Notes under the pieces: generated by a model
What the model saw: only the letters and a program-made list of their open reading frames with translations
The model's database searches: none
What the model was told of the DNA's origin: nothing
Assembly: GCF_900099815.1 (NCBI RefSeq)
Contig: NZ_FNCW01000011.1
Coordinates: forward strand, 1 to 64,000
Length of the DNA: 64,000 nt
Source of the DNA: Psychroflexus sediminis
Lineage (GTDB): Bacteria; Bacteroidota; Bacteroidia; Flavobacteriales; Flavobacteriaceae
Direction of reading: 5' to 3'
Position numbers and translations under genes: made by a program
In this document: piece by piece, positions 1 through 64,000 of the stretch
How positions within the stretch are numbered: the first letter of the stretch is position 1
Layout: each line of letters starts with the position of its first letter

Positions 1-98
1 CTTCTGAATAAATCTTTCTTGGTCCTAAACGTTTTCCGCTTTTTATCATCTTTAAAATGGTTTTAAAACGGTCAACCTATATCAGGGAGTGACAGATA

Positions 99-1016
99 AT
101 GGATTTAAACTGGATAGATGCATTCTACATGACAGCCATCACCATTACAACGGTTGGCTACAGGGAGGTGGTATTACCTTCCGATGAAGCAAAAATATTC
201 ATCACTATACTTATACTCTCAAGTGTTGTTATCCTGGGGTTTGTAGTTTCAGTGGTGACTGAATATTTTATATCTTTCAGTTCTTTGAATGATTTAAGGC
301 AAAAACGTAAATTGAAAAATATTCAAAAAATGGAAGATCATATTATTGTTTGCGGGTATGGAAGAAATGGCCAACAGGCAGCAAGTAAGCTTATGGAGTT
401 TCATAGAGATTTTCTGGTTATAGATAAGGACCAGGAGGTTTTGGAGAAAAGCGACCTTAATCCTGAACAGTACCTGGTTGGAAATGCAAATGATGACGAT
501 GTTTTACTCACTGCAGGGATTGAAAAAGCCAGTAATCTTATCACGGCTTTACCTGACGATGCCGATAATTTATTTATCGTGTTAAGTGCCCGACAACTCA
601 ATAAGAACCTGAGAATCATTTCCCGAGCTACGGAAGAAACAAGTTATAAAAAGCTAAAACTGGCTGGTGCAAATAATGTCATCTTACCGGATAAGATTGG
701 AGGCCAGCACATGGCCTCTTTAATTGTTAGTCCGGATTTACTGGAGTTTTGGGATAATTTAAGTTATGGGGACAGTAAAAGCGTTAACCTTGAACAAGTC
801 TCTTTTGAGCAACTCTTTGACCACGAAACACCATCTACAATCCTGGAACTGGACTTAAGACAAAAAACAGGATGTACCATTATAGGTTTTAAGACTGCAG
901 ATGGAGAATACATCGTCAATCCCAATCCAAAAATTCAACTCACACCAAATTCAAAAATTATTGTGATCGGAAATTCTGATCAAATCAAGACTTTACAGGA
1001 AATTTATTCAATATAG
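99..1016 (+). CDS. Potassium channel-like protein with RCK (TrkA-N) domain, probably damaged
   Basis: Resembles two-helix bacterial K+ channels with a cytoplasmic NAD-binding RCK domain. The pore helix and filter lie at residues 11-23, a second membrane helix at about 33-57, and an RCK domain follows with the GYGRNG nucleotide motif at 86-91 and a TrkA-C-like end. Two things are wrong. The first membrane helix expected before the pore is missing: the frame is closed by TGA at 90-92, and no frame in bases 1-98 encodes a clear hydrophobic helix. The filter reads TVGYR where TVGYG or TVGFG is expected (codon AGG at 162-164). Either this is a decaying gene or only the RCK part is still used. The family is clear; function is doubtful. 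It converges on the next gene with a 13-base overlap. Confidence 0.7.
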   Translation: MDLNWIDAFYMTAITITTVGYREVVLPSDEAKIFITILILSSVVILGFVVSVVTEYFISFSSLNDLRQKRKLKNIQKMEDHIIVCGYGRNGQQAASKLMEFHRDFLVIDKDQEVLEKSDLNPEQYLVGNANDDDVLLTAGIEKASNLITALPDDADNLFIVLSARQLNKNLRIISRATEETSYKKLKLAGANNVILPDKIGGQHMASLIVSPDLLEFWDNLSYGDSKSVNLEQVSFEQLFDHETPSTILELDLRQKTGCTIIGFKTADGEYIVNPNPKIQLTPNSKIIVIGNSDQIKTLQEIYSI

Positions 1017-1984
1017 CCTTTTTCACGCATCCAGTCATCGTTAAACATTTTACCTACATAACGGCTTCCATGATCGTGGAATAAAACGACCACTACATCC
1101 TCTTTTTTGAAGTGTTCCTTCAGCTGTAAAAGTCCTTTCACGGCGGCTCCGGCAGAATTCCCCAGAAACATACCCTCTTCTTTAGCCAGCCGCTGTGTAT
1201 ACACCGCAGCATCCTTATCGGTCACTTTGGTAAAGCCATCGATGCCATCAAACCTGACGTTTAAAGGCAGAATATCCTCTCCAATGCCTTCCGTTACATA
1301 AGAATAAATCTCATTTTCATCAAAAATACCCGTTTCATGGTATTTTTTGAATACGGAACCGTAGGTATCAATACCCCAGACTTTAATGTCCGGATTTTTC
1401 ATTTTCAAATAACTGCTCACGCCTGAAATCGTTCCTCCTGTTCCTACTCCAACCACAAAATGCGTGATTTTACCATCGGTTTGTTCCCAAATCTCAGGGC
1501 CGGTAGTTTTGAAATGCGCTTTACAGTTAGAAGGGTTATCGTATTGATTTACATACCAGGAATTTGGCGTTTCCTTGGCCAGCCGCGCAGAGGTTGAATA
1601 ATAAGAACGCGGATCATCTGGTGCCACATCTGTAGGACAGACATGCACGTCACAGCCCACAGCTCTTAAAATATCCATCTTCTCTTTACTTTGCTTATCA
1701 CTCAGGACACAAACTACTTTGTAACCTTTAACGATGGCCACCAAAGCCAGTCCCATCCCCGTATTTCCTGAAGTTCCTTCTATAATCGTTCCTCCGGGCT
1801 TCAAAGCTCCGCAGGCTTCAGCATCTTCGATCATTTGCAGAGCCATTCTGTCTTTTACAGAGTTCCCGGGGTTGAAGGTCTCATACTTAGCCAAAACCAA
1901 AGCATCAATTTCTTCAACCATTTTATTCATTTTTACCAGTGGTGTTTTACCAATAGTTCCAAGGATATTTTCAGCGTAATCCAT
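1004..1984 (-). CDS. PLP-dependent cysteine synthase / cystathionine beta-synthase family protein
   Basis: Fold-type II PLP enzyme of the CysK/CBS family, 326 aa. The motif NPGNSVKDR places the PLP lysine at K44, and EGTSGNTGMGLA forms the substrate and phosphate loop. GVGTGGTISG is the PLP-phosphate loop. The stretch DPRSYYSTSARLA and the FHDHGSRY motif near the end favour the cystathionine beta-synthase-like branch over classical O-acetylserine sulfhydrylase, but there is no C-terminal CBS-domain pair. It acts in the cytoplasm in cysteine or transsulfuration metabolism; the substrate cannot be fixed from sequence. It stands alone, converging on the channel gene. Confidence 0.88.
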   Translation of the reverse strand: MDYAENILGTIGKTPLVKMNKMVEEIDALVLAKYETFNPGNSVKDRMALQMIEDAEACGALKPGGTIIEGTSGNTGMGLALVAIVKGYKVVCVLSDKQSKEKMDILRAVGCDVHVCPTDVAPDDPRSYYSTSARLAKETPNSWYVNQYDNPSNCKAHFKTTGPEIWEQTDGKITHFVVGVGTGGTISGVSSYLKMKNPDIKVWGIDTYGSVFKKYHETGIFDENEIYSYVTEGIGEDILPLNVRFDGIDGFTKVTDKDAAVYTQRLAKEEGMFLGNSAGAAVKGLLQLKEHFKKEDVVVVLFHDHGSRYVGKMFNDDWMREKGYIE

Positions 1985-2065
1985 AATTTTTATTTAGTAG
2001 CGCAAATATAAAAAAGTAATATTCAAATTTTGAATTTTCAGCTTTAGACTAATTCCAATCTAGCT

Positions 2066-3301
2066 TTATTCAAACTTCATGGCTTTCACCGGGGAAATTT
2101 TAGTAATGATGACCGAGGGAATCAACAGCATCAATACACATAAGAGCAAAGTTCCTAAGTTGATGACTAAAATATAATCCAGACTGAGATAAATCGGAGC
2201 CTGTGAGACATAATAGGTTTCAGGATTGAGTGGAATCACTTTTAAATATTTCTGAATCAGTAACAAGGAGATTCCGATGAGATTCCCCCAAAACAAGCCT
2301 TTGAAAATCAAAAACCCGGCATTGTAAAGAAAGATTTTTCGGATAGACCAGTCTGAAGAGCCCAGGGCTTTTAAAATTCCTATCATCTGGGTACGTTCCA
2401 GAATCAACACCAGCAAAGCCGTAATCATATTGATGCCTGCTACCAAAATCATGATGCCAATGATGAGTATGATATTGAAATCGAACATTTTCAACCATTC
2501 AAAAATGGAGGGATAGAGTTCGATGATGGTGCTGGCATTCAGAAAAGAATCCACTTCCTGATACACTTTATAGCCCACCTCCTGAATCTCTGAAAAGTCT
2601 TCTACAAACAATTCAAACTGACCGATTTGATGGTCTTCCCAGTTGTTTAATCTTTGGATTTGTCTCAAATCGGCAATCACATAGGTTTCATCGAATTCTT
2701 TGAATCCTGAATCGAAGATTCCTGAAATCGTGAGGCCTAAAGACCTTGGAAGACGATCCTGGTTTTCTCTTACAAAGTAAACCACAAGTTTGTCACCGAC
2801 CTGAAAGCCCAGGCGACTGGCCAGGTAATCTGAAATCAGCACTTCTTTGCTAATCTTGTCATCAAAAACCGGAAGCTGGCCTTTAACCAGATATTCTTCC
2901 AGATACTTCCAGCGGTAGTTCTCTCCTACGCCTTTCACGACAATGCCTTCAAAATCGGTTTCGGTTCTGATGATGCCGTATTTGGTAGCTACCTTCTGAA
3001 TATGCTCAATTTCGGGAACTGCAGTAAATTCAGGATAAAAATCCTGCCGGGTAGAGATCGGGTTTTGGGTGACGTTTGACTGGTTGTTGGAAAAATTATT
3101 GATAACCATATGACCATTGAAAGCCGCAATCTTTTCCCGAATCTTATCCTGGAGTCCAAACCCGGTGCTAATCGCTACAAACATCATGATAATCCCAATG
3201 GCTATCGCAGAAACAGCAATTTTAATTATCGGAGCCGATATGTTACTTTTATGATCGGTTTTAGTAACGAGGCGTTTAGAAATAAAATATTCAAAATTCA
3301 A
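2066..3301 (-). CDS. FtsX-like permease of a lipoprotein-releasing (LolC/LolE-type) ABC transporter
   Basis: 411-aa inner-membrane protein with the LolE layout: one membrane helix near residues 24-47, a large periplasmic MacB-PCD-like domain, then three helices in the C-terminal 140 residues that form the FtsX domain. The N-terminus (MNFEYFISKRL) is typical of Bacteroidota LolE-type proteins and supports the start. It would work with a separate LolD ATPase to pass lipoproteins from the inner membrane towards the outer membrane. Only 8 bases separate its start from the divergent muramidase gene. A TATTTTTG -7 box for this gene (minus strand, 3327-3334) lies inside that neighbour's coding region. 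Confidence 0.88.
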   Translation of the reverse strand: MNFEYFISKRLVTKTDHKSNISAPIIKIAVSAIAIGIIMMFVAISTGFGLQDKIREKIAAFNGHMVINNFSNNQSNVTQNPISTRQDFYPEFTAVPEIEHIQKVATKYGIIRTETDFEGIVVKGVGENYRWKYLEEYLVKGQLPVFDDKISKEVLISDYLASRLGFQVGDKLVVYFVRENQDRLPRSLGLTISGIFDSGFKEFDETYVIADLRQIQRLNNWEDHQIGQFELFVEDFSEIQEVGYKVYQEVDSFLNASTIIELYPSIFEWLKMFDFNIILIIGIMILVAGINMITALLVLILERTQMIGILKALGSSDWSIRKIFLYNAGFLIFKGLFWGNLIGISLLLIQKYLKVIPLNPETYYVSQAPIYLSLDYILVINLGTLLLCVLMLLIPSVIITKISPVKAMKFE

Positions 3302-3309
3302 GTTGAGCT

Positions 3310-4518
3310 ATGGTTTTAAAGAGATTCAAAAATACAGTTTATTTTATTCTTTTGGCATGTATTTCTTGCACGGCACAAGAGTCTAAAACGAAAGCCTTTA
3401 GCAGCCTTGGTGTCGCAGCCAACCGGACGGAAGCTTATCTGGATTTACTTCAGGATAAAAAAGTGGGGGTGGTAGGCAATCAGACCTCTGTAATCTTTAC
3501 TTCTGAACTGGAATACGTTCACCTGGTCGATTCACTTTTGAATCGTAATATCAACATCAAAAAGGTTTTTGCTCCGGAACATGGATTTCGAGGCACTGCC
3601 GATGCCGGCGAACTCATCAAAGATGGCATAGATTCCAAAACAGGCATTCCTGTCATTTCACTGTATGGAAGTCAGAAGAAACCCAATCCGGAGCACCTGG
3701 AAGATATCGATATCATGGTCTTTGACATTCAGGATGTGGGGGCGCGCTTTTACACCTATATTTCCACTTTACATTACATCATGGAAGCCTGCGCCGAGCA
3801 GGGTATTCCGCTGCTCATTCTGGATCGGCCAAATCCAAACGGACATTATATAGACGGACCGGTTCTGGAAGAAGAATTCAAAAGTTTTGTAGGCATGCAC
3901 CCTGTCCCGGTGGTGCATGGACTCAGCATTGCTGAATATGCTCAGATGATCAATGGAGAACACTGGCTCAACAACGGCATTCAATGTGAATTGGAAATTG
4001 TGGACATGGAAGCTTATTCACCGTCGATGGTCTATGATTTGCCCATCAAGCCTTCGCCAAATCTACCCAATGCCAAATCCATCAACCTGTATCCGAGCTT
4101 GTGTTTTTTTGAAGGGACCAATGTGAATGCCGGTCGGGGAACGTCCATGCAGTTTCAGGTCTTTGGCTCTCCATTCCTGGATCCTTTGGTTTTTGATTTT
4201 GAATATGTCCCCAAATCCACCGCTGGTGCCAAATATCCTAAACATGAAAATGAACTCTGTTTTGGCAGAAATCTTCAAAATCACAGCGATCTCGATTATG
4301 TAAATTTGGAATGGCTGCTTCAGGCGTATCATCACACCCAGGACCCGGCCTCATTTTTCAATGATTTTTTTAATAAACTAGCGGGAAATTCAAGCCTGCA
4401 GGAGCAAATTCAGCAGGGAAAAACAGCACGGGAAATAAGAGCGGGCTGGCAAACTGACCTGGAAGCCTACAAAGTCAAAATCCAGCCGTATTTCATGTAT
4501 GAGAGAAGCCTCCCCTAA
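3310..4518 (+). CDS. namZ: Exo-beta-N-acetylmuramidase NamZ-like lipoprotein (DUF1343)
   Basis: 402-aa DUF1343 (NamZ, glycoside hydrolase family GH171) protein. Family members release N-acetylmuramic acid from the non-reducing end of peptidoglycan fragments. A lipoprotein signal peptide ends at LLAC17 or a few residues later, so the enzyme is probably membrane-anchored in the periplasm. Conserved stretches include VGVVGNQTS near 52-60, FAPEHGFRG at 87-95 and FDIQDVGARFYTY. The stop codon and last three residues lie inside a palindromic G/C repeat, so the C-terminus may have been reset by it. MurQ, a later step of MurNAc recycling, is encoded about 20 kb away. Confidence 0.88.
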   Translation: MVLKRFKNTVYFILLACISCTAQESKTKAFSSLGVAANRTEAYLDLLQDKKVGVVGNQTSVIFTSELEYVHLVDSLLNRNINIKKVFAPEHGFRGTADAGELIKDGIDSKTGIPVISLYGSQKKPNPEHLEDIDIMVFDIQDVGARFYTYISTLHYIMEACAEQGIPLLILDRPNPNGHYIDGPVLEEEFKSFVGMHPVPVVHGLSIAEYAQMINGEHWLNNGIQCELEIVDMEAYSPSMVYDLPIKPSPNLPNAKSINLYPSLCFFEGTNVNAGRGTSMQFQVFGSPFLDPLVFDFEYVPKSTAGAKYPKHENELCFGRNLQNHSDLDYVNLEWLLQAYHHTQDPASFFNDFFNKLAGNSSLQEQIQQGKTAREIRAGWQTDLEAYKVKIQPYFMYERSLP

Positions 4519-4536
4519 CCCCTCCCAAGGAGGGGA
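4509..4536. repeat. Palindromic CCCCTCC repeat at the namZ stop codon
   Basis: The sequence CCTCCCCTAACCCCTCC is followed by CAA and GGAGGGG. Arms CCCCTCC (4519-4525) and GGAGGGG (4529-4535) are perfect inverted repeats with a 3-base loop. The motif looks like a short mobile or REP-type palindrome of Flavobacteriia, and it supplies the final codons and the TAA of namZ. It could also help end transcription, although no T-run follows. Confidence 0.6.
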
Positions 4537-4556
4537 ATTGACTCACTGGTCTCTTT

Positions 4557-4655
4557 TTAAAATGTGATATTAAAACCTACTCCCTAACTCACTTACTCAA
4601 AAACTACTCCCCCTAAAACCTACCCCCTACGACCTAACTACCTACTCCAAAACCT
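4557..4655. repeat. Low-complexity degenerate heptamer tract between convergent genes
   Basis: An imperfect tandem of pyrimidine-rich units such as CCTACTC, CTAACTC, ACTTACTC, CCTACGA and CCTAACTA runs from after namZ into the end of the OsmC gene. The complement reads as repeated GTTAGG/GTAGG words. Similar short tandems occur at 18663-18690 and 63027-63042. It has no coding potential. Confidence 0.5.
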
Positions 4656-5064
4656 CCCCATTCAGCTCCACCTTGTACTGAATATCTACGGTCTGGTCCA
4701 GCATCTTGGAAACCGAACAGTACTTCTCGAATGACAACTGAGCCGCACGCCGGGCTTTATTGGCAGGGATATCGCCTTTCAGTTTTACCAGTAATTTAAT
4801 GGTATGGAAAATTTTGGGATCGGTGTCCTTTCTAAAACCTTCCACCTCTACATCCAAATCCTCGATCTCCAGGTTTTGTTTTTTCAGAATATGCACAATA
4901 TCGATGCTGCTGCAGCCCGCAGTTCCCATCAAAATCAACTCCATGGGGCTGGGTGCCTGGGGATTGGGAGCCGATGAATTGTATAGCTCAATCTTGTGCC
5001 CTAAGCTGTTTTCAGCTTCGAAATGCACATCACTTTCCTTTTTTTTATGTAAACTAATTTTCAT
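4642..5064 (-). CDS. OsmC family peroxiredoxin-like protein
   Basis: 140-aa cytoplasmic protein of the OsmC/Ohr family, which reduces organic hydroperoxides with paired cysteines. The two expected cysteines are present: C51 in the GTAGCSSID motif at the start of the central helix and C116 in FEKYCSVSK. The length is normal. The motif spacing suggests the general OsmC branch rather than Ohr. It is monocistronic, and its 3' end runs into the heptamer tract, which encodes part of its last residues. The physiological substrate is not known. Confidence 0.9.
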   Translation of the reverse strand: MKISLHKKKESDVHFEAENSLGHKIELYNSSAPNPQAPSPMELILMGTAGCSSIDIVHILKKQNLEIEDLDVEVEGFRKDTDPKIFHTIKLLVKLKGDIPANKARRAAQLSFEKYCSVSKMLDQTVDIQYKVELNGEVLE

Positions 5065-5130
5065 GATAGTCTGTTTTCTACAAAAAAAAGCAATCTAATT
5101 CGTAACTCTGCTAAAAATAACTTAATACAA

Positions 5131-5159
5131 TTTAGAATGCTTCAAATTTATTATGTTTG
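5131..5159 (+). promoter_or_regulatory. Predicted promoter of the metK leader
   Basis: TATGTTTG at 5152-5159 matches the Bacteroidota -7 box TAnnTTTG. A TTTAG at 5131-5135 lies 16 bases upstream in the -33 region. The start point would fall near 5164-5166, at the first base pairs of the riboswitch P1 stem. Confidence 0.6.
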
Positions 5160-5162
5160 CAC

Positions 5163-5250
5163 CGAGGAAGGATTTGACTGATTGCAACCTCTTTTTTAAA
5201 ATGCTAAAGCAGTTTTCTTGAGACCGTAGTCATAGTATATCCTTCCCTCG
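5163..5250 (+). ncRNA. S-box (SAM-I type) riboswitch leader of metK
   Basis: The closing stem pairs CGAG-GAAGGA (5163-5172) with TCCTTC-C-CTCG (5240-5250). Inside it are the two hallmark conserved elements of the S-box clan: TTGCAACC (5182-5189) and ATGCTAAAGC (5201-5210), in the order and spacing of the SAM-I core. The position directly before S-adenosylmethionine synthetase fits feedback control by SAM. There is no terminator-like T-run between the aptamer and the ATG at 5274, so control is probably at translation start. The exact class within the clan would need a covariance-model search. Confidence 0.75.
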
Positions 5251-5273
5251 ACTATAACCTTAAACTTTACTTT

Positions 5274-6524
5274 ATGTCATATTTATTTACTTCAGAGAGT
5301 GTTTCTGAAGGACATCCCGATAAAATCGCCGACCAGATCAGCGATGCTTTACTCGATTCTTTTTTAGCTTTCGATTCCTCGTCCAAAGTGGCCTGCGAAA
5401 CTCTGGTCACCACAGGACAAGTGGTTTTGGCAGGAGAAGTAAGAAGCAATACCTACCTGGATGTACAGCAAATCGCCAGAGACGTGATCAACGATATTGG
5501 GTATACCAAAGGGGCGTATCAGTTTTCCGGAGATTCCTGTGGTGTCATTTCCTTGATTCACGAGCAGTCTCAGGATATTTACCAGGGGGTTGACAAGGAG
5601 TCTAAAGAAAACCAGGGCGCCGGTGACCAGGGAATGATGTTTGGTTACGCGACCAGGGAAACCGAAAACTACATGCCTTTGGCACTGGATATTTCTCATA
5701 AGCTGCTTATAGAGCTGGCCAAACTCCGCCGAGTTGGCGACGAGATTTCTTATCTAAGACCAGATGCCAAGGCACAGGTCACTATCGAATATTCTGATGA
5801 TAATGTGCCCCAGCGTATCGATACCATCGTGGTCTCCACCCAGCATGATGAATTTGATGAAGATGAAGCCATGCTTAAGAAAATTGCCGACGACATCAAA
5901 TCCATCCTGATTCCAAGAGTCAAAGCTTTGTTTGATGAAGACACCCAGGCTCTGTTTGATGACGATATCACTTACCACATCAATCCCACTGGGAAATTTG
6001 TGATTGGCGGGCCCCACGGCGATGCCGGTCTTACAGGTAGAAAAATCATCGTCGATACCTACGGCGGGAAAGGCGCGCACGGTGGTGGTGCGTTTTCCGG
6101 CAAAGATCCCAGCAAAGTGGACAGGTCTGCGGCTTACGCGGCCAGACACGTTGCCAAAAATATGGTAGCTGCCGGTATTGCCGACGAAGTTTTAGTCCAG
6201 GTGTCTTATGCCATCGGTGTAAGTGAACCCACCTCTATTTTGGTGAACACAACCAACAAGCACATCGACCTCAGCGATGGTGAAATTGCCAAGAAAATCA
6301 GACAGATTTTTGACATGCGCCCGGGAATGATCGAAGAGCGTCTTAAACTTCGCAACCCGATCTATCGCGAAACGGCGGCTTATGGTCACATGGGTAAAGA
6401 ACCCAGAGTCGTCACCAAAATCTTTCGCTCAGATTATTCTGGAGAAGTCAAACATCAGGTCGAGTTATTCACCTGGGAAAAACTGGATTACGTCGATAAA
6501 CTGAAACAGGCTTTCGACTTATAA
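5274..6524 (+). CDS. metK: S-adenosylmethionine synthetase
   Basis: 416-aa MetK, which makes S-adenosylmethionine from methionine and ATP. Family signatures are clear: SEGHPDK at 11-17 with the ATP-contacting His14, [11 protein letters not shown] around residue 120, the [19 protein letters not shown] motif (P-loop-like signature) and the DIRxxM-like [12 protein letters not shown] end. The length is slightly above the roughly 385-aa enterobacterial enzyme, as in other Bacteroidota. It sits alone behind an S-box leader, which suggests feedback by its own product. Confidence 0.97.
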
Positions 6525-6615
6525 ATCGTTTTTTTTCTGAATTTGTTTTGAGTTGGCTTAAATCCATTACGAGACTCAGCTTAAAAGCTTAAGTTAATTT
6601 CAGCTTAGCGTCCAG

Positions 6616-6656
6616 GCTTGTAAACTTGTCCCAAAAGACGGGACAAGTTTACAAAG
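6616..6656. repeat. Long perfect inverted repeat downstream of metK
   Basis: TTGTAAACTTGTCCC (6618-6632) and GGGACAAGTTTACAA (6640-6654) are perfect complements separated by 7 bases (AAAAGAC); two more outer pairs extend it. No T-run follows. It could stall or stabilise the metK transcript or be a repeat of its own kind. It is unrelated in sequence to the neighbouring REP-like unit. Confidence 0.75.
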
Positions 6657-6719
6657 CTCAGTACGTATTACTGTGATGTCCGTCTTAGGATGGTGACTAA
6701 TCTTAGACGCATCGCTTTT

Positions 6720-6811
6720 AAGATGTCAGGGCTAACGCCCCTCTCATATACCTCACCTTCTATTTGATTACGAATTTAATTTATGTACCGAGGGGCAGAG
6801 CCCTGACATCT
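6720..6811. repeat. REP-like paired palindromic unit (copy at 6.7 kb)
   Basis: Left arm AGATGTCAGGGCT (6721-6733) is an exact inverted match of AGCCCTGACATCT (6799-6811). GCCCCTC (6737-6743) matches GAGGGGC (6790-6796). Each arm also folds on itself (GGGC-TAAC-GCCC and GGGC-AGA-GCCC). Together they make a roughly 92-base double-hairpin unit. Related units cluster at 12.65-13.03 kb. The form resembles REP pairs mobilised by IS200-like transposases, but no such transposase lies in the window. It fills most of the 317-base gap between metK and the receptor gene. Confidence 0.75.
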
Positions 6812-6841
6812 AGGCTTGGAGAAAAGAATTAAGGCCTTGTC

Positions 6842-9523
6842 TTACAACTTATAAATCACCTTAAACAGCACAATCCTGGGCTGTACAAAAATCCGCCGGT
6901 CGGAGACGATAAACTCATTCACTGAGTTTTGACGTTTGAAGCCGATATCAAATAAATTGGTGGCATTGACTTCAAAGCCCCAGGCTGAATCTTCTTTGCC
7001 ATAAAACAAAGACGTATCCGCCAGCTCAAAGCGATTGATATCTCCAGTGGTTTGATTTTCGAAATAGTTGTAATCGTAATTGAATTCAAATATAAAGTTA
7101 CCAAAATCATATTCAAGATTAGCAAAAGGCGATAGAGTGGTGAATTTATTGTTGATAACATCAGAATTTAGTCTGGAAAAGCTCTGTCTAACTCCTGTTT
7201 CTATATTGGGTAGCTTATCAAAACGCGTTCTTACTTTGGCATTATAACCGAAGTTGATACTTTCATAATCCAATACCTCATCATTGATGATTCTGGAATA
7301 GTCTGACAAGCTGGTGTTTCCTCCTAAAGTAAAGGTAAAATCTGGAATGCGTTTATTGATCGTAGCATATACACTGTACGTATTTTCGGGTAAGTTGGTA
7401 AAAATACTGGTGCTGATCTGGTCGATACCTTCTATCTGAGTTTGATTCCGAATACTGCTTTCGCGATGCGTATAGGATAAACGCGCATTATAAAATAAGC
7501 CCTTGAACATATTAAACTGACTGTAAAGTAAACTCGCTGAGTGATACACTTGGTTTTGCAGATTTTCATTCCCACGCTGGATTCGGTTAAAGCTCTGGAG
7601 ACTCAGTCTATTGGCATAACTGGAAGCATTTCCAAAATTGGTATAGCGGTTATAATTCAGTCGCAGTTTTTCTGAAGATTTGAATTCATATTCAGCATAA
7701 AATTCTGGTAACAGAATAGCCGTCTGGTCATTCACAAGTTCTTCATTAAATTGAGAAATGTTCCAGTTATAATTTTGGACCACCAGCCCTGGCCGTAACA
7801 CCAGTTCTCCAATCTGAGTTTTATATTGAAATCCTAAAGAGGCCTTAAACAGTTTAAAATCCATTTGATTATTAAATCCTGCTGACTCAAAACTATTGGT
7901 GCTGCCATCGTTTAAAATCTGCTCATCGAGCGTGCTTAGGTTATAGTTGAAATAGTCCACCCCTGCTACCGGATAAATATGATGAAAATCGGCCAGCACC
8001 CAGTAGTGTTTTGCATTCACACTAAGATTGCTGACTTGCTTTTGGTTGAGTTGGTTGAGCCTAAAATCATCACCTTCATCTACCAAAGGGATGATATTGG
8101 TAAACAAAGCCTGGTTGAAATCCCAAAGTCTGTCGGTAGTTTGGTCTTCACTTTTGATTTTAGCTTCCAGTTTTAAGGTGTGTTTATACGAAAACTGTTT
8201 ATTGAGATTGAAGGTTTGTAGGAACTCAAAATTTTCCGGCTGGGTATTGGTATTGATAAACCGACTAGAATTCCCCACTTCAGAAGTTAAAAGGGATTGC
8301 GCCTCGGCTGTATTGTATTTAAAATTGGTATTGGCCCGCAGGTCGGTATCATCATTATTGTCATACCTTAATTTGATCTTACTGATACTAAATAATAAAT
8401 CGTTATCATTAGACTGGTCTCTCACTTCATCTGGCGCTTCTGTAGTTTGGTAAGTGATGTCCTGAAGCGTTTGTGTTCTCATCTTGCTTTTATTGAAAAT
8501 ACTGTAAGCATCCAAACTAAAATTTCCGCCAAGTTCCTGGGAGAGACTGGCCGCTCCAAAATCATTTTTATTGAAGACGAAATCATCTTCTCTTAAGAAC
8601 TGAGCAAAATCATCGGAATACAATCTGGAATACGCTCCCTGGTCTTCCAGAGCCAAGGCCATACCCCCTTCAAAATCTAAATAATCCTGGATGGTAAAGG
8701 ACTTTTGACCCGTATTATTAAAATCGCCAATCGCATTCACGGCGGTTTTAGGGCTGTAATAGAACAGTTTAGGATGCAGTAAAAAGCGATCTTCTACTCC
8801 TGCTCCCGCTTCTACGTCTCCGAATACAAATTTCTTTTTTCCGTCTTTGAGTTTGATGTTCAAGGCCATTTTATCGCTGTCTTCCAGACCTTTTAGAAAA
8901 GCCACTTCGCTATAATTATCCAGAGCTTCTACCTCATCCACAGCATCGGCAGGGATATTATTGACGCCCAACTTTTCATCTCCCGTAAAAAAAGCCTTAC
9001 CATCTACCATGAGTTTGGTCACAGGCTTTCCGTTGACGGTCACATTGCCTTCCCGATCTACTTCAATGCCTGGCAGTTTTTTAAGTATGTCTCTCAGCTT
9101 GCGCTCCTCCCCGGTTTTGAACTGGTCGGTCCGGTACGTGATGGTGTCTTCTTTCACGATCACTGCCATTTCCTGTTTAATCAGGATTTCTTCCAAACTT
9201 TCGGTGCTTTCCTGCATCACAAAATTTCTGGATACGTTCTCAGATAATTGAACGGTATCCGTAATTTTTTTAAAACCCAAATGCGTGATTTCGATTAAAT
9301 ACGGTTGATTCTCTTCCAACTTCAGTCTATACTCTCCCTTGGAGCTGCTGATGCTAAACTTGATTTGGGCATTGGCCTGTTGTAAAGGCGTAGCAATCAC
9401 ATTGGTATTGGCTAGCGGGTTGTCTAGACTATCGCTGATAAAGCCTTCGAGCTGGAAGGATTGTGCAGATGTAACAGTTGTGAATATTGAAAGGATAAAA
9501 AAACATGCAAAACGTTTAAACAT
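6842..9523 (-). CDS. Outer-membrane beta-barrel receptor with carboxypeptidase-like N-terminal domain (TonB receptor-like)
   Basis: 893-aa outer-membrane protein. A signal peptide ends near residue 20 (TSAQ). A carboxypeptidase-regulatory-like beta-sandwich covers about 21-110, a plug-like region about 110-230 (including LKKLPGIEVDREGNVTVNGK), and the rest is a long beta-barrel ending in the aromatic-rich strand FKVIYKL. This layout fits the outer-membrane beta-barrel relatives of TonB receptors that often accompany GLPGLI proteins. No SusD partner is present. It is the last gene of a leftward run behind three GLPGLI genes and a small secreted peptide, so its cargo may be that peptide or a ligand processed by the GLPGLI proteins. 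The cargo is inference only. Confidence 0.85.
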   Translation of the reverse strand: MFKRFACFFILSIFTTVTSAQSFQLEGFISDSLDNPLANTNVIATPLQQANAQIKFSISSSKGEYRLKLEENQPYLIEITHLGFKKITDTVQLSENVSRNFVMQESTESLEEILIKQEMAVIVKEDTITYRTDQFKTGEERKLRDILKKLPGIEVDREGNVTVNGKPVTKLMVDGKAFFTGDEKLGVNNIPADAVDEVEALDNYSEVAFLKGLEDSDKMALNIKLKDGKKKFVFGDVEAGAGVEDRFLLHPKLFYYSPKTAVNAIGDFNNTGQKSFTIQDYLDFEGGMALALEDQGAYSRLYSDDFAQFLREDDFVFNKNDFGAASLSQELGGNFSLDAYSIFNKSKMRTQTLQDITYQTTEAPDEVRDQSNDNDLLFSISKIKLRYDNNDDTDLRANTNFKYNTAEAQSLLTSEVGNSSRFINTNTQPENFEFLQTFNLNKQFSYKHTLKLEAKIKSEDQTTDRLWDFNQALFTNIIPLVDEGDDFRLNQLNQKQVSNLSVNAKHYWVLADFHHIYPVAGVDYFNYNLSTLDEQILNDGSTNSFESAGFNNQMDFKLFKASLGFQYKTQIGELVLRPGLVVQNYNWNISQFNEELVNDQTAILLPEFYAEYEFKSSEKLRLNYNRYTNFGNASSYANRLSLQSFNRIQRGNENLQNQVYHSASLLYSQFNMFKGLFYNARLSYTHRESSIRNQTQIEGIDQISTSIFTNLPENTYSVYATINKRIPDFTFTLGGNTSLSDYSRIINDEVLDYESINFGYNAKVRTRFDKLPNIETGVRQSFSRLNSDVINNKFTTLSPFANLEYDFGNFIFEFNYDYNYFENQTTGDINRFELADTSLFYGKEDSAWGFEVNATNLFDIGFKRQNSVNEFIVSDRRIFVQPRIVLFKVIYKL

Positions 9524-9566
9524 ATATGGACTAGGTTAATGATTTTCTGGCAGGTAGGAAAAGCTT

Positions 9567-10295
9567 TTAATTATCCATGTAGTCTGAATGCGCTTTTTGA
9601 GCCCTTTTATCTAAAGCTTCATAAGTAGTTAATTCCTGACCTGATCTTAATTTTATTATTTGCGGCTTTTCTTTTGTCTCTTGAACTTCAATAGCCCTTA
9701 AAGTTGAGTTATGATTCTCCAATTCTAAAACTGCTCCTGGCAGATCTCCGAATACACTTGGGCTAGCCTTAAAATTTAGACCTGGTGCAAACCATACATG
9801 TACAGGCATAAAACTTGACTTAATGTTTGGTTTATTGGGATTTAATTTTGGTAGTGCTTTAAAACATTTAAAACCTAAAATAGTTTTAGTTTCATTTAAA
9901 ATCTCCCATGTCAAATAGTCCTCATTATCAACCTCTACAACTCGATCTGAAAAAAGTAAATTATTAGCCAGACTCGTACCTCTATCGTAATAAATGGGAT
10001 AAACCGAGGTGACTAGAAGTTTCGCAGATGTTAAAGAAGTAGCATCAAATTGATCACTTTCCATCAGTTTATTAAATGTGGTGTAGTACGTTTCACCGTT
10101 TGATATCATCACAACGTTCAAAAATTCACTGATTTGATTGTATCTTTTTTTTTCTTTTGTAAAGTGATCTACTAAGTATTTTCCTGTTTTCTCAGGAAAA
10201 TCAGGTGGTGGTATTTCATATTCATAGGTTATTTTGAAATTTTGAGAATAACTCGTCAAGTAAAATATACAAACTAATAATGCTAGTCTTTTCAT
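9567..10295 (-). CDS. GLPGLI family secreted protein (copy 3)
   Basis: 242-aa protein with a signal peptide (cleavage near SYSQ18). The family motif appears in altered form as FGDLPGAVLEL at 182-192, preceded by HVWFAPGLNF. A conserved cysteine lies in ILGFKCFKA (C144). GLPGLI proteins (TIGR01200) are periplasmic or secreted Bacteroidota proteins of unknown function, often next to outer-membrane barrels. It is 4 bases downstream of the next GLPGLI gene and 43 bases upstream of the barrel gene, so co-expression is likely. It is the closest relative of its immediate neighbour, pointing to a tandem duplication. Confidence 0.85.
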   Translation of the reverse strand: MKRLALLVCIFYLTSYSQNFKITYEYEIPPPDFPEKTGKYLVDHFTKEKKRYNQISEFLNVVMISNGETYYTTFNKLMESDQFDATSLTSAKLLVTSVYPIYYDRGTSLANNLLFSDRVVEVDNEDYLTWEILNETKTILGFKCFKALPKLNPNKPNIKSSFMPVHVWFAPGLNFKASPSVFGDLPGAVLELENHNSTLRAIEVQETKEKPQIIKLRSGQELTTYEALDKRAQKAHSDYMDN

Positions 10296-10299
10296 AGAA

Positions 10300-11046
10300 T
10301 CAATTGTTAAACATTTTGTTGGAACGTTCTCTTATTCTTTCGTTATAAGTTTTATAGCTAATTGTTTCATAATCCTCTAAAACTAATTCTTTCACTTCTC
10401 GATCGGTTTGATTTACAGATATAGCTTTTATTAGAGCCCTTCCGGTTTTATATTCTAAAATGGCTCCAGGCACATCTCCAAAAACACCAGGAGAAGCTAT
10501 AAAGTTCAATTCTGGTGCAAACCAAACTTCTTCTGGGATGAAAACTCTATCTGGTAATTTATAACCTTCGTTTATAACAGAAACAGCTTTAAAACATTTA
10601 TATCCCAAAATGGTTTTTGAAACTTTAGTAATTTCCCAGTTGAAATACCCCTTTGAAATAGATTTAACTGCAACATCATCAAACGAAGATGAAAATCCAA
10701 AAGACACACCATCCCTATTGTATATTCTAGGAAAAGCTGAAATCCCATATTTAGCAGTTTTTAAATCCGAACCATTTAAGCCGTCAATAAGCATAACATC
10801 ACTGAAGCTTATCATGTAAGAGTCAGAATTGGATATAACCTCTATTGTAATTAACTCAGAAAGTTTTTCGTTTTTCCTATTTAAATTTCGAACAAAAGCT
10901 TTTTGAGTTTTACCCAATTTTTCTCCTTGCTCTGTATTTAAATCAAAACCAACAATTGAGGCTTTATATTCAATTTTATAATTTTGAGCAAAACATAGTT
11001 GCAAGCAAAAAACGAATGAAACAATGAACGAGATTTTTTTTTTCAT
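10300..11046 (-). CDS. GLPGLI family secreted protein (copy 2)
   Basis: 248-aa protein with a signal peptide ending at CFAQ21. Motifs match the neighbouring copy closely: ILGYKCFKA with C151, EVWFAPELNF, and FGDVPGAILEY at 189-199 in the GLPGLI position. The function is unknown for the family. A 240-base gap separates it from copy 1 upstream, with no clear -7 box in it, so it may be read from the peptide promoter or from a weak internal one. The two neighbouring copies share more with each other than with copy 1. Confidence 0.85.
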   Translation of the reverse strand: MKKKISFIVSFVFCLQLCFAQNYKIEYKASIVGFDLNTEQGEKLGKTQKAFVRNLNRKNEKLSELITIEVISNSDSYMISFSDVMLIDGLNGSDLKTAKYGISAFPRIYNRDGVSFGFSSSFDDVAVKSISKGYFNWEITKVSKTILGYKCFKAVSVINEGYKLPDRVFIPEEVWFAPELNFIASPGVFGDVPGAILEYKTGRALIKAISVNQTDREVKELVLEDYETISYKTYNERIRERSNKMFNN

Positions 11047-11286
11047 GGTATACTTTAAAATGTTGTTGAAATTTTACTGAGGTCCATTTTTATGAAAGCT
11101 TAAGTTGATCTGGTTTTTTGTAAGTTTTTAATCTGTTTGTTTTTTCACATTCGAATTAGTCTTAAAACCACCTGGGTCTTCACATTACCTGCAATAATTG
11201 AAAGATAAAATCATTTATTCATATGAAATTTATCGATGAGCATTTTAGTTAAAGTTGAACACATTTAAATGGTTCATTTTATGATA

Positions 11287-11985
11287 TTATTGCCTTGAAC
11301 CTTTCATAATATCTGTAAATTCTTTTTCAGTTATAGTATTATGATTTGGGATTATAATTTCCTTTTGTTTTGAAAAATCAATATTAACAAATTCAAAACC
11401 TGAATATGCCTCTCCTTTTTTGTTAAATTGCTTTGTTTGTATGACTAGGCCTGGTAAACCTACAGCATAAGATGGCCCTATACTCAAAGGTATGTCTGGC
11501 ACAAACCATGCTTCCATTTTAATGTTTTCATTTTCATCAAATTGAATAGCTTTTTTACATGTGTAGCCTTTAATTAATTTTATATCGCCAGTTATTTTCC
11601 AATTGACATTTAATTTTTCTTTGACTAAAAAAGTTTGGCCGCTAATTTCAGTATAATCATATCGTGTATTATTGTTATAGTCAATATAAGTTTCTGGCAA
11701 CATCGAAGTGAGTTGATTATGAGTTATAGATTTATCACCAACTCCCATTCTTTTTTCAATTTTAAAGACACTTTTAGATCCATCAAAAATCAGTACAAAA
11801 GGTAACTCTTCTATAATTTTTTGTAGGTCGTAACCTGGTGTTTTTTGTTTAGGTTTATTATCATCGCTTGAAATATATTGTTTTGTCAGATTTATATATC
11901 TATACTCAATTTTTGCCTGATCTTGACTAAAGCTTGAAATAGAAATTGATAAAATCAAAACAATAATAGTGACTTTATTTATCAT
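11287..11985 (-). CDS. GLPGLI family secreted protein (copy 1)
   Basis: 232-aa protein counted from the ATG at 11985. The longer in-frame start at 12006 is disfavoured because it lies inside a hairpin and adds residues before a good signal peptide (ending near SFSQ). It carries the canonical-looking motif VGLPGLVIQ near 175-183, a cysteine in IKGYTCKKA and WFVPDIPLS, so it is the copy nearest the family consensus. It sits directly behind the 73-aa secreted peptide gene, from which it is separated only by an 18-base perfect palindrome. Function unknown. Confidence 0.85.
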   Translation of the reverse strand: MINKVTIIVLILSISISSFSQDQAKIEYRYINLTKQYISSDDNKPKQKTPGYDLQKIIEELPFVLIFDGSKSVFKIEKRMGVGDKSITHNQLTSMLPETYIDYNNNTRYDYTEISGQTFLVKEKLNVNWKITGDIKLIKGYTCKKAIQFDENENIKMEAWFVPDIPLSIGPSYAVGLPGLVIQTKQFNKKGEAYSGFEFVNIDFSKQKEIIIPNHNTITEKEFTDIMKGSRQ

Positions 11986-11999
11986 TTGATTAAAAATTA

Positions 12000-12017
12000 G
12001 CCCCACTTAAGTGGGGC
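12000..12017 (-). terminator. Perfect palindrome after the small peptide gene, possible attenuator
   Basis: GCCCCACTTAAGTGGGGC is a perfect 18-base palindrome 8 bases after the peptide stop and 14 bases before the start of GLPGLI copy 1. On the minus strand it is followed by TAATTTTTAAT, a weak T-rich tail. Such a hairpin would reduce read-through and raise the peptide-to-GLPGLI ratio, or protect the peptide mRNA 3' end. Confidence 0.6.
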
Positions 12018-12024
12018 GTTATCA

Positions 12025-12246
12025 TTATAGGCAATTTTCTCTGTAATATTTATCAGTTTCAATGTAAGCAATTACTGATCCCCACATTGTATCCACACCT
12101 CCTGCTTGTTCGCCAGCTTCTGTTCCAGCAGCCCAAGCTTCATCCATACATTCACTAGTATCACCGATTTCTTTTATTTCTTCGGTTTGAGCATTCATTC
12201 CTAATGCTAAAGTACTTAGTGCGAAAGTTAATATTACTTTTTTCAT
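12025..12246 (-). CDS. Small secreted acidic peptide with two cysteines, unknown function
   Basis: 73-aa product. Residues 1-20 are a standard signal peptide (MKKVILTFAL... ending NAQ). The mature part of about 53 residues is acidic, rich in Glu, Ala, Gly and Tyr, with cysteines at 33 and 72, the latter one residue from the C-terminus, so a disulfide loop closing nearly the whole mature peptide is possible. I do not recognise the family. It is the first gene of the GLPGLI/receptor operon, has an unusually long leader and is followed by an attenuator-like hairpin, all of which suggest a product made in excess over the downstream proteins. Confidence 0.75.
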   Translation of the reverse strand: MKKVILTFALSTLALGMNAQTEEIKEIGDTSECMDEAWAAGTEAGEQAGGVDTMWGSVIAYIETDKYYRENCL

Positions 12247-12251
12247 GATAT

Positions 12252-12464
12252 TTATTTTAAAATTATTATAATAAAATTTCGATGGTTTACATCGAGTCTC
12301 AGCTCAAGGCTGTACACATCCTCATGAAAAATTCGTATCATTGCAATACGTTAGAGATATGAATTTTCATGTCTTAAATCTGTGGAGCGCTTTTCATCCC
12401 GAAAAGCGCTTCCTTTTTTTCTAGCTAGAAGAACACTTTCATATTGAATAGAGTTATAGTTTGT
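12252..12464 (-). promoter_or_regulatory. Long structured 5' leader of the peptide operon (alternatively a plus-strand RNA)
   Basis: From the predicted start near 12464 to the ATG at 12246 the leader is about 218 bases with three hairpins: AGCGCTTTTC/GAAAAGCGCT (12386-12410, 10 pairs), a longer imperfect stem between CATGAAAAATTC and GAATTTTCATG (about 12330-12391) with an inner CGTAT/ATACG stem, and CGATG/CATCG near 12280-12295. I recognise no known riboswitch. Read on the plus strand, the first hairpin is followed by TCC and seven T, so a plus-strand small RNA ending near 12420 is the alternative. Confidence 0.45.
12384..12420 (+). terminator. Terminator-like hairpin with T-run (plus strand)
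   Basis: AGCGCTTTTC (12386-12395), loop ATCCC, GAAAAGCGCT (12401-12410), then TCC and TTTTTTT. The stem can extend by two pairs at its base. It would end transcription coming from the left on the plus strand; no plus-strand gene is visible there, so it either marks a small RNA or is only a structured part of the minus-strand leader. Confidence 0.45.
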
Positions 12465-12469
12465 TGATT

Positions 12470-12477
12470 CAAACCTA
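12470..12477 (-). promoter_or_regulatory. Predicted -7 box of the peptide/GLPGLI operon
   Basis: The minus strand reads TAGGTTTG, an exact TAnnTTTG. A run of 13 or so T bases lies directly upstream on the minus strand, which could act like an upstream activating tract. No clear TTTG -33 element is seen at the usual distance. Confidence 0.5.
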
Positions 12478-12537
12478 AAAAAAAAAAAAACGGTAGAGCG
12501 TAATTTTTCGTGTTAAATTTTAGAATATCATCAATAT

Positions 12538-12554
12538 TTACGGTTTAACCGTAA
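12538..12554. promoter_or_regulatory. Palindrome TTACGGTTTAACCGTAA upstream of the peptide promoter
   Basis: A 17-base perfect inverted repeat (8-base arms around one T) lies about 60-75 bases upstream of the predicted -7 box on the minus strand. The size and symmetry suit a dimeric DNA-binding protein. A second small inverted repeat, CGTAA/TTACG, overlaps its right edge. The regulator is unknown. Confidence 0.4.
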
Positions 12555-12645
12555 CATAATTACGACTAAAACGTACTTTTAGCAATAATAATGTAATTAG
12601 TAAGTGGTTTATATGAAAAAGCAATAATGGTGAATAATTTCAATT

Positions 12646-13034
12646 TAAATGTCAGGGCTAACGCTCCTTATTATTGCATTCTATTATTCGTTTTACAAAG
12701 ATTGCGGGGCTACGCCCCCTCTCACATACCTCACCTCACTTGGTCACATAGATCGTAGGGCTAACGCCCCTATCATGTTTACTCGCACTCTTACTAAGAT
12801 GTCAGGGCTACGCCCCTCTCATATACCTCGCCATCTTAGGCTATGAAGATTGCGGAGCGATGCCCCTTCCAGGTGTTTTTCGTTATAAATATTATTGGGC
12901 TCACGCTTTCATATATGCATTCCCTTAGGACATGAAGACTATTAGGCTACGCCCTTAAAAAAGAGGGCAGAGCCCTCAAATCTTCGTAAAACATGCATAA
13001 AATATATGTACCAAGGGGCAGAGCCCTGGCATCT
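12646..13034. repeat. Cluster of REP-like palindromic units
   Basis: At least seven direct, degenerate units with the core GGGCT(A)ACGCCCC occur at about 12648, 12698, 12750, 12797, 12846, 12895 and 12936. Two opposite-facing arms of type GGGCAGAGCCCT follow at 12964-12975 and 13016-13027. Several units carry the lead AGATGTC or AGATTGC and the tail CTCATATACCTC seen in the copy at 6.7 kb. Unit spacing is irregular (about 40-52 bases). The tract has no coding potential and fills much of the 880-base gap between the peptide and GT9 genes. Confidence 0.75.
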
Positions 13035-13072
13035 ATATCGGTGAAAGATTAAAGAATTGGCCTAAAACCAGA

Positions 13073-13126
13073 TTACAACTTATAGATCACCGTAAACTTC
13101 AAAGGTCTTAAGATGAGTTTTAAAAC
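13073..13126 (-). pseudogene. 17-codon C-terminal scar of a second outer-membrane receptor
   Basis: Directly after the GT9 stop codon, in the same frame, the minus strand encodes KLILRPLKFTVIYKL then TAA. This matches the style and nearly the sequence of the last strand of the intact receptor (RIVLFKVIYKL, 6842-6874). DNA past the stop is also alike in both places (a GGCCT-type word and AAAGAATT, then the AGCCCTG-type REP arm). A paralogous receptor gene with its downstream repeat was probably here and was removed by deletion, leaving only its end. Confidence 0.65.
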
Positions 13127-14182
13127 TCAAATTATAGGTGTAGAAAAGTTCAGCTTTTCTGTAGAGGTCCTCAGGATTTGGCAAATGTCTTCTGCGCTTT
13201 TCTGGTTGGTATCAATCCCTAAACAGGCCACGTTATAAGGCTCGTACATCGCTTTTACGGTGACATTAAACAACCCAATGGTAGGTGTGTTTGTCGCTGC
13301 AGCCAGATGCATGATCCCGCAATCTCCGGTAATGAAAAGCGACGTCTGAGAGATAAACGATGCCAGTTCTCTGATGTTTTTACTATAAAAAGCGGGGATT
13401 TTAAAGTCTAAGGACGACACATTTTCTACCGGCAAAGCTTCAATGATGTTATGATCGGGATACTCTTTTTTTAAGGCCAGATAAAGATGATTCCACCATA
13501 CTTTTGAAAAGCATTTTTTACCTGTCGCAAAGGTGTACAGGCAAATCGTGGGTTTATTTGAATCAGCATAGGTCGCCAGTAATTGTTTTCCCTGACCTAA
13601 TTCTTTACCGGTCATTTTAAGTTCTAAATCCGGCAGTGATTTCTCTACAAGAGACTGCTTCAGAAAGTAGCGTAAACTGTAAATGGGATATTTTGAGATA
13701 TGAGCGACATCAGCCGCATCAAAAAGCTTCATTTCTCGCTCGTACCCGAAAAATTTGTGTTTAGCTCTCGCAACTTTGGTTGATAAACGTCCGGAGGATG
13801 AAGAGGCTTCCGCATTGATCACCAGATCATAGCTGTGCTGTCTCAAACTAAACCACGAGTTCAAATAACGACCCAGTTCTTTAAAGTGCTGTTTAGGTAA
13901 TCTGATGATCTTATCGATATACTCATAGTTTTCAAAAAGAACTTTTCCCAGATTACCTTTGAGGTATAAATCGATTTTGGCCTCGGGAAATTGCAGATGC
14001 ACTTCTTTTATCAAGGGCATAATAAGCAATTGATTGCCAAGCCGATGGTTTGGGCGCGTAATTAAAACACGCTTTATCTCATCCGGATTGAAAAGGCTGA
14101 TGCTTTGCTGTTTGAGTAGTTTTTTGGTTACCGATTTGGTTGCTTGTTTACGAACAACATTAATTCTATTTTTTAAACTCAA
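13127..14182 (-). CDS. Glycosyltransferase family 9 (heptosyltransferase-like) protein
   Basis: 351-aa GT-B fold protein of family GT9, which includes ADP-heptose:LPS heptosyltransferases. The N-terminal part has the RVLITRPNHRLGNQLLIMPLIKE signature split over 38-60, and the C-terminal half has the donor-site motif FITGDCGIMHLAAATNTPTIGLF near 288-310. There is no signal peptide, as expected for a peripheral cytoplasmic enzyme acting on lipid A-core or a glycan precursor. Donor and acceptor cannot be inferred. It lies alone, next to a repeat cluster and a receptor scar, so its 3' surroundings have been rearranged. Confidence 0.85.
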   Translation of the reverse strand: MSLKNRINVVRKQATKSVTKKLLKQQSISLFNPDEIKRVLITRPNHRLGNQLLIMPLIKEVHLQFPEAKIDLYLKGNLGKVLFENYEYIDKIIRLPKQHFKELGRYLNSWFSLRQHSYDLVINAEASSSSGRLSTKVARAKHKFFGYEREMKLFDAADVAHISKYPIYSLRYFLKQSLVEKSLPDLELKMTGKELGQGKQLLATYADSNKPTICLYTFATGKKCFSKVWWNHLYLALKKEYPDHNIIEALPVENVSSLDFKIPAFYSKNIRELASFISQTSLFITGDCGIMHLAAATNTPTIGLFNVTVKAMYEPYNVACLGIDTNQKSAEDICQILRTSTEKLNFSTPII

Positions 14183-14333
14183 GTCATACCAAATTAGATT
14201 TTTTTAGGGTGGCAATATTAGTGAATATTAAAAATTAATTGTCCCAGATTTCAAAGTATATTATAAATCAAAATAAAATCAACAGTAAAGCATCCTTACA
14301 CCTGTTAAATAAATTCTTCTCCAAATCATTTTA

Positions 14334-14365
14334 TTTGTAGAAGCCTTTTGCATCACCTAACTTTA
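14334..14365 (+). promoter_or_regulatory. Predicted promoter of the kynurenine operon
   Basis: TTTG at 14334-14337 (-33) and TAACTTTA at 14358-14365 (-7, one mismatch to TAnnTTTG) are 20 bases apart, the usual spacing. The predicted start near 14371 leaves a leader of about 10 bases before the ATG at 14381. Confidence 0.5.
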
Positions 14366-14380
14366 CTCAAAAATAAACTT

Positions 14381-15076
14381 ATGAAACATTTTTCCCTTTT
14401 ATTAGCATCCCTTCTGCTCCTGGTAGCCTGCAACCAGAAAAAAGATAAGTCAGAAGATTCAACTACAGAGACGACTTCTGAAGTTACTTCAGAAAAAAAC
14501 TGGAGCATTCTGGAAGAAATTGCCTATGCCAACGGTTACGAGAACTGGTCTGAGGTAGATTCCATTTCCTACACCTTCAATGCACAAAGCGGCGATAATA
14601 TCTCCAGCCGTTCCTGGAAATGGAAGCCTAAAACAGGCGAGGTGTCATTGTCGACTCCAGACACTACCCTTACGTATAACACCAATGGCTTTGAAGAAGA
14701 AATCGCTTATGTAGACAGAAGATTTGTGAATGATAAATACTGGTTGTTGTTCCCGTTTCAGTTGATCTGGGATGAAAATTTCAATTATGAAGTTGCGGAG
14801 CAGGTCGTCTCTCCGGTTTCGGGCGAAATGATGCAGGAAATCGCCATTATGTATAAAGATGAAGCAGGTTATACCCCTGGAGATACCTACCACATTTATG
14901 TAGATAAAGATAACATGATACGTGAATGGTCCTATACCCCAAGTGGAAGCGATGAACCAAGACTGGCAACCACCTGGGAAGATTACCAGGACTTCAAAGG
15001 CCTCAAGATTGCTGAAATGCATAACACCAAAGAAGGCCAGTTTAAAATTTTCTTTACCGATATAAGCGTCAATTAA
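14381..15076 (+). CDS. Lipoprotein of unknown function heading the kynurenine operon
   Basis: 231 aa counted from the ATG at 14381, which gives a clean lipoprotein signal (MKHFSLLLASLLLLVAC, lipobox LVAC with Cys17) and fits the predicted promoter; an in-frame start at 14348 would lie upstream of the -7 box. After a Ser/Thr/Glu-rich linker comes a beta-rich globular part with many Trp and Tyr residues (for example SRSWKWKPKTG and REWSYTPSGSDEP). I do not recognise the domain with certainty. The gene is 3 bases from kynU, so it belongs to that transcript. Confidence 0.8.
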   Translation: MKHFSLLLASLLLLVACNQKKDKSEDSTTETTSEVTSEKNWSILEEIAYANGYENWSEVDSISYTFNAQSGDNISSRSWKWKPKTGEVSLSTPDTTLTYNTNGFEEEIAYVDRRFVNDKYWLLFPFQLIWDENFNYEVAEQVVSPVSGEMMQEIAIMYKDEAGYTPGDTYHIYVDKDNMIREWSYTPSGSDEPRLATTWEDYQDFKGLKIAEMHNTKEGQFKIFFTDISVN

Positions 15077-15079
15077 TTT

Positions 15080-16351
15080 ATGAAATACGACAATTCCAGG
15101 GCTTTTGCAGAAGAACAGGATCAAAATGATCCTTTACACCACTTTAGAAATCAGTTTCACTTCCCGGTCAAAGCAGACGGTTCTCCCAAGATTTATCTGT
15201 GCGGAAATTCTCTTGGGCTCCAGCCAAAACAAACGGCCGACTATGTTCAGCAGGAATTAGACGACTGGGCCAGATTTGGGGTGGAAGGACATACGGATGC
15301 CAGAACTCCCTGGCTGACCTCCCATGAAGATTTAGCTATCCCCATGGCTAAAATCGTGGGTGCAAAACCAGAGGAAGTCGTCATCATGAATACCTTGACG
15401 GTCAATCTTCACCTGATGATGGTATCGTTTTACAAACCGACTGGCAAAAAATTCAAAATCCTGATCGAAAGCGATGCGTTTCCTTCCGATAAGTATGCGG
15501 TGGAGTCTCAGCTGAAATTTCACAACATCGATCCTAAAGAAGGCCTGATTCTCTGGAATCCCAGACCCGGAGAACACCTTTGCCGACACGAAGATTTTGA
15601 AGAGCTTCTGGAAACCCATAAAGATGAAATTGCTTTGGTGATGGTAGGCAGCACCAACTACTATTCCGGTCAGGCCTTTGACCTGCAACGCATTGCCAAA
15701 GGCTGTCAGGACGAAAACATCACAGTGGGTTTCGACCTGGCCCATGGAGCCGGCAACATTCAGCCTAACTTACACGACATCGGCGCTGACTTTGCCGTGT
15801 GGTGTACTTATAAGTATTTGAATTCCGGGCCTGGTAGTCTTGGGGGTTGCTTTGTTCATGAAAAACACATTCAAAATCAAAGCCTCAATAAATTTGTAGG
15901 CTGGTGGGGACATAACAAAGCATCACGATTCAATATGCGTAAGGATTTTGATCCTACCCCAACGGCAGAGGGCTGGCAGTTGAGCAATCCACCGATTTTA
16001 TCCCTGGCCGGAACACGCTCATCTTTGGATCTGTTTGAAAAAGCGGGTTTTGATAAGCTGAGAGAAAAGTCGGTGAAACTGACGGGTTTTCTTGAATTTT
16101 TAATTGATGAACTCGATCATGAGGGTATTTCGATTTTGACGCCCCGGTCACCGGAAGAACGCGGATGCCAGCTATCTATCCAAATGAAAAATGCCGAGCG
16201 TTCCCTGTTTGATCAGCTCACAGCAAAAGGCCTTGTTGCCGACTGGAGGGAACCCGATGTGATTCGCATTGCTCCTGCCCCGCTTTATAATTCATTTACA
16301 GACGTCTATGAATTTGTACACCTTTTAAAACACTGTCTACATGACCACTAA
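15080..16351 (+). CDS. kynU: Kynureninase
   Basis: 423-aa PLP enzyme that splits kynurenine or 3-hydroxykynurenine into (3-hydroxy)anthranilate and alanine. The KynU signatures are CGNSLGLQP near 34-42, FDLAHGAGN with the PLP-contacting aspartate, and TYKYLNSGPGS with the Schiff-base lysine. The length is usual. Its 3' end overlaps the kmo gene by 11 bases, so the two are translationally coupled. With kmo and the ACMSD homologue it forms the lower kynurenine route of tryptophan breakdown. Confidence 0.95.
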   Translation: MKYDNSRAFAEEQDQNDPLHHFRNQFHFPVKADGSPKIYLCGNSLGLQPKQTADYVQQELDDWARFGVEGHTDARTPWLTSHEDLAIPMAKIVGAKPEEVVIMNTLTVNLHLMMVSFYKPTGKKFKILIESDAFPSDKYAVESQLKFHNIDPKEGLILWNPRPGEHLCRHEDFEELLETHKDEIALVMVGSTNYYSGQAFDLQRIAKGCQDENITVGFDLAHGAGNIQPNLHDIGADFAVWCTYKYLNSGPGSLGGCFVHEKHIQNQSLNKFVGWWGHNKASRFNMRKDFDPTPTAEGWQLSNPPILSLAGTRSSLDLFEKAGFDKLREKSVKLTGFLEFLIDELDHEGISILTPRSPEERGCQLSIQMKNAERSLFDQLTAKGLVADWREPDVIRIAPAPLYNSFTDVYEFVHLLKHCLHDH

Positions 16352-17765
16352 AGAACATATACTCATCATCGGTGCCGGACTTTGTGGTTCACTCCTCGCA
16401 TTGAGGCTCGCGCAGCTGGGATATCCCGTGACGCTAACTGAAAAGCGATCAGATTTACGCAAAGCGAAACTGTCCGCCGGCCGCTCCATCAATCTGGCCT
16501 TATCCAACCGGGGGCTTAAAGGGCTAAAAATGGTAGGTCTGGAGAAAGAAGTGGAAAGCCTTTGTATCCCGATGTATGGTCGAATGCTACACAACCCCCA
16601 GGGTGAGATGCAGCTTTCAAAATACAGTGGCAGAGAGGGTGAATACATCAATTCCATTTCCAGAACGGGGCTTAACGCCCTGCTTTTAGACAAGCTGGAA
16701 ACCTATCCCAATGTCGAGATTCAATTTGGAAACACCTGTACCCACGTGGACCTGAAGCAGGCAAACGCCAGTTTTAAGCAGGCAGAGACACACCCGCCTG
16801 AATCTGGTAGTCGGACAGGTTCAGAATTTACCCTGCAGGCCGATTATATTATCGGGACAGACGGCGCGGGTTCTGTGGTGCGACAGCAGATGGAAAAGGA
16901 AAAAGGATTTTTATTTAGTCGTTCTCAGGATTTCCTGACCCATGGCTATAAAGAACTGACCTTTCCTGCATCCAAAGACGGTGATTACGCCACGGAAAAA
17001 GGGGCTTTACACATCTGGCCACGAGGTGAGAACATGCTGATTGCCCTGCCCAATATGGATAAGAGCTTTACGGTAACCTTGTTTCTGGCTTATGAAGGCG
17101 GTAAATACAACTTCAATAATTTGACTACTGAAGAATTAGTTGAGGAGTACTTTAAGGAAGTCTATCCGGATGCTTACCAACTGATGCCCGATTTAAAAAC
17201 TGATTTTTTTGAAAACCCAACAGCCCCGCTGGGCACCATTCGCTGTTTCCCCTGGACCTATGGAAAAACCCTGTTGATGGGAGATGCGTCACACGCTATT
17301 GTTCCGTTTTACGGACAGGGCATGAATGCCTCTTTTGAAGATGTGGTTGAGTTTGATAAGATGCTGGCAGACTCTGATTTTGATCTTGAGGTCACTTTTG
17401 AGCAGTTTAGCAAACACAGAAAACCCGATGCAGATGCTATTGCTGATTTGGCCCTGGACAATTTCCATGAAATGAAATCGCATACGGCCGACAAAGTGTT
17501 TTTAGAAAAGCGAAAACTGGAACTGGATTTTGAAAATGAATTTCCTTCAGCATATTATTCCAAATATGCGCTGGTCACGTTCAGGGAAGATCTGCCTTAT
17601 TCGAAAGCCATACGTCAGGGACGAGCTCAGGATCTGGTGATTCAGGAAATGCTGAGAAAAAATATCCTGAAACCTGAGATGAGTCTTAAAGAAAAATTAA
17701 ATTTGGTCCTTGAAGTTTCCGAAAAAGCGGAACACGACGAACTGATTTTTGACCTTAATTCATAA
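16341..17765 (+). CDS. kmo: Kynurenine 3-monooxygenase
   Basis: 474-aa FAD-dependent hydroxylase that turns kynurenine into 3-hydroxykynurenine using NADPH and O2. The N-terminal dinucleotide motif is GAGLCGSLLA at 11-20, and the second FAD motif is GDASHAIVPFYGQGMNASFED near residue 313, typical of KMO. Residues 137-155 form a loop with several polar residues that looks like a lineage-specific insert. It overlaps kynU by 11 bases at its start and ends 3 bases before folD. Confidence 0.95.
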   Translation: MTTKEHILIIGAGLCGSLLALRLAQLGYPVTLTEKRSDLRKAKLSAGRSINLALSNRGLKGLKMVGLEKEVESLCIPMYGRMLHNPQGEMQLSKYSGREGEYINSISRTGLNALLLDKLETYPNVEIQFGNTCTHVDLKQANASFKQAETHPPESGSRTGSEFTLQADYIIGTDGAGSVVRQQMEKEKGFLFSRSQDFLTHGYKELTFPASKDGDYATEKGALHIWPRGENMLIALPNMDKSFTVTLFLAYEGGKYNFNNLTTEELVEEYFKEVYPDAYQLMPDLKTDFFENPTAPLGTIRCFPWTYGKTLLMGDASHAIVPFYGQGMNASFEDVVEFDKMLADSDFDLEVTFEQFSKHRKPDADAIADLALDNFHEMKSHTADKVFLEKRKLELDFENEFPSAYYSKYALVTFREDLPYSKAIRQGRAQDLVIQEMLRKNILKPEMSLKEKLNLVLEVSEKAEHDELIFDLNS

Positions 17766-17768
17766 GCC

Positions 17769-18656
17769 ATGAAGTTACTAGACGGTAAAGCAGTCTCCAA
17801 AGAAATCCTAAAAAAAGTAAAAACAGATATAGACCATCATATCGAAAAAAAACATCTGGGCTACAATTTGTCCCGGCCAAGCATAGCTATTGTTATGGTG
17901 GGTGAAAATGCGGCAAGTGAGTCTTACGTTCGTGGAAAGATAAAGGCATGCGATAAAGCTGAGATCAATCACAAAGTGATTCGGTTTGAGGAGTCTATTT
18001 CTACCTTTGAACTGATTTCAGAAATCAAAAAATTGAACAAATCCCATTTTGACGGGTTCATCGTTCAATTACCACTCCCCGACCATATCGATCCTAACTC
18101 CATCATCAACGAAATCAGTGCCTATAAAGATATTGACGGGTTTCATCCCCTCAATTTTGGAAAAATGGCTTTGGGGCAAAAATCGATGCGTCCGGCCACG
18201 GCTTACGGCATTTTGAAACTGCTTCAGCATTATGATATTCAAACCAACAGTCAGCATGTCGTCGTGATTGGAAGATCCAATATTGTTGGAAAACCCATTT
18301 CCATCATGCTGGGAAATGACTTTGAAGTGGGCCGTTCTACGGTAACCTCCTGCGATATTCACACCCCAAAAGCGCTGCTCAAAGAAGAATCCCGGAAAGC
18401 GGATATTGTTATCGTGGCTGTCGGAAAGCCTGGTTTTTTGACTTCAGACATGATCAAGGAAGGGGCCGTGGTGATCGATGTGGGCATCAATCGTTTAGAC
18501 TCAGGCAAACTGGTTGGGGACTGTGATTTTGAGGACGTTTCTCAAAAAGCAAGTTACCTCACTCCTGTTCCGGGAGGCGTAGGCCCTATGACTATTGCCG
18601 GACTTATCCTCAACACCTATGAGGCCTGGAAGATGAAAAATCTGATAGAGGATTAG
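17769..18656 (+). CDS. folD: Methylenetetrahydrofolate dehydrogenase / cyclohydrolase
   Basis: 295-aa bifunctional FolD, which interconverts 5,10-methylene-THF and 10-formyl-THF. Motifs present: the catalytic lysine region ESYVRGKIKACDK, the signature FDGFIVQLPLPDHI, RPATAYGIL, the NADP-binding VVIGRSNIVGKPI, and the C-terminal TPVPGGVGPMTIAGL. It is a housekeeping gene inserted between kmo and the ACMSD gene. Formate is released when N-formylkynurenine is hydrolysed, so a one-carbon link is conceivable, but chance placement is equally possible. Confidence 0.97.
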   Translation: MKLLDGKAVSKEILKKVKTDIDHHIEKKHLGYNLSRPSIAIVMVGENAASESYVRGKIKACDKAEINHKVIRFEESISTFELISEIKKLNKSHFDGFIVQLPLPDHIDPNSIINEISAYKDIDGFHPLNFGKMALGQKSMRPATAYGILKLLQHYDIQTNSQHVVVIGRSNIVGKPISIMLGNDFEVGRSTVTSCDIHTPKALLKEESRKADIVIVAVGKPGFLTSDMIKEGAVVIDVGINRLDSGKLVGDCDFEDVSQKASYLTPVPGGVGPMTIAGLILNTYEAWKMKNLIED

Positions 18657-18662
18657 AGGGAG

Positions 18663-18690
18663 AGATATTAGAAGTTAGAAGTTAGATAGT
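18663..18690. repeat. Short tandem TTAGAAG-type spacer
   Basis: Units TTAGAAG, TTAGAAG and TTAGATAG follow the folD stop within a 54-base spacer before the ACMSD gene. They resemble the degenerate heptamer tract near 4.6 kb and the spacer at 63.03 kb. Confidence 0.4.
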
Positions 18691-18710
18691 AGAAAATTTA
18701 AAACATAGAG

Positions 18711-19796
18711 ATGTCAAAACGAAAACTAAGAATCAACGGTCATTCTCATCTGCTTCCTTATCCTGAAGAGATTCCGGATTTCATGCGTGAAAAGGAAATT
18801 TTCTGGATCGATGATGATAAAAAATTCATGCTTCAAAAAGGCTGGAAGCGTCCGGTTACCGATTCTAGTTTTTTTCTTAACGAGAAGCTGGAATGGATGG
18901 AGCGTTACAACATCGACCATGCCGTTGTTCTCAACTTATCTCAGCTATACGGAAACGGGCTTCGCGTGGAAGAAATGAAAAAAGCCCTGCGTTTTCAAAA
19001 TGACTTCAATGCCAAGATTCAACAAAATCACCCCAATAAATTCACCTGTGGATTTGTCGTACATCCCGGTTTTGTGCGAGGTGCCCTTTGGGAAATCGAG
19101 CGCTGCGTGGAGGAGCTGGATCTAAAATTGCTTTGTCTGCCGACTCACTATATGGATAGCATAGGTACCTGGCGATGTATTTTTGATGAAGAAAATGAAC
19201 CCATTTTTGAACTGGCGAGCAAGTATAACCTGGCCGTTGAAATTCATCCCTATGACGGTGAAAAATTCATCAAACTCGAAAACACATCCTGGCGCTTTCA
19301 CCTCATCTGGATGCTGGCTCAGTGTGCCGATGCGTATCATTTTTTAACCCTGAACGGCTACCCGGACAAGTATCCCAATATGCGCGTGTGTTTTGCACAC
19401 GGAGGTCAGCTGGCACAAATCAATCTGGGCAGACGTATTCAGGGTTTTGATGGTCGGCCAGATTTATTTGAAGGTAAAGTTCACCCCCGAAAATCGGTTG
19501 GACATAAAAATATATTCTTTGACACCCTGGTTCATGATACCCGGTCTTTAAAACTGCTTTTAGAAAACCAGAAAAGCTCCCAGATCCTCGCGGGTCTGGA
19601 TGATCCCTATCCACTGGGCGAAATGGAAAGCGAGCCCCAGTCGTCCTATCCTGGGAAGATTCTGGACCTGGCTTTAGAGCAAAAGGTCATCACCGAAATA
19701 GAAAAAGATGAAATCTGGTCGGATAACGTTCTGCAGTGGCTTTTTGGTGACGATCAAAAGAAAAAAGAAGAATTAGTCAATAAGATCATCAGTTAA
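18711..19796 (+). CDS. 2-amino-3-carboxymuconate-6-semialdehyde decarboxylase (amidohydrolase family)
   Basis: 361-aa metal-dependent decarboxylase of the amidohydrolase-2 (ACMSD) family. The N-terminal metal motif HSH is at 11-13, further histidines lie in EIHPYDGE and FAHGG, and the late aspartate is in LDDPYPLGE near 298. ACMSD diverts 3-hydroxyanthranilate ring-cleavage product away from quinolinate towards 2-aminomuconate, so this operon is catabolic rather than for NAD synthesis. The dioxygenase that makes its substrate (3-hydroxyanthranilate 3,4-dioxygenase) is not in the window. The stop overlaps the next start by one base (TAATG). Confidence 0.88.
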   Translation: MSKRKLRINGHSHLLPYPEEIPDFMREKEIFWIDDDKKFMLQKGWKRPVTDSSFFLNEKLEWMERYNIDHAVVLNLSQLYGNGLRVEEMKKALRFQNDFNAKIQQNHPNKFTCGFVVHPGFVRGALWEIERCVEELDLKLLCLPTHYMDSIGTWRCIFDEENEPIFELASKYNLAVEIHPYDGEKFIKLENTSWRFHLIWMLAQCADAYHFLTLNGYPDKYPNMRVCFAHGGQLAQINLGRRIQGFDGRPDLFEGKVHPRKSVGHKNIFFDTLVHDTRSLKLLLENQKSSQILAGLDDPYPLGEMESEPQSSYPGKILDLALEQKVITEIEKDEIWSDNVLQWLFGDDQKKKEELVNKIIS

Positions 19797-20437
19797 TGGA
19801 TTTTATTTCAAAAGAACTTCAAACTTATGTTGAAGCTCATACTGAAGATGAGCCTGAATTACTTCAACGCTTGACCAAAGAAACCTGGCAAAAAGTGCTT
19901 CAGCCCAGGATGCTGAGCGGTCACTATCAGGGCAGAATACTAAGCTTGATCTCGAAGCTGATTAAGCCTGCATCCGTTTTAGAAATAGGCACCTATACCG
20001 GATATTCTGCTTTATGCCTTGCCGAAGGTCTTTCAAAAGGAGGGAAAATACATACCATAGACCGCAACGAAGAGCTTTACGATTTGCAAAGAAAATACTT
20101 CGACCTAAGTGGACATGGACAGCAGATTTTTCAATATACCGGGGATGCCAGGCAGATCATCCCGGAAATCCATGCTGAATTTGATCTGGTTTTTATCGAT
20201 GCCGATAAGACCTCTTACCCTCTCTACTTTGAATTAATCATTGATAAACTGAAGGCGGGGGGACTCCTCTTATCGGACAATGTGCTGTGGAGCGGCAAAG
20301 TTGTAGAAGAGCTAAATCCTAAAGACAAGGACACGAAAGCTTTACTGGAATACAATCTGAAGCTTAAAGAAGACCCCAGAATAGAGACTGTTTTACTCCC
20401 CGTACGAGATGGATTCACCATTTCACGAAAACGCTAA
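19796..20437 (+). CDS. Class I SAM-dependent O-methyltransferase (catechol-O-methyltransferase-like)
   Basis: 213-aa methyltransferase of the COMT/caffeoyl-CoA OMT family. The SAM-binding motif is VLEIGTYTGYSALCLAEGL near 60-78, the acidic ribose contact is HTIDRNEE, and metal-site acidic residues occur in FIDADKTSYP (near 133-142) and SDNVLWSG. Coupled to ACMSD by a one-base stop/start overlap, it could methylate a catechol-like intermediate such as 3-hydroxyanthranilate, but that is inference; members of this family are common in Flavobacteriia with unknown substrates. Confidence 0.88.
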   Translation: MDFISKELQTYVEAHTEDEPELLQRLTKETWQKVLQPRMLSGHYQGRILSLISKLIKPASVLEIGTYTGYSALCLAEGLSKGGKIHTIDRNEELYDLQRKYFDLSGHGQQIFQYTGDARQIIPEIHAEFDLVFIDADKTSYPLYFELIIDKLKAGGLLLSDNVLWSGKVVEELNPKDKDTKALLEYNLKLKEDPRIETVLLPVRDGFTISRKR

Positions 20438-20493
20438 ACCTCAGTGAAAATTTTTGGTTTTATTTAATGGTTTTTTCAGAAGTAATACGTGAC

Positions 20494-22881
20494 ATGTTAA
20501 ATATATTTGACAAAAAACAAACCATCAGATTTCTATCTTTTTTCCTGTTTTTGTGTATGGTGCAACTTGGCTTCGGCCAGTCCTATGAATTGGCAGGAAC
20601 AGTCACGGACGATTCCGGTGAACCTATAGCTGGAGCAAGTATCTTAATTGCTGAAAAAAATAGAGGAACGGTTACCGATAAAAAGGGAGATTACACCATA
20701 CAACTTGGTGAAGGTACGTATATCGTGAAAGTCACGTATCTAGGCTTCAAAACTGTTGAAAAGCAAATCAATCTAAATTCAGATAAAACACTAAACTTCT
20801 CTCTTATTCCGCAGACGGAAGACCTGGAAGAAGTCATTGTTACCGATAACATAGAAGGCATCAACATTAGAGATCCTGAAATGAGCGTGGGTAAACTCGA
20901 TGCTTCCAGCATTAAAAAAATTCCTGTCATTTTTGGCGAAGTGGACTTGATTCGGTCTTTACTTCAGCTTCCTGGAGTTTCCAATGCCGGTGAAGGTGCT
21001 TCGGGCTTTAATGTAAGAGGAGGAGCTACAGATCAAAATTTAATATTGATAGATGATGCTTTGGTTTATAACTCGTCCCACCTCTTTGGTTTTTTCTCTA
21101 TTTTCAATGCAGATGCGGTAGATTATTTAAAGCTTTATAAAGGCGGTATTCCAGCTAATTACGGCGGAAGAGTTTCCTCAGTTTTGGATATCAAACAAAA
21201 AACAGGTAACACCCAAAGGCTTAAAGGTGAGGGTGGCATTGGAGTCATTTCAAGTAAATTAACGCTTGAAGGGCCAATTCAAAAAAACAAAAGTTCATTT
21301 TTACTCAGTGGTCGCGGCACCTATGCGCATTTATTTTTAAAACTGACGGATAATGCCAACTCCGCTTATTTCTATGATTTAAATACTAAACTGAACTTTA
21401 ATATCGATGAGAAAAATTCTCTGAGTTTCTCCGGATATTATGGTTTGGACTATGTCAATATCAATGATAGTTTTACCAATATTTACGGTAATGCTTTTGG
21501 CATTTTAGACTGGAAACATAAATTCGATAAAAACACCAGTTCAAGATTGAATTTTTCCTTCAGCCAGTATAACTATGAGCTCGATTTAGCCCTGGTGGGC
21601 TTCAACTTCAAAAATAACATTTCCAACTTTAATGTGAGTTATCAAATTGACCAGGTCGTCAATCCTGCTTTAAGCCTTTCCTACGGATTAAGCTCAATCC
21701 GATATCAGGTTAACCCCGGTGAAATTGTACCCACCATACCCGACTCTCCTATAAACCCAAGAAGCCTGGATAATAAATATGCCTTCGACAATGCTGCTTT
21801 TATTTCTGTGAGTCAGTCCCTGAGTGAAAGGATAAATATCCAGTACGGCCTGAGACTCAGTGCTTTTTTGAGAATGGAAGACGAATCAATCGATATCTAT
21901 ACAAATGATAATCCGCTGTTGTACGATGAAATCCGGGATATTTATGTGGAAGCCGAACCCATCGAAACTATTGATGGTAACACTTCCGAAGTAAATGAAA
22001 GTTTCATCAATCTGGAACCTAGGTTTGGAATATCTTATCTTTTGGATGACGACACCTCTATTAAAGCAAGTTATAACAGAATGGTCCAAAACCTCCACCT
22101 GCTCTCCAATACATCATCCCCTACTCCATTTGATGTCTGGACTCCAAGTGGTACCTACATCAAACCTCAGAAATTAGATCAATATGCCCTGGGCTACTTT
22201 AAAGATTTTAAAAACCTCCCTTTTACGCTGGAAACCGAAGTGTTCTATAAATACATCGATAACAGGATTGATTATATAGATGGCGCCAATTTAATTGCCA
22301 ATGATGCTATAGAGCGTGTCATCCTAAATGGTGAAAGCAGAGCTTACGGACTGGAGTTTTATCTTAAGAAAAATACGGGAAGACTCACGGGCTGGCTGTC
22401 CTATACCTTATCCAGAAGCGAGCAGCGCACTCCCGGAAGAACGCCTGATGAAATCGGGATCAACAACGGGAACTGGTATCTCAATGGATACGACAAAACC
22501 CATGACATCTCTTTGACCAGCAGCTACGAGCTCAATGATAAGTGGCAATTGAACAGTAATTTTGTGTTACAAACCGGACGTCCGGTCAATTTTCCAGTAG
22601 GTCAGTTCGAATTTCAGGACCTGAATATTCCTGTGTTTGAAGGAAGAAATTTAAACCGGTTACCCACTTTTCACAGACTGGATGTATCTGCTACTTACAC
22701 GCCGGAACAGGGAAAAAAGAACTGGTCTTCGTCGTGGAATTTTGGAATTTATAATGTGTATAACCGAAGAAATGCGGCTTCGCTCAACTTTGAGCAAAAC
22801 CCTTCCACAGGACAGAATGAAGCCGTAAGATTTTCTATTTTTGGGATAGTCCCTTCTGTGAGTTATAGCTTTAAATTTTAA
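20494..22881 (+). CDS. TonB-dependent receptor with carboxypeptidase-like N-terminal domain
   Basis: 795 aa counted from the ATG at 20494, which starts a conventional signal peptide (ending GFGQ); an in-frame start 27 bases earlier adds only polar residues. Domains in order: carboxypeptidase-regulatory-like sandwich (about 30-105), plug domain (about 110-220, with SGFNVRGGATDQNLILIDD), then a 22-strand-type barrel ending in SYSFKF. It follows the O-methyltransferase by 56 bases and is directly followed by a DUF4249 lipoprotein, a common pair in Bacteroidota. The imported ligand is unknown. Confidence 0.92.
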   Translation: MLNIFDKKQTIRFLSFFLFLCMVQLGFGQSYELAGTVTDDSGEPIAGASILIAEKNRGTVTDKKGDYTIQLGEGTYIVKVTYLGFKTVEKQINLNSDKTLNFSLIPQTEDLEEVIVTDNIEGINIRDPEMSVGKLDASSIKKIPVIFGEVDLIRSLLQLPGVSNAGEGASGFNVRGGATDQNLILIDDALVYNSSHLFGFFSIFNADAVDYLKLYKGGIPANYGGRVSSVLDIKQKTGNTQRLKGEGGIGVISSKLTLEGPIQKNKSSFLLSGRGTYAHLFLKLTDNANSAYFYDLNTKLNFNIDEKNSLSFSGYYGLDYVNINDSFTNIYGNAFGILDWKHKFDKNTSSRLNFSFSQYNYELDLALVGFNFKNNISNFNVSYQIDQVVNPALSLSYGLSSIRYQVNPGEIVPTIPDSPINPRSLDNKYAFDNAAFISVSQSLSERINIQYGLRLSAFLRMEDESIDIYTNDNPLLYDEIRDIYVEAEPIETIDGNTSEVNESFINLEPRFGISYLLDDDTSIKASYNRMVQNLHLLSNTSSPTPFDVWTPSGTYIKPQKLDQYALGYFKDFKNLPFTLETEVFYKYIDNRIDYIDGANLIANDAIERVILNGESRAYGLEFYLKKNTGRLTGWLSYTLSRSEQRTPGRTPDEIGINNGNWYLNGYDKTHDISLTSSYELNDKWQLNSNFVLQTGRPVNFPVGQFEFQDLNIPVFEGRNLNRLPTFHRLDVSATYTPEQGKKNWSSSWNFGIYNVYNRRNAASLNFEQNPSTGQNEAVRFSIFGIVPSVSYSFKF

Positions 22882-23694
22882 ATGATGAGAAAACTCTTGT
22901 TTTTACTAAGTTTTGTTTGTGTGTTCACAGCCTGCGAAGACGTTGTGGAAGTCGATCTGGAAGAAGCCAAGTCAAGACTTGTAGTGGATGCTATTTTGCA
23001 GTGGGAAAAAGGATCTACTGGAGCAAACCAAAGCATAGAGCTTAGCCGGACTCGTGGTTTTTTTGAAGAAGAACCCATTCCGGTTTCAGGGGCTAAGGTT
23101 GTGGTAAGCAATAGTTCCGGGCTTGAATTCACTTTTGTGGAAACATCTCCAGGTGAATATGTCACCGGTAATTTTCAACCCGCACTGAATGAGCTTTACA
23201 GCTTAAGCATAGAAGTGAATGGGAGCGTCTATTCAGCAGAGGAAAGCCTGAAACCTGTAGTTCCCATAGATTTTATAGAACAAGACGATGCAGGCGGATT
23301 TTCCGGGGAAAATATAGAACTAAAAGTTTTTTATACAGATCCTGAAGGCATTGAGAATTATTATTTATTCAAGTTTTTCGCTCCATTCTTGGCTTTCCCC
23401 GAGTTTGATATTAACGATGATGAATTTAGTGATGGTAATCAGATATTTGATATCTTTTCTGAAGAAGACCTGGAGCCTGGAATGCCTGTAACCATTCAGC
23501 TGCATGGAATTTCAAAAGGCTATTATAATTTCCTGGAGATTTTACTGGCCCAGGCGGGAAGTGCTGGTGGTCCTTTTGAAACCCAACCGGCTACAGTCAG
23601 AGGGAATATCAAGAATAATAATGATGCTGACGAATTAATTTTTGGTTATTTTGGACTATCAGAAGTAGATGAAGTCATTTATACCGTTCAATAA
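22882..23694 (+). CDS. DUF4249 family lipoprotein
   Basis: 270-aa surface or periplasmic lipoprotein (lipobox FTAC, Cys18). The DUF4249 hallmarks are visible: an N-terminal EDVVEVDLEEAKSRLVVDA stretch, a beta-sandwich with PVSGAKVVVSNSSG, and a turn with FYTDPEGIENYYLF. The family is of unknown function and is regularly encoded next to TonB receptors, as here with no intergenic space. It probably assists the receptor in ligand capture. The stop overlaps the murQ start (TAATGAG). Confidence 0.88.
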   Translation: MMRKLLFLLSFVCVFTACEDVVEVDLEEAKSRLVVDAILQWEKGSTGANQSIELSRTRGFFEEEPIPVSGAKVVVSNSSGLEFTFVETSPGEYVTGNFQPALNELYSLSIEVNGSVYSAEESLKPVVPIDFIEQDDAGGFSGENIELKVFYTDPEGIENYYLFKFFAPFLAFPEFDINDDEFSDGNQIFDIFSEEDLEPGMPVTIQLHGISKGYYNFLEILLAQAGSAGGPFETQPATVRGNIKNNNDADELIFGYFGLSEVDEVIYTVQ

Positions 23695-24515
23695 TGAGTA
23701 AAGAATTTCAAAAGATCACAGAGCAGTCTTCAAAGTACAGACATCTGGAAAACATGTCGACCCATGAACTTCTGGAAAATATGAATACAGAAGATCAGTT
23801 GGTGCCATTAGCTGTTCAGAAAGAAATTCAGGCCATTGAAAGCCTGGTGGACGTGATCGCAGAACAACTTCAGAAGAGAGGAAGGTTATTCTACATCGGG
23901 GCAGGAACCAGCGGCAGACTCGGCATACTGGATGCCAGTGAGTGCCCGCCCACCTTTGGAGTTTCTGCTGACCTGGTCAACGGCCTCATCGCCGGGGGCG
24001 ATAAGGCGATAAGAAAAGCGGTAGAACATGCCGAGGACGACACCGATAAAGCCTGGAAAGACCTTGAAAACCATCACATCCATAAAGAAGATGTGGTGAT
24101 AGGTATTGCTGCTTCTGGAACTACCCCCTATGTTATTGGCGGCCTGAAAGCCTGTCAGCAACATGGAATCATAACCGGCTGTATAGTTTGTAATCCCAAT
24201 TCACCCATTTCAAAAGTTTCCGATTTCCCGATCGAAGTTATCGTAGGACCTGAGTTTGTCACCGGGAGTTCCAGAATGAAAGCTGGGACAGCACAAAAAC
24301 TGGTCCTGAATATGATTTCCACCTCAGTGATGATCAAACTGGGGCGAGTAAAAGACAACAAAATGGTAGATATGCAACTGAGCAATGCCAAACTCAAAAA
24401 GCGCGGAAGCCTTTTGATTTCTGAAGCTTTAGGAGTTTCTGAAGAAAAAGCTGCAGAATTATTGAAACTCCATGGAGGTGTAAGAAAAGCAATTGACCAT
24501 GAAACACACCAATAA
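23694..24515 (+). CDS. murQ: N-acetylmuramic acid 6-phosphate etherase
   Basis: 273-aa SIS-domain lyase that removes lactate from MurNAc-6-phosphate to give GlcNAc-6-phosphate. The sugar isomerase motif GAGTSGRLGILDASECPPTFG spans 69-89 (signature split around the catalytic Glu83), and the second catalytic glutamate is E114 in AEDD. GSSRMKAGTAQK is the phosphate-binding motif. The length is slightly shorter than the roughly 298-aa E. coli enzyme. It is the downstream step to the NamZ-like muramidase at 3.3 kb; a MurNAc kinase or PTS is not in the window. Confidence 0.95.
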   Translation: MSKEFQKITEQSSKYRHLENMSTHELLENMNTEDQLVPLAVQKEIQAIESLVDVIAEQLQKRGRLFYIGAGTSGRLGILDASECPPTFGVSADLVNGLIAGGDKAIRKAVEHAEDDTDKAWKDLENHHIHKEDVVIGIAASGTTPYVIGGLKACQQHGIITGCIVCNPNSPISKVSDFPIEVIVGPEFVTGSSRMKAGTAQKLVLNMISTSVMIKLGRVKDNKMVDMQLSNAKLKKRGSLLISEALGVSEEKAAELLKLHGGVRKAIDHETHQ

Positions 24516-24723
24516 AGAAACCTTGGCCAAAGGCGTAAGATTTCTGGCCGGGGCTTTACCCCTGGCCTTTATAGGCCCTGCTGTGGTTTTTAGTGCCTTC
24601 AATAATCAGGATAAACCTTTGTACTGGTTTATTCTGATTTTGGGAATTTTAGCCTGTGCGGGAGCTATTTATTTAATGTTTCGGGGTATTAAAACCCTGA
24701 TGAGAGCCTTGTTTGACGATTGA
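24499..24723 (+). CDS. DUF6095-type small membrane protein
   Basis: 74-aa protein counted from the ATG at 24499 (the frame also has a TTG two codons earlier). Two membrane helices at about 12-32 and 40-62, with a short cytoplasmic tail ending LMRALFDD. It matches the small DUF6095 proteins found in Flavobacteriia; no function is known. It overlaps the end of murQ by 17 bases, so it is coupled to it, and is the last gene of the rightward run. Confidence 0.8.
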   Translation: MKHTNKETLAKGVRFLAGALPLAFIGPAVVFSAFNNQDKPLYWFILILGILACAGAIYLMFRGIKTLMRALFDD

Positions 24724-24732
24724 TACAGGAAT

Positions 24733-25629
24733 TTACTCCTTAAATGGCTTCTTAAGCTGATTCCAAAAGTCCTGAGGATAGTTTTCATCATTTTCAAACC
24801 CAAGTTCAATATCCTTTCCATTCTCAGGAACATGAGCTGTTCCAAAGAGATAATCCCAAAGACTCAAGCTTAAGCCGAAATTCATGCCGAAGGGATGCTC
24901 AACCGGTAAGGCTTTAGAATGATGCCAGATATGCATTTTGGGATTGTTAAAGATGTATTTAAAAGGGCCATAGTCCCAGCCCAGATTGGCGTGATTGAGG
25001 TGACCTATCAAAACGCCAAACATGTGTACGATAAAAAATTCCTGGATCCCAAAGCCAATCATGGCCAGAGGAATATACTGAATCGCTTTATAAATGAGGG
25101 TTTCCATAAAATGAAATCTGAACTGAGCAGCAAAGCCCATTTCTTTGACGCTGTGATGAACTTTATGAAACTTCCACAACCAGGAACGTTTATGCAACTG
25201 AATATGTACATTCCATTGTATAAAATCAGCTACCAGAAACAGGATTAAAAACTGAGACCAGATCGGGAAATTCTGAATATGAAAGGCTATTATATTTTCA
25301 ATACCGAATAGACCCAGAAAATCATTAAACAATTCTACAAATACGTTGGATATCGCATTATAACCTATGAGCGAAAAAATAAAGAAATTGAAGAACACAT
25401 AAAAAACATCAAGCCAGAAGCCCTTGCGAATAATTTTCTGATCTTTTCGCCAGGGAATGATGATTTCCATAGATAGCACCAAAACCGATAGACCAATCAG
25501 CCACCAAAAGTAATTGGTGAGCGATGGGTTTTGAATTTCATTCATCAGGTAGTTAAAATAACCCGAAAATGAATTCAAAAAAATGTCTGTATATTTTTCC
25601 ATAATCTGTTGCAAATTTAAATCCTCCAC
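24733..25629 (-). CDS. Sterol desaturase / fatty acid hydroxylase family membrane protein
   Basis: 298-aa di-iron membrane oxygenase family member (the translation may begin at the internal ATG at 25602). Several membrane helices lie between residues 35 and 150. The histidine clusters that bind the di-iron centre are present: HIQLHKRSWLWKFHKVHHS, HLNHANLGWDYGP and HIWHHSK. The family hydroxylates or desaturates lipids; the substrate is unknown. It converges with the DUF6095 gene with 9 bases between. Confidence 0.88.
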   Translation of the reverse strand: MEDLNLQQIMEKYTDIFLNSFSGYFNYLMNEIQNPSLTNYFWWLIGLSVLVLSMEIIIPWRKDQKIIRKGFWLDVFYVFFNFFIFSLIGYNAISNVFVELFNDFLGLFGIENIIAFHIQNFPIWSQFLILFLVADFIQWNVHIQLHKRSWLWKFHKVHHSVKEMGFAAQFRFHFMETLIYKAIQYIPLAMIGFGIQEFFIVHMFGVLIGHLNHANLGWDYGPFKYIFNNPKMHIWHHSKALPVEHPFGMNFGLSLSLWDYLFGTAHVPENGKDIELGFENDENYPQDFWNQLKKPFKE

Positions 25630-25765
25630 TTGAGTTCTTATGTATCATAAATCACAATAGTCTTTTAAATTTTAAACTGATAATTAAGCTTTATTATTTT
25701 TTAAATTTACCCTGTCATCCTATTGAAAAGTCTTATTTTTAGACGAATCGAATACAAACCAAGCC

Positions 25766-26524
25766 ATGGATTTTAAAAATAAAAATGTTTTAATCACAGG
25801 AGCTTCAAGAGGAATAGGTAGAGCTACCGCTATAGCTTTTGCCAGCAAAGGGGCTAAAGTAGGGATCAACTTTAAAAGCCGAATCGATGAAGCTGAAAAA
25901 ACACTTGCCGAACTTTCTGGAGACGGACATGAACTTTTTCAATACGACATTTCAAAAAAAGAAGAAGCCGCAGCACTCATCGGTGATTTTATAAATAAGT
26001 TTGACAAAATAGATGTGCTGGTTAATAATGCAGGAATTGCGATCTCTCACAACCTGGAGGAGGTAAACTTTGATGACTGGACGTCGGCCTGGGAAAAAAC
26101 GCTGCAAACCAATCTTTTCGCTGCAGCGAACCTGTCTTATATCGTGGCCCGGCATATGATTAAGGCTGGAGGCGGAAATATCGTTAATGTGTCTTCCAGG
26201 GGAGCTTTTCGAGGTGAGCCTGAGCAGCCCGCTTATGGCGCAAGCAAAGCCGGTCTTAATGCCTTAAGTCAGTCCCTGGCCAAAAAACTGGCTCCCCATA
26301 AGATTTACGTTGGCGTGGTAGCGCCCGGGTTTACAGAAACAGACATGGCAACCGAAACCTTAACTCCTGATGAAAGAGAGACCATGCTCAATGAAACTCC
26401 GTTTCATAGGATGGCCAAACCTGAAGAAGTAGCGCATGCCATTTTATTTCTGGCCTCAGATGAAGCTGCTTACTCATCCGGGAGCATCATTGACGTGAAT
26501 GGGGCAAGTTATCTGAGAAGCTAG
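25766..26524 (+). CDS. SDR family oxidoreductase (FabG-like)
   Basis: 252-aa classical short-chain dehydrogenase. NAD(P) motif TGASRGIGRA at 11-20, NNAG near 89-92, catalytic serine in NVSSRGAF, and the YGASKAG motif with catalytic Tyr and Lys near 156-160. The C-terminal GSIIDVNGASYLRS is typical of 3-oxoacyl-ACP reductase-like members, but substrate cannot be assigned. It appears monocistronic and converges on a small methyltransferase gene (3 bases apart). Confidence 0.92.
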   Translation: MDFKNKNVLITGASRGIGRATAIAFASKGAKVGINFKSRIDEAEKTLAELSGDGHELFQYDISKKEEAAALIGDFINKFDKIDVLVNNAGIAISHNLEEVNFDDWTSAWEKTLQTNLFAAANLSYIVARHMIKAGGGNIVNVSSRGAFRGEPEQPAYGASKAGLNALSQSLAKKLAPHKIYVGVVAPGFTETDMATETLTPDERETMLNETPFHRMAKPEEVAHAILFLASDEAAYSSGSIIDVNGASYLRS

Positions 26525-26527
26525 CAC

Positions 26528-26971
26528 TTAAAATTTGGGGTAAAACCGGCCGGTCTTTGATTTGTAGGCTTTATAATCGTCAAACATAGATTCAAGAAGG
26601 GATTCTTCATAGTTTGTTTTGTAATAAAACAAGACTAAAATGGCCAGACTGATGCAAAGCTTATAACCATCACCCAGCCAAAACGAAAAGCTGAACATAA
26701 AAATCAAAATTCCTGTATACATAGGATGTCGGCTTAGCCTGTAGGCTCCGTTAGTGATGAGTTTGGAATTTGGCTTAGGGGTGGGAAATGGAGACAGATG
26801 CAAATTCATTTGCAAAAGCGCTGCCACGGAAATAACGACACCCACCATACCGAGATAAAACCACAGGAAATGCTCCATAAAGCTGATCGAAAACCAGTGA
26901 ATGTCGAGAAAAAATGCCAGTATCAATAAAAACTGAACAGCGACCAGACTTATGTCTTTGATTTTGGGCAT
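26528..26971 (-). CDS. Isoprenylcysteine carboxyl methyltransferase-family membrane protein
   Basis: 147-aa integral membrane protein with about four helices. The C-terminal SAM-binding signature of the ICMT/phospholipid methyltransferase family is present: GAYRLSRHPMYTGIL (near 91-105) followed by NYEESLLESMFDDYKAYKSKTGRFYP. Bacterial relatives methylate lipids or small hydrophobic substrates, and the acceptor here is unknown. It is divergent from hemN, with a 115-base gap that carries the FNR-type site. Confidence 0.82.
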   Translation of the reverse strand: MPKIKDISLVAVQFLLILAFFLDIHWFSISFMEHFLWFYLGMVGVVISVAALLQMNLHLSPFPTPKPNSKLITNGAYRLSRHPMYTGILIFMFSFSFWLGDGYKLCISLAILVLFYYKTNYEESLLESMFDDYKAYKSKTGRFYPKF

Positions 26972-27033
26972 GTGGTCTTTTTATACAAATATACCAATCC
27001 TTTTTTGCACTATTTTGTTTTTTTACAGTTTGC

Positions 27034-27045
27034 TGATTATTATCA
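27034..27045 (+). promoter_or_regulatory. FNR/CRP-type operator upstream of hemN
   Basis: TGAT-TATT-ATCA is an exact match to the core of the FNR/CRP consensus TTGAT-N4-ATCAA. Its centre (27039.5) lies about 43 bases upstream of the start point predicted from the -7 box at 27069-27076, the usual position of a class II activator. There is no TTTG -33 element, as expected for an activator-dependent promoter. Confidence 0.7.
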
Positions 27046-27068
27046 TTTTATGAGATTAAAGCGCTCAG

Positions 27069-27076
27069 TATTTTTG
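27069..27076 (+). promoter_or_regulatory. Predicted -7 box of hemN
   Basis: TATTTTTG, an exact TAnnTTTG, 11 bases before the hemN ATG. The start point is predicted near 27083. Confidence 0.6.
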
Positions 27077-27086
27077 AATAAAAGCA

Positions 27087-28436
27087 ATGTACATGCAAGC
27101 CTTAATTCAGAAATACAATGTTCCGGGACCCAGATACACAAGTTACCCAACGGTTCCCTTTTGGGATGAATCCACTTACACTAGATCTTCATGGATCAAA
27201 AGTTTACAAAAAGAGGATGCATCACGTGAAATAAGCTTGTACATCCACCTTCCATTTTGTGAAAGCTTATGTACGTTTTGTGCCTGCAACAAACGCATCA
27301 CCAAAAGACACGAAGTTGAACTTCCCTATATAGAAGCCTTATTGAAAGAATGGAGCATGTATCTTGAGATTCTTCAGGAAAAACCAGTTTTAAAAGAAAT
27401 ACATCTTGGAGGAGGAACCCCTACTTTTTTCGATCCAGAGCATTTAAAATATCTTTTAGAAACCATCAAGGGCTCCTGCGAACTGCCGGAAGACATTAGC
27501 TTCAGTTTTGAAGGACATCCCAACAATACCACAGTAAATCATCTTAAAACCTTAAGCAGTCTCGGCTTTGACCGGGTGAGTTATGGCATTCAGGATTATA
27601 ACCCCAAAGTCCAGCTCGCTATACACAGAATACAGTCTTTTGAAACCGTCAAAAGCATCACAGAGCAATCCCGTGCTTTCGGCTACAAGTCTGTGAGTCA
27701 TGACTTAATTTATGGTTTACCAATGCAAACCCTGGAAGATGTCATCGCTACCATAAATAAAACCACCGCCTTGATGCCAGACCGCATTGCCTTTTACAGT
27801 TATGCCCATGTTCCCTGGACCAAAGGAAACGGTCAGCGCGGCTATGATGAAAAGGATTTACCCTCGGCAAAATTAAAACGCCAACAGTATGAGATGGGTA
27901 AGAAAATGCTTGAAGAAAAGGGCTATATCGAAATTGGTATGGATCACTTCGCTTTACCAGAGGATGAAATGGCCATCGCTTTTCAAAATAAAAGCCTCCA
28001 CAGAAACTTTATGGGGTATACCACAACCAAAACCGACAAAATGATTGGACTTGGTGTTTCTGCCATCAGCGACAGCTGGTTTGGCTTTTCTCAAAATCAA
28101 AAAAACCTGAATCAGTATTACGACAGCCTGACACAAAATGAATTACCCGTGTCCAGAGGTCACATTTTAGATGAAACTGATCTTATAATCAGAAGAAAAA
28201 TCTTAAATTTAATGTGCCACTTTGAATCGAATCTGGATGGATTAGATATAAATACCCAATTAGAGATAAAAAATGACTTAGCCGAATTTGAATCTGATAT
28301 GCTATTGACAGTGCAAGATGACTTTATCCGAGTAAACCCCGCTGGCAAAGCTTTTATAAGAAACATATGTATGGCATTTGATTTAAGGTTAAAAGCTAAA
28401 AAATCAGAATCACAATTATTTTCAATGACTATTTAA
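27087..28436 (+). CDS. hemN: Oxygen-independent coproporphyrinogen III oxidase
   Basis: 449-aa radical SAM enzyme of the HemN type, which oxidises coproporphyrinogen III to protoporphyrinogen IX without O2. The iron-sulfur motif CESLCTFCAC gives cysteines 58, 62 and 65 for the cluster, with the extra C67 typical of true HemN rather than HemW. GGGTPTFF and SYGIQDYNPKVQLAIHR follow as SAM-binding and substrate motifs. Control by an FNR-type site fits a need for heme at low oxygen. It is 10 bases upstream of the UspA gene, so probably co-transcribed. Confidence 0.96.
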   Translation: MYMQALIQKYNVPGPRYTSYPTVPFWDESTYTRSSWIKSLQKEDASREISLYIHLPFCESLCTFCACNKRITKRHEVELPYIEALLKEWSMYLEILQEKPVLKEIHLGGGTPTFFDPEHLKYLLETIKGSCELPEDISFSFEGHPNNTTVNHLKTLSSLGFDRVSYGIQDYNPKVQLAIHRIQSFETVKSITEQSRAFGYKSVSHDLIYGLPMQTLEDVIATINKTTALMPDRIAFYSYAHVPWTKGNGQRGYDEKDLPSAKLKRQQYEMGKKMLEEKGYIEIGMDHFALPEDEMAIAFQNKSLHRNFMGYTTTKTDKMIGLGVSAISDSWFGFSQNQKNLNQYYDSLTQNELPVSRGHILDETDLIIRRKILNLMCHFESNLDGLDINTQLEIKNDLAEFESDMLLTVQDDFIRVNPAGKAFIRNICMAFDLRLKAKKSESQLFSMTI

Positions 28437-28446
28437 ACCTACCACT

Positions 28447-29280
28447 ATGAAAAAAATACTTGTTCCCGTTGATTTTTCAACACCCTCCGAAAACGCACTT
28501 AAGGTTGCGGCAGAGCTTGCCAAAAGAAACGATGCTGAGCTTCATGTATTACACGTGATTGAACTTGCAGAATCGCTTTTCGGCGCAGAACAGTTTAATG
28601 TCAATGACGAACAGATCGTTTTCTTCATGAAACTGGCCAAGGAACGTTTTGAAAATTTCTTAAAAAAGGACTATTTGAAAGGCATTGATCTTATAGATCA
28701 CGTTGAACCTGGATCTACTTCCATAGCCATCAGCGAAGTCGTGGAAAAAAATAATATCGATATGATCGTAATGGGCTCCAGTGGTTCATCAGGTTTAGAA
28801 GAGATCGTCATCGGCTCAAACACTGAGAAGGTTGTCAGATATTCTGAAGTTCCTGTCCTTGTCGTTAAAAATGAGATTAAAGACATCTCTATTAAAACTG
28901 TAGTTTTCGCTTCTGATTTTGAATTAGAAAATATTGAACCCTATAGAAAAGCAAAAAAATTTGCTGAGAGTTTTGATGCAAAAATGCAAATGCTTTATGT
29001 GAATTTACCTGGGAATCAATTCAGCAGTACCCTGGAAATTCAAGAACAGATGCGCGTGTTCCTCAACAAAGTGGAAATGCCACTTAACAAAAAAAATATT
29101 GAAATCTTCAATGATTACAGCATTGAACAAGGAGTTATTAATGGTGCAGAATATCTTAAGGCCGATCTGATTATTATTCCAACGCACGGAAGAAAAGGAC
29201 TTTCCCATTTCTTTAACGGCAGTATCAGTGAAGATGTAGTCAATCATTCAGATCGTCCTGTCCTGACATTAAAGATTTAA
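28447..29280 (+). CDS. Tandem universal stress protein (UspA)
   Basis: 277 aa with two Usp domains. Domain 1 (about 1-145) begins MKKILVPVDFSTPSENAL and ends with the ATP-binding-type motif MGSSGSSGLEEIVIGSNTEKVVRYSEVPVLVV. Domain 2 (about 150-277) begins KTVVFASDF and ends with HGRKGLSHFFNGSISEDVVNHSDRPVL. Such tandem Usp proteins are commonly induced by oxygen limitation. It is the second gene of the hemN transcript and ends before a bidirectional terminator. Confidence 0.93.
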   Translation: MKKILVPVDFSTPSENALKVAAELAKRNDAELHVLHVIELAESLFGAEQFNVNDEQIVFFMKLAKERFENFLKKDYLKGIDLIDHVEPGSTSIAISEVVEKNNIDMIVMGSSGSSGLEEIVIGSNTEKVVRYSEVPVLVVKNEIKDISIKTVVFASDFELENIEPYRKAKKFAESFDAKMQMLYVNLPGNQFSSTLEIQEQMRVFLNKVEMPLNKKNIEIFNDYSIEQGVINGAEYLKADLIIIPTHGRKGLSHFFNGSISEDVVNHSDRPVLTLKI

Positions 29281-29303
29281 ATTTGATAAGCCTTTTTAAA
29301 CCA

Positions 29304-29331
29304 AAAAAGCACCTTTTAAAAGGTGCTTTTT
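29304..29331. terminator. Bidirectional intrinsic terminator between uspA-like and trxA
   Basis: AAAAAGCACCTTTT (29304-29317) and AAAAGGTGCTTTTT (29318-29331) form a perfect 28-base palindrome with A/T runs at both ends, suitable for ending both the hemN-usp transcript and the thioredoxin transcript. Confidence 0.85.
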
Positions 29332-29352
29332 AATGTAATGTCTAGAAATAAT

Positions 29353-29652
29353 TTAAGAATTGGACTGTATCACCTGAACAATCTCATCTTTTTGCAGGAC
29401 TCCACTTTGTCTCCACTTTTGTTCTCCACTTTTGAAAATAATCATAGTTGGCACGCCTCTTACCTGGTATTTGGCAGCTAACTGTTCGTTTTTATCAACA
29501 TCGATTTTGATAATTTTCACTTTATCTCCAAGTTCTTCTTTGACCTCTTTTAAAATGGGGGCCAACATCTTGCAGGGTCCACACCAGTCTGCAAAGAAAT
29601 CGATTAAAACGGGAGTTTCACTTTGTATAATTTCATTAAATTTCTGGCTCAT
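29353..29652 (-). CDS. trxA: Thioredoxin
   Basis: 99-aa thioredoxin with the active site WCGPCK at 23-28 (cysteines 24 and 27) and the conserved cis-proline motif RGVPTMIIF. It reduces disulfides in the cytoplasm. The length is standard and there is no signal peptide. It is 40 bases from the CoA-transferase gene upstream and ends before the bidirectional terminator, so the two may share a transcript. Confidence 0.95.
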   Translation of the reverse strand: MSQKFNEIIQSETPVLIDFFADWCGPCKMLAPILKEVKEELGDKVKIIKIDVDKNEQLAAKYQVRGVPTMIIFKSGEQKWRQSGVLQKDEIVQVIQSNS

Positions 29653-29692
29653 AAGTATATATTTAAAATATTAACTGGATAAAATCTACTCT

Positions 29693-30976
29693 TTACACAG
29701 ATTTAAAACGCTCGTAAGCAGCCTTGGTCAGACGCTCACGCTGATCTGGATGGGCAATGGAGATTAAGGCTTCCGCTCTTTGTTTTAAATTTTTGCCGTA
29801 AAGATTAACCACACCATATTCAGTAACAATGTAATGAACGTGAGCACGTGTTGTCGTCACCCCTGCGCCTTCATTTAAGAAAGGCGTTATCTTAGAAATG
29901 CCTTTATTGGTGACCGAAGGCATGGCAATGATAGCTTTACCTCCATCAGATAACGAAGCGCCACGAATAAAATCCATCTGACCTCCCACGCCCGAAAACT
30001 GCATTTTTCCAATAGTATCCGCACAAACCTGACCTGTAAGGTCAATTTCTATGGCCGAATTGATTGCCGTTACCCTGGGGTTACGTCTAATAATCGCCGT
30101 ATCGTTGGTGTAAGCGGCTTCTTTCATGTGCACCAAAGGATTGTCATCCATAAAATCGTAAAGTTTTTGAGACCCCACTGCAAAACAGGTTACAATTTTA
30201 CCTGTTTTTACTTCCTTCTGACTTCCGTTAATCACACCGCTTTCTACCAGCGGCAAAATTCCATCTGAAAACATTTCGGTATGAATACCGAGGTTTTTGT
30301 GGTTTCCTAAATTTTTGAGGGCAGCATTGGGAATACCGCCAATTCCCATTTGTAAAGTTGCCCCATCTTCAACAAGACTAGCCACATTGGCACCGATTTT
30401 ACTTTCCAGTTCAGATACCGGTGCCTGTTCATGACCAAATATGGGCTCATCGACTTCTATTGCAAAATCCAGTTCATTCAGGTGAATAATGCCATCCCCA
30501 TGAGTTCTAGGGACTTTGGGATTGACTTGCGCAATCACCAGTTTTGCTGTTTGAATGGCTGGAATTGTAATATCCACAGATACTCCAAGCGAGCAAAATC
30601 CATGTTTATCTGGTGGTGAAACCTGAATAAAGGCAACATCCAGTGGCAAAATTGAACGCCTAAACAGTCTGTGAATTTCGCTAAGAAAAATAGGGATATA
30701 ATCTCCGTTTCCTTTTCTCAACGAATTCCTTACATTTCCGCCTACAAAAACACTGTTTATTTTGAAAGCTTTAGAATATTGCTCTTCCGAGTATGCCGCC
30801 TGTCCTTCGGTATGCATGTGCATGATTTCAACATTTTCCAAAGATTCATGTCTGGAGACCAAAGCATCTATCAATTTTAAAGGGGTCATTGCAGCACCCT
30901 GAATGAACACTCTATCTCCTGATTTTACTTTTGAAACAGCCTCTTCAGCTGTTACTTTATTGAGTTGATATATCAT
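29693..30976 (-). CDS. Acetyl-CoA hydrolase/transferase family protein (CoA-transferase)
   Basis: 427 aa counted from the ATG at 30976, where the family N-terminus (MIYQLNKVTAEEAVSKVKSGDRVF) begins; an in-frame start at 31003 would fall inside the predicted -7 box. The protein has the two-domain Cat1/4-hydroxybutyrate CoA-transferase fold, with GIGGIPNAALKNL and the C-terminal AHVHYIVTEYGVVNLYGKNLKQRAEALISIAHPD signature split near 375-410. It could move CoA between acetate, succinate or butyrate-type acids during low-oxygen metabolism. Substrate is inference. Confidence 0.88.
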   Translation of the reverse strand: MIYQLNKVTAEEAVSKVKSGDRVFIQGAAMTPLKLIDALVSRHESLENVEIMHMHTEGQAAYSEEQYSKAFKINSVFVGGNVRNSLRKGNGDYIPIFLSEIHRLFRRSILPLDVAFIQVSPPDKHGFCSLGVSVDITIPAIQTAKLVIAQVNPKVPRTHGDGIIHLNELDFAIEVDEPIFGHEQAPVSELESKIGANVASLVEDGATLQMGIGGIPNAALKNLGNHKNLGIHTEMFSDGILPLVESGVINGSQKEVKTGKIVTCFAVGSQKLYDFMDDNPLVHMKEAAYTNDTAIIRRNPRVTAINSAIEIDLTGQVCADTIGKMQFSGVGGQMDFIRGASLSDGGKAIIAMPSVTNKGISKITPFLNEGAGVTTTRAHVHYIVTEYGVVNLYGKNLKQRAEALISIAHPDQRERLTKAAYERFKSV

Positions 30977-31000
30977 ATCTTTTGATCTTATGTTAAATAA

Positions 31001-31064
31001 CAAAAATACAGACTCAAGTGCAAGTTGGCTATGACTTGAACAAAGATTTATATGATTTCAGTCA
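31001..31064 (-). promoter_or_regulatory. Promoter and FNR-like site of the CoA-transferase gene
   Basis: The minus strand has TATTTTTG (31001-31008), an exact -7 box with a start near 30995. TGAT-TTCA-GTCA lies at 31053-31064, one base from a perfect TGAY-N4-RTCA palindrome, centred about 63 bases upstream of the predicted start. That distance is close to the class I activator position (-61.5). Confidence 0.5.
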
Positions 31065-31123
31065 GTTTTAAGAAAGGTTTTTAAAGCCTAAAGTAAACCG
31101 CGATAACTTCCGAAGAAAATGAA

Positions 31124-31522
31124 TCAGTCCTTCTGAAGCTGGCTCCAGCACCACACCTGCGCATCTTTGTAAGTCGAAAACACTTCATAGGGAACAGGCT
31201 GCTTTTGAAGCAGAAAAATCATCTTCAAGACCCATTGTATGGTTTTGTTTGGAATGACGTAAGCAGTTCCTTTGCAGTAGTCCTGCATCAGGCTTGTATT
31301 TTCCTTTAACCAGTTGGCCTGCAGTATCTGATGAGAAATCCTGGGCACAACCGCTTGGCTGGCATCAAAAACAATAGCCAATTTTTGCTGGGCAAAATAA
31401 CAGTCATCCAATTCCTTTAGGTAAGCCTTAAAATTGGCATTGGTGCTTTTTTCTCCTGTGAATGTCACCGTGATAAGTGGAAATGCTGTTTGGTCAACCC
31501 TGGCGTATGAAGTCGTTTTCAA
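31124..31522 (-). CDS. Uncharacterised protein, STAS/SpoIIAA-like
   Basis: 132 aa, no signal peptide or membrane helix. The alternation of strands and helices (ITVTFTG, LAIVFDAS, GTAYVIPN, YEVFSTYKDAQVWCWSQL) resembles small STAS/SpoIIAA-like (SEC14-type) proteins of Bacteroidota, with the last stretch typical of their C-terminal helix. No catalytic motif is visible. It is 28 bases behind gltD and is probably the last gene of the gltB-gltD transcript. Confidence 0.6.
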   Translation of the reverse strand: MKTTSYARVDQTAFPLITVTFTGEKSTNANFKAYLKELDDCYFAQQKLAIVFDASQAVVPRISHQILQANWLKENTSLMQDYCKGTAYVIPNKTIQWVLKMIFLLQKQPVPYEVFSTYKDAQVWCWSQLQKD

Positions 31523-31550
31523 AATTTTTCTCTAAAATAAAAATAAACTT

Positions 31551-33008
31551 TTAAACTTCAAGGCTTAAAAAGGAATCATTCTTAGAAGGCAGCTCTGTAC
31601 TCCCCATCAGGTACTCGTCTACTTCCCGTGCGGCTTCTCTTCCTTCCGAAATAGCCCATACGACCAAAGACTGCCCCCTGCGGGCATCTCCGGCTGCAAA
31701 AATGGATTCTACATTGGTTGTATAATCAGTGGAATCTATAATTCCAGATTTGGTTTGAGAAACACCAAGATGCTCCAAAAGAGAACTTTCCGGCTGAGTA
31801 AAACCAACAGCCAGCAAAGCAAGCTCACAGGGAATTAAACGTTCTGTACCTTCTATTTCTTTCATCTGTTGTCTTCCGCCTTCATTAACCCATTCCAGAT
31901 CTACAAGCTTGATGTGGGTAAGTTCAGCTCTATCATTACCTATAAATGCTTTAGTCAGGGTGCTCCATTTTCGTTCGCCACCTTCTTCATGAGACGAAGA
32001 AGTTCTCAGGGTCATGGGCCACATTGGCCAGGGGTCGTTTTCTCCTCTTTTGCTTTGTGGTTTGGGCATCAACTCGAGTTGCAAGACCGAAGCTGCTCCT
32101 TGCCTGTGGGAAGTTCCAATACAGTCCGATCCCGTATCTCCTCCACCGATAACAACCACGTTCTTGCCCTTTGCTGAAATCTTGTCGTCAAATTTGATTC
32201 CTGCTATCTCTTTGTTTTGTAAGCTCAGGAAATCCATCGCATAATGAATGCCTTTAAGCTCACGACCGGGAATAGAGAGGTTTCTGGGAACCGTAGAACC
32301 CGTACAAACCACTATAGAATCAAAGTCATCCTTAAGCATATCCGGATTGATGGTTTTTCCAACCTCAGCATTCACTTTAAACCGAACACCTTCCTCATCC
32401 ATGATTTGGATTCTACGATCCACCACCCATTTTTCTAGCTTAAAATCCGGAATACCATACCTCAGCAAACCACCTATAGCCGGATCTCTTTCGTAAACCG
32501 TCACCCAATGTCCTGCCTTATTGAGCTGATCGGCTGCGGCCAATCCCGCCGGACCTGAACCGATCACTGCTACTTTTTTTCCTGTCCGCTGTTTTGGAGG
32601 AGTTGCTTTGATATAGCCTAGTTCATGCGCTTTTTCTGCAATTGATTTTTCTATATGTTCAATCGCCACAGGAGGCTTATTGATGCCTAATACACAACTG
32701 GCTTCGCAGGGTGCCGGACAAATACGTCCTGTAAATTCGGGAAAGTTGTTGGTAGAATATAAAATCGAAGCTGCATCCTTCCAGTTTTCATCATGAACGG
32801 CTTCGTTGAATTCCGGAATGATGTTACCCAGCGGACAGCCCGAATGGCAAAACGGAACCCCGCAATCCATACATCGGGCCGCCTGAGTTTTGGTCTTTTC
32901 TTCTGGAAACGGCTCAAATATTTCTTTAAAATCGCCTATCCTTAGTTCCGGGGGTCTGCTACTTGGCAACTCCCTGTCATGTTTCAAAAATCCGTCGTGT
33001 TGTCCCAT
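31551..33008 (-). CDS. gltD: Glutamate synthase (NADPH) small subunit
   Basis: 485-aa flavoprotein that passes electrons from NADPH to the large subunit. The N-terminal Fe-S domain has cysteines 46, 49, 54 and 58, with a second group in [11 protein letters not shown]. The FAD-binding motif is [17 protein letters not shown] near 146-162, the NADPH motif is [15 protein letters not shown] near 284-298, and the closing ATG motif is [17 protein letters not shown]. It overlaps the gltB stop by one base, so translation is coupled. Confidence 0.96.
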
Positions 33009-36000
33009 TAGGCTACTATTTTTTGTTCTTGTTTTTCTTTTTCTTCCAAAATACGCTTGTATTCGTGTGGAATGATTTTGACGAATTGCGTTTTCATGGC
33101 TTCAAAATCATCCAGAATCCCTTTAGCTTTTTGACTCCCGGTCAGTTGAAAATGGGTTTCTATTAAGCTTTTAAGCTCGTTAAAGTTATCTTTTGAGGGC
33201 GTTTCCAGGCCGACCATAGCAATATTGCAGTTCTTCTTAAAGCTGGCTTTCTCATCCAGTACATAAGCAATACCTCCGCTCATTCCAGCAGCGAAATTTT
33301 TACCGGTTTCTCCCAAAATCACAACTTTACCGCCTGTCATATACTCGCAGGCATGATCTCCAACCCCTTCCACAACCGCTTCCACTCCAGAATTCCTGAC
33401 GGCAAAACGCTCGCCAGCCATGCCGTTGATGTAAGCTGTTCCTGAAGTTGCTCCGTAAAAAGCCACATTGCCTACGATGATATTTTCTTCTGATTTAAAT
33501 CCAGCTGACTTAGGGGGGTAGATGATCAATTTTCCGCCAGACAAGCCTTTACCAAAATAATCATTGGATTCTCCTTCAATTTCAAAGGTGACTCCCTTGG
33601 CTAGAAAAGATCCAAAACTCTGTCCTGCAGAACCTTCAAATTTAGAATGAATTGTATCGTCTTTCAATCCCTCTGCTTTGAATTTTTTACTGATTTCATT
33701 GGATAAAATAGCTCCTGTAGCCCGATCTATGTTTCTGATGGAATAGGATTTTTTGACCTGAGTTCCCTGTTCAAAAACAGGCCTGGCATCGTCAAGAAGC
33801 TGCCGGTCCAGGACGTTATCGATTTCATGGTCCTGTTCTATCTGTTTAAAAACACCCACCTGTTCTGCGATGTTCTCCTGGTATAAAATCGGGCTTAAAT
33901 CCAGGTCTTTCAATTTCCAAAAAGGGACGTCCTTGCTTATTTTCATCACTTCCGAATGACCAACCATAGCATTGATGGTTTTAAACCCCAGTTGGGACAT
34001 GATTTCCCGCAGATCTTCCGCCAAAAATCTAAAGTAATTGACCACATGGTCTGGATTACCCGTAAATAGTTTTCTCAGTTCCGGATTTTGTGTGGCCACC
34101 CCCACAGGACAGGTATTGGTATGGCATTTTCTCATCATGATACAGCCTTCCACAATCAATGCGGCTGTGGAAATCCCCCATTCTTCAGCGCCTAGTAAGG
34201 TGGCTATGGCTATATCTCTTCCCGTTCTCAACTGACCATCGGCCTGAACCGTTATTCTGCTTCTTAAATTGTTTTTTACCAGCGTTTGATGCGCTTCAGA
34301 AAGTCCCAGCTCCCAGGGTAATCCGGCATGCCGAATGGAACTTAACGGAGAAGCTCCGGTACCCCCGTCGGCCCCGGAAATTAAAACGACATCGGCATTG
34401 GCTTTAGAGACCCCAGCGGCTACAGTGCCAACTCCCGCCTGGGAGACCAGTTTTACATTGATTCTGGCATGTCTATTGGCATTTTTTAAGTCGAAAATAA
34501 GTTGTGCTAAATCTTCGATGGAATAAATATCGTGGTGCGGTGGCGGTGAAATCAATCCAACGCCTGGCGTGGAGTGCCTTACTCTGCCAATCCACTCATC
34601 TACTTTATGGCCTGGTAACTGACCTCCTTCTCCCGGTTTGGCTCCCTGAGCCATTTTAATTTGTAATTCCTCGGCATTGGTGAGGTAATAACTGGTCACC
34701 CCAAATCGGCCTGAGGCTACCTGCTTAATCGCTGAACGTTCCCATTCCCCATTGGGTTTTACTTCAAATCTGGCTTCGTCTTCACCGCCCTCTCCACTAT
34801 TGCTTTTGGCACCAATTCTATTCATAGCTATCGCTAAAGTAGAATGGGCTTCATGGGAAATGGAGCCAAAAGACATAGCCCCCGTTGCAAAGCGTTTCAT
34901 GATCTCTTCTGCAGGTTCCACTTCAGAAAGCGGTATGGGCGTTCGTTTTTTAAATTCCAGTAAACCTCTTAAGGTCAGCGTATCTTTAAGTTGATCGTTG
35001 ACCGTTTTGGCGAATTTTTTATACAGTGAAAAATTGTCTGTTTGCGTGGAACGTTGAAGCAGGTGAATGCTTTCCGGGTTAAACAGATGCTTTTCACCTT
35101 TTCGCTTCCACTGATAAACGCCACCAACTTCCAGGCTTTTTTTAACCTCTTCATTTTGGGGATAGGCCTTCTGATGCCTTACCAAAACCTCGCGGGCTAA
35201 ACCATCAAAGTCGATACCTTCTATTCTTGAAATCGTGCCTTTAAAGCATTTTTCTATCACCGTAGTATGCAAGCCCAGTGCCTCAAAAATCTGAGCACTT
35301 TGATAAGACTGCACCGTACTGATTCCCATTTTTGAAAGAATTTTCAGCAAACCATAACCTATAGCCTGCTGATAGTTGGCCTGGGCCTTCTCTATACTGA
35401 TGTCTGCATCAAGTTTTCCCTGAGTTTGAAGATGATCTATGGATTGAAGCGCTAAATAAGGGTGAACAGCGCTTGCTCCATAACCGATAAGCGTGGCGTA
35501 ATGATGCGTTTCTCTCACGTCTCCCGCCTGAACCACTATACCGGATTTGGTTCTTAAATTCAGTTTGACCAGGTGGTGATGTACTGCTCCGGTAGAAAGT
35601 AATGAAGGAATGGGCGCCCGTGTTTTGCTTATAGGCTTATCGGTTAAAATAAGAACTTTTTTACCCGATTTCACAGCATCTTCTGCAGCTTTACAGGCCG
35701 CATCGATACCTCTTTCCAGGCTTCCCGGTTTTCCATCTGCATCAAATACACAATCGATAAAGGCATAATCAAAGCCTTTATCCTTTAAATTTTTGAACTT
35801 TTCAATATCAGAGTCCAGCAATACGGGCTGGGAAATATGTATCTGTTTGGTATGCAATTCAGTTTCGTCAAGAATATTCAGACTTTCTCCTACTCTTGTG
35901 AATAAGGACATAACCATTCGCTCTCGAATAGGATCTATAGGTGGATTACTCACCTGTGCAAACAATTGCTTGAAGTAATTGGCCACATGCTGGCTTTGCT

Positions 36001-37519
36001 TGCTCAAGATGGCCAGTGGCGTATCTGCTCCCATAGAGCCAATCGGTTCTGTTGCCCTGACGGCCATATCAGCCAGAATAACTTTCAATTCTTCTGAAGT
36101 ATAGCCGAAGGCATTTTGGAGATGAAGAAGCTGTTCACCGGTAAGCTGCTCTTTTTCAAATTCGGGTACAGGTTGCAGCCTTAATTTGATACGCTGATTA
36201 ACAATCCACTGCTGGTAAGGTTTATCCTTAACAATTCGGTTTTTGATTTCATCATCATAAAGCACTTTATTTTGATTCAAATCAGCCAAAATCATACGTC
36301 CCGGCTGAAGTCTTCCTTTCTTAATAATTTCTGAAGATTTTACCGGAAGTGCTCCGGCTTCAGAAGAGATAATGAGACGATTGGTAGACGTAATGCAATA
36401 TCTTGAGGGCCTTAATCCGTTTCTGTCCAAAGTTGCGCCTACGCGTTTACCATCTGTAAAAATAAGGGCTGCCGGACCATCCCAGGGTTCCATAATGGAA
36501 GCATGGTATTTGTAAAACGCCTTTCGCTCTGGATCAATAGATTTATTGTCCTGCCAGGCTTCCGGAACAAGCATCATCATGACATGTTCCAAGGGGCGGC
36601 CGTCCATGACCAGCATTTCAACAAGGCTATCCAGGTTGGCAGAATCTGAATGTTCCGGATTGGTTACGGGTAATAAGCGCTGAAGGTCCTCCTCCGAAAA
36701 GACTTTCGATTTGAAGTTAGCTTCCTTAGACTTCATTTTAGTCACATTCCCGCGAATGGTATTGATTTCTCCATTATGAGATATAAAGTGAAAAGGCTGA
36801 GCCAGTTTCCAGTTGGGAAAGGTATTGGTAGAAAATCGGGAATGTATAATAGCAAAAGCAGATTTAAAATTTGGATTTCTTAAGTCCTCATAATAGTCTC
36901 TGAGCTGACTGGTTCTGAGCTGTCCTTTATAAATGATCGTCTTTGCAGACATACTACAGACATAAAAAGCCTTATTATTTCCCTGAACATGATGTCCTAT
37001 ATAATGCGTTGTATAATTTCTAAACACAAAGAGTTTTCGTTCCAGGTCTTCCTCAGACATATTGTTTTTGGGCTGAATAAGAATCTGCTGAATCGAGGGC
37101 TCTACGGGTTTTGCTCCCATCCCAGGCACTTTGGAATCCACAGGAACTAAACGATAACCCAGGATTTTGAGATTTAGCTCCTCTGCATGTTTTTCTAAAA
37201 TACCGATGCATTGATTAGCAACACTTTGAACTTTTGGAAAAAAAAGCATTCCTATGCCTATGGGTTTTTCAGGATCGGTATCCGCATGAATTTCTTCAGC
37301 AATTTCTTCGATAAAATCATTATCGATTTGAATAAGAATACCAGCACCATCCCCTGTTTCCGGATCGGAGCCAGTCCCTCCGCGATGCTCCATATTCTCC
37401 AGCATGGTTAAGGCATCATCAATCACTCGATGTTCTTTTTTACCATCGATATTTATGACGCTTCCAATACCACAGGCATCATGTTCAAAACTCTCATCAT
37501 ACATGGATTCTCTCTTCAT
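33008..37519 (-). CDS. gltB: Glutamate synthase large subunit
   Basis: 1503-aa GltB, which makes glutamate from glutamine and 2-oxoglutarate. A 15-residue propeptide precedes Cys16, the glutaminase nucleophile exposed after processing (HDAC-GIG). The class II glutaminase domain runs to about 430, the central domain to about 780, the FMN-binding synthase domain carries GEGGEDEARF and GADGGTGASPLSS, the 3Fe-4S cysteines lie in MMRKCHTNTCPVG, and a beta-helical domain ends the chain. The length is normal. It is the first gene of gltB-gltD; no clear TAnnTTTG box is visible in the 160-base AT-rich gap upstream. Confidence 0.97.
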   Translation of the reverse strand: MKRESMYDESFEHDACGIGSVINIDGKKEHRVIDDALTMLENMEHRGGTGSDPETGDGAGILIQIDNDFIEEIAEEIHADTDPEKPIGIGMLFFPKVQSVANQCIGILEKHAEELNLKILGYRLVPVDSKVPGMGAKPVEPSIQQILIQPKNNMSEEDLERKLFVFRNYTTHYIGHHVQGNNKAFYVCSMSAKTIIYKGQLRTSQLRDYYEDLRNPNFKSAFAIIHSRFSTNTFPNWKLAQPFHFISHNGEINTIRGNVTKMKSKEANFKSKVFSEEDLQRLLPVTNPEHSDSANLDSLVEMLVMDGRPLEHVMMMLVPEAWQDNKSIDPERKAFYKYHASIMEPWDGPAALIFTDGKRVGATLDRNGLRPSRYCITSTNRLIISSEAGALPVKSSEIIKKGRLQPGRMILADLNQNKVLYDDEIKNRIVKDKPYQQWIVNQRIKLRLQPVPEFEKEQLTGEQLLHLQNAFGYTSEELKVILADMAVRATEPIGSMGADTPLAILSKQSQHVANYFKQLFAQVSNPPIDPIRERMVMSLFTRVGESLNILDETELHTKQIHISQPVLLDSDIEKFKNLKDKGFDYAFIDCVFDADGKPGSLERGIDAACKAAEDAVKSGKKVLILTDKPISKTRAPIPSLLSTGAVHHHLVKLNLRTKSGIVVQAGDVRETHHYATLIGYGASAVHPYLALQSIDHLQTQGKLDADISIEKAQANYQQAIGYGLLKILSKMGISTVQSYQSAQIFEALGLHTTVIEKCFKGTISRIEGIDFDGLAREVLVRHQKAYPQNEEVKKSLEVGGVYQWKRKGEKHLFNPESIHLLQRSTQTDNFSLYKKFAKTVNDQLKDTLTLRGLLEFKKRTPIPLSEVEPAEEIMKRFATGAMSFGSISHEAHSTLAIAMNRIGAKSNSGEGGEDEARFEVKPNGEWERSAIKQVASGRFGVTSYYLTNAEELQIKMAQGAKPGEGGQLPGHKVDEWIGRVRHSTPGVGLISPPPHHDIYSIEDLAQLIFDLKNANRHARINVKLVSQAGVGTVAAGVSKANADVVLISGADGGTGASPLSSIRHAGLPWELGLSEAHQTLVKNNLRSRITVQADGQLRTGRDIAIATLLGAEEWGISTAALIVEGCIMMRKCHTNTCPVGVATQNPELRKLFTGNPDHVVNYFRFLAEDLREIMSQLGFKTINAMVGHSEVMKISKDVPFWKLKDLDLSPILYQENIAEQVGVFKQIEQDHEIDNVLDRQLLDDARPVFEQGTQVKKSYSIRNIDRATGAILSNEISKKFKAEGLKDDTIHSKFEGSAGQSFGSFLAKGVTFEIEGESNDYFGKGLSGGKLIIYPPKSAGFKSEENIIVGNVAFYGATSGTAYINGMAGERFAVRNSGVEAVVEGVGDHACEYMTGGKVVILGETGKNFAAGMSGGIAYVLDEKASFKKNCNIAMVGLETPSKDNFNELKSLIETHFQLTGSQKAKGILDDFEAMKTQFVKIIPHEYKRILEEKEKQEQKIVA

Positions 37520-37682
37520 AACAAACTACTATTCTAAGGATTATTTCCTAAAACTAGTTAATTGCCAATAATATCATTAGCTAAAGAGATATAATTTAGT
37601 ATTAATTATGTTAAAATTGAGTTATTATTGAACTTAATCGTTTTCGAAGCTGCTTACAAGTAGATAAAATGAAAATAGAAGT

Positions 37683-38384
37683 TTAATGACATTCCATGGA
37701 AGAAGTCACTTGAGTTTGTGCAGGTTTTGGTGAAACATAAGGAATACCTAAACCTAAACCTCTTAGAATAAACAAAACACCAATAATGGCGATAGCAATA
37801 GGAATAAGGCGTTTGAGGTTAAATTTTAAAACGGAATTAAGCCATGCTTTGGCATAAATGACAATACTCATGAGCGGAACAGTTCCCAGCCCGAAGAAAA
37901 CCATGTATAAAGAACTTTCAAGCAAGCCTGAAATGGCAACAGATCCAAAGACAGCCATGTAGACAAGACCACAGGGCAGCAGACCATTCAGGAAACCCAG
38001 ATAAAAGAAGGTGTCGAGCTCTTTCTTTTTCAACGATGCGCCAAGCTCGGACTTTAGTTTTCCTACCCATTTGAATACGGGTTTGCTCAAGTTGAGCTTA
38101 CCTAGAACAGATTCAGAAAAAACAAGAGAAGAAAGCATCATAACCCCAATGATAATGGAGACTTGCTGTTGGAAACCAAAGAGGGCAAAACTTTCACCAA
38201 TAAGCCCAAAAACAAGTCCTATTAGCGCATAAGTGGTTATTCTTCCTAAGTGATACAAGAAAATCTGAAAAGCTTTTCGCCAGGGATTTTGCCGATCTAC
38301 AGGGAGCATAAGGGCAATAGGTCCGCACATGCCCACGCAGTGAAAACTGCCCAAAAGTCCCAAAATAAAAGCCGTCCACAACAT
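37683..38384 (-). CDS. SafE/TauE-type membrane protein of the cbb3 locus (possible copper handling)
   Basis: 233-aa membrane protein with six or so helices. The N-terminal motif SFHCVGMCGP (His15, Cys16, Cys20) and the later GLLPCGLVY motif mark the heavy-metal/SafE-DsbD-like branch found at cbb3 oxidase loci, where it is thought to help copper delivery. The C-terminal tail contains MECH, another possible metal ligand. It starts directly after the ccoH stop, so it belongs to the cco transcript and is its last gene. Confidence 0.85.
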   Translation of the reverse strand: MLWTAFILGLLGSFHCVGMCGPIALMLPVDRQNPWRKAFQIFLYHLGRITTYALIGLVFGLIGESFALFGFQQQVSIIIGVMMLSSLVFSESVLGKLNLSKPVFKWVGKLKSELGASLKKKELDTFFYLGFLNGLLPCGLVYMAVFGSVAISGLLESSLYMVFFGLGTVPLMSIVIYAKAWLNSVLKFNLKRLIPIAIAIIGVLFILRGLGLGIPYVSPKPAQTQVTSSMECH

Positions 38385-38831
38385 TTAGATCCTTATTTTT
38401 TTCTGAATCAAATAGTCCTCACCCTTATAATTGAATTTCAGGTTTACTTCCCACAAACCCAGTTTCATCAATGAGCGCGGCAACAGGTATTCTCTGTTTT
38501 CTAACTGGAGTTGAACCGTGAAATCCAGAGCCTTATCTGATGGCCTGTATAAATATACTTCCCCATCTATTTCAGAAACATTGAATTCTGAAGGAAAATT
38601 GATCTGAACCCCTTCAGAAACCACTTCCACAGTCACCTGTTGCTCTAAGTCTGCAGCGTTTTGGGCAGAGTCTAAGTCTTCCTGAAAGGTCAGTTCTTTT
38701 TGATAGTAGGACTCTACGACAAGGTCGTGTTCCAATTCAGCACTGGACATCATCTGCACTACCATAACCATGATAAATCCGATGAAAAGTACAAATGCAA
38801 TAACGATAGATGTTCCCCAGTTTAATTTCAT
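38385..38831 (-). CDS. ccoH: FixH/CcoH family assembly protein
   Basis: 148-aa protein with one N-terminal membrane helix (about 8-30) and a periplasmic beta-sandwich, the FixH layout. CcoH is needed for cbb3 oxidase assembly and stability. The YYQKELTFQEDLDSAQNA stretch after the helix is typical of flavobacterial members. Flanked by ccoG (6-base gap) and the SafE-like gene (no gap). Confidence 0.88.
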   Translation of the reverse strand: MKLNWGTSIVIAFVLFIGFIMVMVVQMMSSAELEHDLVVESYYQKELTFQEDLDSAQNAADLEQQVTVEVVSEGVQINFPSEFNVSEIDGEVYLYRPSDKALDFTVQLQLENREYLLPRSLMKLGLWEVNLKFNYKGEDYLIQKKIRI

Positions 38832-38837
38832 AATATT

Positions 38838-40253
38838 TTATCTAAAGGTTTGTGGTCCCATGAAGTTAGTTGTAGCCCGGTCTATGATCCGGTCCTTGCT
38901 GTACACCTCTATTTCAATCTCATTATTGGAATCGGTTAGCTGTGAAGGATCCACTTCTATAAAAAATGTTCCCTTTGCCATCCCGCTTTCACCTATGCTG
39001 AAATAGTCTTTTTTTACCATTTTGATTTCTCCGGGCATAGAAGCCAGTTTGAAATGAACGCTATCCATGACGGTATTGGTTTTATTCAAAAGTTTAAAGG
39101 TATATACATTGGAAATATGACCATTGTCTTTGAGTTCATACAGCTGACCAGGAAGTCTGAGCACTTTGGCTTCCACATCGCTTCTGATCAATAACAGACC
39201 TATTAGAAAGCCCGTAAGAATCACAAGAACTGCTGTGTAGCCTTTGAGCCTGGGAGTAAATTGAAATTTAGCTTTCTTTTCAATATTATTTTCACTGGCA
39301 TAACGAATTAACCCCTTTGGCAAATTCACACTTTCCATAATAGAGTCGCAGACATCTATACAGGCAGTGCAATTCACACATTCCAGCTGCGTTCCATTTC
39401 TAATATCGATCCCTGTAGGGCAGACGTGAACACATTGAGAACAATCGATACAGTCCCCCACTCCTGCTGCGGCTCTGTCCTGATTTTTTCTAAACCTCTG
39501 ACGTCCTTCCTCACGTTCTCCGCGTTTGTGGTCGTAAGCCACAACAATAGACTTTTCATCCAATAAGACACCTTGAAGGCGTCCATAAGGACAGGCTATG
39601 ATACAGACCTGCTCTCTAAACCAGGCAAATACGAAATAGAAAACCGCTGTAAAAATGAGCAAGGGGATAAATGTACCTAAATGACTTGCCGGACCATTTG
39701 TGATGTATTTTATCAGCTCGTCACTACTAATAAGATAGGCCAAAAACACATTGGCAATAAGAAAGGAGATGATGGCAAAAATCGTCCACTTCGTTCCTTT
39801 TTTAAGAATCTTGTCTTTGTTCCAGGGTGCTTTATCCAAACGAATTTGCTTTCCGCGATCGCCCTCAATGGCATATTCAATTCGTCTAAACACCATTTCC
39901 ATAAAAATGGTTTGCGGACAAATCCAGCCACAGAAAATTCGTCCAAAAGCAACGGTAAAAAGAGCGATAAAAATCACTCCGATAAGCAAAGCAATGACAA
40001 ACAAATAGAAATCCTGAGGCCAAAAAGGAAAGCCAAAGATGTTGAATTTCCGTTCTAAAATATTAAAAAGCAAAAACTGATGGCCATTGATTTTTATAAA
40101 AGGCGCGGCAAACAGGAAAAGCAACAGGAAATAACTGACGTATTTTCTGTATTTGTAGAAGATGCCATGAGGTTTTTTAGGATATACCCAGGAACGTTTC
40201 CCTTCCTGGTCCAAAGTACCAATGCTATCTCTAAATTTTTCCTGATTATCCAC
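38838..40253 (-). CDS. ccoG: Cytochrome c oxidase accessory protein CcoG
   Basis: 471-aa membrane ferredoxin of the CcoG/RdxA/FixG family. Several helices surround a FWPQDFYLFV...CGWICPQTIFMEMVFRRIE region with paired cysteines, then two 4Fe-4S motifs CIDCSQCVHVCPTGID and CVNCTACIDVC near 267-307, followed by an immunoglobulin-like C-terminal domain. CcoG is proposed to reduce copper for cbb3 assembly. It is 20 bases behind ccoP. Confidence 0.94.
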   Translation of the reverse strand: MDNQEKFRDSIGTLDQEGKRSWVYPKKPHGIFYKYRKYVSYFLLLFLFAAPFIKINGHQFLLFNILERKFNIFGFPFWPQDFYLFVIALLIGVIFIALFTVAFGRIFCGWICPQTIFMEMVFRRIEYAIEGDRGKQIRLDKAPWNKDKILKKGTKWTIFAIISFLIANVFLAYLISSDELIKYITNGPASHLGTFIPLLIFTAVFYFVFAWFREQVCIIACPYGRLQGVLLDEKSIVVAYDHKRGEREEGRQRFRKNQDRAAAGVGDCIDCSQCVHVCPTGIDIRNGTQLECVNCTACIDVCDSIMESVNLPKGLIRYASENNIEKKAKFQFTPRLKGYTAVLVILTGFLIGLLLIRSDVEAKVLRLPGQLYELKDNGHISNVYTFKLLNKTNTVMDSVHFKLASMPGEIKMVKKDYFSIGESGMAKGTFFIEVDPSQLTDSNNEIEIEVYSKDRIIDRATTNFMGPQTFR

Positions 40254-40273
40254 TTATTCTCTGTTTTATAAAT

Positions 40274-41164
40274 TTACTCCGTCGTTTCTTCAGTCCAAAC
40301 TTCCCCTTCAGGTTCCTTTGGCTCAGCCGGCATGGTCCCCTGAAGTGAGAGTACATAACTCGCTACCTGCTGAAGTTCTGAAGGCTCAAAATCATTTTTC
40401 CAGGACACCATCCCTTTCCCGGGCCGTCCCCCTTCCAGCAGAGTTCGGTATACATTTTTGATACCACCGCCTAGAATCCAATACTCATCGGTAAGGTTTG
40501 GCCCGATTCCTCCGCCTGCATCCATTTTATGACAAGCCACGCAATTATTCATGAAGATCTGTTTACCAGCTTCTAAGTCTGAGGGCTCGGCCATCAGAGA
40601 TACCGTTTCCACTGTAACTAAATCTTTGGCGGTTTCTTTATAACGCGCTATATCAATTTCTGCCTGAGCGACTTCGGCTTTGAACTCTTCAACTTGGGTT
40701 TCCCCATCAAAAATGTGATATCTCGCCATGTAAATAAATGCAAAAACAATAGACGCATAAAAACTATACAGCCACCAGGGTGGTAGTTTGTTGTCCAGCT
40801 CTCGAATACCATCGTAGTTGTGATCCAGCTCAATTTCATCTTCTTCTTCAACAGGTTTTGAGCGGGTTAAAAGTTCTGGAAGTTTTTCTAGTTTAGCCTT
40901 TAATTGCTCTCCGAGTTTATGTTCTGAAGCCAGAAATTTTTCTTGTTTTTCTTCTGAAAGTGATCTGAGCAAAGTAAACCGAAGGGCTGCAACGGAAACT
41001 TCTACAGCGACAGCTATCAAAAATATTAAACCGATAAAAATCAGGGTTTTAGGGTATTCTAAAACAGCCCATTGTCCCGGTTCTGTTTCAAAAAGAAGTT
41101 CAACGCCTCCCCAGGCTATTGCCGGCAAAGCTATAATTCTGAAAATGGATGCTAGATTTCTCAT
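40274..41164 (-). CDS. ccoP: cbb3 oxidase diheme-subunit homologue CcoP, with a single heme c site
   Basis: 296-aa subunit. The N-terminal half has membrane helices at about 41-64 and 130-148, the second in the CcoP_N region (DNKLPPWWLYSF). The periplasmic C-terminal cytochrome c domain has one CxxCH motif, C208-V-A-C-H212, and a methionine ligand candidate in GKGMVSW. Proteobacterial CcoP carries two such motifs; a one-heme form is known in Bacteroidota. Its 3-base overlap with the ccoQ-like gene suggests coupling. Confidence 0.93.
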   Translation of the reverse strand: MRNLASIFRIIALPAIAWGGVELLFETEPGQWAVLEYPKTLIFIGLIFLIAVAVEVSVAALRFTLLRSLSEEKQEKFLASEHKLGEQLKAKLEKLPELLTRSKPVEEEDEIELDHNYDGIRELDNKLPPWWLYSFYASIVFAFIYMARYHIFDGETQVEEFKAEVAQAEIDIARYKETAKDLVTVETVSLMAEPSDLEAGKQIFMNNCVACHKMDAGGGIGPNLTDEYWILGGGIKNVYRTLLEGGRPGKGMVSWKNDFEPSELQQVASYVLSLQGTMPAEPKEPEGEVWTEETTE

Positions 41165-41346
41165 AATTCGGTGTCGTTTTTAGAATCTAAGGGAATTTGG
41201 CTCACCTCGTTCACATAGTCTTTTTTGGCGGTGAATACCCACCAAAAAAGCACTACAAAAAAGAGGAAAAAAATAAGCAGGGAAATAATAGGGTAAATTT
41301 CTATCCCTTCTATCGTTTCCATATGTCCTTTTATAAATTTCAACAT
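41161..41346 (-). CDS. ccoQ: CcoQ-like small subunit
   Basis: 61-aa protein with one membrane helix (about 18-40, LLIFFLFFVVLFWWVF) and a charged tail with the KKDYVNEVSQIPL pattern. Size and place between ccoNO and ccoP identify it as the CcoQ-type subunit that stabilises the oxidase. It starts 11 bases after ccoNO. Confidence 0.82.
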   Translation of the reverse strand: MLKFIKGHMETIEGIEIYPIISLLIFFLFFVVLFWWVFTAKKDYVNEVSQIPLDSKNDTEL

Positions 41347-41357
41347 AATTCAAAAAT

Positions 41358-43553
41358 TTAGTTAGAAGTGGTAGCTTCTTCGTTAGTCTTTATTTTGATA
41401 TCCGTACCCAGTCTTTGCAAGTAGGCGATAAGGGCTACAATTTCCCGGTTTTTCATCTCTACAAAGTCCAGGTTGTTTTCCTCTGCATAAATTTTATCGG
41501 CTTCATAAGCTCTTACAAAATCCGGATCTTTATAAAGGTTATCCTGAATCTCGCTGCCCTGAGCCAGCATAGACGCCTGCGCATTTTCTATTTCTTCTTC
41601 AGAATAAGGCACTCCCAAATCTGCCATGGTTTGCATCTTATCTTCTGTGTTTGACTTATCCAGTTTGCTTTTGATTATCCAGGAGTAATTTGGCATGATA
41701 GACCCGGGAGAAGTACTTTGAGGATCGTATAAATGCTTGAAATGCCAGCTGTCTGTATATTTCCCGCCAACTCTTAGTAAATCCGGCCCTGTGCGCTTAC
41801 TTCCCCATAAAAATGGTCTGTCGTAAACAAACTCACCAGCTTTAGCATAAGGCCCATAGCGTTCCACTTCGCTTCGGAAGGGTCTTACCATTTGAGAGTG
41901 ACACCCAACACAGCCTTCTCTTATATAAAGATCCCGGCCTTCCAATTCCAGTGGCGTATAGGGCTTAACTGTTGTAATGGTTGGAATATTGGACTTCACC
42001 AGAAGTGTAGGTATAATCTGAACAATTCCTCCAATAAGTATAGCTATGGTGGCCAGAATCGTTAGTTGAATTGGTTTTCTTTCCAACCAGGAGTGAAATT
42101 TTTCTCCTTTTTTTCGTTTACCTCCACGGCTTAAAGCGGCAGCTTCTGCCAGCTCATCCTCAACTTTGGAACCAGACCTGGCTGTTCTGATCACGTTATA
42201 AATCATTACAAAAGTTCCCAATATATAAAGACTACCTCCTATAGCTCTCATCCAGTACATCGGCATAATTTCAGTAACTGTTTCCAGGAAATTTCCGTAG
42301 ACCAAACTTCCATTTGGGTTGAACTGCTTCCACATGGAGGCCTGTAAAAAACCAGCTACATACATTGGTAAGGCATACATCACTATACCCAGAGTCCCTA
42401 ACCAAAAGTGAACATTAGCCAGTCCTGTAGAGAATAATCTGGTTTTAAACAAACGCGGAACAAGCCAGTAAACCATACCAAACGTAAGGAATCCATTCCA
42501 GGCCAAAGCTCCAACGTGAACGTGAGCGATAATCCAGTCTGTAAAGTGTGCAATGGCATTTACGTTTTTAAGAGACAGCATGGGTCCTTCAAAAGTGGCC
42601 ATACCATACCCCGTAATAGCGACTACAAAAAACTTAAGAACAGGGTCTGTTCTTACTTTATCCCAGGCTCCACGAAGGGTTAAAAGTCCGTTGATCATCC
42701 CACCCCAGGAGGGCATCAGTAACATGACAGAAAAGGTGACACCAAGATTTTGAGCCCAGTCCGGCAAAGCGGTGTAAAGCAGGTGATGAGGCCCCGCCCA
42801 GATGTATATGAAGATTAATGACCAGAAGTGAATAATCGATAATTTATAGGAATAGATAGGCCTGTTAGCAGCTTTAGGTACAAAATAGTACATCAGCCCC
42901 AGGAATGGCGTCGTTAAGAAAAAGGCTACAGCATTGTGCCCGTACCACCATTGTACCAAAGCATCCTGAACGCCGGCGTAGGCGGAGTAACTCTTAAACA
43001 AATTGACCGGTAAGGCCAGACTATTAAAAATATGAAGTACGGCAACCGTTATAAAAGTGGCGATATAAAACCAAATCGCAACATACAAGTGGCGCTGACG
43101 TCTTCTTAAGATGGTACCGATAAGGTTCCAGCCAAACACAACCCAAACTACAGCGATCAAAATATCGATAGGCCATTCAAGTTCAGCATATTCCTTGGAA
43201 CTTGTAAAACCAAGGGGCAGCGTAATTGCTGCCAGAACAATGATCAGTTGCCATCCCCAAAAGTTGATTTTACTAAGGGCATCACTAAACATCCTGGCTT
43301 TTAATAAACGCTGCGTGGAATAATATACTCCGGCAAAGATGGCATTCCCCACAAAAGCAAAAATGACAGCATTGGTATGTAAGGGTCTTAACCTGCCAAA
43401 ACTCAACCAGGAAATACCGTCGGTGACATTGGGAAAAATGAACATAAATGCCAGTAAAAGGCCAACAGACATTCCAACAACACCCCAAATGATGGTGGCA
43501 TAGAGGAAGTTTTTTACGATTTTATTATCGTAATGAAATTGCTGTAACTCCAT
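41358..43553 (-). CDS. ccoNO: Fused cbb3 oxidase catalytic subunits CcoN-CcoO
   Basis: 731-aa fusion of the heme-copper subunit CcoN (about 1-490) and the monoheme cytochrome subunit CcoO (about 510-731), a known Bacteroidota arrangement. In CcoN, histidines for the hemes and CuB are seen in RPLHTNAVIF, WWYGHNAVAFF, WAGPHHLLY and IIAHVHVGAL. In the CcoO part the heme c motif is C548-V-G-C-H552 in REGCVGCHSQM, after a membrane anchor near 490-515. Function: oxygen reduction with proton pumping at low oxygen. Confidence 0.95.
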   Translation of the reverse strand: MELQQFHYDNKIVKNFLYATIIWGVVGMSVGLLLAFMFIFPNVTDGISWLSFGRLRPLHTNAVIFAFVGNAIFAGVYYSTQRLLKARMFSDALSKINFWGWQLIIVLAAITLPLGFTSSKEYAELEWPIDILIAVVWVVFGWNLIGTILRRRQRHLYVAIWFYIATFITVAVLHIFNSLALPVNLFKSYSAYAGVQDALVQWWYGHNAVAFFLTTPFLGLMYYFVPKAANRPIYSYKLSIIHFWSLIFIYIWAGPHHLLYTALPDWAQNLGVTFSVMLLMPSWGGMINGLLTLRGAWDKVRTDPVLKFFVVAITGYGMATFEGPMLSLKNVNAIAHFTDWIIAHVHVGALAWNGFLTFGMVYWLVPRLFKTRLFSTGLANVHFWLGTLGIVMYALPMYVAGFLQASMWKQFNPNGSLVYGNFLETVTEIMPMYWMRAIGGSLYILGTFVMIYNVIRTARSGSKVEDELAEAAALSRGGKRKKGEKFHSWLERKPIQLTILATIAILIGGIVQIIPTLLVKSNIPTITTVKPYTPLELEGRDLYIREGCVGCHSQMVRPFRSEVERYGPYAKAGEFVYDRPFLWGSKRTGPDLLRVGGKYTDSWHFKHLYDPQSTSPGSIMPNYSWIIKSKLDKSNTEDKMQTMADLGVPYSEEEIENAQASMLAQGSEIQDNLYKDPDFVRAYEADKIYAEENNLDFVEMKNREIVALIAYLQRLGTDIKIKTNEEATTSN

Positions 43554-43555
43554 AG

Positions 43556-43759
43556 TTAAGATTGTTTTGGTTGATTGTTTGAATTTTCTTTTGATTGATC
43601 ATCTCCTTTTTCTTTTACCAGTTCATCGTCGAAAAGCATTCTAACTGATGGTGTGTAATCATCGTCGAATTGACCTTTTTTGACAGAAAAAATAAAAAGC
43701 CCTAAAAAGACTAGAGCAACAAGAATACTGATAGCGAGAAGTCCGTAAATGACGTTCAT
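43556..43759 (-). CDS. ccoS: cbb3 oxidase maturation protein CcoS
   Basis: 67-aa protein with one N-terminal membrane helix and the CcoS signature just behind it (FSVKKGQFDDDYTPSVRMLFDD). CcoS is needed for cofactor insertion into the oxidase. It starts the structural transcript ccoS-NO-Q-P-G-H and has its own operator and -7 box in the 70-base gap after ccoI. Confidence 0.9.
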   Translation of the reverse strand: MNVIYGLLAISILVALVFLGLFIFSVKKGQFDDDYTPSVRMLFDDELVKEKGDDQSKENSNNQPKQS

Positions 43760-43773
43760 GAATTATTTTTGTT

Positions 43774-43816
43774 CAAAATTAGCTGTGTAGACTTCCTTAA
43801 AAAATGACCTTAGTCA
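43774..43816 (-). promoter_or_regulatory. Promoter and FNR-like operator of ccoS-ccoNOQP
   Basis: On the minus strand an exact -7 box TAATTTTG lies at 43774-43781 (predicted start near 43768). The palindrome TGAC-CTTA-GTCA lies at 43805-43816, with its centre about 42.5 bases upstream of that start. The half-sites read TGAC/GTCA instead of TGAT/ATCA at hemN and ccoI. Confidence 0.65.
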
Positions 43817-43829
43817 TATTTACAAAGTT

Positions 43830-46211
43830 TTATTTATTAAGAATAGGTTTAGAAATGTATTGTGTAGCCAAAGTGGTGAAAATCACAATGGATATGGAGC
43901 TCAAAGGCATCAATATAGCAGCGATGACAGGCTGAAGCTGTCCTGTGAGTGCAAAATAAAGGCCCACGACATTATAGAGGAAAGAAAATATAAATCCGAA
44001 TTTGATGATTTGAATTCCTTTTTTAGTGATTTCTACATACCGGTCTAGTTTATAAAATTCTGAAGCATCCATAATAGCATCACAGGCGGGAGAAAAGACA
44101 TTGACGTTTTCTGAAATAGCAATGCCTATATCGGCTTGTTTCAAAGCTCCGGCATCATTCAAACCGTCCCCAACCATGGCAACATGTTTATTTTCGGATT
44201 GAATTTTCTCTATCAGACGCATTTTGGAATCTGGTTTCTGATTGAAAAACATCTGCGTGGTTTTAGGTAACATTTTGGTAAGCACCGGCTTCTCCCCTTC
44301 GTTATCTCCTGAAAGGATAATCAGTTTATAATGAGTATCCAGAGACTGAAATAAGGATTCCACTCCTTTCCTGTAAATCGTTTCAAATTTAAATTTGCCT
44401 AGATAGTTTTCATCTTTGCTGACGTGAACCGCTGTGGCTAACGTTGAATCGTCTACATGATTGGCCACGAATTTTGCGGAACCCAGCCTGTAAGTATGAT
44501 CGTTGTAAGACGAGATAATGCCTTCGCCGAGATGTTCTTCAAAAGTTTCAGAATCCTGAATATTCTGACTGCTCAAAAAGGAATAGAGCTCCCTGCTTAA
44601 CGGATGGTTGGAATTCCTGAAAGAGTTTTTCAGAACCATTTTATCTTCTTCACTCAGGGTTAGACCCGAATAGGAAATATCGCTTTTCTTATTGGTCGTA
44701 AGCGTTCCTGTTTTATCAAACACAAACACATCCAGGTCCGCCATTTGTTCCAGGACATTGGTATTTTTGAGGTAAAATCCATTTTTGCCAAAAATCCTCA
44801 GTAAGTTCCCCATAGCAAAAGGCGTGGCCAGAGCTATGGCACACGGACAGGCAATGATAAGTACGGCGGTAAATACATTTAAAGCAAGACTTGCATCATA
44901 AAACAACCAAAACAACAAACCGGAAAAGGCAATGCTTAAAACAGCAATTGTAAATTTTTTACTGATTTTATCGATAAGACTTTGAAATTTTGGATTGTAA
45001 TCTTTTTGAAATACGTCATTACTCCACAACTGAGTCAAATAGCTTTGTTCCACTGACTTTTCTGCTATAATTTCAACAGCGTTCCCTCTTTGTTTACCTC
45101 CAGCATATACTTTATCTCCGGAAACTTTAGTTACCAGCTTGGCTTCACCGGTTACAAAACTGTAATCAATTTCTGCTGAAGCTGACATCAAAATCCCATC
45201 TACAGGGAGTAATTCCCGGTTTCTAATTAAAAGCCGGTCTCCTCTCTCAATGTCATAAACCTGCGTATTCTCCTCTTTCCCTTCAGCATTTATCTTCGTG
45301 ACGGCTATGGGGAAATACGATTTATAATCCCTCTCAAAAGACATAAACTTATAGGTCTTCTGCTGAACGATTTTACCTAAAAGTAAAAAGAAGACTAGTC
45401 CTGTAAGGCTATCGAAAAAACCAGAGCCTAAATTGAAAACAATATCAACTGTGCTTCTTACAAACAAAACAGTAATTCCTAAAGCTATAGGAATGTCAAT
45501 ATTAAGGATTCCGCTTTTCAGGCCTTTGATGGCAGATTTAAAATAATCTCGTCCTGCATAAAAAACGACAGGTAAGCTAAAGAAAAACATAAGCCATCTG
45601 AAGACAGGCTTATACTGCTCCAGCCAATATTCTGAAACTTCAAAATATTCGGGAAAACTTAAAAACATCACGTTGCCAAACGCAAAACCAGCAATGCCTA
45701 TTTTATAAACCAAACTCCTGTCTATGCTTTTTGGAGCCTGTCCATAATTTTCTAAGCTTATGTAAGGCTCATAGCCTATTCTCGACATAAGTTCGACTAA
45801 CTGCCTAAGAGAAAACTCATCGGTTTTATATGTGATGCTTACTTTTTTCTTAGGGAAATCTACCTGAGAAGATATAACCTGTGTATTCAATTTGTGAAGG
45901 TTTTCCAAAACCCAGATACAGGAGCTACAATGAATATGCGGTATGTAAAGTGTCACAATCTCAGTGGAATCTTCCTGAAAGTCAATCAGCTTCTCAACAA
46001 TGTCTGACTTATCCAAATAGTCATATTTTCCGTTGATGTCGATTGGAGTAGCCCCAGGATTTTTTTCTAAATCATAATAACAGGTCAAATCGTTTTCAGA
46101 AAAAATTTCAAAAACTGTTTTACATCCATTGCAGCAAAACAATTTATCATCGTGATAAATTTTGGTCGTTGAGCAATCGTCACCGCAGTGAAAGCATTTG
46201 GTTATTGACAT
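43830..46211 (-). CDS. ccoI: CcoI-type copper-translocating P-type ATPase
   Basis: 793 aa counted from the ATG at 46211 (in-frame start at 46232 would lie within the promoter region). The N-terminus has a cysteine-rich metal-binding part (CFHCGDDC, CCNGC) and a heavy-metal domain with HCSSC. Later come the membrane motif IIACPCAIALATP, the phosphorylation site DKTGTLTTNKK and the hinge GDGLNDAGAL. CcoI exports copper to the periplasm for cbb3 assembly. It lies upstream of ccoS, in the same direction, under its own FNR-type site. Confidence 0.93.
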   Translation of the reverse strand: MSITKCFHCGDDCSTTKIYHDDKLFCCNGCKTVFEIFSENDLTCYYDLEKNPGATPIDINGKYDYLDKSDIVEKLIDFQEDSTEIVTLYIPHIHCSSCIWVLENLHKLNTQVISSQVDFPKKKVSITYKTDEFSLRQLVELMSRIGYEPYISLENYGQAPKSIDRSLVYKIGIAGFAFGNVMFLSFPEYFEVSEYWLEQYKPVFRWLMFFFSLPVVFYAGRDYFKSAIKGLKSGILNIDIPIALGITVLFVRSTVDIVFNLGSGFFDSLTGLVFFLLLGKIVQQKTYKFMSFERDYKSYFPIAVTKINAEGKEENTQVYDIERGDRLLIRNRELLPVDGILMSASAEIDYSFVTGEAKLVTKVSGDKVYAGGKQRGNAVEIIAEKSVEQSYLTQLWSNDVFQKDYNPKFQSLIDKISKKFTIAVLSIAFSGLLFWLFYDASLALNVFTAVLIIACPCAIALATPFAMGNLLRIFGKNGFYLKNTNVLEQMADLDVFVFDKTGTLTTNKKSDISYSGLTLSEEDKMVLKNSFRNSNHPLSRELYSFLSSQNIQDSETFEEHLGEGIISSYNDHTYRLGSAKFVANHVDDSTLATAVHVSKDENYLGKFKFETIYRKGVESLFQSLDTHYKLIILSGDNEGEKPVLTKMLPKTTQMFFNQKPDSKMRLIEKIQSENKHVAMVGDGLNDAGALKQADIGIAISENVNVFSPACDAIMDASEFYKLDRYVEITKKGIQIIKFGFIFSFLYNVVGLYFALTGQLQPVIAAILMPLSSISIVIFTTLATQYISKPILNK

Positions 46212-46260
46212 GAAATGATATTGGTATGGCAAAAATCTGACAGTTTATACCGATTAAAAA

Positions 46261-46272
46261 TGATATGTATCA
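46261..46272. promoter_or_regulatory. FNR-type operator between ccoI and the ExbD-like gene
   Basis: TGAT-ATGT-ATCA, an exact FNR/CRP core palindrome. For ccoI (minus strand) a near -7 box GATTTTTG (46230-46237) predicts a start near 46224, about 42.5 bases from the site centre. For the divergent gene a -7 box TATCTTTG (46302-46309) predicts a start near 46315, about 48.5 bases away. Confidence 0.7.
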
Positions 46273-46330
46273 GTTCTAATGATATTGGAGCAATAAGTTT
46301 ATATCTTTGTGGCAGTTAATAAGATATCTC

Positions 46331-46885
46331 ATGAAAATTCTTTTAAACGCCTTCATAGGCCTTGCAATAACTCTGTCCAGCTTTGGTCAAACCTGGCTGG
46401 ATAACTCCTGTCCCATTAAAGAAAAAATTTCGAATGAGGAGTACGCCTCTAAAAAGCCTAATAATGTGCTTAGCCTTATTATCAATCAAGAAGGTAAGCT
46501 ACTGCTAAATGGTAAAAGGAATGAAGGAATGTCTGAAATACAATTCAAAGAATTTATTTATGATTTTTTGACCAACCCTTCAGATCACAAAGCAAAAGCA
46601 GATTCACCTAAACAAGCCATTATAGCTTTAGGGTCTTATGGAGAGCATGATTCTTATAATTTAATTCTGAAATATGTAAGAGAAGTGTATCTATACGTTT
46701 GGGATACAGCTGCGGAAGAAAGGTATAATACTATTTATATGAATCTGGATTGTAAACAGAGAGAAAAAGTTAGAAAACAAGGTTTTCCTTACAAGGTACT
46801 GGAATTAAATCATGGAGAGGATGAGAAAAAACCCAGTTTTTCCCCAGGTGTCCCCTCTTTTAGTGGTGATGTAAAGGATAATTAA
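46331..46885 (+). CDS. ExbD-like periplasmic protein of unknown role
   Basis: 184 aa counted from the ATG at 46331, which starts a signal peptide or membrane anchor (MKILLNAFIGLAITLSSFGQ). An earlier in-frame start would lie inside the -7 box. The body resembles the periplasmic domain of flavobacterial ExbD proteins: LIINQEGKLLLNGK, then IIALGSYGEHDSYNLILKYVREVY and a C-terminal helix. No ExbB partner is nearby. It is divergent from ccoI and shares its FNR-type site. The assignment is tentative. Confidence 0.6.
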   Translation: MKILLNAFIGLAITLSSFGQTWLDNSCPIKEKISNEEYASKKPNNVLSLIINQEGKLLLNGKRNEGMSEIQFKEFIYDFLTNPSDHKAKADSPKQAIIALGSYGEHDSYNLILKYVREVYLYVWDTAAEERYNTIYMNLDCKQREKVRKQGFPYKVLELNHGEDEKKPSFSPGVPSFSGDVKDN

Positions 46886-47361
46886 ATTTTCACATCAACA
46901 ATATTAAAAACATGGCTACTTTCAGAATCTATTTCTAAATGCAGCGATATATAATCATCCAAATTGACGAGCTGTAATTCCCCGTGTTTGATGTGCTTAA
47001 AGCCCTCATCGGCAGTACCACCCAATTTACCATAAATAACTTTTTGATTTTGTAAACTATGGTTTTTGGAGTGAATTTCCTTAAATCGGGATGGAATCTG
47101 AAGATAGATTTCTTCCTTATAATCACTAAGTTTTTTGTCTTTAAATTGAATGAAAATCACTTGAAAATTTAAATCCTCTTCAAAGGAAATTTCTAAAATC
47201 CCCTCAGAATTTTCACTTATAATTAATTTTGTTTCTTTCAAAACCTGAACTTCACAATCGCCATTGTTAGGACAATCTTGAAGAAGAGGCATATCAGTTT
47301 GAGCACTTTTACAGGCAACCAGCATAAAAAGCAACATTAGGCTTTGGTATTTCATCATCAT
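46882..47361 (-). CDS. Lipoprotein of unknown function
   Basis: 159-aa lipoprotein (lipobox LVAC with Cys17) with a short cysteine pair after it (DCPNNGDCEV) and a beta-rich body. I recognise no family. Its stop codon is interleaved with that of the convergent ExbD-like gene in the palindrome TTAA. Confidence 0.7.
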   Translation of the reverse strand: MMMKYQSLMLLFMLVACKSAQTDMPLLQDCPNNGDCEVQVLKETKLIISENSEGILEISFEEDLNFQVIFIQFKDKKLSDYKEEIYLQIPSRFKEIHSKNHSLQNQKVIYGKLGGTADEGFKHIKHGELQLVNLDDYISLHLEIDSESSHVFNIVDVKI

Positions 47362-47516
47362 CTACTTCAATTTCCTGCAAATTAAAGCATACCTGTTTCA
47401 GGTAAATATCATATAAAGAATTATTTATCACTTTTGAAGGCTAAAAAGCTTTAATAATAACTTTTGTTTAACTCCAAAGATAATTCATTAAACATTTAAA
47501 TAATTATTTTTGAACC

Positions 47517-47981
47517 ATGATATATGAAATCAACACCCGTCAAAAATTACCAATCAACAAGCAGGAAGCTTGGGAATTTCTGTCGGATCCCAAAAACCTT
47601 CAAGAAATCATGCCTGATGATATGGGTTTTGAAATCTTGTCTGGAGCAGATAGAAAGATGTATACCGGCCAGTTAATACAATATAATGTAACTCCCTTAC
47701 CTGGTTTTACTACCAAGTGGGTTACGGAGATTACACATGTAGAGAAGCTCAGTTATTTTGTTGACATACAACTTTACGGCCCTTATGCCCTATGGCATCA
47801 CAAACACTTTATTCACGAAATTGAAGGTGGCGTTGAGGTTGAAGATTTGGTTCATTACAAGATACCCTTTGGAGCTTTGGGACGACTGATGCATCCACTA
47901 CTCGTTAAACCAAAATTGAATAAAATTTTTAAAGCCAGAGAGGCTAAAATGGTCGAAAAGTTCGGTCATTTTGAAAATTAA
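47517..47981 (+). CDS. SRPBCC (START-like) family protein
   Basis: 154-aa protein with the helix-grip fold of SRPBCC ligand-binding proteins: an initial strand, PINKQEAWEFLSDPKNLQEIMPDDMGFEI, and the C-terminal helix MHPLLVKPKLNKIFKAREAKMVEKF. This form is often encoded next to photolyases in Bacteroidota, as here. The ligand is unknown. It is 18 bases before the SDR gene and likely shares a transcript. A TATTTTTG -7 box lies just before the ATG (47506-47513), though this leaves almost no leader. Confidence 0.85.
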   Translation: MIYEINTRQKLPINKQEAWEFLSDPKNLQEIMPDDMGFEILSGADRKMYTGQLIQYNVTPLPGFTTKWVTEITHVEKLSYFVDIQLYGPYALWHHKHFIHEIEGGVEVEDLVHYKIPFGALGRLMHPLLVKPKLNKIFKAREAKMVEKFGHFEN

Positions 47982-47999
47982 ATACATAAATAATTAATT

Positions 48000-48698
48000 A
48001 TGAAAAAGAATATATTACTTATTGGAGGATCTAAAGGAATAGGTCTAGAAATCGTAAAACAACTAAGTGCAGATCACAATATTATCGTGGCCTCTAGAAG
48101 TGATGAAAACTTATCGGACTACGATGTAACATATCACAAATTTGATGCGTTAACCGATGATATCTCAGAATTGGATTTACCAGATACTTTAGATGGCTTG
48201 GTATATTGTCCTGGAACTATAAACTTAAAGCCATTCAAGATGATGAAGCCCGAAATTTTTGAGGAAGATTTTCAGCTTAATTTTTTAAGCCTGGTAAAAG
48301 TAACCCAAGGCGTTCTTTCAAAACTCAAAAATTCGGATCAAGCGAGCATTGTTTATTTCAGTACTGTAGCTGTTCAATCTGGAATGGCATTTCATACCAG
48401 CGTTGCTGCTGCAAAAGGCGCTATTGAAGGTTTTGCAAGAGCACTTGCCGCCGAATATGCTCCGTCTTTTAGAGTGAATGTGGTAGCTCCTTCGCTTGTA
48501 AACTCTCAACTTGCCGGAAAGCTTTTAGGAAGTGATAAGAAAAAGGAAAAAATGGATGAAAAGCATCCCCTGAAACGTGTTGGTGAACCCTCAGATATAG
48601 GTAAAATTGCAAGTTTCCTTCTTTCCGATGATTCCTCTTGGATTACTGGACAAGTCCTCGGAGTAGATGGAGGTATGGGTAGTTTAAATATGAATTAA
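48000..48698 (+). CDS. SDR family oxidoreductase
   Basis: 232-aa short-chain dehydrogenase with GGSKGIGLE at 9-17 as nucleotide motif. The usual catalytic YxxxK is replaced: the corresponding stretch reads FHTSVAAAKGAIEGF, so Tyr is absent while Lys is kept, which is typical of a photolyase-linked SDR subgroup and hints at a non-standard reaction. The end ITGQVLGVDGGMGSL is normal for the family. Encoded between SRPBCC and photolyase genes and followed by a terminator. Confidence 0.85.
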   Translation: MKKNILLIGGSKGIGLEIVKQLSADHNIIVASRSDENLSDYDVTYHKFDALTDDISELDLPDTLDGLVYCPGTINLKPFKMMKPEIFEEDFQLNFLSLVKVTQGVLSKLKNSDQASIVYFSTVAVQSGMAFHTSVAAAKGAIEGFARALAAEYAPSFRVNVVAPSLVNSQLAGKLLGSDKKKEKMDEKHPLKRVGEPSDIGKIASFLLSDDSSWITGQVLGVDGGMGSLNMN

Positions 48699-48717
48699 TT
48701 TTAACTGAATTTCCTAT

Positions 48718-48760
48718 AATCTTCTTGTAAGTTGAATTCTTACAAGAAGATTTTTTAATT
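48718..48760 (+). terminator. Intrinsic terminator after the SRPBCC-SDR pair
   Basis: AATCTTCTTGTAAG (48718-48731), loop TTGAATT, CTTACAAGAAGATT (48739-48752), then TTTTAATTT. A 14-pair perfect stem with a T-run. Confidence 0.85.
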
Positions 48761-48784
48761 TAATACCCCGTAAAAAGTTAAATA

Positions 48785-50092
48785 ATGAGTGAGAAAGTCA
48801 GAGTTTTTTGGTTTAGAAGAGATATGCGTTTTGAAGATAATGTCGGTTTATATCATGCCTTATCCGGAGACTTTCCGGTTCTTCCTGTGTTTATATTCGA
48901 CCGGCATATCTTAGATGAACTACCAAAGGATGATGCTCGTGTGACTTTTATTCACGATGAATTACAAAAGATGAGGTCACATCTTCAAGACCAGTTTGGA
49001 TCTTCAATAGCTACTTATCACGATACTCCAGAAAATGCTTTCAAGGAACTCATCGAAGATTTCGATATCGAAGCTGTTTACGCCAACAGGGATTACGAAC
49101 CTTATGCCTACAAGCGCGATGCAAATATCAACGCCTTATTGGCTCAAAACGGTATTGAATTTCACGATTTTAAAGATCAGGTGATTTTTGAAAAAACCGA
49201 AGTGGAGAAAAATGATGGAGGCATGTACCTGGTTTTCACGCCTTATATGAAACAGTGGAAAAAAGAATTTGAAAATATCGATTTCAAAACTTTCCCTTCG
49301 GAAGACTTACTCGAAAATACTTATAAAAATTCGCGATTACCTAATCTCTCTTTATCGGATATGGGTTTTGAAAAATCTTCCATAAAAGTTCCTGAACATA
49401 ATTTTGACAAAGAACTGCTTAAAAATTATGAAGATACCAGAAACATTCCTTCCATAGAAGGAACTTCAAGATTGAGTCCCTATTTGAGATTTGGCACTAT
49501 AGGTTACAGAAAAGTGGTTGAAAAAGCCCTGTCTGTCAAAAATGAAGCCTTTTTAGATGAACTGATCTGGAGAGAATTTTACAAAGCCATTTTACACAAT
49601 TATCCAGAGACTCAGGAAAGAGCTTTCAAGCCAAAATATGATCGTATAGAATGGAGAAATAATGAAGAAGAGTTTGAAAAATGGAAAACGGGTCAAACGG
49701 GCTACCCCATTGTAGACGCAGGAATGCGACAACTGAATGAAACGGGGTGGATGCATAATCGCCTGAGGATGGTCGTAGGAAGTTTCTTATGTAAGCATTT
49801 ACTGATTGACTGGCGCTGGGGTGAAGCTTATTTTGCGGAAAAGCTTCTCGATTATGAAATGTCATCCAATGTTGGGGGCTGGCAGTGGGTAGCAGGTTCT
49901 GGTGTGGATGCAGCACCTTATTTCAGAGTATTCAACCCCTATTCTCAAACCGATCGGTTTGATAAAGATAAAAAATACATCAAGAAATGGGTTCCGGAAT
50001 TTGATAGCGACAAATATCCCGAGCCTATGGTTGAGCATAAACCAGCGCGAGAGCGTTGTTTAGAAACCTATAAGGAAGCTGTAAAAAATTAA
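48785..50092 (+). CDS. phrB: Class I CPD photolyase
   Basis: 435-aa DNA photolyase that repairs cyclobutane pyrimidine dimers with blue light. The N-terminal Rossmann domain begins VRVFWFRRDMRFEDN, and the FAD domain has GTSRLSPYLRFG, ELIWREFYKAIL (substrate Glu and Trp), TGWMHNRLRMVVGSFL and SSNVGGWQWVAGSG, the last holding the FAD-contacting Asn and the first Trp of the electron chain. All key residues are kept, in contrast to the next gene. It is followed 12-16 bases later by the divergent paralogue. Confidence 0.95.
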   Translation: MSEKVRVFWFRRDMRFEDNVGLYHALSGDFPVLPVFIFDRHILDELPKDDARVTFIHDELQKMRSHLQDQFGSSIATYHDTPENAFKELIEDFDIEAVYANRDYEPYAYKRDANINALLAQNGIEFHDFKDQVIFEKTEVEKNDGGMYLVFTPYMKQWKKEFENIDFKTFPSEDLLENTYKNSRLPNLSLSDMGFEKSSIKVPEHNFDKELLKNYEDTRNIPSIEGTSRLSPYLRFGTIGYRKVVEKALSVKNEAFLDELIWREFYKAILHNYPETQERAFKPKYDRIEWRNNEEEFEKWKTGQTGYPIVDAGMRQLNETGWMHNRLRMVVGSFLCKHLLIDWRWGEAYFAEKLLDYEMSSNVGGWQWVAGSGVDAAPYFRVFNPYSQTDRFDKDKKYIKKWVPEFDSDKYPEPMVEHKPARERCLETYKEAVKN

Positions 50093-50107
50093 GCCTTTAA
50101 TAGTTTG

Positions 50108-51568
50108 ATGATGGTAAATGTTGTTTGGCTGAAAAGGGATTTGAGATTGCAAGACCATGCCCCACTTCATGACGCCTTACAGAAAAGCCAGCCTGTAGTC
50201 TTACTTTATGTCTTTGAACCTTTACTATTAAATGATCCGCATTACAGCAAGCGGCATTTTAGATTCATCAAAGAGTCTTTAAAGGAACTACAACAGGAGT
50301 TGACAGCCTGTCAGACTCAGGTTTTGATTGTAAAATCCTCTGCTGAAGAGGCTTTCCGAAACCTTCATGAGCAGTTAAAAATCAAAGCCGTCTATTCTCA
50401 TCAGGAAACCGGCATAAATATCACCTACCAAAGAGATAAAAGATTAAAACTTTGGTTCAACTCTGAAGGCATACAGTGGAAAGAATTTATCACTAACGGC
50501 GTTATTCGGGGACTAAAAAACAGAAAAACCTGGGTGAACTCTTGGGAAAATTTCATGAATCAGGATCCTGTCCCTTTTTCTGCCAGTCCGGGACAGTTTA
50601 TCAGTCATTCCAGCATACAAAAATTACAGTGCCATTTTGAGGATGTAGATATTTCGACTGAAAGAGATACGAATTTTCAAAAAGGAGGCCGATCTACTGC
50701 GCTGCGCTATCTCAGAAGCTTTTTAGAAGAACGCTATCCGAATTATCAAACTCACATTTCCAAACCCCTTTTAGCCAGAAAATCCTGCAGCCGTTTGTCG
50801 CCTTATATCGCCTGGGGAAATTTGTCGATGAGAGAAGTTATTCATGCCTCCATGCAGCTTGAATCCAAAACCAAATACAAACAAGCCCTGAGTCAGTTTC
50901 AATCCAGACTGAGGTGGCAGGCCCACTTCATCCAAAAATTTGAAATGGAATCCAAGGCCGAATTTCAAAATTTCAATTCTGCTTTCAATATCCTCAAACA
51001 ACCCAAACAGGAAGAGTTAATCAAAGCCTGGAAAGAAGGTCAAACAGGCTTTCCCCTTGTGGATGCAAGCATGCGCTGCCTGATCCAAACCGGTTATCTC
51101 AACTTCAGAATGAGAGCGCTTTTGGTTTCCTTTTTCACCCACCTGCTTTGGCAAAAATGGCAGGAAGCCTCAGAGCATTTAGCCAGTTTGTTTTTAGATT
51201 TTGAACCGGGCATCCATTATCCTCAATTGCAGATGCAGGCTGGGACCACCGGTATTCACACCCTGCGAATTTACAATCCGGTTAAAAACTCATATAAGCA
51301 CGATGCTGAAGGTGAGTTTATTCTGAAATATATTCCGGAATTAAAATCAATTCCACGAGAATTTATACATGAGCCCTGGAAATTAACCACCATGGAACAA
51401 GACATGTATGGTTTTCAACTTGGTGAAGATTATCCAAAACCCATTGTCGATCTGGAAGTTTCACGCCAATTTGCCTCCGATTCCATCTGGAGGATTATTC
51501 AGTCTGAACGATCTAAAGTTGAAGGTAAAAAAATCCTGAAAAGACATACGATAAGAGGCCGTCATTAA
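50108..51568 (+). CDS. Divergent photolyase/cryptochrome family protein
   Basis: About 486 aa (ATG at 50108, with another at 50111). The N-terminus ([16 protein letters not shown]) and [10 protein letters not shown] match the family, but key positions differ by eye from the neighbouring photolyase. The FAD-contacting Asn (E. coli N378) aligns with His, and the proximal Trp (W382) with Leu in [12 protein letters not shown]. The Asn of MHNRxRM is Phe in LNFRMRA, and the ELIWREF substrate motif is not recognisable. It may be a cryptochrome-like sensor or a repair enzyme with another lesion. It converges on kdsB and shares a TTAA with it. Confidence 0.85.
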
Positions 51569-52305
51569 TCGAATTTCAGCCTTGCTTTTTCCAGATCTTC
51601 AGGCGTATCAATGCCAATACTCACTTCTTGAGTTTCCACCATTTTGATGGTTTTCCCATTTTCCAAATAGCGAATGCATTCAATTTTTTCTGAAGCTTCC
51701 AGGGGGCTCATCGGTAAATTATAAAACGCCATTAAGGCTTCTTTTCTAAAGGCATAAATACCTACATGCTTAAAATAATCTACCTCTACATCTTTAGCCC
51801 TGTGAAACGGGATTGGGGATCTCGAAAAGTAAAGGGCAAAATTGTTTAAATCTGTTATGACTTTGACCTGATTTGGATTCACAATATCTTCTTCAGAAGT
51901 CAACTTAACTTTTAGTGAAGCCAAATCGATAATTTTATCGGTATCCTTTTCAAAAACATTCAGCAGCTGACTCAGTGCTTTTTCATTGATAAAGGGTTCA
52001 TCGCCCTGTACGTTGATAACGATGTCCACATCCATAGATTCTACGGCTTCAGCAATACGATCACTGCCACACTCATGCTCTTTTTGACTCATCATAGCTT
52101 TGCCTCCCTGCTTTTCAATTTCAGAAAAAATAAGTTCAGAATCGGTCACAACATAAACTTCATCAAAAAGCCCGGTATTTTTGGCAGCCTCATAAGTTCT
52201 GACTATCACCGGTTTCCCGGCCAGGTCCTGCATTAATTTCCCGGGAAACCTTGCCGCCTGATAGCGGGCAGGAATCATGGCTATCACTTTAAAAGGTTTT
52301 GACAT
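51565..52305 (-). CDS. kdsB: 3-deoxy-manno-octulosonate cytidylyltransferase
   Basis: 246-aa enzyme that activates Kdo with CTP for LPS synthesis. Signatures: [24 protein letters not shown] at the CTP-binding N-terminus (residues 9-32, motif read in parts), [19 protein letters not shown], and the C-terminal [13 protein letters not shown]. Length is normal. It shows the organism makes Kdo-containing LPS. It is 23 bases behind the helicase gene, so both may be on one leftward transcript. Confidence 0.95.
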
Positions 52306-52328
52306 AATTAGTGTTTATAATATAGAAT

Positions 52329-53762
52329 TCACAATTGTTTGTCGCTAAAGAAATCATCCTTAAAGCCGATTAAATACAGCTTTTCTTTAGCACGTGTACA
52401 GGCTGTATACAGCCATCTGAGATAATCTTTGGTGATTCCCTCCGGCAAATAGGGCTGTTCTACAAAGACGGTGTCCCACTGCCCCCCCTGCGACTTGTGG
52501 CAGGTAATGGCATAGCTGAACTTTACCTGCAATGCATTGAAAAATGGGTTCTGTTTCACCTTCAGAAATTTCTTGTATTTAGAGGTGATGTCCTGATAAT
52601 CCTTCATGACTTCCTGATAAAGCTGGTTGGACTTTTCATAGGGCAGTGACGGAGAATTCAGACTTAAGGTATCCAGCATGATCACGGTTTCAAAGGGTTT
52701 CATTTTGGGATAGTCCACCATTTGGACGTTTACCTCCGCAAATCTAAACCCATATAGTTCTTTTATACCAAAAATCTCCAGGATTTCCACGATATCTCCA
52801 TTGGCAATAAATCCGGCATCACTTTTAGGCTTGACCCAAAAATAATTGTTTTTGACAACCATCAAAAAGTCTCCCGGAGCGATTTCATCTTCTCTTAGAA
52901 GTATCCGACTTCGTATTTGTTCATTGTAAAGATTTGCTCTTTTGTTGGACCTTACAATGATAGCGGTTTCCTCGTGTCCCAGATTATCATAAGCTTCGTT
53001 GATGGCATCCAAAATTTCATAACCGTCCACAAGCCTGACCATATCGGATTTATCTGAAAGTTGAAATTTGAAACTTTCAAAATCCTCATCTTCAATGGTT
53101 TCCCGTATTTTGGTAGCATTCAAAAGGATACTGCTTTCCAGTCGCTGTCGGACTACTTCATCTAGCTCCACGGGTATCACGTCCATTTGGTAATGATTTG
53201 TCAAGGTTTTTTCATCTAAAGCCGGACTCAAATTAGATTTAACCGGGGGTAACTGTGCTGTATCCCCTATAAAAATCAACTTACAATTATCTCCGGAATA
53301 GACATACTCCATAAGATCATCCAAGACAGAGCCTTTGTTAAAAAGTTGATCACCACTGGGAAAATCTGGTATCATCGATGCCTCATCTACAATAAAAATG
53401 GTGTTTTTATGCTTGTTGACCTGGGGTACAAATTCAATTCCACCCCCTGTTGTACTTTTGGGCTGGTATATTTTACGATGTATAGTTTGTGCGTATTGAT
53501 TGCTGTAATTTGAAATCACTTTGGCTGCACGTCCGGTAGGAGCTGCTAGAATTACCTTTTTTTTCACCTTCCAGATGTTCTTGACCAAGGTCCCTATGAT
53601 GGTTGTTTTTCCTGTCCCCGCATAACCTTTTAGTAAGAAAATGCGATCCACTGAAGTTTCCAGCACAAATTTTGCCAGAAGTTGTAAAGTGAGATCTTGC
53701 TTGGGTGTAGGAAGATGTCCAAAATCAGATTTGAGTATTTTGTAAAACTCTTGATTATCCAT
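52329..53762 (-). CDS. RecD-like superfamily 1 DNA helicase
   Basis: 477-aa helicase. Walker A GYAGTGKTT at 46-54, Walker B IFIVDEASMIPD near 140, motif III-like FIGDTAQLPPVK, and the UvrD C2-type SYAITCHKSQGGQWDTVFVEQP near the end, with LYTACTRAKEKLYLIG closing. It resembles short RecD2-type helicases of Bacteroidota without an N-terminal extension. Role in DNA repair or recombination is inferred; no RecBC partners lie nearby. Confidence 0.88.
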   Translation of the reverse strand: MDNQEFYKILKSDFGHLPTPKQDLTLQLLAKFVLETSVDRIFLLKGYAGTGKTTIIGTLVKNIWKVKKKVILAAPTGRAAKVISNYSNQYAQTIHRKIYQPKSTTGGGIEFVPQVNKHKNTIFIVDEASMIPDFPSGDQLFNKGSVLDDLMEYVYSGDNCKLIFIGDTAQLPPVKSNLSPALDEKTLTNHYQMDVIPVELDEVVRQRLESSILLNATKIRETIEDEDFESFKFQLSDKSDMVRLVDGYEILDAINEAYDNLGHEETAIIVRSNKRANLYNEQIRSRILLREDEIAPGDFLMVVKNNYFWVKPKSDAGFIANGDIVEILEIFGIKELYGFRFAEVNVQMVDYPKMKPFETVIMLDTLSLNSPSLPYEKSNQLYQEVMKDYQDITSKYKKFLKVKQNPFFNALQVKFSYAITCHKSQGGQWDTVFVEQPYLPEGITKDYLRWLYTACTRAKEKLYLIGFKDDFFSDKQL

Positions 53763-53815
53763 AAATGAGGTTATCGTACAAAAATTTCAAATATAAGCAC
53801 GATTTTTAAGTGCTA

Positions 53816-53848
53816 TACTTTTGTGATTGAAAAAAAGTTGTAGTTTTG
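53816..53848 (+). promoter_or_regulatory. Two candidate -7 boxes upstream of the DUF3822/rsmD gene group
   Basis: TACTTTTG (53816-53823) and TAGTTTTG (53841-53848) both match TAnnTTTG. For the second, TTTG at 53820-53823 could serve as -33 element with 17 bases between. The downstream ATG is at 53879. Confidence 0.45.
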
Positions 53849-53878
53849 CTTTTATCAAAAAACTCTTAATTATAAGTT

Positions 53879-54526
53879 ATGAAGATAGTATTACAGATTG
53901 TACTTTGGGTTGTCATCGGTGTTTTAGGCTATTATGTATATAATGCTGTTTATGGACCTGTAGAGTTTAACAAGATTAAAGACAAACGTTTCGTAGATGT
54001 TGTTGAGAAAATGAAAGACATTCGTGAAGCTCAATTAGCCCATGAAGAAATTATAGGCAATTATGAGGATAGTTTTGAGGATCTCATAAAATTCATTGAC
54101 ACTGCCCAATATGTTATCACGCAAAGAAAAGATACCACTTTCCTTGATGAAGAATACAGAAGAATCTACGGAGTCGACAAATATATTGAAGATGTGGTGA
54201 TCGATACCTTAGGCTTTGCATCCGTTAGAGATTCTATTTTTGATGAGTCTGAAGATTACAGCGATTTGATGTATATTCCTCATACAGATAATAAAAAGTT
54301 TGAAATGAAAGCCGGCTATCTTGAAGAAGATGGGAAAAAGATCCCTGTTTTTGAAGTCAGAGCTCCAAAAGATTTTATCTTATCAGATCTTAATCAGGAT
54401 CTTGTCATGCAGGAAAAACAAATCAAATCTGTGGACGGTGTAGATGGTCCTGCAATAACTGTAGGCTCCATGAATCAAGTCAACACCAGTGGAAACTGGC
54501 CTAAAAACTTTGGTAAAACTAAATGA
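53879..54526 (+). CDS. Membrane-anchored protein of unknown function
   Basis: 215 aa with one N-terminal helix (4-24, IVLQIVLWVVIGVLGYYVY) and a soluble acidic body of roughly 190 residues, probably periplasmic. It looks like a conserved flavobacterial protein found upstream of DUF3822 and rsmD, but I know no function. The stop overlaps the next gene's start by 4 bases (ATGA). Confidence 0.75.
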   Translation: MKIVLQIVLWVVIGVLGYYVYNAVYGPVEFNKIKDKRFVDVVEKMKDIREAQLAHEEIIGNYEDSFEDLIKFIDTAQYVITQRKDTTFLDEEYRRIYGVDKYIEDVVIDTLGFASVRDSIFDESEDYSDLMYIPHTDNKKFEMKAGYLEEDGKKIPVFEVRAPKDFILSDLNQDLVMQEKQIKSVDGVDGPAITVGSMNQVNTSGNWPKNFGKTK

Positions 54527-55323
54527 TGAGTGTAAGCTCAACATATCCTATACACAGATTATCCATCTTCATTTTACAAGATGGATTTTCTTTTTTATTC
54601 ACAGACGCTCTTCATTCACCCCTTGCTTTTGAAAACTTCAATCTCGACGGCTCTCATTCAACTGCAAAACTCCTGAAGTTATTAAAAACACAGATTACTT
54701 CAGACTTCGTAGACACTAAAAAGGTAGGAACTCTAGAAGTTATTTATGCCAATCCACAATTCAGTATTGTTCCTCAGGCTTATTTTGAAGAATCTCATCT
54801 GCCTCATTACCTAAAATACAGCTCCAAGCTCATTGAAGGCGACGATTTTTCCTATGACGAGATCTTGTCTATTCAAGCCAACACGGTTTATATCCCGTAT
54901 GTAAACATCAATAATTATCTTTTTGACGTTTTTGGAAGTTTCAAGTTTACTCACGTTTTTACAGGCTTAATTGAGAAAGCTTACAAAAAAAGTCTGTCTT
55001 ACAAAGAGTACGTAAGAATTCATGTAAGTCGTCATCATATTTATTTTGCAGCTTTCAGAAATCAAAAAATGCTTTTGGCCAATGCCTTTGCTTTTGAAAC
55101 CGCTGAAGATTTCGCCTATTATGTCCTGTTTACCATTAATGAATTAAATCTGAACCGCGAAGAAGTCAGCATTGAGTTTACAGGAGCCTTTAAGAATACC
55201 GAAGAAAATCCAGCTCTAAACATTCTTTATACCTATCTAAAACATCTTTCATTTTCCAATGCAGATGCTTTACCTCAATTTGAAAATCAAGAAGGGTTTC
55301 AAGAGCATTTTAATTTATTATAA
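54523..55323 (+). CDS. DUF3822 family protein
   Basis: 266-aa protein of DUF3822, a family regularly placed just before rsmD in Bacteroidota. The profile fits an actin/ASKHA-like fold: repeated strand-rich halves with IHRLSIFILQDGFSFLFTD at the start and HVSRHHIYFAAFRNQKMLLANAFAFET in the second half. No enzymatic motif is visible. It is coupled to the gene before (4-base overlap) and 3 bases ahead of rsmD. Confidence 0.85.
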   Translation: MMSVSSTYPIHRLSIFILQDGFSFLFTDALHSPLAFENFNLDGSHSTAKLLKLLKTQITSDFVDTKKVGTLEVIYANPQFSIVPQAYFEESHLPHYLKYSSKLIEGDDFSYDEILSIQANTVYIPYVNINNYLFDVFGSFKFTHVFTGLIEKAYKKSLSYKEYVRIHVSRHHIYFAAFRNQKMLLANAFAFETAEDFAYYVLFTINELNLNREEVSIEFTGAFKNTEENPALNILYTYLKHLSFSNADALPQFENQEGFQEHFNLL

Positions 55324-55326
55324 TCT

Positions 55327-55869
55327 ATGAGAATTGTATCCGGACGTCTTAAAGGAAGACGATTAATCGCCCCCAAAAAACTTCCTGTAAGACCAACAAC
55401 CGACATGGCTAAGGAAGCGCTTTTCAATATTTTAAACAACAGAATTCGCTTTCAAGAGCTTGAAGTCATTGACTTGTTTGCAGGAATCGGAAGTATTTCT
55501 TTTGAATTTATCTCCAGAGGAACGCAACGTGTCACTGCGGTTGACGCTAATATCGACTGCATTAAATTCTTGACCAAAACCTCAGAGGAGCTGGATCTGG
55601 ACCTGGATATCATTAAAAGTGACGTCTTTGAGTTTTTAGAAAAAACAACACTCAAAGCAGATCTGATTTTTGCAGACCCTCCTTATGATTTACCTACTGA
55701 AGAATTTGAAAAAATTGAAAACATCATAAGAGAGCGTTCGCTTTTAAATGAAGAAGGGGTTTTGATCATTGAGCATTCAAAACACACCAGTCTTCAACAT
55801 ATAAACACCTATTCAGAACAAAGAAAGTACGGAAATTCTGTGTTTAGTTTTTTTAAAACTCAATCTTAA
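55327..55869 (+). CDS. rsmD: 16S rRNA (guanine(966)-N2)-methyltransferase
   Basis: 180-aa RsmD, which methylates G966 of 16S rRNA. N-terminal MRIVSGRLKGRRL and RPTTDMAKEALFNIL are the family signatures, the SAM motif is VIDLFAGIGSISFE, and the catalytic motif is ADPPYDLP near 117-124. Length is standard. Third gene of the 53879-55869 group. Confidence 0.95.
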   Translation: MRIVSGRLKGRRLIAPKKLPVRPTTDMAKEALFNILNNRIRFQELEVIDLFAGIGSISFEFISRGTQRVTAVDANIDCIKFLTKTSEELDLDLDIIKSDVFEFLEKTTLKADLIFADPPYDLPTEEFEKIENIIRERSLLNEEGVLIIEHSKHTSLQHINTYSEQRKYGNSVFSFFKTQS

Positions 55870-55926
55870 TCCTCTATATCTTTTAAGGGAAATCATTTCT
55901 GAAAAGAATTTTAGAAACAGATTAAT

Positions 55927-55934
55927 TACCTTTG
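55927..55934 (+). promoter_or_regulatory. Predicted -7 box of the flavin reductase gene
   Basis: TACCTTTG, an exact TAnnTTTG, 13 bases before the ATG at 55948. A TTTTAG-like -33 element lies about 17 bases upstream. Confidence 0.55.
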
Positions 55935-55947
55935 TAAAAATTTGAAT

Positions 55948-56820
55948 ATGAAAAGCTTTTTGCCATCGGAATTAGAAACCAAAAACCTCTACGGGATGCT
56001 TTCTGGCTCTATTGGTCCACGGCCTATTGCTTTGGTGAGCACAGTAGATCAAAATGGAGCACCAAATCTTTCGCCTTACAGCTTTTTTAACGTGTTCAGT
56101 GCGCATCCTCCTATTTTGGTTTTTTCACCCGTAAGACGAGTGAGAGACAATTCTGTAAAACACACTTTAGAAAATGCCATGCAAACGAAGGAGATTGTGA
56201 TCAATGTAGTGAACTGGGATATGGTGCAGCAAGTTTCTCTTTCCAGTACTGAATATGAACAAGGTATCAATGAATTTGAAAAATCTGGTTTTACAATGTT
56301 AGCGTCCGATCTGGTAAAACCCCCAAGAGTGAAAGAATCTCCAGTTCAATATGAATGTAAAGTGAAAGATACAATTGCTTTAGGCGAAGAGGGGGGTGCA
56401 GGAAATTTGGTCATTGCAGAAGTGGTTAAACTTCATATTCGAGAAGATTTGCTGGACGAAGGTTTACATATAGACCAATATAAAATTGATTTGGTAGCAA
56501 GAATGGGTGGTAACTGGTACTCTAGAGCGAATCAGGGGATGTTTGAAGTAGAAAAACCCATTTTGAAGCAGGGAATCGGTGTTGATCAGTTGCCAAAATC
56601 AATTCGCCTGAGTTCTATCTTAACAGGAAATGATCTTGGTAAGCTTGGAAACCTGGAAGAATTACCACACCAGTCTTCCGTTCAAAATTTTATTTCCGAA
56701 CATCATTTAGTAGATTTTATAGAAGAGAATACAGATGAGCAGATTCATCTCATCGCTCAGGAATATATAGAAAAAAACGAGCTTGAAAAAGCTTTACACA
56801 TTTTACTCGCAAAACAATAA
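55948..56820 (+). CDS. Flavin reductase family protein (DIM6/NTAB-like)
   Basis: 290 aa from the ATG at 55948 (the frame opens two codons earlier at a TTG). The FMN-binding split-barrel core is at about 15-200: SIGPRPIALVSTVDQNGAPNLSPYSFFNVFSAHPP is the family signature (read in parts), followed by VVNWDMVQQVSLSSTEYEQGINEFEKSGFT. A roughly 80-residue C-terminal extension of helices follows. It reduces flavin or binds FMN; partner unknown. Its gene is 2 bases ahead of the DUF3127 gene. Confidence 0.9.
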   Translation: MKSFLPSELETKNLYGMLSGSIGPRPIALVSTVDQNGAPNLSPYSFFNVFSAHPPILVFSPVRRVRDNSVKHTLENAMQTKEIVINVVNWDMVQQVSLSSTEYEQGINEFEKSGFTMLASDLVKPPRVKESPVQYECKVKDTIALGEEGGAGNLVIAEVVKLHIREDLLDEGLHIDQYKIDLVARMGGNWYSRANQGMFEVEKPILKQGIGVDQLPKSIRLSSILTGNDLGKLGNLEELPHQSSVQNFISEHHLVDFIEENTDEQIHLIAQEYIEKNELEKALHILLAKQ

Positions 56821-56822
56821 TT

Positions 56823-57197
56823 ATGGAAGTACAAGGAAAAATTAAAGTCTTAGGAGAAACCAAAGAATTTGGTAGTAATGGTTTTAGAAAAAGAGAAATG
56901 GTTGTGACTACCGAAGAGCAATATCCACAACACATTTTAATTGAATTTGTTCAAGATAAAACCAACTTGCTAGATAATTTTAATGTTGGTCAAAATGTAA
57001 AAGTCGGTATTAACTTAAGAGGTCGCGAATGGGTAAGCCCGCAGGGAGAAACCAAGTATTTCAACTCTTTGAATGGCTGGAGAATTGAAAATGTAGATCA
57101 AAATAGCGCTGCTGGAGCACCACCTGTTCCGCCATCAGATCAATTTGAACCTGTACAGGATTTGAACGATGACGATGAAGATGATTTACCATTTTAA
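56823..57197 (+). CDS. DUF3127 family protein (ssDNA-binding-like)
   Basis: 124 aa. An OB-fold-like core (about 1-90, with GSNGFRKREMVVTTEEQYPQ and GQNVKVGINLRGREW) is followed by an acidic tail DDDEDDLPF, which strongly resembles the C-terminal tip of single-stranded DNA-binding proteins. DUF3127 is a Bacteroidota family of unknown function. It probably shares the flavin reductase promoter and is followed by a strong terminator. Confidence 0.9.
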   Translation: MEVQGKIKVLGETKEFGSNGFRKREMVVTTEEQYPQHILIEFVQDKTNLLDNFNVGQNVKVGINLRGREWVSPQGETKYFNSLNGWRIENVDQNSAAGAPPVPPSDQFEPVQDLNDDDEDDLPF

Positions 57198-57219
57198 ATA
57201 AATCCTTTCGAAAAAATTC

Positions 57220-57256
57220 AAGCTCTAGAAATATTTCTAGAGCTTTTTTTATTTTT
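57220..57256 (+). terminator. Intrinsic terminator after the DUF3127 gene
   Basis: AAGCTCTAGAAAT (57220-57232) and ATTTCTAGAGCTT (57233-57245) form a perfect 26-base palindrome, followed by TTTTT-A-TTTTT. Confidence 0.88.
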
Positions 57257-57275
57257 ACACCTCATATTTTAAACT

Positions 57276-58664
57276 TTGGATAAGTTGATAGCGAAATTAG
57301 AACTCTTTTTTGCCAAATTCCTGCCCTCTCCTTTTACACTCAGTATTTTGCTCAGCCTTATCACTCTCATTTTAGCTAGTCTATTTGGTGATTACCCGGG
57401 TAAAGCCAATCCAATCGTTTCTACATTTCAAGCCTGGGAATCTGGTTTATGGAATCAAGAATTGTTGGTTTTTGGTTATCAAATGATGCTGATACTGGTG
57501 CTTGGGCACGTACTTGTCTTGAGCTCTCCCGTCAATAAACTTCTTGAATTTATTACCAAAGGTGCTGTGGACACTAAGAATGCAGTTGTTCTCGTAAGTG
57601 TCAGCACGATGTTTATGGGTTTTTTCAATTGGGGCCTGGGCTTAATCTTTGGAGCTATACTAGCCAGGAAGATTGGCGAGAAATCGGCAAGAGAAAACCT
57701 GAACATCAACTATCCCCTCATCGGAGCTTTGGGATATTCCGGAATGATGATCTGGCACGGTGGTATTTCCGGATCAGCTCCCTTAAAAGCAGCTGAAAAG
57801 GGTCACTTGCATTCACTTATGAGAAGTATCCCTCCGGGATTGCCCTCAGAAATTTCTACTTCTGAAACAATTTTCAGTTTAAGCAATCTTATCATTTTTG
57901 GAATAATTCTTTTAGTGGTTCCTCTCATTTTTAGAAGCATTAAGCGGAAATCATCTTCAAATCTTGAGGCCTCAAGGTTTTTAAGCTTCGATCATTTAAA
58001 ACACGCCGGGTCTCTTAATCGGATAGAATCCAAAGGAGAATCAATTCATCCTTTGGAAAAGAATAATATATTAACCCTCATTTTTGGGGGTTTGATTACG
58101 CTATGCTTTTTTGTTGTTTATGGTGAAAACCTTCTCCAGTTGAACATAACCCCTAACCTGCTCAACTTTCTGATGCTGGGCTTGGGAATTTTATTTCATA
58201 AATCCATATCACACTATCTGGCTTCATTGGCAAAAGCGATCAAAGGCGCTTCGGGTATTTTAATTCAATTCCCTTTGTATTTTGGCATTATAGGAGTGAT
58301 GAAAGAAAGTGGACTGGCAGTGAGTTTTGCCCAGTTTTTTGTAAACATTTCAACCGAAGCAAGCCTGCCCATTTTTACGTTTATAAGCTCTGGTATTGTC
58401 AATATTTTTGTACCTAGCGGCGGCGGACAGTGGGCTATACAAGGCCCTATCGTTTTGGAATCGGCTTCTAAGCTGGGTGTGCCCATTCCTAAAATCATTA
58501 TGGCGTTAAGCTATGGAGATCAGGTTACCAATATGCTTCAGCCATTTTGGGCCTTACCACTTCTTGCTATAACCAAGTTAAAGGCAAGTGATATTTTTCC
58601 ATTCACTTTTTTATTATTTATCATTGGCAGTATAATATTCATCACTGGTTTACTTATTTTTTAA
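57276..58664 (+). CDS. Short-chain fatty acid transporter (AtoE/TIGR00366-type), TTG start
   Basis: 462-aa membrane protein with about 11-12 helices. The motifs FFNWGLGLIFGAILARKIGE and IVNIFVPSGGGQWAIQGP mark the short-chain fatty acid transporter family (AtoE-like); the substrate could be butyrate, acetoacetate or a similar acid. The only start fitting the family N-terminus is TTG at 57276, because an in-frame TAA sits at 57270-57272 and the next ATG would remove two helices. It is 3 bases ahead of aat. Confidence 0.88.
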   Translation: MDKLIAKLELFFAKFLPSPFTLSILLSLITLILASLFGDYPGKANPIVSTFQAWESGLWNQELLVFGYQMMLILVLGHVLVLSSPVNKLLEFITKGAVDTKNAVVLVSVSTMFMGFFNWGLGLIFGAILARKIGEKSARENLNINYPLIGALGYSGMMIWHGGISGSAPLKAAEKGHLHSLMRSIPPGLPSEISTSETIFSLSNLIIFGIILLVVPLIFRSIKRKSSSNLEASRFLSFDHLKHAGSLNRIESKGESIHPLEKNNILTLIFGGLITLCFFVVYGENLLQLNITPNLLNFLMLGLGILFHKSISHYLASLAKAIKGASGILIQFPLYFGIIGVMKESGLAVSFAQFFVNISTEASLPIFTFISSGIVNIFVPSGGGQWAIQGPIVLESASKLGVPIPKIIMALSYGDQVTNMLQPFWALPLLAITKLKASDIFPFTFLLFIIGSIIFITGLLIF

Positions 58665-58667
58665 TAC

Positions 58668-59315
58668 ATGTATAAACTGACAAAAGACATCATATTTCCA
58701 CATCCCAAATTTGCAGATGAAAAGGGTTTACTGGCCTTTGGGGGTGACCTAAGCTTGGAACGCCTGAAAGTTGCCTATGAAAACGGAATATTCCCCTGGT
58801 ATGAAGAAGGACAGCCCATACTTTGGTGGAGCCCAGACCCCAGAATGGTTTTATTCCCTGAAAACCTAAAGATATCTAAATCCATGAAAAAGCTTTTTAA
58901 GGAAAAAGCTTTTAAAGTTACCTATAATGAGGATTTTGAATACGTGATTCGGCAATGTGCCAACATCAATAGAGAACGACAGGACGGGACCTGGATTACT
59001 GAAGATATGATTGAAAGTTATATCAAATTACATGAGGCAGGACTGGCGAAATCTGTTGAAGTCTGGAAAGACGACAAAATTGTTGGCGGTCTTTACGGGA
59101 TATTGTTGAAAGATAAAAATGCATTCTGTGGTGAAAGCATGTTTACCCAAGTCGATAATGCTTCAAAATACGGATTCATTACTCTGGTCAAAAATATGGC
59201 GAAGAACGGCATCAGTCTTATCGATTGTCAGGTGTATACCAAACACCTTGAAAGCCTTGGGGCAGAGGAAATCAGCAGGCATAATTTTTTGACTCTTCTG
59301 CATTCTAAAGTTTAA
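58668..59315 (+). CDS. aat: Leucyl/phenylalanyl-tRNA-protein transferase
   Basis: 215-aa Aat, which adds Leu or Phe to N-terminal Lys/Arg of proteins for degradation by the N-degron (ClpAPS) route. The family signature is FPxPxxA-like near 11-17, GDLSLERLKVAYENGIFPWYEEGQPILWWSPDPRMVLFP (read in parts), and CGESMFTQVDNASKYGFI near the C-terminus. The end overlaps the CsaA-like gene in TTAA. Confidence 0.96.
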   Translation: MYKLTKDIIFPHPKFADEKGLLAFGGDLSLERLKVAYENGIFPWYEEGQPILWWSPDPRMVLFPENLKISKSMKKLFKEKAFKVTYNEDFEYVIRQCANINRERQDGTWITEDMIESYIKLHEAGLAKSVEVWKDDKIVGGLYGILLKDKNAFCGESMFTQVDNASKYGFITLVKNMAKNGISLIDCQVYTKHLESLGAEEISRHNFLTLLHSKV

Positions 59316-59662
59316 GAAATCCGGGTTCCATTTTCGACCCTATGGTCCGGCGATAGCAGAGAAGTTCCTAAACCACCATCTACAGCGGCCAATACCAGAC
59401 ACTCACTCATCATCGTAGCGATTTGTTTGGGAGGAAAATTGAGCACAGCAATAACCTGTTTACCGATCAGTTCTTCTGCCTTATAAAGTTTTGTGATTTG
59501 AGCGGATGAACGCCTGATGCCAAACTCACCAAAGTCAATGTCAAGCTTCAGGGCAGGATTTCTGGCTTCCTTGAAAATTTCAGCTTTTAAAATTGTTCCT
59601 ACCCTCATCTCAACCTTTTGAAAATCAGACCAGGTCAACTTGTGTTCAGAGGTATTCTTCAT
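59312..59662 (-). CDS. CsaA-like tRNA-binding protein
   Basis: 116-aa OB-fold protein of the tRNA-binding-domain (CsaA) family: TWSDFQKVEMRVGTILKAEIFKEARNPALKLDIDFG (read in parts) is the fold's signature, followed by KQVIAVLNFPPKQIATMMSE. Such stand-alone proteins bind tRNA or act as chaperone-like factors. It converges on aat. Confidence 0.9.
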   Translation of the reverse strand: MKNTSEHKLTWSDFQKVEMRVGTILKAEIFKEARNPALKLDIDFGEFGIRRSSAQITKLYKAEELIGKQVIAVLNFPPKQIATMMSECLVLAAVDGGLGTSLLSPDHRVENGTRIS

Positions 59663-59783
59663 AAATATTTGGTTTAAGTATAAGTTTTATTTATAGCGAA
59701 ATCAGTACAAGTTACTTTGTTTTATAATTGCCTTAACGAACAGGGATTTAATAAATATTAAGTTTACAAAAAAAAATGCAACT

Positions 59784-60884
59784 ATGAGTAAGCAAGCATT
59801 ATTAAAACCTATTCAAATAGGTGATATGGAATTGAAAAACAGAGTGATTATGGCTCCAATGACGAGAAATAGAGCCAATAACGAATATAATATGCCTACA
59901 GATCTTCACGCCAAATACTACAAGCAGAGGGCAAGTGCCGGCCTGATTATCAGTGAGGGATCTCAGATTTCATCTCAGGCTATAGGTTACATTTATACCC
60001 CTGGAATCTACAAGCCGGAACAAATTGAAGGTTGGAAAAAAGTTACCGAGGCTGTTCATGAGGAAAACGGTAAAATTTTCATTCAGTTATGGCATGTGGG
60101 CAGAATATCTCATCCAGATTTCCATGATGGAGAAAAACCTGTTGCGCCTAGTGCTTTGAATCCAAATACTCAAGCATATACCCATGAGGGTTTTAAAGAT
60201 ACTGTCGAACCAAGAGCAATGACAACAGATGAAGTAAAGCGAACGGTTCAGGACTTTAAAAAAGCGGCTAAAAATGCGGTAGATGCTGGCTTTGATGGTA
60301 TTGAGATTCATTCGTCCAACGGCTACTTGCTTCATCAGTTCTTCAACAGAACATCCAACCAGCGGTCAGATCAATATGGAGGGTCCATTGAAAACAGAGC
60401 CAGAATTCTGTTTGAAATTCTTGATGCGGTTAAAGTGTTTTTTCCAGAAAATAAAATTGGCGTCCGGTTGAATCCGTCGCTGCACGGCATTTTTGGAATG
60501 GAAGCCGATGAAGAAACCATTCCAACGTTTGAGTATATCGTCAAAAAACTAAATGACTATAATTTAGCCTATTTACATTTATCCGAACCCTTTAACGATG
60601 TAAGTGATAAAGATTTTTTGGTCTCTAACATCGCTGAACATTTCAGACCTCTATATACTGGAAATCTGATGATCAATGCAGGATTCGATCAGGAAAGCGG
60701 GAATAAAGTGATTGAAGAAGGAAATGCTGATATGGTTTCTTATGCCAAACTATTTATTTCCAATCCCGATTTACCAGTCAGGTTTGAAAAAAATGCCGAA
60801 TTACAGGACTGGGATGAAGATACTTTTTACGTTCCTGGAAAAGAAGGTTATACGGATTATCCGAAATTAGAGGATAAAAAATAA
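59784..60884 (+). CDS. Old yellow enzyme family alkene reductase
   Basis: 366-aa FMN-dependent ene-reductase. Family features: VIMAPMTRNRANNEYNMPTDLHAKYY (read in parts), IFIQLWHVGRISHP with the conserved histidine, FDGIEIHSSNGYLLHQFFNRTSNQRSDQYGGSIENRARILFEI with the catalytic-site histidine/asparagine pair, and SYAKLFISNPDLPVRF. It reduces activated C=C bonds with NADPH. It lies before the second light-related block, next to a flavin reductase gene. Confidence 0.94.
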   Translation: MSKQALLKPIQIGDMELKNRVIMAPMTRNRANNEYNMPTDLHAKYYKQRASAGLIISEGSQISSQAIGYIYTPGIYKPEQIEGWKKVTEAVHEENGKIFIQLWHVGRISHPDFHDGEKPVAPSALNPNTQAYTHEGFKDTVEPRAMTTDEVKRTVQDFKKAAKNAVDAGFDGIEIHSSNGYLLHQFFNRTSNQRSDQYGGSIENRARILFEILDAVKVFFPENKIGVRLNPSLHGIFGMEADEETIPTFEYIVKKLNDYNLAYLHLSEPFNDVSDKDFLVSNIAEHFRPLYTGNLMINAGFDQESGNKVIEEGNADMVSYAKLFISNPDLPVRFEKNAELQDWDEDTFYVPGKEGYTDYPKLEDKK

Positions 60885-60962
60885 GTATACTTTGTTTATT
60901 AATTAACAATAAATAATTAAACAATATTTAATTTTATGCTGATTAATCATCAGCCTATTTTT

Positions 60963-61601
60963 ATGACTCATTTTTCGAAACAAGACATCCTTAATTTACC
61001 AGGTTTAGAGCGCATGCACCTCATTAATTCGTGTGGTGGTTTAAAGTCGGCTAATCTCATCGGTACAATTTCTGAAGCGGGTGTGAGTAATCTCGCTGTA
61101 TTCAATTCTGTTATTCATCTTGGCAGCAATCCTCCCATGCTAAGTTTTATGCTCAGACCTACCACAGTAGAGCGTCATTCTTACACTAATTTTAAAAAAA
61201 ACAGTCACTTTACCGTGAATCATATCCACTCGGATTTTGTAAATAAAGCGCACCAGACCTCGGCAAAATATGATGAAGAAGTTTCAGAGTTTAAAGAAGT
61301 TGGATTCACTGAAGAATTCATAGCAGATTGTAAAGCGCCTTTCGTCAAAGAGTCTAAAATCAAAATGGGCTGTAAATACATCAACGAATATTACATCGAA
61401 GAACATGCCTGTCGGTTAATCATTGGAGAAATTCAGCACTTAGTTGTCGAGGAAGGAATTATGGATCAAGATGGGTTTTTGGATTTAACCAGGGCCGGTT
61501 CAGCCGGAATTATAGGGCTGGATGGCTACGTTAAAACTGAACTCATCGAGAGGTACGCCTACGCCAGACCAAATCAGGAACTAAAACCTCTAAAACCCTA
61601 A
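60963..61601 (+). CDS. Flavin reductase family protein linked to cryptochrome genes
   Basis: 212 aa from the ATG at 60963, where the family N-terminus [12 protein letters not shown] starts; an in-frame ATG 27 bases earlier lies inside a small hairpin and is less likely. The split-barrel FMN-binding core is seen in [38 protein letters not shown] (read in parts). It is coupled by TAATG to the DUF2256 gene and so sits on the cryptochrome transcript, where it could supply reduced flavin. Confidence 0.88.
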
Positions 61602-61738
61602 TGGCACATAAGAAAGTTCATTTACCCGAAAAGGTATGCGCCACCTGTGGCCTGGCATTCACCTGGAGAAAAAAATGGGAAAAAAACTGGGATAACATCA
61701 AATATTGTAGCGAAAAATGCAGAAGAAACAAGACCTAA
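61601..61738 (+). CDS. DUF2256 mini-protein with four cysteines
   Basis: 45-aa protein. Two cysteine pairs, CATC and CSEKC, flank a Trp-rich middle ([13 protein letters not shown]), a zinc-ribbon-like layout typical of DUF2256, a small family that travels with photolyase and cryptochrome genes. Its ATG overlaps the previous stop by one base and its 3' end overlaps the cryptochrome start by 22 bases, in a different frame. Confidence 0.9.
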
Positions 61739-63027
61739 ATATCGTATGGTTTAGAAATGACCTGCGTACAAAAGATCAAAAATCATTATATGAAGCCTGT
61801 CAGCAACCGGAACCTGTTCTCGGTGTCTACTGCTTTGACCCCAAGCAGTATGAAACCACCAAATACGGTTTCAAAAAAACAGAGAAATACAGAGCTAAAT
61901 TTCTCATAGAAATGGTTTCACAGCTTTCGGATAACCTAAAAAGTTTAAACATCAGTTTACAGGTAGAACAGGATGCACCGGCAGGGGTATTTGAAAAATT
62001 ATCAGAAAAATATAATATTAAGAATGTTTTTTTTCAGGCAGAATGGACCGAGGAAGAAAAGCAGGTAGAAAATGCGGTCAAATCGGTATTGAAAGACACT
62101 CAGTTTGCAGAGCAGTACAACCAGTTTTTATTTCATCCCGAAGATGTGCCTTATGATGACTTTAGCCAGGTTCCAGAGGTGTATACCGATTTCAGGAAAA
62201 AATGCGAAAAACAGTGTGAGGTAAGAGACGAAATTCCTGTTCCGGAAGCACTTACCCGGGAAAACTTACAGCATGTGAACACCAAAATACCAGGCCTGGC
62301 CGATCTGGGTCTGGAAGACTTTGAGACAGATGAACGTTCTGCTTTTCCTTTTCAGGGAGGCGAAGACGCTGCCTGGAAGCGATTAAAATATTATTTTTGG
62401 GAGACCAAAAAGTTGCAGTTTTACAAGAAAACAAGAAATGGACTGCTCGGTACAGACTATAGTTCTAAGTTTTCGGCATGGCTTGCCAATGGCAGCATAT
62501 CTGCTGTATCTATCTATCATGAAGTCAAGAAATTTGAGAAGGAAGTCAAAAAAAATCAGGATACCTACTGGCTGATATTTGAGCTGATTTGGAGGGACTA
62601 TTTTAAATACATTTCGCTCAAACACGGAAATAAAATCTTTCAGCTTGGTGGAATTTCAAACAAGGAATACGACTGGGGAAATAGTGAAAAAGCCTTCAAA
62701 CAGTGGATTAACGGAAACACTCCAGAGTCTTTTGTCAATGCCAATATGATCGAAATACGAGAGACAGGTTTTATGAGCAATCGGGGCAGGCAGAACGTGA
62801 ACAGCTACTGGGCCAAGGAGTGGAAACAGGACTGGAGAATCGGTGCGGCGTATTTCGAAGCCATGCTTATTGATTATGATGTCCACAGCAACTGGGGCAA
62901 CTGGATGTATAACTCTGGTGTTGGCAACGACCCGAGAGATCGGAAATTCAACATAAAAAAACAGGCAGAGCGCTACGATACCAACGGAAAATTTCAGCGT
63001 ACCTGGTTGCAGGAAAGTTTATTTTAG
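61717..63027 (+). CDS. Cryptochrome DASH
   Basis: 436-aa FAD protein of the DASH group. N-terminal [22 protein letters not shown] is the Rossmann start with an asparagine-aspartate motif typical of DASH. The FAD domain has [25 protein letters not shown] (read in parts), [32 protein letters not shown] and [19 protein letters not shown], the DASH signature with conserved Trp residues. These proteins repair CPDs in single-stranded DNA and may sense light. Confidence 0.95.
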
Positions 63028-63042
63028 AGGTTAGAGGTTACA
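63027..63042. repeat. Short TTAGAGG tandem spacer
   Basis: AGGTTAGAGGTTA lies directly after the cryptochrome DASH stop, similar to the spacer after folD. It may be a minor copy of the degenerate heptamer family. Confidence 0.3.
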
Positions 63043-63069
63043 AAAAATAGTTATTCAAAAATTCAGGTT

Positions 63070-64000
63070 ATGAAAAAGACTTTACGATTCATACTGGGCG
63101 ATCAGCTTAATCACAAGCATTCCTGGTTTCAGGAAAAAAACGAAGATGTCATTTATTTCATGGCAGAAACGCTACAGGAAACCAGTTATGTCAAACACCA
63201 TATACAAAAAGTAGTTGCCTATTTTCTGTCCATGAGAAATTTTGCCAAAGAACTTCAAAAGGACGGGCATCAGGTCATTTATTATCAAATCGACGATCAA
63301 AATAATGAACAGGATCTGCCCTCCAACCTCAACAAGATCATTGAGCAGGAACATATAGAACATTTTGAATACCTATTCCCGGATGAATACCGTCTGGATA
63401 TCAAATTAAAAACCTTTTGCAATAAGCTGGAGATTACCAGTGAAGCTTATGACACCGAACATTTCTATACCCAAAGAGAAGACATTGAAAAATTTTTTGA
63501 AGGGAAGAAAGAAATGACGATGGAGTATTTCTACAGAGATATGCGAAAAAAACAGGGGATCATGATGCTGGATGATAAAAAACCAGAGGGTGGAAAATGG
63601 AATTATGACAAAAGCAATCGCAAAAAATGGACCGGGAAACCAGAAGTTCCTGAGGCTAAAACATTCGACAAAAATATAGAAGAGGTCTTAAAGCAAATAA
63701 AAGCCATGGATATAAAGACTATGGGGAGAATTGATCAAGACCACTTCCCCTGGCCAACTTCGAGAGAAGAATGCCTTGAGGTCTTAGATTATTTTTGTAA
63801 AAATCTTCTGATTCATTTTGGAGATTATGAGGATGCCTTGCATACCGACCAGAAATTTTTATTTCACTCCAGACTCTCTTTTGCAATGAACAGCAAAATG
63901 TTATCACCTAAAGAAGTCCTCGAAACTACCTTAGACTATTACTATGAACATAAAGAGGATATCGATATTTCTCAAATCGAAGGTTTTGTGAGACAAATCT
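63070..64000 (+). CDS. Fe-S bacterial cryptochrome/photolyase (CryB/PhrB-type), cut by the window end
   Basis: 310 codons are visible. The start MKKTLRFILGDQL with the GDQL motif is typical of the iron-sulfur bacterial cryptochromes and (6-4) photolyases, followed by YFMAETLQETSYVKHHIQKVVAYFLSMRNFA and MEYFYRDMRKKQGIMM (read in parts). TFDKNIEEVLKQI and SREECLEVLDYFCKNLL lead into the FAD domain. The four cluster cysteines would lie beyond the window. It follows cryptochrome DASH by 42 bases. Confidence 0.9.
   Translation, partial: MKKTLRFILGDQLNHKHSWFQEKNEDVIYFMAETLQETSYVKHHIQKVVAYFLSMRNFAKELQKDGHQVIYYQIDDQNNEQDLPSNLNKIIEQEHIEHFEYLFPDEYRLDIKLKTFCNKLEITSEAYDTEHFYTQREDIEKFFEGKKEMTMEYFYRDMRKKQGIMMLDDKKPEGGKWNYDKSNRKKWTGKPEVPEAKTFDKNIEEVLKQIKAMDIKTMGRIDQDHFPWPTSREECLEVLDYFCKNLLIHFGDYEDALHTDQKFLFHSRLSFAMNSKMLSPKEVLETTLDYYYEHKEDIDISQIEGFVRQI

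What the first reader, a model, noticed from the sequence alone, without database searches (positions are those of the whole stretch)
6842..12464. Secreted peptide / three GLPGLI proteins / outer-membrane barrel operon as an undescribed exported-peptide system
Seen: on one strand lie a 73-aa acidic secreted peptide with two cysteines (33 and 72), three GLPGLI-family proteins with a conserved cysteine in the KGYxCxKA region, and a carboxypeptidase-like plus barrel receptor. The peptide comes first. Known: the function of GLPGLI proteins is not established, and such barrels often accompany them. Inference: the peptide is the cargo or ligand, and the GLPGLI proteins process, carry or protect it in the periplasm before export or capture by the barrel.
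Basis: partly seen in the sequence, partly recalled or inferred. Interest (0 to 1): 0.72.

Follow-up and report, generated by a model that had tools for sequence, protein, structure and literature searches.

The report
Swappable secreted peptides with carrier partners
Many marine bacteria of one family carry gene arrays in which small, fast-changing secreted peptides each sit beside a matching periplasmic partner protein and share one outer-membrane channel, which looks like an undescribed way of making and probably exporting peptides.

Summary
Small signal-peptide ORFs with cysteine sit just upstream of 62 of 220 GLPGLI genes but 10 of 789 other genes in 121 regions, and of 92 of 160 versus 7 of 433 in 80 loci fetched by the barrel alone. 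The layout is [peptide–GLPGLI]n–barrel, mainly in Flavobacteriaceae. Signal sequences are homogenised within genomes, mature peptides are not; mature peptides track their own GLPGLI partner (nearest neighbours agree in 70 of 135 pairs, 1 expected). RNA hairpins follow the peptide gene in 82 of 91 testable gaps, against 1 of 42 GLPGLI–GLPGLI gaps. GLPGLI is modelled with the LolA/RseB-like fold of the PNGase F-II bowl domain, the window peptide as a helical hairpin with its cysteines at the open ends. Best reading: GLPGLI proteins are dedicated periplasmic binders of the peptides, and the Oar-like barrel is the conduit. Carrier or immunity is open; binding, export and activity are untested. In the window only GLPGLI-A has a peptide; B and C are orphans. 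Many GLPGLI genes elsewhere have none.

The parts
12025..12246 (-). 73-aa peptide precursor gene (class 1; M1, K2, C33, C72 invariant in 28 aligned peptides)
12187..12246 (-). first 20 codons, signal-sequence part (homogenised within genomes in related arrays)
   Evidence: the cut at residue 20 is a working boundary, not a predicted cleavage site
12028..12186 (-). mature part; modelled helical hairpin (helices 31-47 and 54-72), Cys33 and Cys72 at its open ends
12000..12017 (-). terminator-like hairpin GCCCCACTTAAGTGGGGC with T-rich tail between peptide and GLPGLI-A
11287..11985 (-). GLPGLI-A, partner of the peptide (232 aa; LolA/RseB-like model)
11047..11286 (-). 240-bp gap A to B with no peptide remnant seen by eye in three frames
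10300..11046 (-). GLPGLI-B, orphan; nearest relative L062_10014 has its own peptide
9567..10295 (-). GLPGLI-C, orphan; 84% identical to L057_9204 (no peptide), grouped with peptide-bearing L062_11032 and L088_7121
6842..9523 (-). 893-aa outer-membrane barrel, last gene of the operon
9218..9451 (-). CarboxypepD_reg-like N-terminal extension of the barrel (residues 25-102)
8918..9133 (-). Plug domain of the barrel (residues 131-202; Pfam match below cut-off)
7136..8137 (-). OMP_b-brl_3 match of the barrel (residues 463-796)

Best explanation
The locus is one unit of a widespread Flavobacteriaceae system, [peptide-GLPGLI]n-barrel. Shown by sequence: diversified signal-peptide precursors with conserved cysteines, a specific partner GLPGLI for each, one common barrel. 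Inferred: the precursor goes through Sec; the mature acidic peptide is stapled by a disulfide; its LolA/RseB-like GLPGLI partner binds it in the periplasm, keeps it soluble or inert and hands it to the Oar-type TonB-dependent barrel, which passes it across the outer membrane. The hairpin after the peptide gene probably stops or stabilises the transcript so that peptide is made in excess over its partner. [mature peptide + partner] cassettes appear to be exchanged between strains behind a strain-specific promoter and signal sequence.
Against: No direct evidence of binding, export or expression. The tethered model (pTM 0.70) does not settle docking. Many GLPGLI genes lack a peptide (158 of 220), including an almost peptide-free clade of longer proteins next to their own barrel, so peptide carriage cannot be the only or necessarily the ancestral role. 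Intact orphan partners such as B and C fit immunity better than carriage. Two of the barrel's three domain matches are below Pfam cut-offs. In the f5 genomes GLPGLI genes mostly lack this barrel, though two have a peptide. The whole-distance correlation between mature peptide and partner is weak (0.146).
Confidence: 0.48

Rival explanations
1. Toxin-immunity: the peptide is a narrow-spectrum exported toxin (microcin-like) and GLPGLI is its periplasmic immunity protein; orphan GLPGLI genes are kept as protection against other strains' peptides; the barrel is exporter and/or target receptor.
For: Specific pairing and co-diversification; peptide-family hits almost never without GLPGLI, while intact peptide-less GLPGLI are frequent and interleaved in the tree; window B and C are orphans whose relatives have peptides; apparent cassette exchange. 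In three near-identical peptide pairs there are 4 non-synonymous and 0 synonymous differences, too few to weigh.
Against: No toxicity evidence; peptides strongly acidic, 4 of 162 net positive; peptide-free GLPGLI clades with a barrel suggest another role of the family; the GLPGLI fold is that of carriers and sensors, which is neutral between readings.
Confidence: 0.3
2. Signalling or uptake: the peptide is a secreted signal or scavenging ligand that the TonB-dependent barrel takes back up and GLPGLI binds as periplasmic receptor.
For: TonB-dependent barrels normally import (PMC6434023 abstract); the fold matches include the peptide-binding sensor RseB/MucB; pairing fits ligand and receptor.
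Against: I saw no regulator gene as part of the repeated unit, though other genes were not annotated; one conserved barrel for many different peptides fits a common conduit better than specific receptors.
Confidence: 0.12
3. Periplasmic-only role: the peptide is a non-exported cofactor or inhibitor of GLPGLI or of the barrel.
For: Nothing here shows export; partner pairing is explained equally well.
Against: Excess production suggested by the hairpin and fast divergence of the mature part are less expected for an internal cofactor.
Confidence: 0.08
4. Artefact: chance small ORFs upstream of GLPGLI genes.
For: Small ORFs are easy to find; some detections are spurious (for example L266).
Against: Association statistics, paired cysteines, hairpins, co-diversification, pS 0.193 versus pN 0.103 over 7 pairs, one of them spurious.
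Confidence: 0.02

Closest known systems
GLPGLI family (TIGR01200) / Porph_ging (PF09697) / PNGase_F-II_N (PF22252)
   Different: Labelled only as a family; here tied to a cognate peptide gene and a barrel. In PNGase F-II the domain is fused to an enzyme and its function is unknown (PMC9522356, passages read)
LolA/LolB lipoprotein carriers and RseB/MucB peptide sensors
   Same: Predicted fold class
   Different: Low identity in the structural alignments (3-13% in the rows shown for LolA, LolB, RseB and MucB); partner is a small, apparently non-lipidated peptide encoded next door
Oar-type TonB-dependent transporter and PopC secretion (Myxococcus)
   Same: CarboxypepD_reg extension + plug + barrel; precedent for protein export (PMC6434023, passages read)
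   Different: PopC is a 50.8-kDa protease without a signal peptide; no GLPGLI partner is mentioned in the passages I saw
Class II microcins and bacteroidetocin-type bacteriocins (recalled)
   Same: Small peptides with cysteines and a matched protein next door
   Different: Sec-type signal sequence instead of a double-glycine leader; no ABC exporter recognised by eye near the operon
Polymorphic toxin-immunity loci (recalled)
   Same: Co-diversifying neighbours, orphan partners, apparently exchangeable cassettes
   Different: Cargo is a free peptide of roughly 50 residues, partner has a carrier-like fold, arrays end in one common barrel; toxicity unknown

Membership tests
GLPGLI family TIGR01200 | whole-protein score above the curated cut-off 50 | tested here: met
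   114.3 (A), 56.3 (B), 85 (C) bits
Porph_ging PF09697 | score above gathering cut-off 25 | tested here: inconclusive
   A 40.0 passes; B 20.8 and C 20.5 do not
PNGase_F-II_N PF22252 (bowl domain) | score above gathering cut-off 27.6 and same fold | tested here: met
LolA/LolB/RseB fold group | shared fold | tested here: met
LolA/LolB/RseB fold group | carries lipoproteins or binds a peptide | not testable with these tools
   needs binding assays
Oar-type TonB-dependent transporter | CarboxypepD_reg extension + Plug + barrel | tested here: inconclusive
   PF13620 31.0 (cut-off 32.3), PF07715 16.6 (23.9), PF14905 27.6 (27); extension and plug region aligned in 10 barrels
Oar-type TonB-dependent transporter | TonB-dependent secretion | not testable with these tools
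   needs deletion and secretome
Double-glycine-leader bacteriocins | leader ending in GG and ABC/C39 exporter next door | tested here: not met
   Hydrophobic signal sequences, most ending near SSF, no double-glycine leader end seen in the 28 aligned peptides; exporter looked for only by eye among the ORFs of 4000-15500
Polymorphic toxin-immunity systems | co-diversifying adjacent pair with orphan partner genes | tested here: met
Polymorphic toxin-immunity systems | toxicity neutralised by the partner | not testable with these tools
   needs competition and expression assays
Known peptide families (Pfam, NCBIfam) | hit to a family | tested here: not met
   27 of the 56 peptides then in hand scanned; window peptide 0 families; best of any member E 0.0021, no family matched by more than 1 member
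PADLOC anti-phage defence | hit to any model | tested here: not met
   0 hits at E 0.1 for the 5 window proteins

The most novel reading that the evidence does not exclude
A previously undescribed peptide secretion route in Bacteroidota: LolA-like GLPGLI proteins are dedicated carriers (or carrier-immunity proteins) for hypervariable disulfide-stapled peptides, feeding one common Oar-type TonB-dependent exporter, with [mature peptide + partner] cassettes traded between strains behind a strain-specific signal sequence; used as weapons or signals between related bacteria.
Probability: 0.4. Interest if true: 0.9.

Novelty: categorically new. Interest (0 to 1): 0.76.

Why it matters
It gives a first testable role to part of the GLPGLI family and to a conserved class of Bacteroidota barrels: cognate peptide, partner, conduit. 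If peptides are exported this way it is a new secretion route; if GLPGLI are immunity proteins it is a new class of competition peptides in marine Flavobacteriaceae. Either way 162 distinct candidate peptides, each with a neighbouring partner gene, are ready for assay. In the open-licence library searched, 3 papers hold the word GLPGLI: in two it appears, in the passages I read, only in lists of regulated genes; the third I saw in the listing only. No paper there holds TIGR01200, Porph_ging, PF09697, PNGase_F-II_N or PF22252.

Tried and rejected
Disulfide partnership between the GLPGLI cysteine and the peptide: not supported as a general feature (59 of 106 peptide-bearing and 67 of 133 peptide-less rows match the motif with Cys). 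Charge complementarity: GLPGLI median net charge +3 with and without peptide (p 0.59). Peptide remnant in the A-B gap: none seen by eye in three frames. Known peptide, defence or RNA families: none convincing (Rfam gave one hit far below its gathering score). PDB sequence search: no hit for GLPGLI-A or the barrel. Docking by a tethered model: inconclusive, and coordinates were not at hand. Whole-distance correlation mature peptide versus partner is weak (Spearman 0.146; free permutation p 0.011, within-genome p 0.0005); the nearest-neighbour test carries the case. In the wider set the signal sequence also agrees above free permutation (19 of 135 against a mean of 1.1) and equals the maximum of the within-locus shuffles (mean 12.7, maximum 19), so it is not wholly independent of the partner.

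Rows dropped before counts: genes without an upstream neighbour in the region; 5 of 80 barrel loci with under 1200 bp upstream; redundant pairs (35 of 50 kept; 135 of 173); 241 of 276 GLPGLI proteins kept for the tree. Near-identical peptides were not removed, only identical ones. Peptides are called by my own heuristic (K/R, hydrophobic stretch, Cys after residue 20), not by a signal-peptide program; it misses some (L138 and one at L159, by eye) and admits false ones (L266). One of the 121 regions (L089) was chosen after a peptide hit, not from a listed GLPGLI hit.

Papers: PMC9603813, PMC8757827, PMC9522356, PMC6434023: passages only (and abstract starts in listings). PMC5771137: listing only. 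Features of microcins, bacteroidetocins and polymorphic toxins are recalled; so is calling L232 an HMA-like protein and L236, L239, L240 lipoproteins (by eye).
Full report
WHAT IS THERE. The minus-strand operon exists as reported: peptide 12025-12246, GLPGLI-A 11287-11985, B 10300-11046, C 9567-10295, barrel 6842-9523. All three GLPGLI proteins pass TIGR01200 and PNGase_F-II_N. The window genome has the same genus code as genomes whose contigs match named Psychroflexus records by length (for example G001:C2 and P. longus NZ_JAIQZE010000010.1, both 130736 bases), so the genus is very probably Psychroflexus. The same genome has a second unit at C18: a 69-aa peptide with four cysteines, two GLPGLI genes and a barrel.

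IS IT CHANCE? I took 121 regions: the window, 80 around TIGR01200 hits in relatives and order, and 40 around hits at class level. I picked them from the listed rows, mostly the stronger ones; one (L089) came from a peptide hit instead. A small ORF with a heuristic signal peptide and a cysteine lies within 400 bp upstream at 62 of 220 GLPGLI genes and 10 of 789 other genes; against other genes that themselves have a signal peptide it is 62/220 to 3/327. In the class-level part alone it is 5 of 55 to 6 of 256, much weaker. Then I took 80 loci by the barrel only (best 80 of 189): 74 of 75 with enough upstream DNA have GLPGLI upstream, 63 have at least one peptide (one, L266, looks spurious), and per gene it is 92/160 GLPGLI, 0/81 barrels, 7/433 others. 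Leaving out 16 loci treated as Psychroflexus-like it is 67/113 to 7/356. These loci are related by descent, so p-values that treat genes as independent overstate the certainty.

RECIPROCAL TEST. A profile of 28 class-1 peptides, all taken beside GLPGLI genes, gave 52 hits at E 1.6e-5 or better in 60 genomes. 48 lie less than 400 bp upstream of a GLPGLI gene on the same strand, 3 are cut by contig ends, 1 is upstream of a barrel without GLPGLI. The training peptides are among the 52; of the 11 hits outside the regions fetched earlier, 9 are beside GLPGLI, 1 is cut by a contig end, 1 is the barrel case. In 349 genomes of the family 20 had a hit at E 1e-4. Of 20 regions fetched (19 from that search, one from a weak hit) 16 show [peptide-GLPGLI]n-barrel and 4 are false hits.

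ARCHITECTURE. Units are tandem; up to 8 GLPGLI genes lie upstream of one barrel, and the barrel is usually last. Other layouts exist: barrel first, then GLPGLI without peptide, in 15 class-level regions, and GLPGLI without this barrel in most f5 regions.

DIVERSIFICATION. In 35 non-redundant pairs the first 20 residues average 49% identity, the mature part 24%, GLPGLI 29%. Signal identity is 71% within and 48% between genomes (0 of 2000 label permutations as extreme), while mature (25%/25%) and GLPGLI (30%/29%) show no such effect. The 75 bases upstream show the same tendency as the signal sequence (47% within, 36% between; no permutation test). Mature peptides track their own partner: nearest neighbours in other genomes agree in 22 of 35 (0.95 expected, maximum 6 in 500) and, over a wider set, in 70 of 135 (1.03 expected, maximum 5 in 300). 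Shuffling partners only inside a locus leaves 36 of 135 on average (maximum 51), because single-pair loci cannot change; in loci with several pairs it is 41 of 68 against 13.7 (maximum 26). The signal sequence gives 19 of 135, far fewer but above free permutation and equal to the maximum of the within-locus shuffles. I read this as mosaic units: a strain-specific promoter and signal sequence, and an exchangeable cassette of mature peptide plus partner. That is inference from the pattern; no exchange event was traced.

HAIRPIN. In the window a stem-loop with a T-rich tail lies between peptide and GLPGLI-A. Over 156 pairs, 91 have gaps of 35-160 nt; 82 of 91 fold with z below -2 (mean -4.55) and 59 hold a stem of at least 6 pairs with 3 G-C (2.6 expected). 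GLPGLI-GLPGLI gaps: 1 of 42; GLPGLI-barrel gaps: 10 of 51. The other 65 pairs have gaps outside that range, 55 of them under 30 nt, and were not tested; so the hairpin is common, not universal. Excess of peptide over partner is inferred.

ORPHANS. On a FastTree of 241 GLPGLI proteins peptide-bearing and peptide-less rows are interleaved but not random (57 changes; 200 label shuffles: mean 77.9, minimum 67). Window B sits with a peptide-bearing P. halocasei protein; C with peptide-bearing P. halocasei and L088 proteins and an orphan of P. longus. So B and C probably lost their peptides, though the tree cannot tell gain from loss. A clade of 24 mostly longer GLPGLI proteins is almost peptide-free (one exception, L114, whose upstream ORF looks doubtful), so the family's role need not always involve peptides.

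MECHANISM AND VERDICT. Cargo with dedicated carrier and Oar-type conduit is my first choice (0.48), toxin-immunity second (0.30); the two may be one system. The Oar precedent for export is PopC (PMC6434023, passages). No expression, binding or transport data were available. Novelty: the 27 peptides scanned hit no Pfam or NCBIfam family convincingly; the literature searches found no description, but cover only open-licence PubMed Central papers, so a description elsewhere is possible.

Noticed in passing
6720-6811; 12646-12836; 12965-13035: Palindromic repeats (AGATGTCAGGGCTAACGCCCCTC / GAGGGGCAGAGCCCTGACATCT) flank the operon on both sides; a 106-base unit matched nowhere else in the genome at E 0.001, so they may mark an inserted or duplicated segment.
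   Followed up: partly
13073-13115 (-): A short stretch reads ILRPLKFTVIYKL-stop, like the barrel's C-terminus (VLFKVIYKL): possible remnant of another barrel gene just upstream of the operon, but very short.
   Followed up: partly
12384-12412 (+): Strong 12-bp stem-loop followed by a T-run, pointing away from the operon, upstream of the peptide.
   Followed up: no
L056 5559-7469 and G000:C18:100941-103508: Second own-genome unit: a four-cysteine peptide, two GLPGLI without the conserved Cys, and a barrel 24% identical to the window's.
   Followed up: partly
L207 3865-6838: Class-1 peptide upstream of a barrel with no GLPGLI between.
   Followed up: partly
L272, L275, L302, L311: Two peptides in tandem before a single GLPGLI gene.
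   Followed up: no
L082 versus L092: Three near-identical peptides of two close genomes differ in their mature parts only by non-synonymous changes (4 to 0); too few to test for positive selection.
   Followed up: no
L136, L140, L144, L146, L150, L151, L153, L156, L161-L164, L167, L169, L170: In these class-level regions the order is barrel then GLPGLI, without a detected peptide.
   Followed up: no
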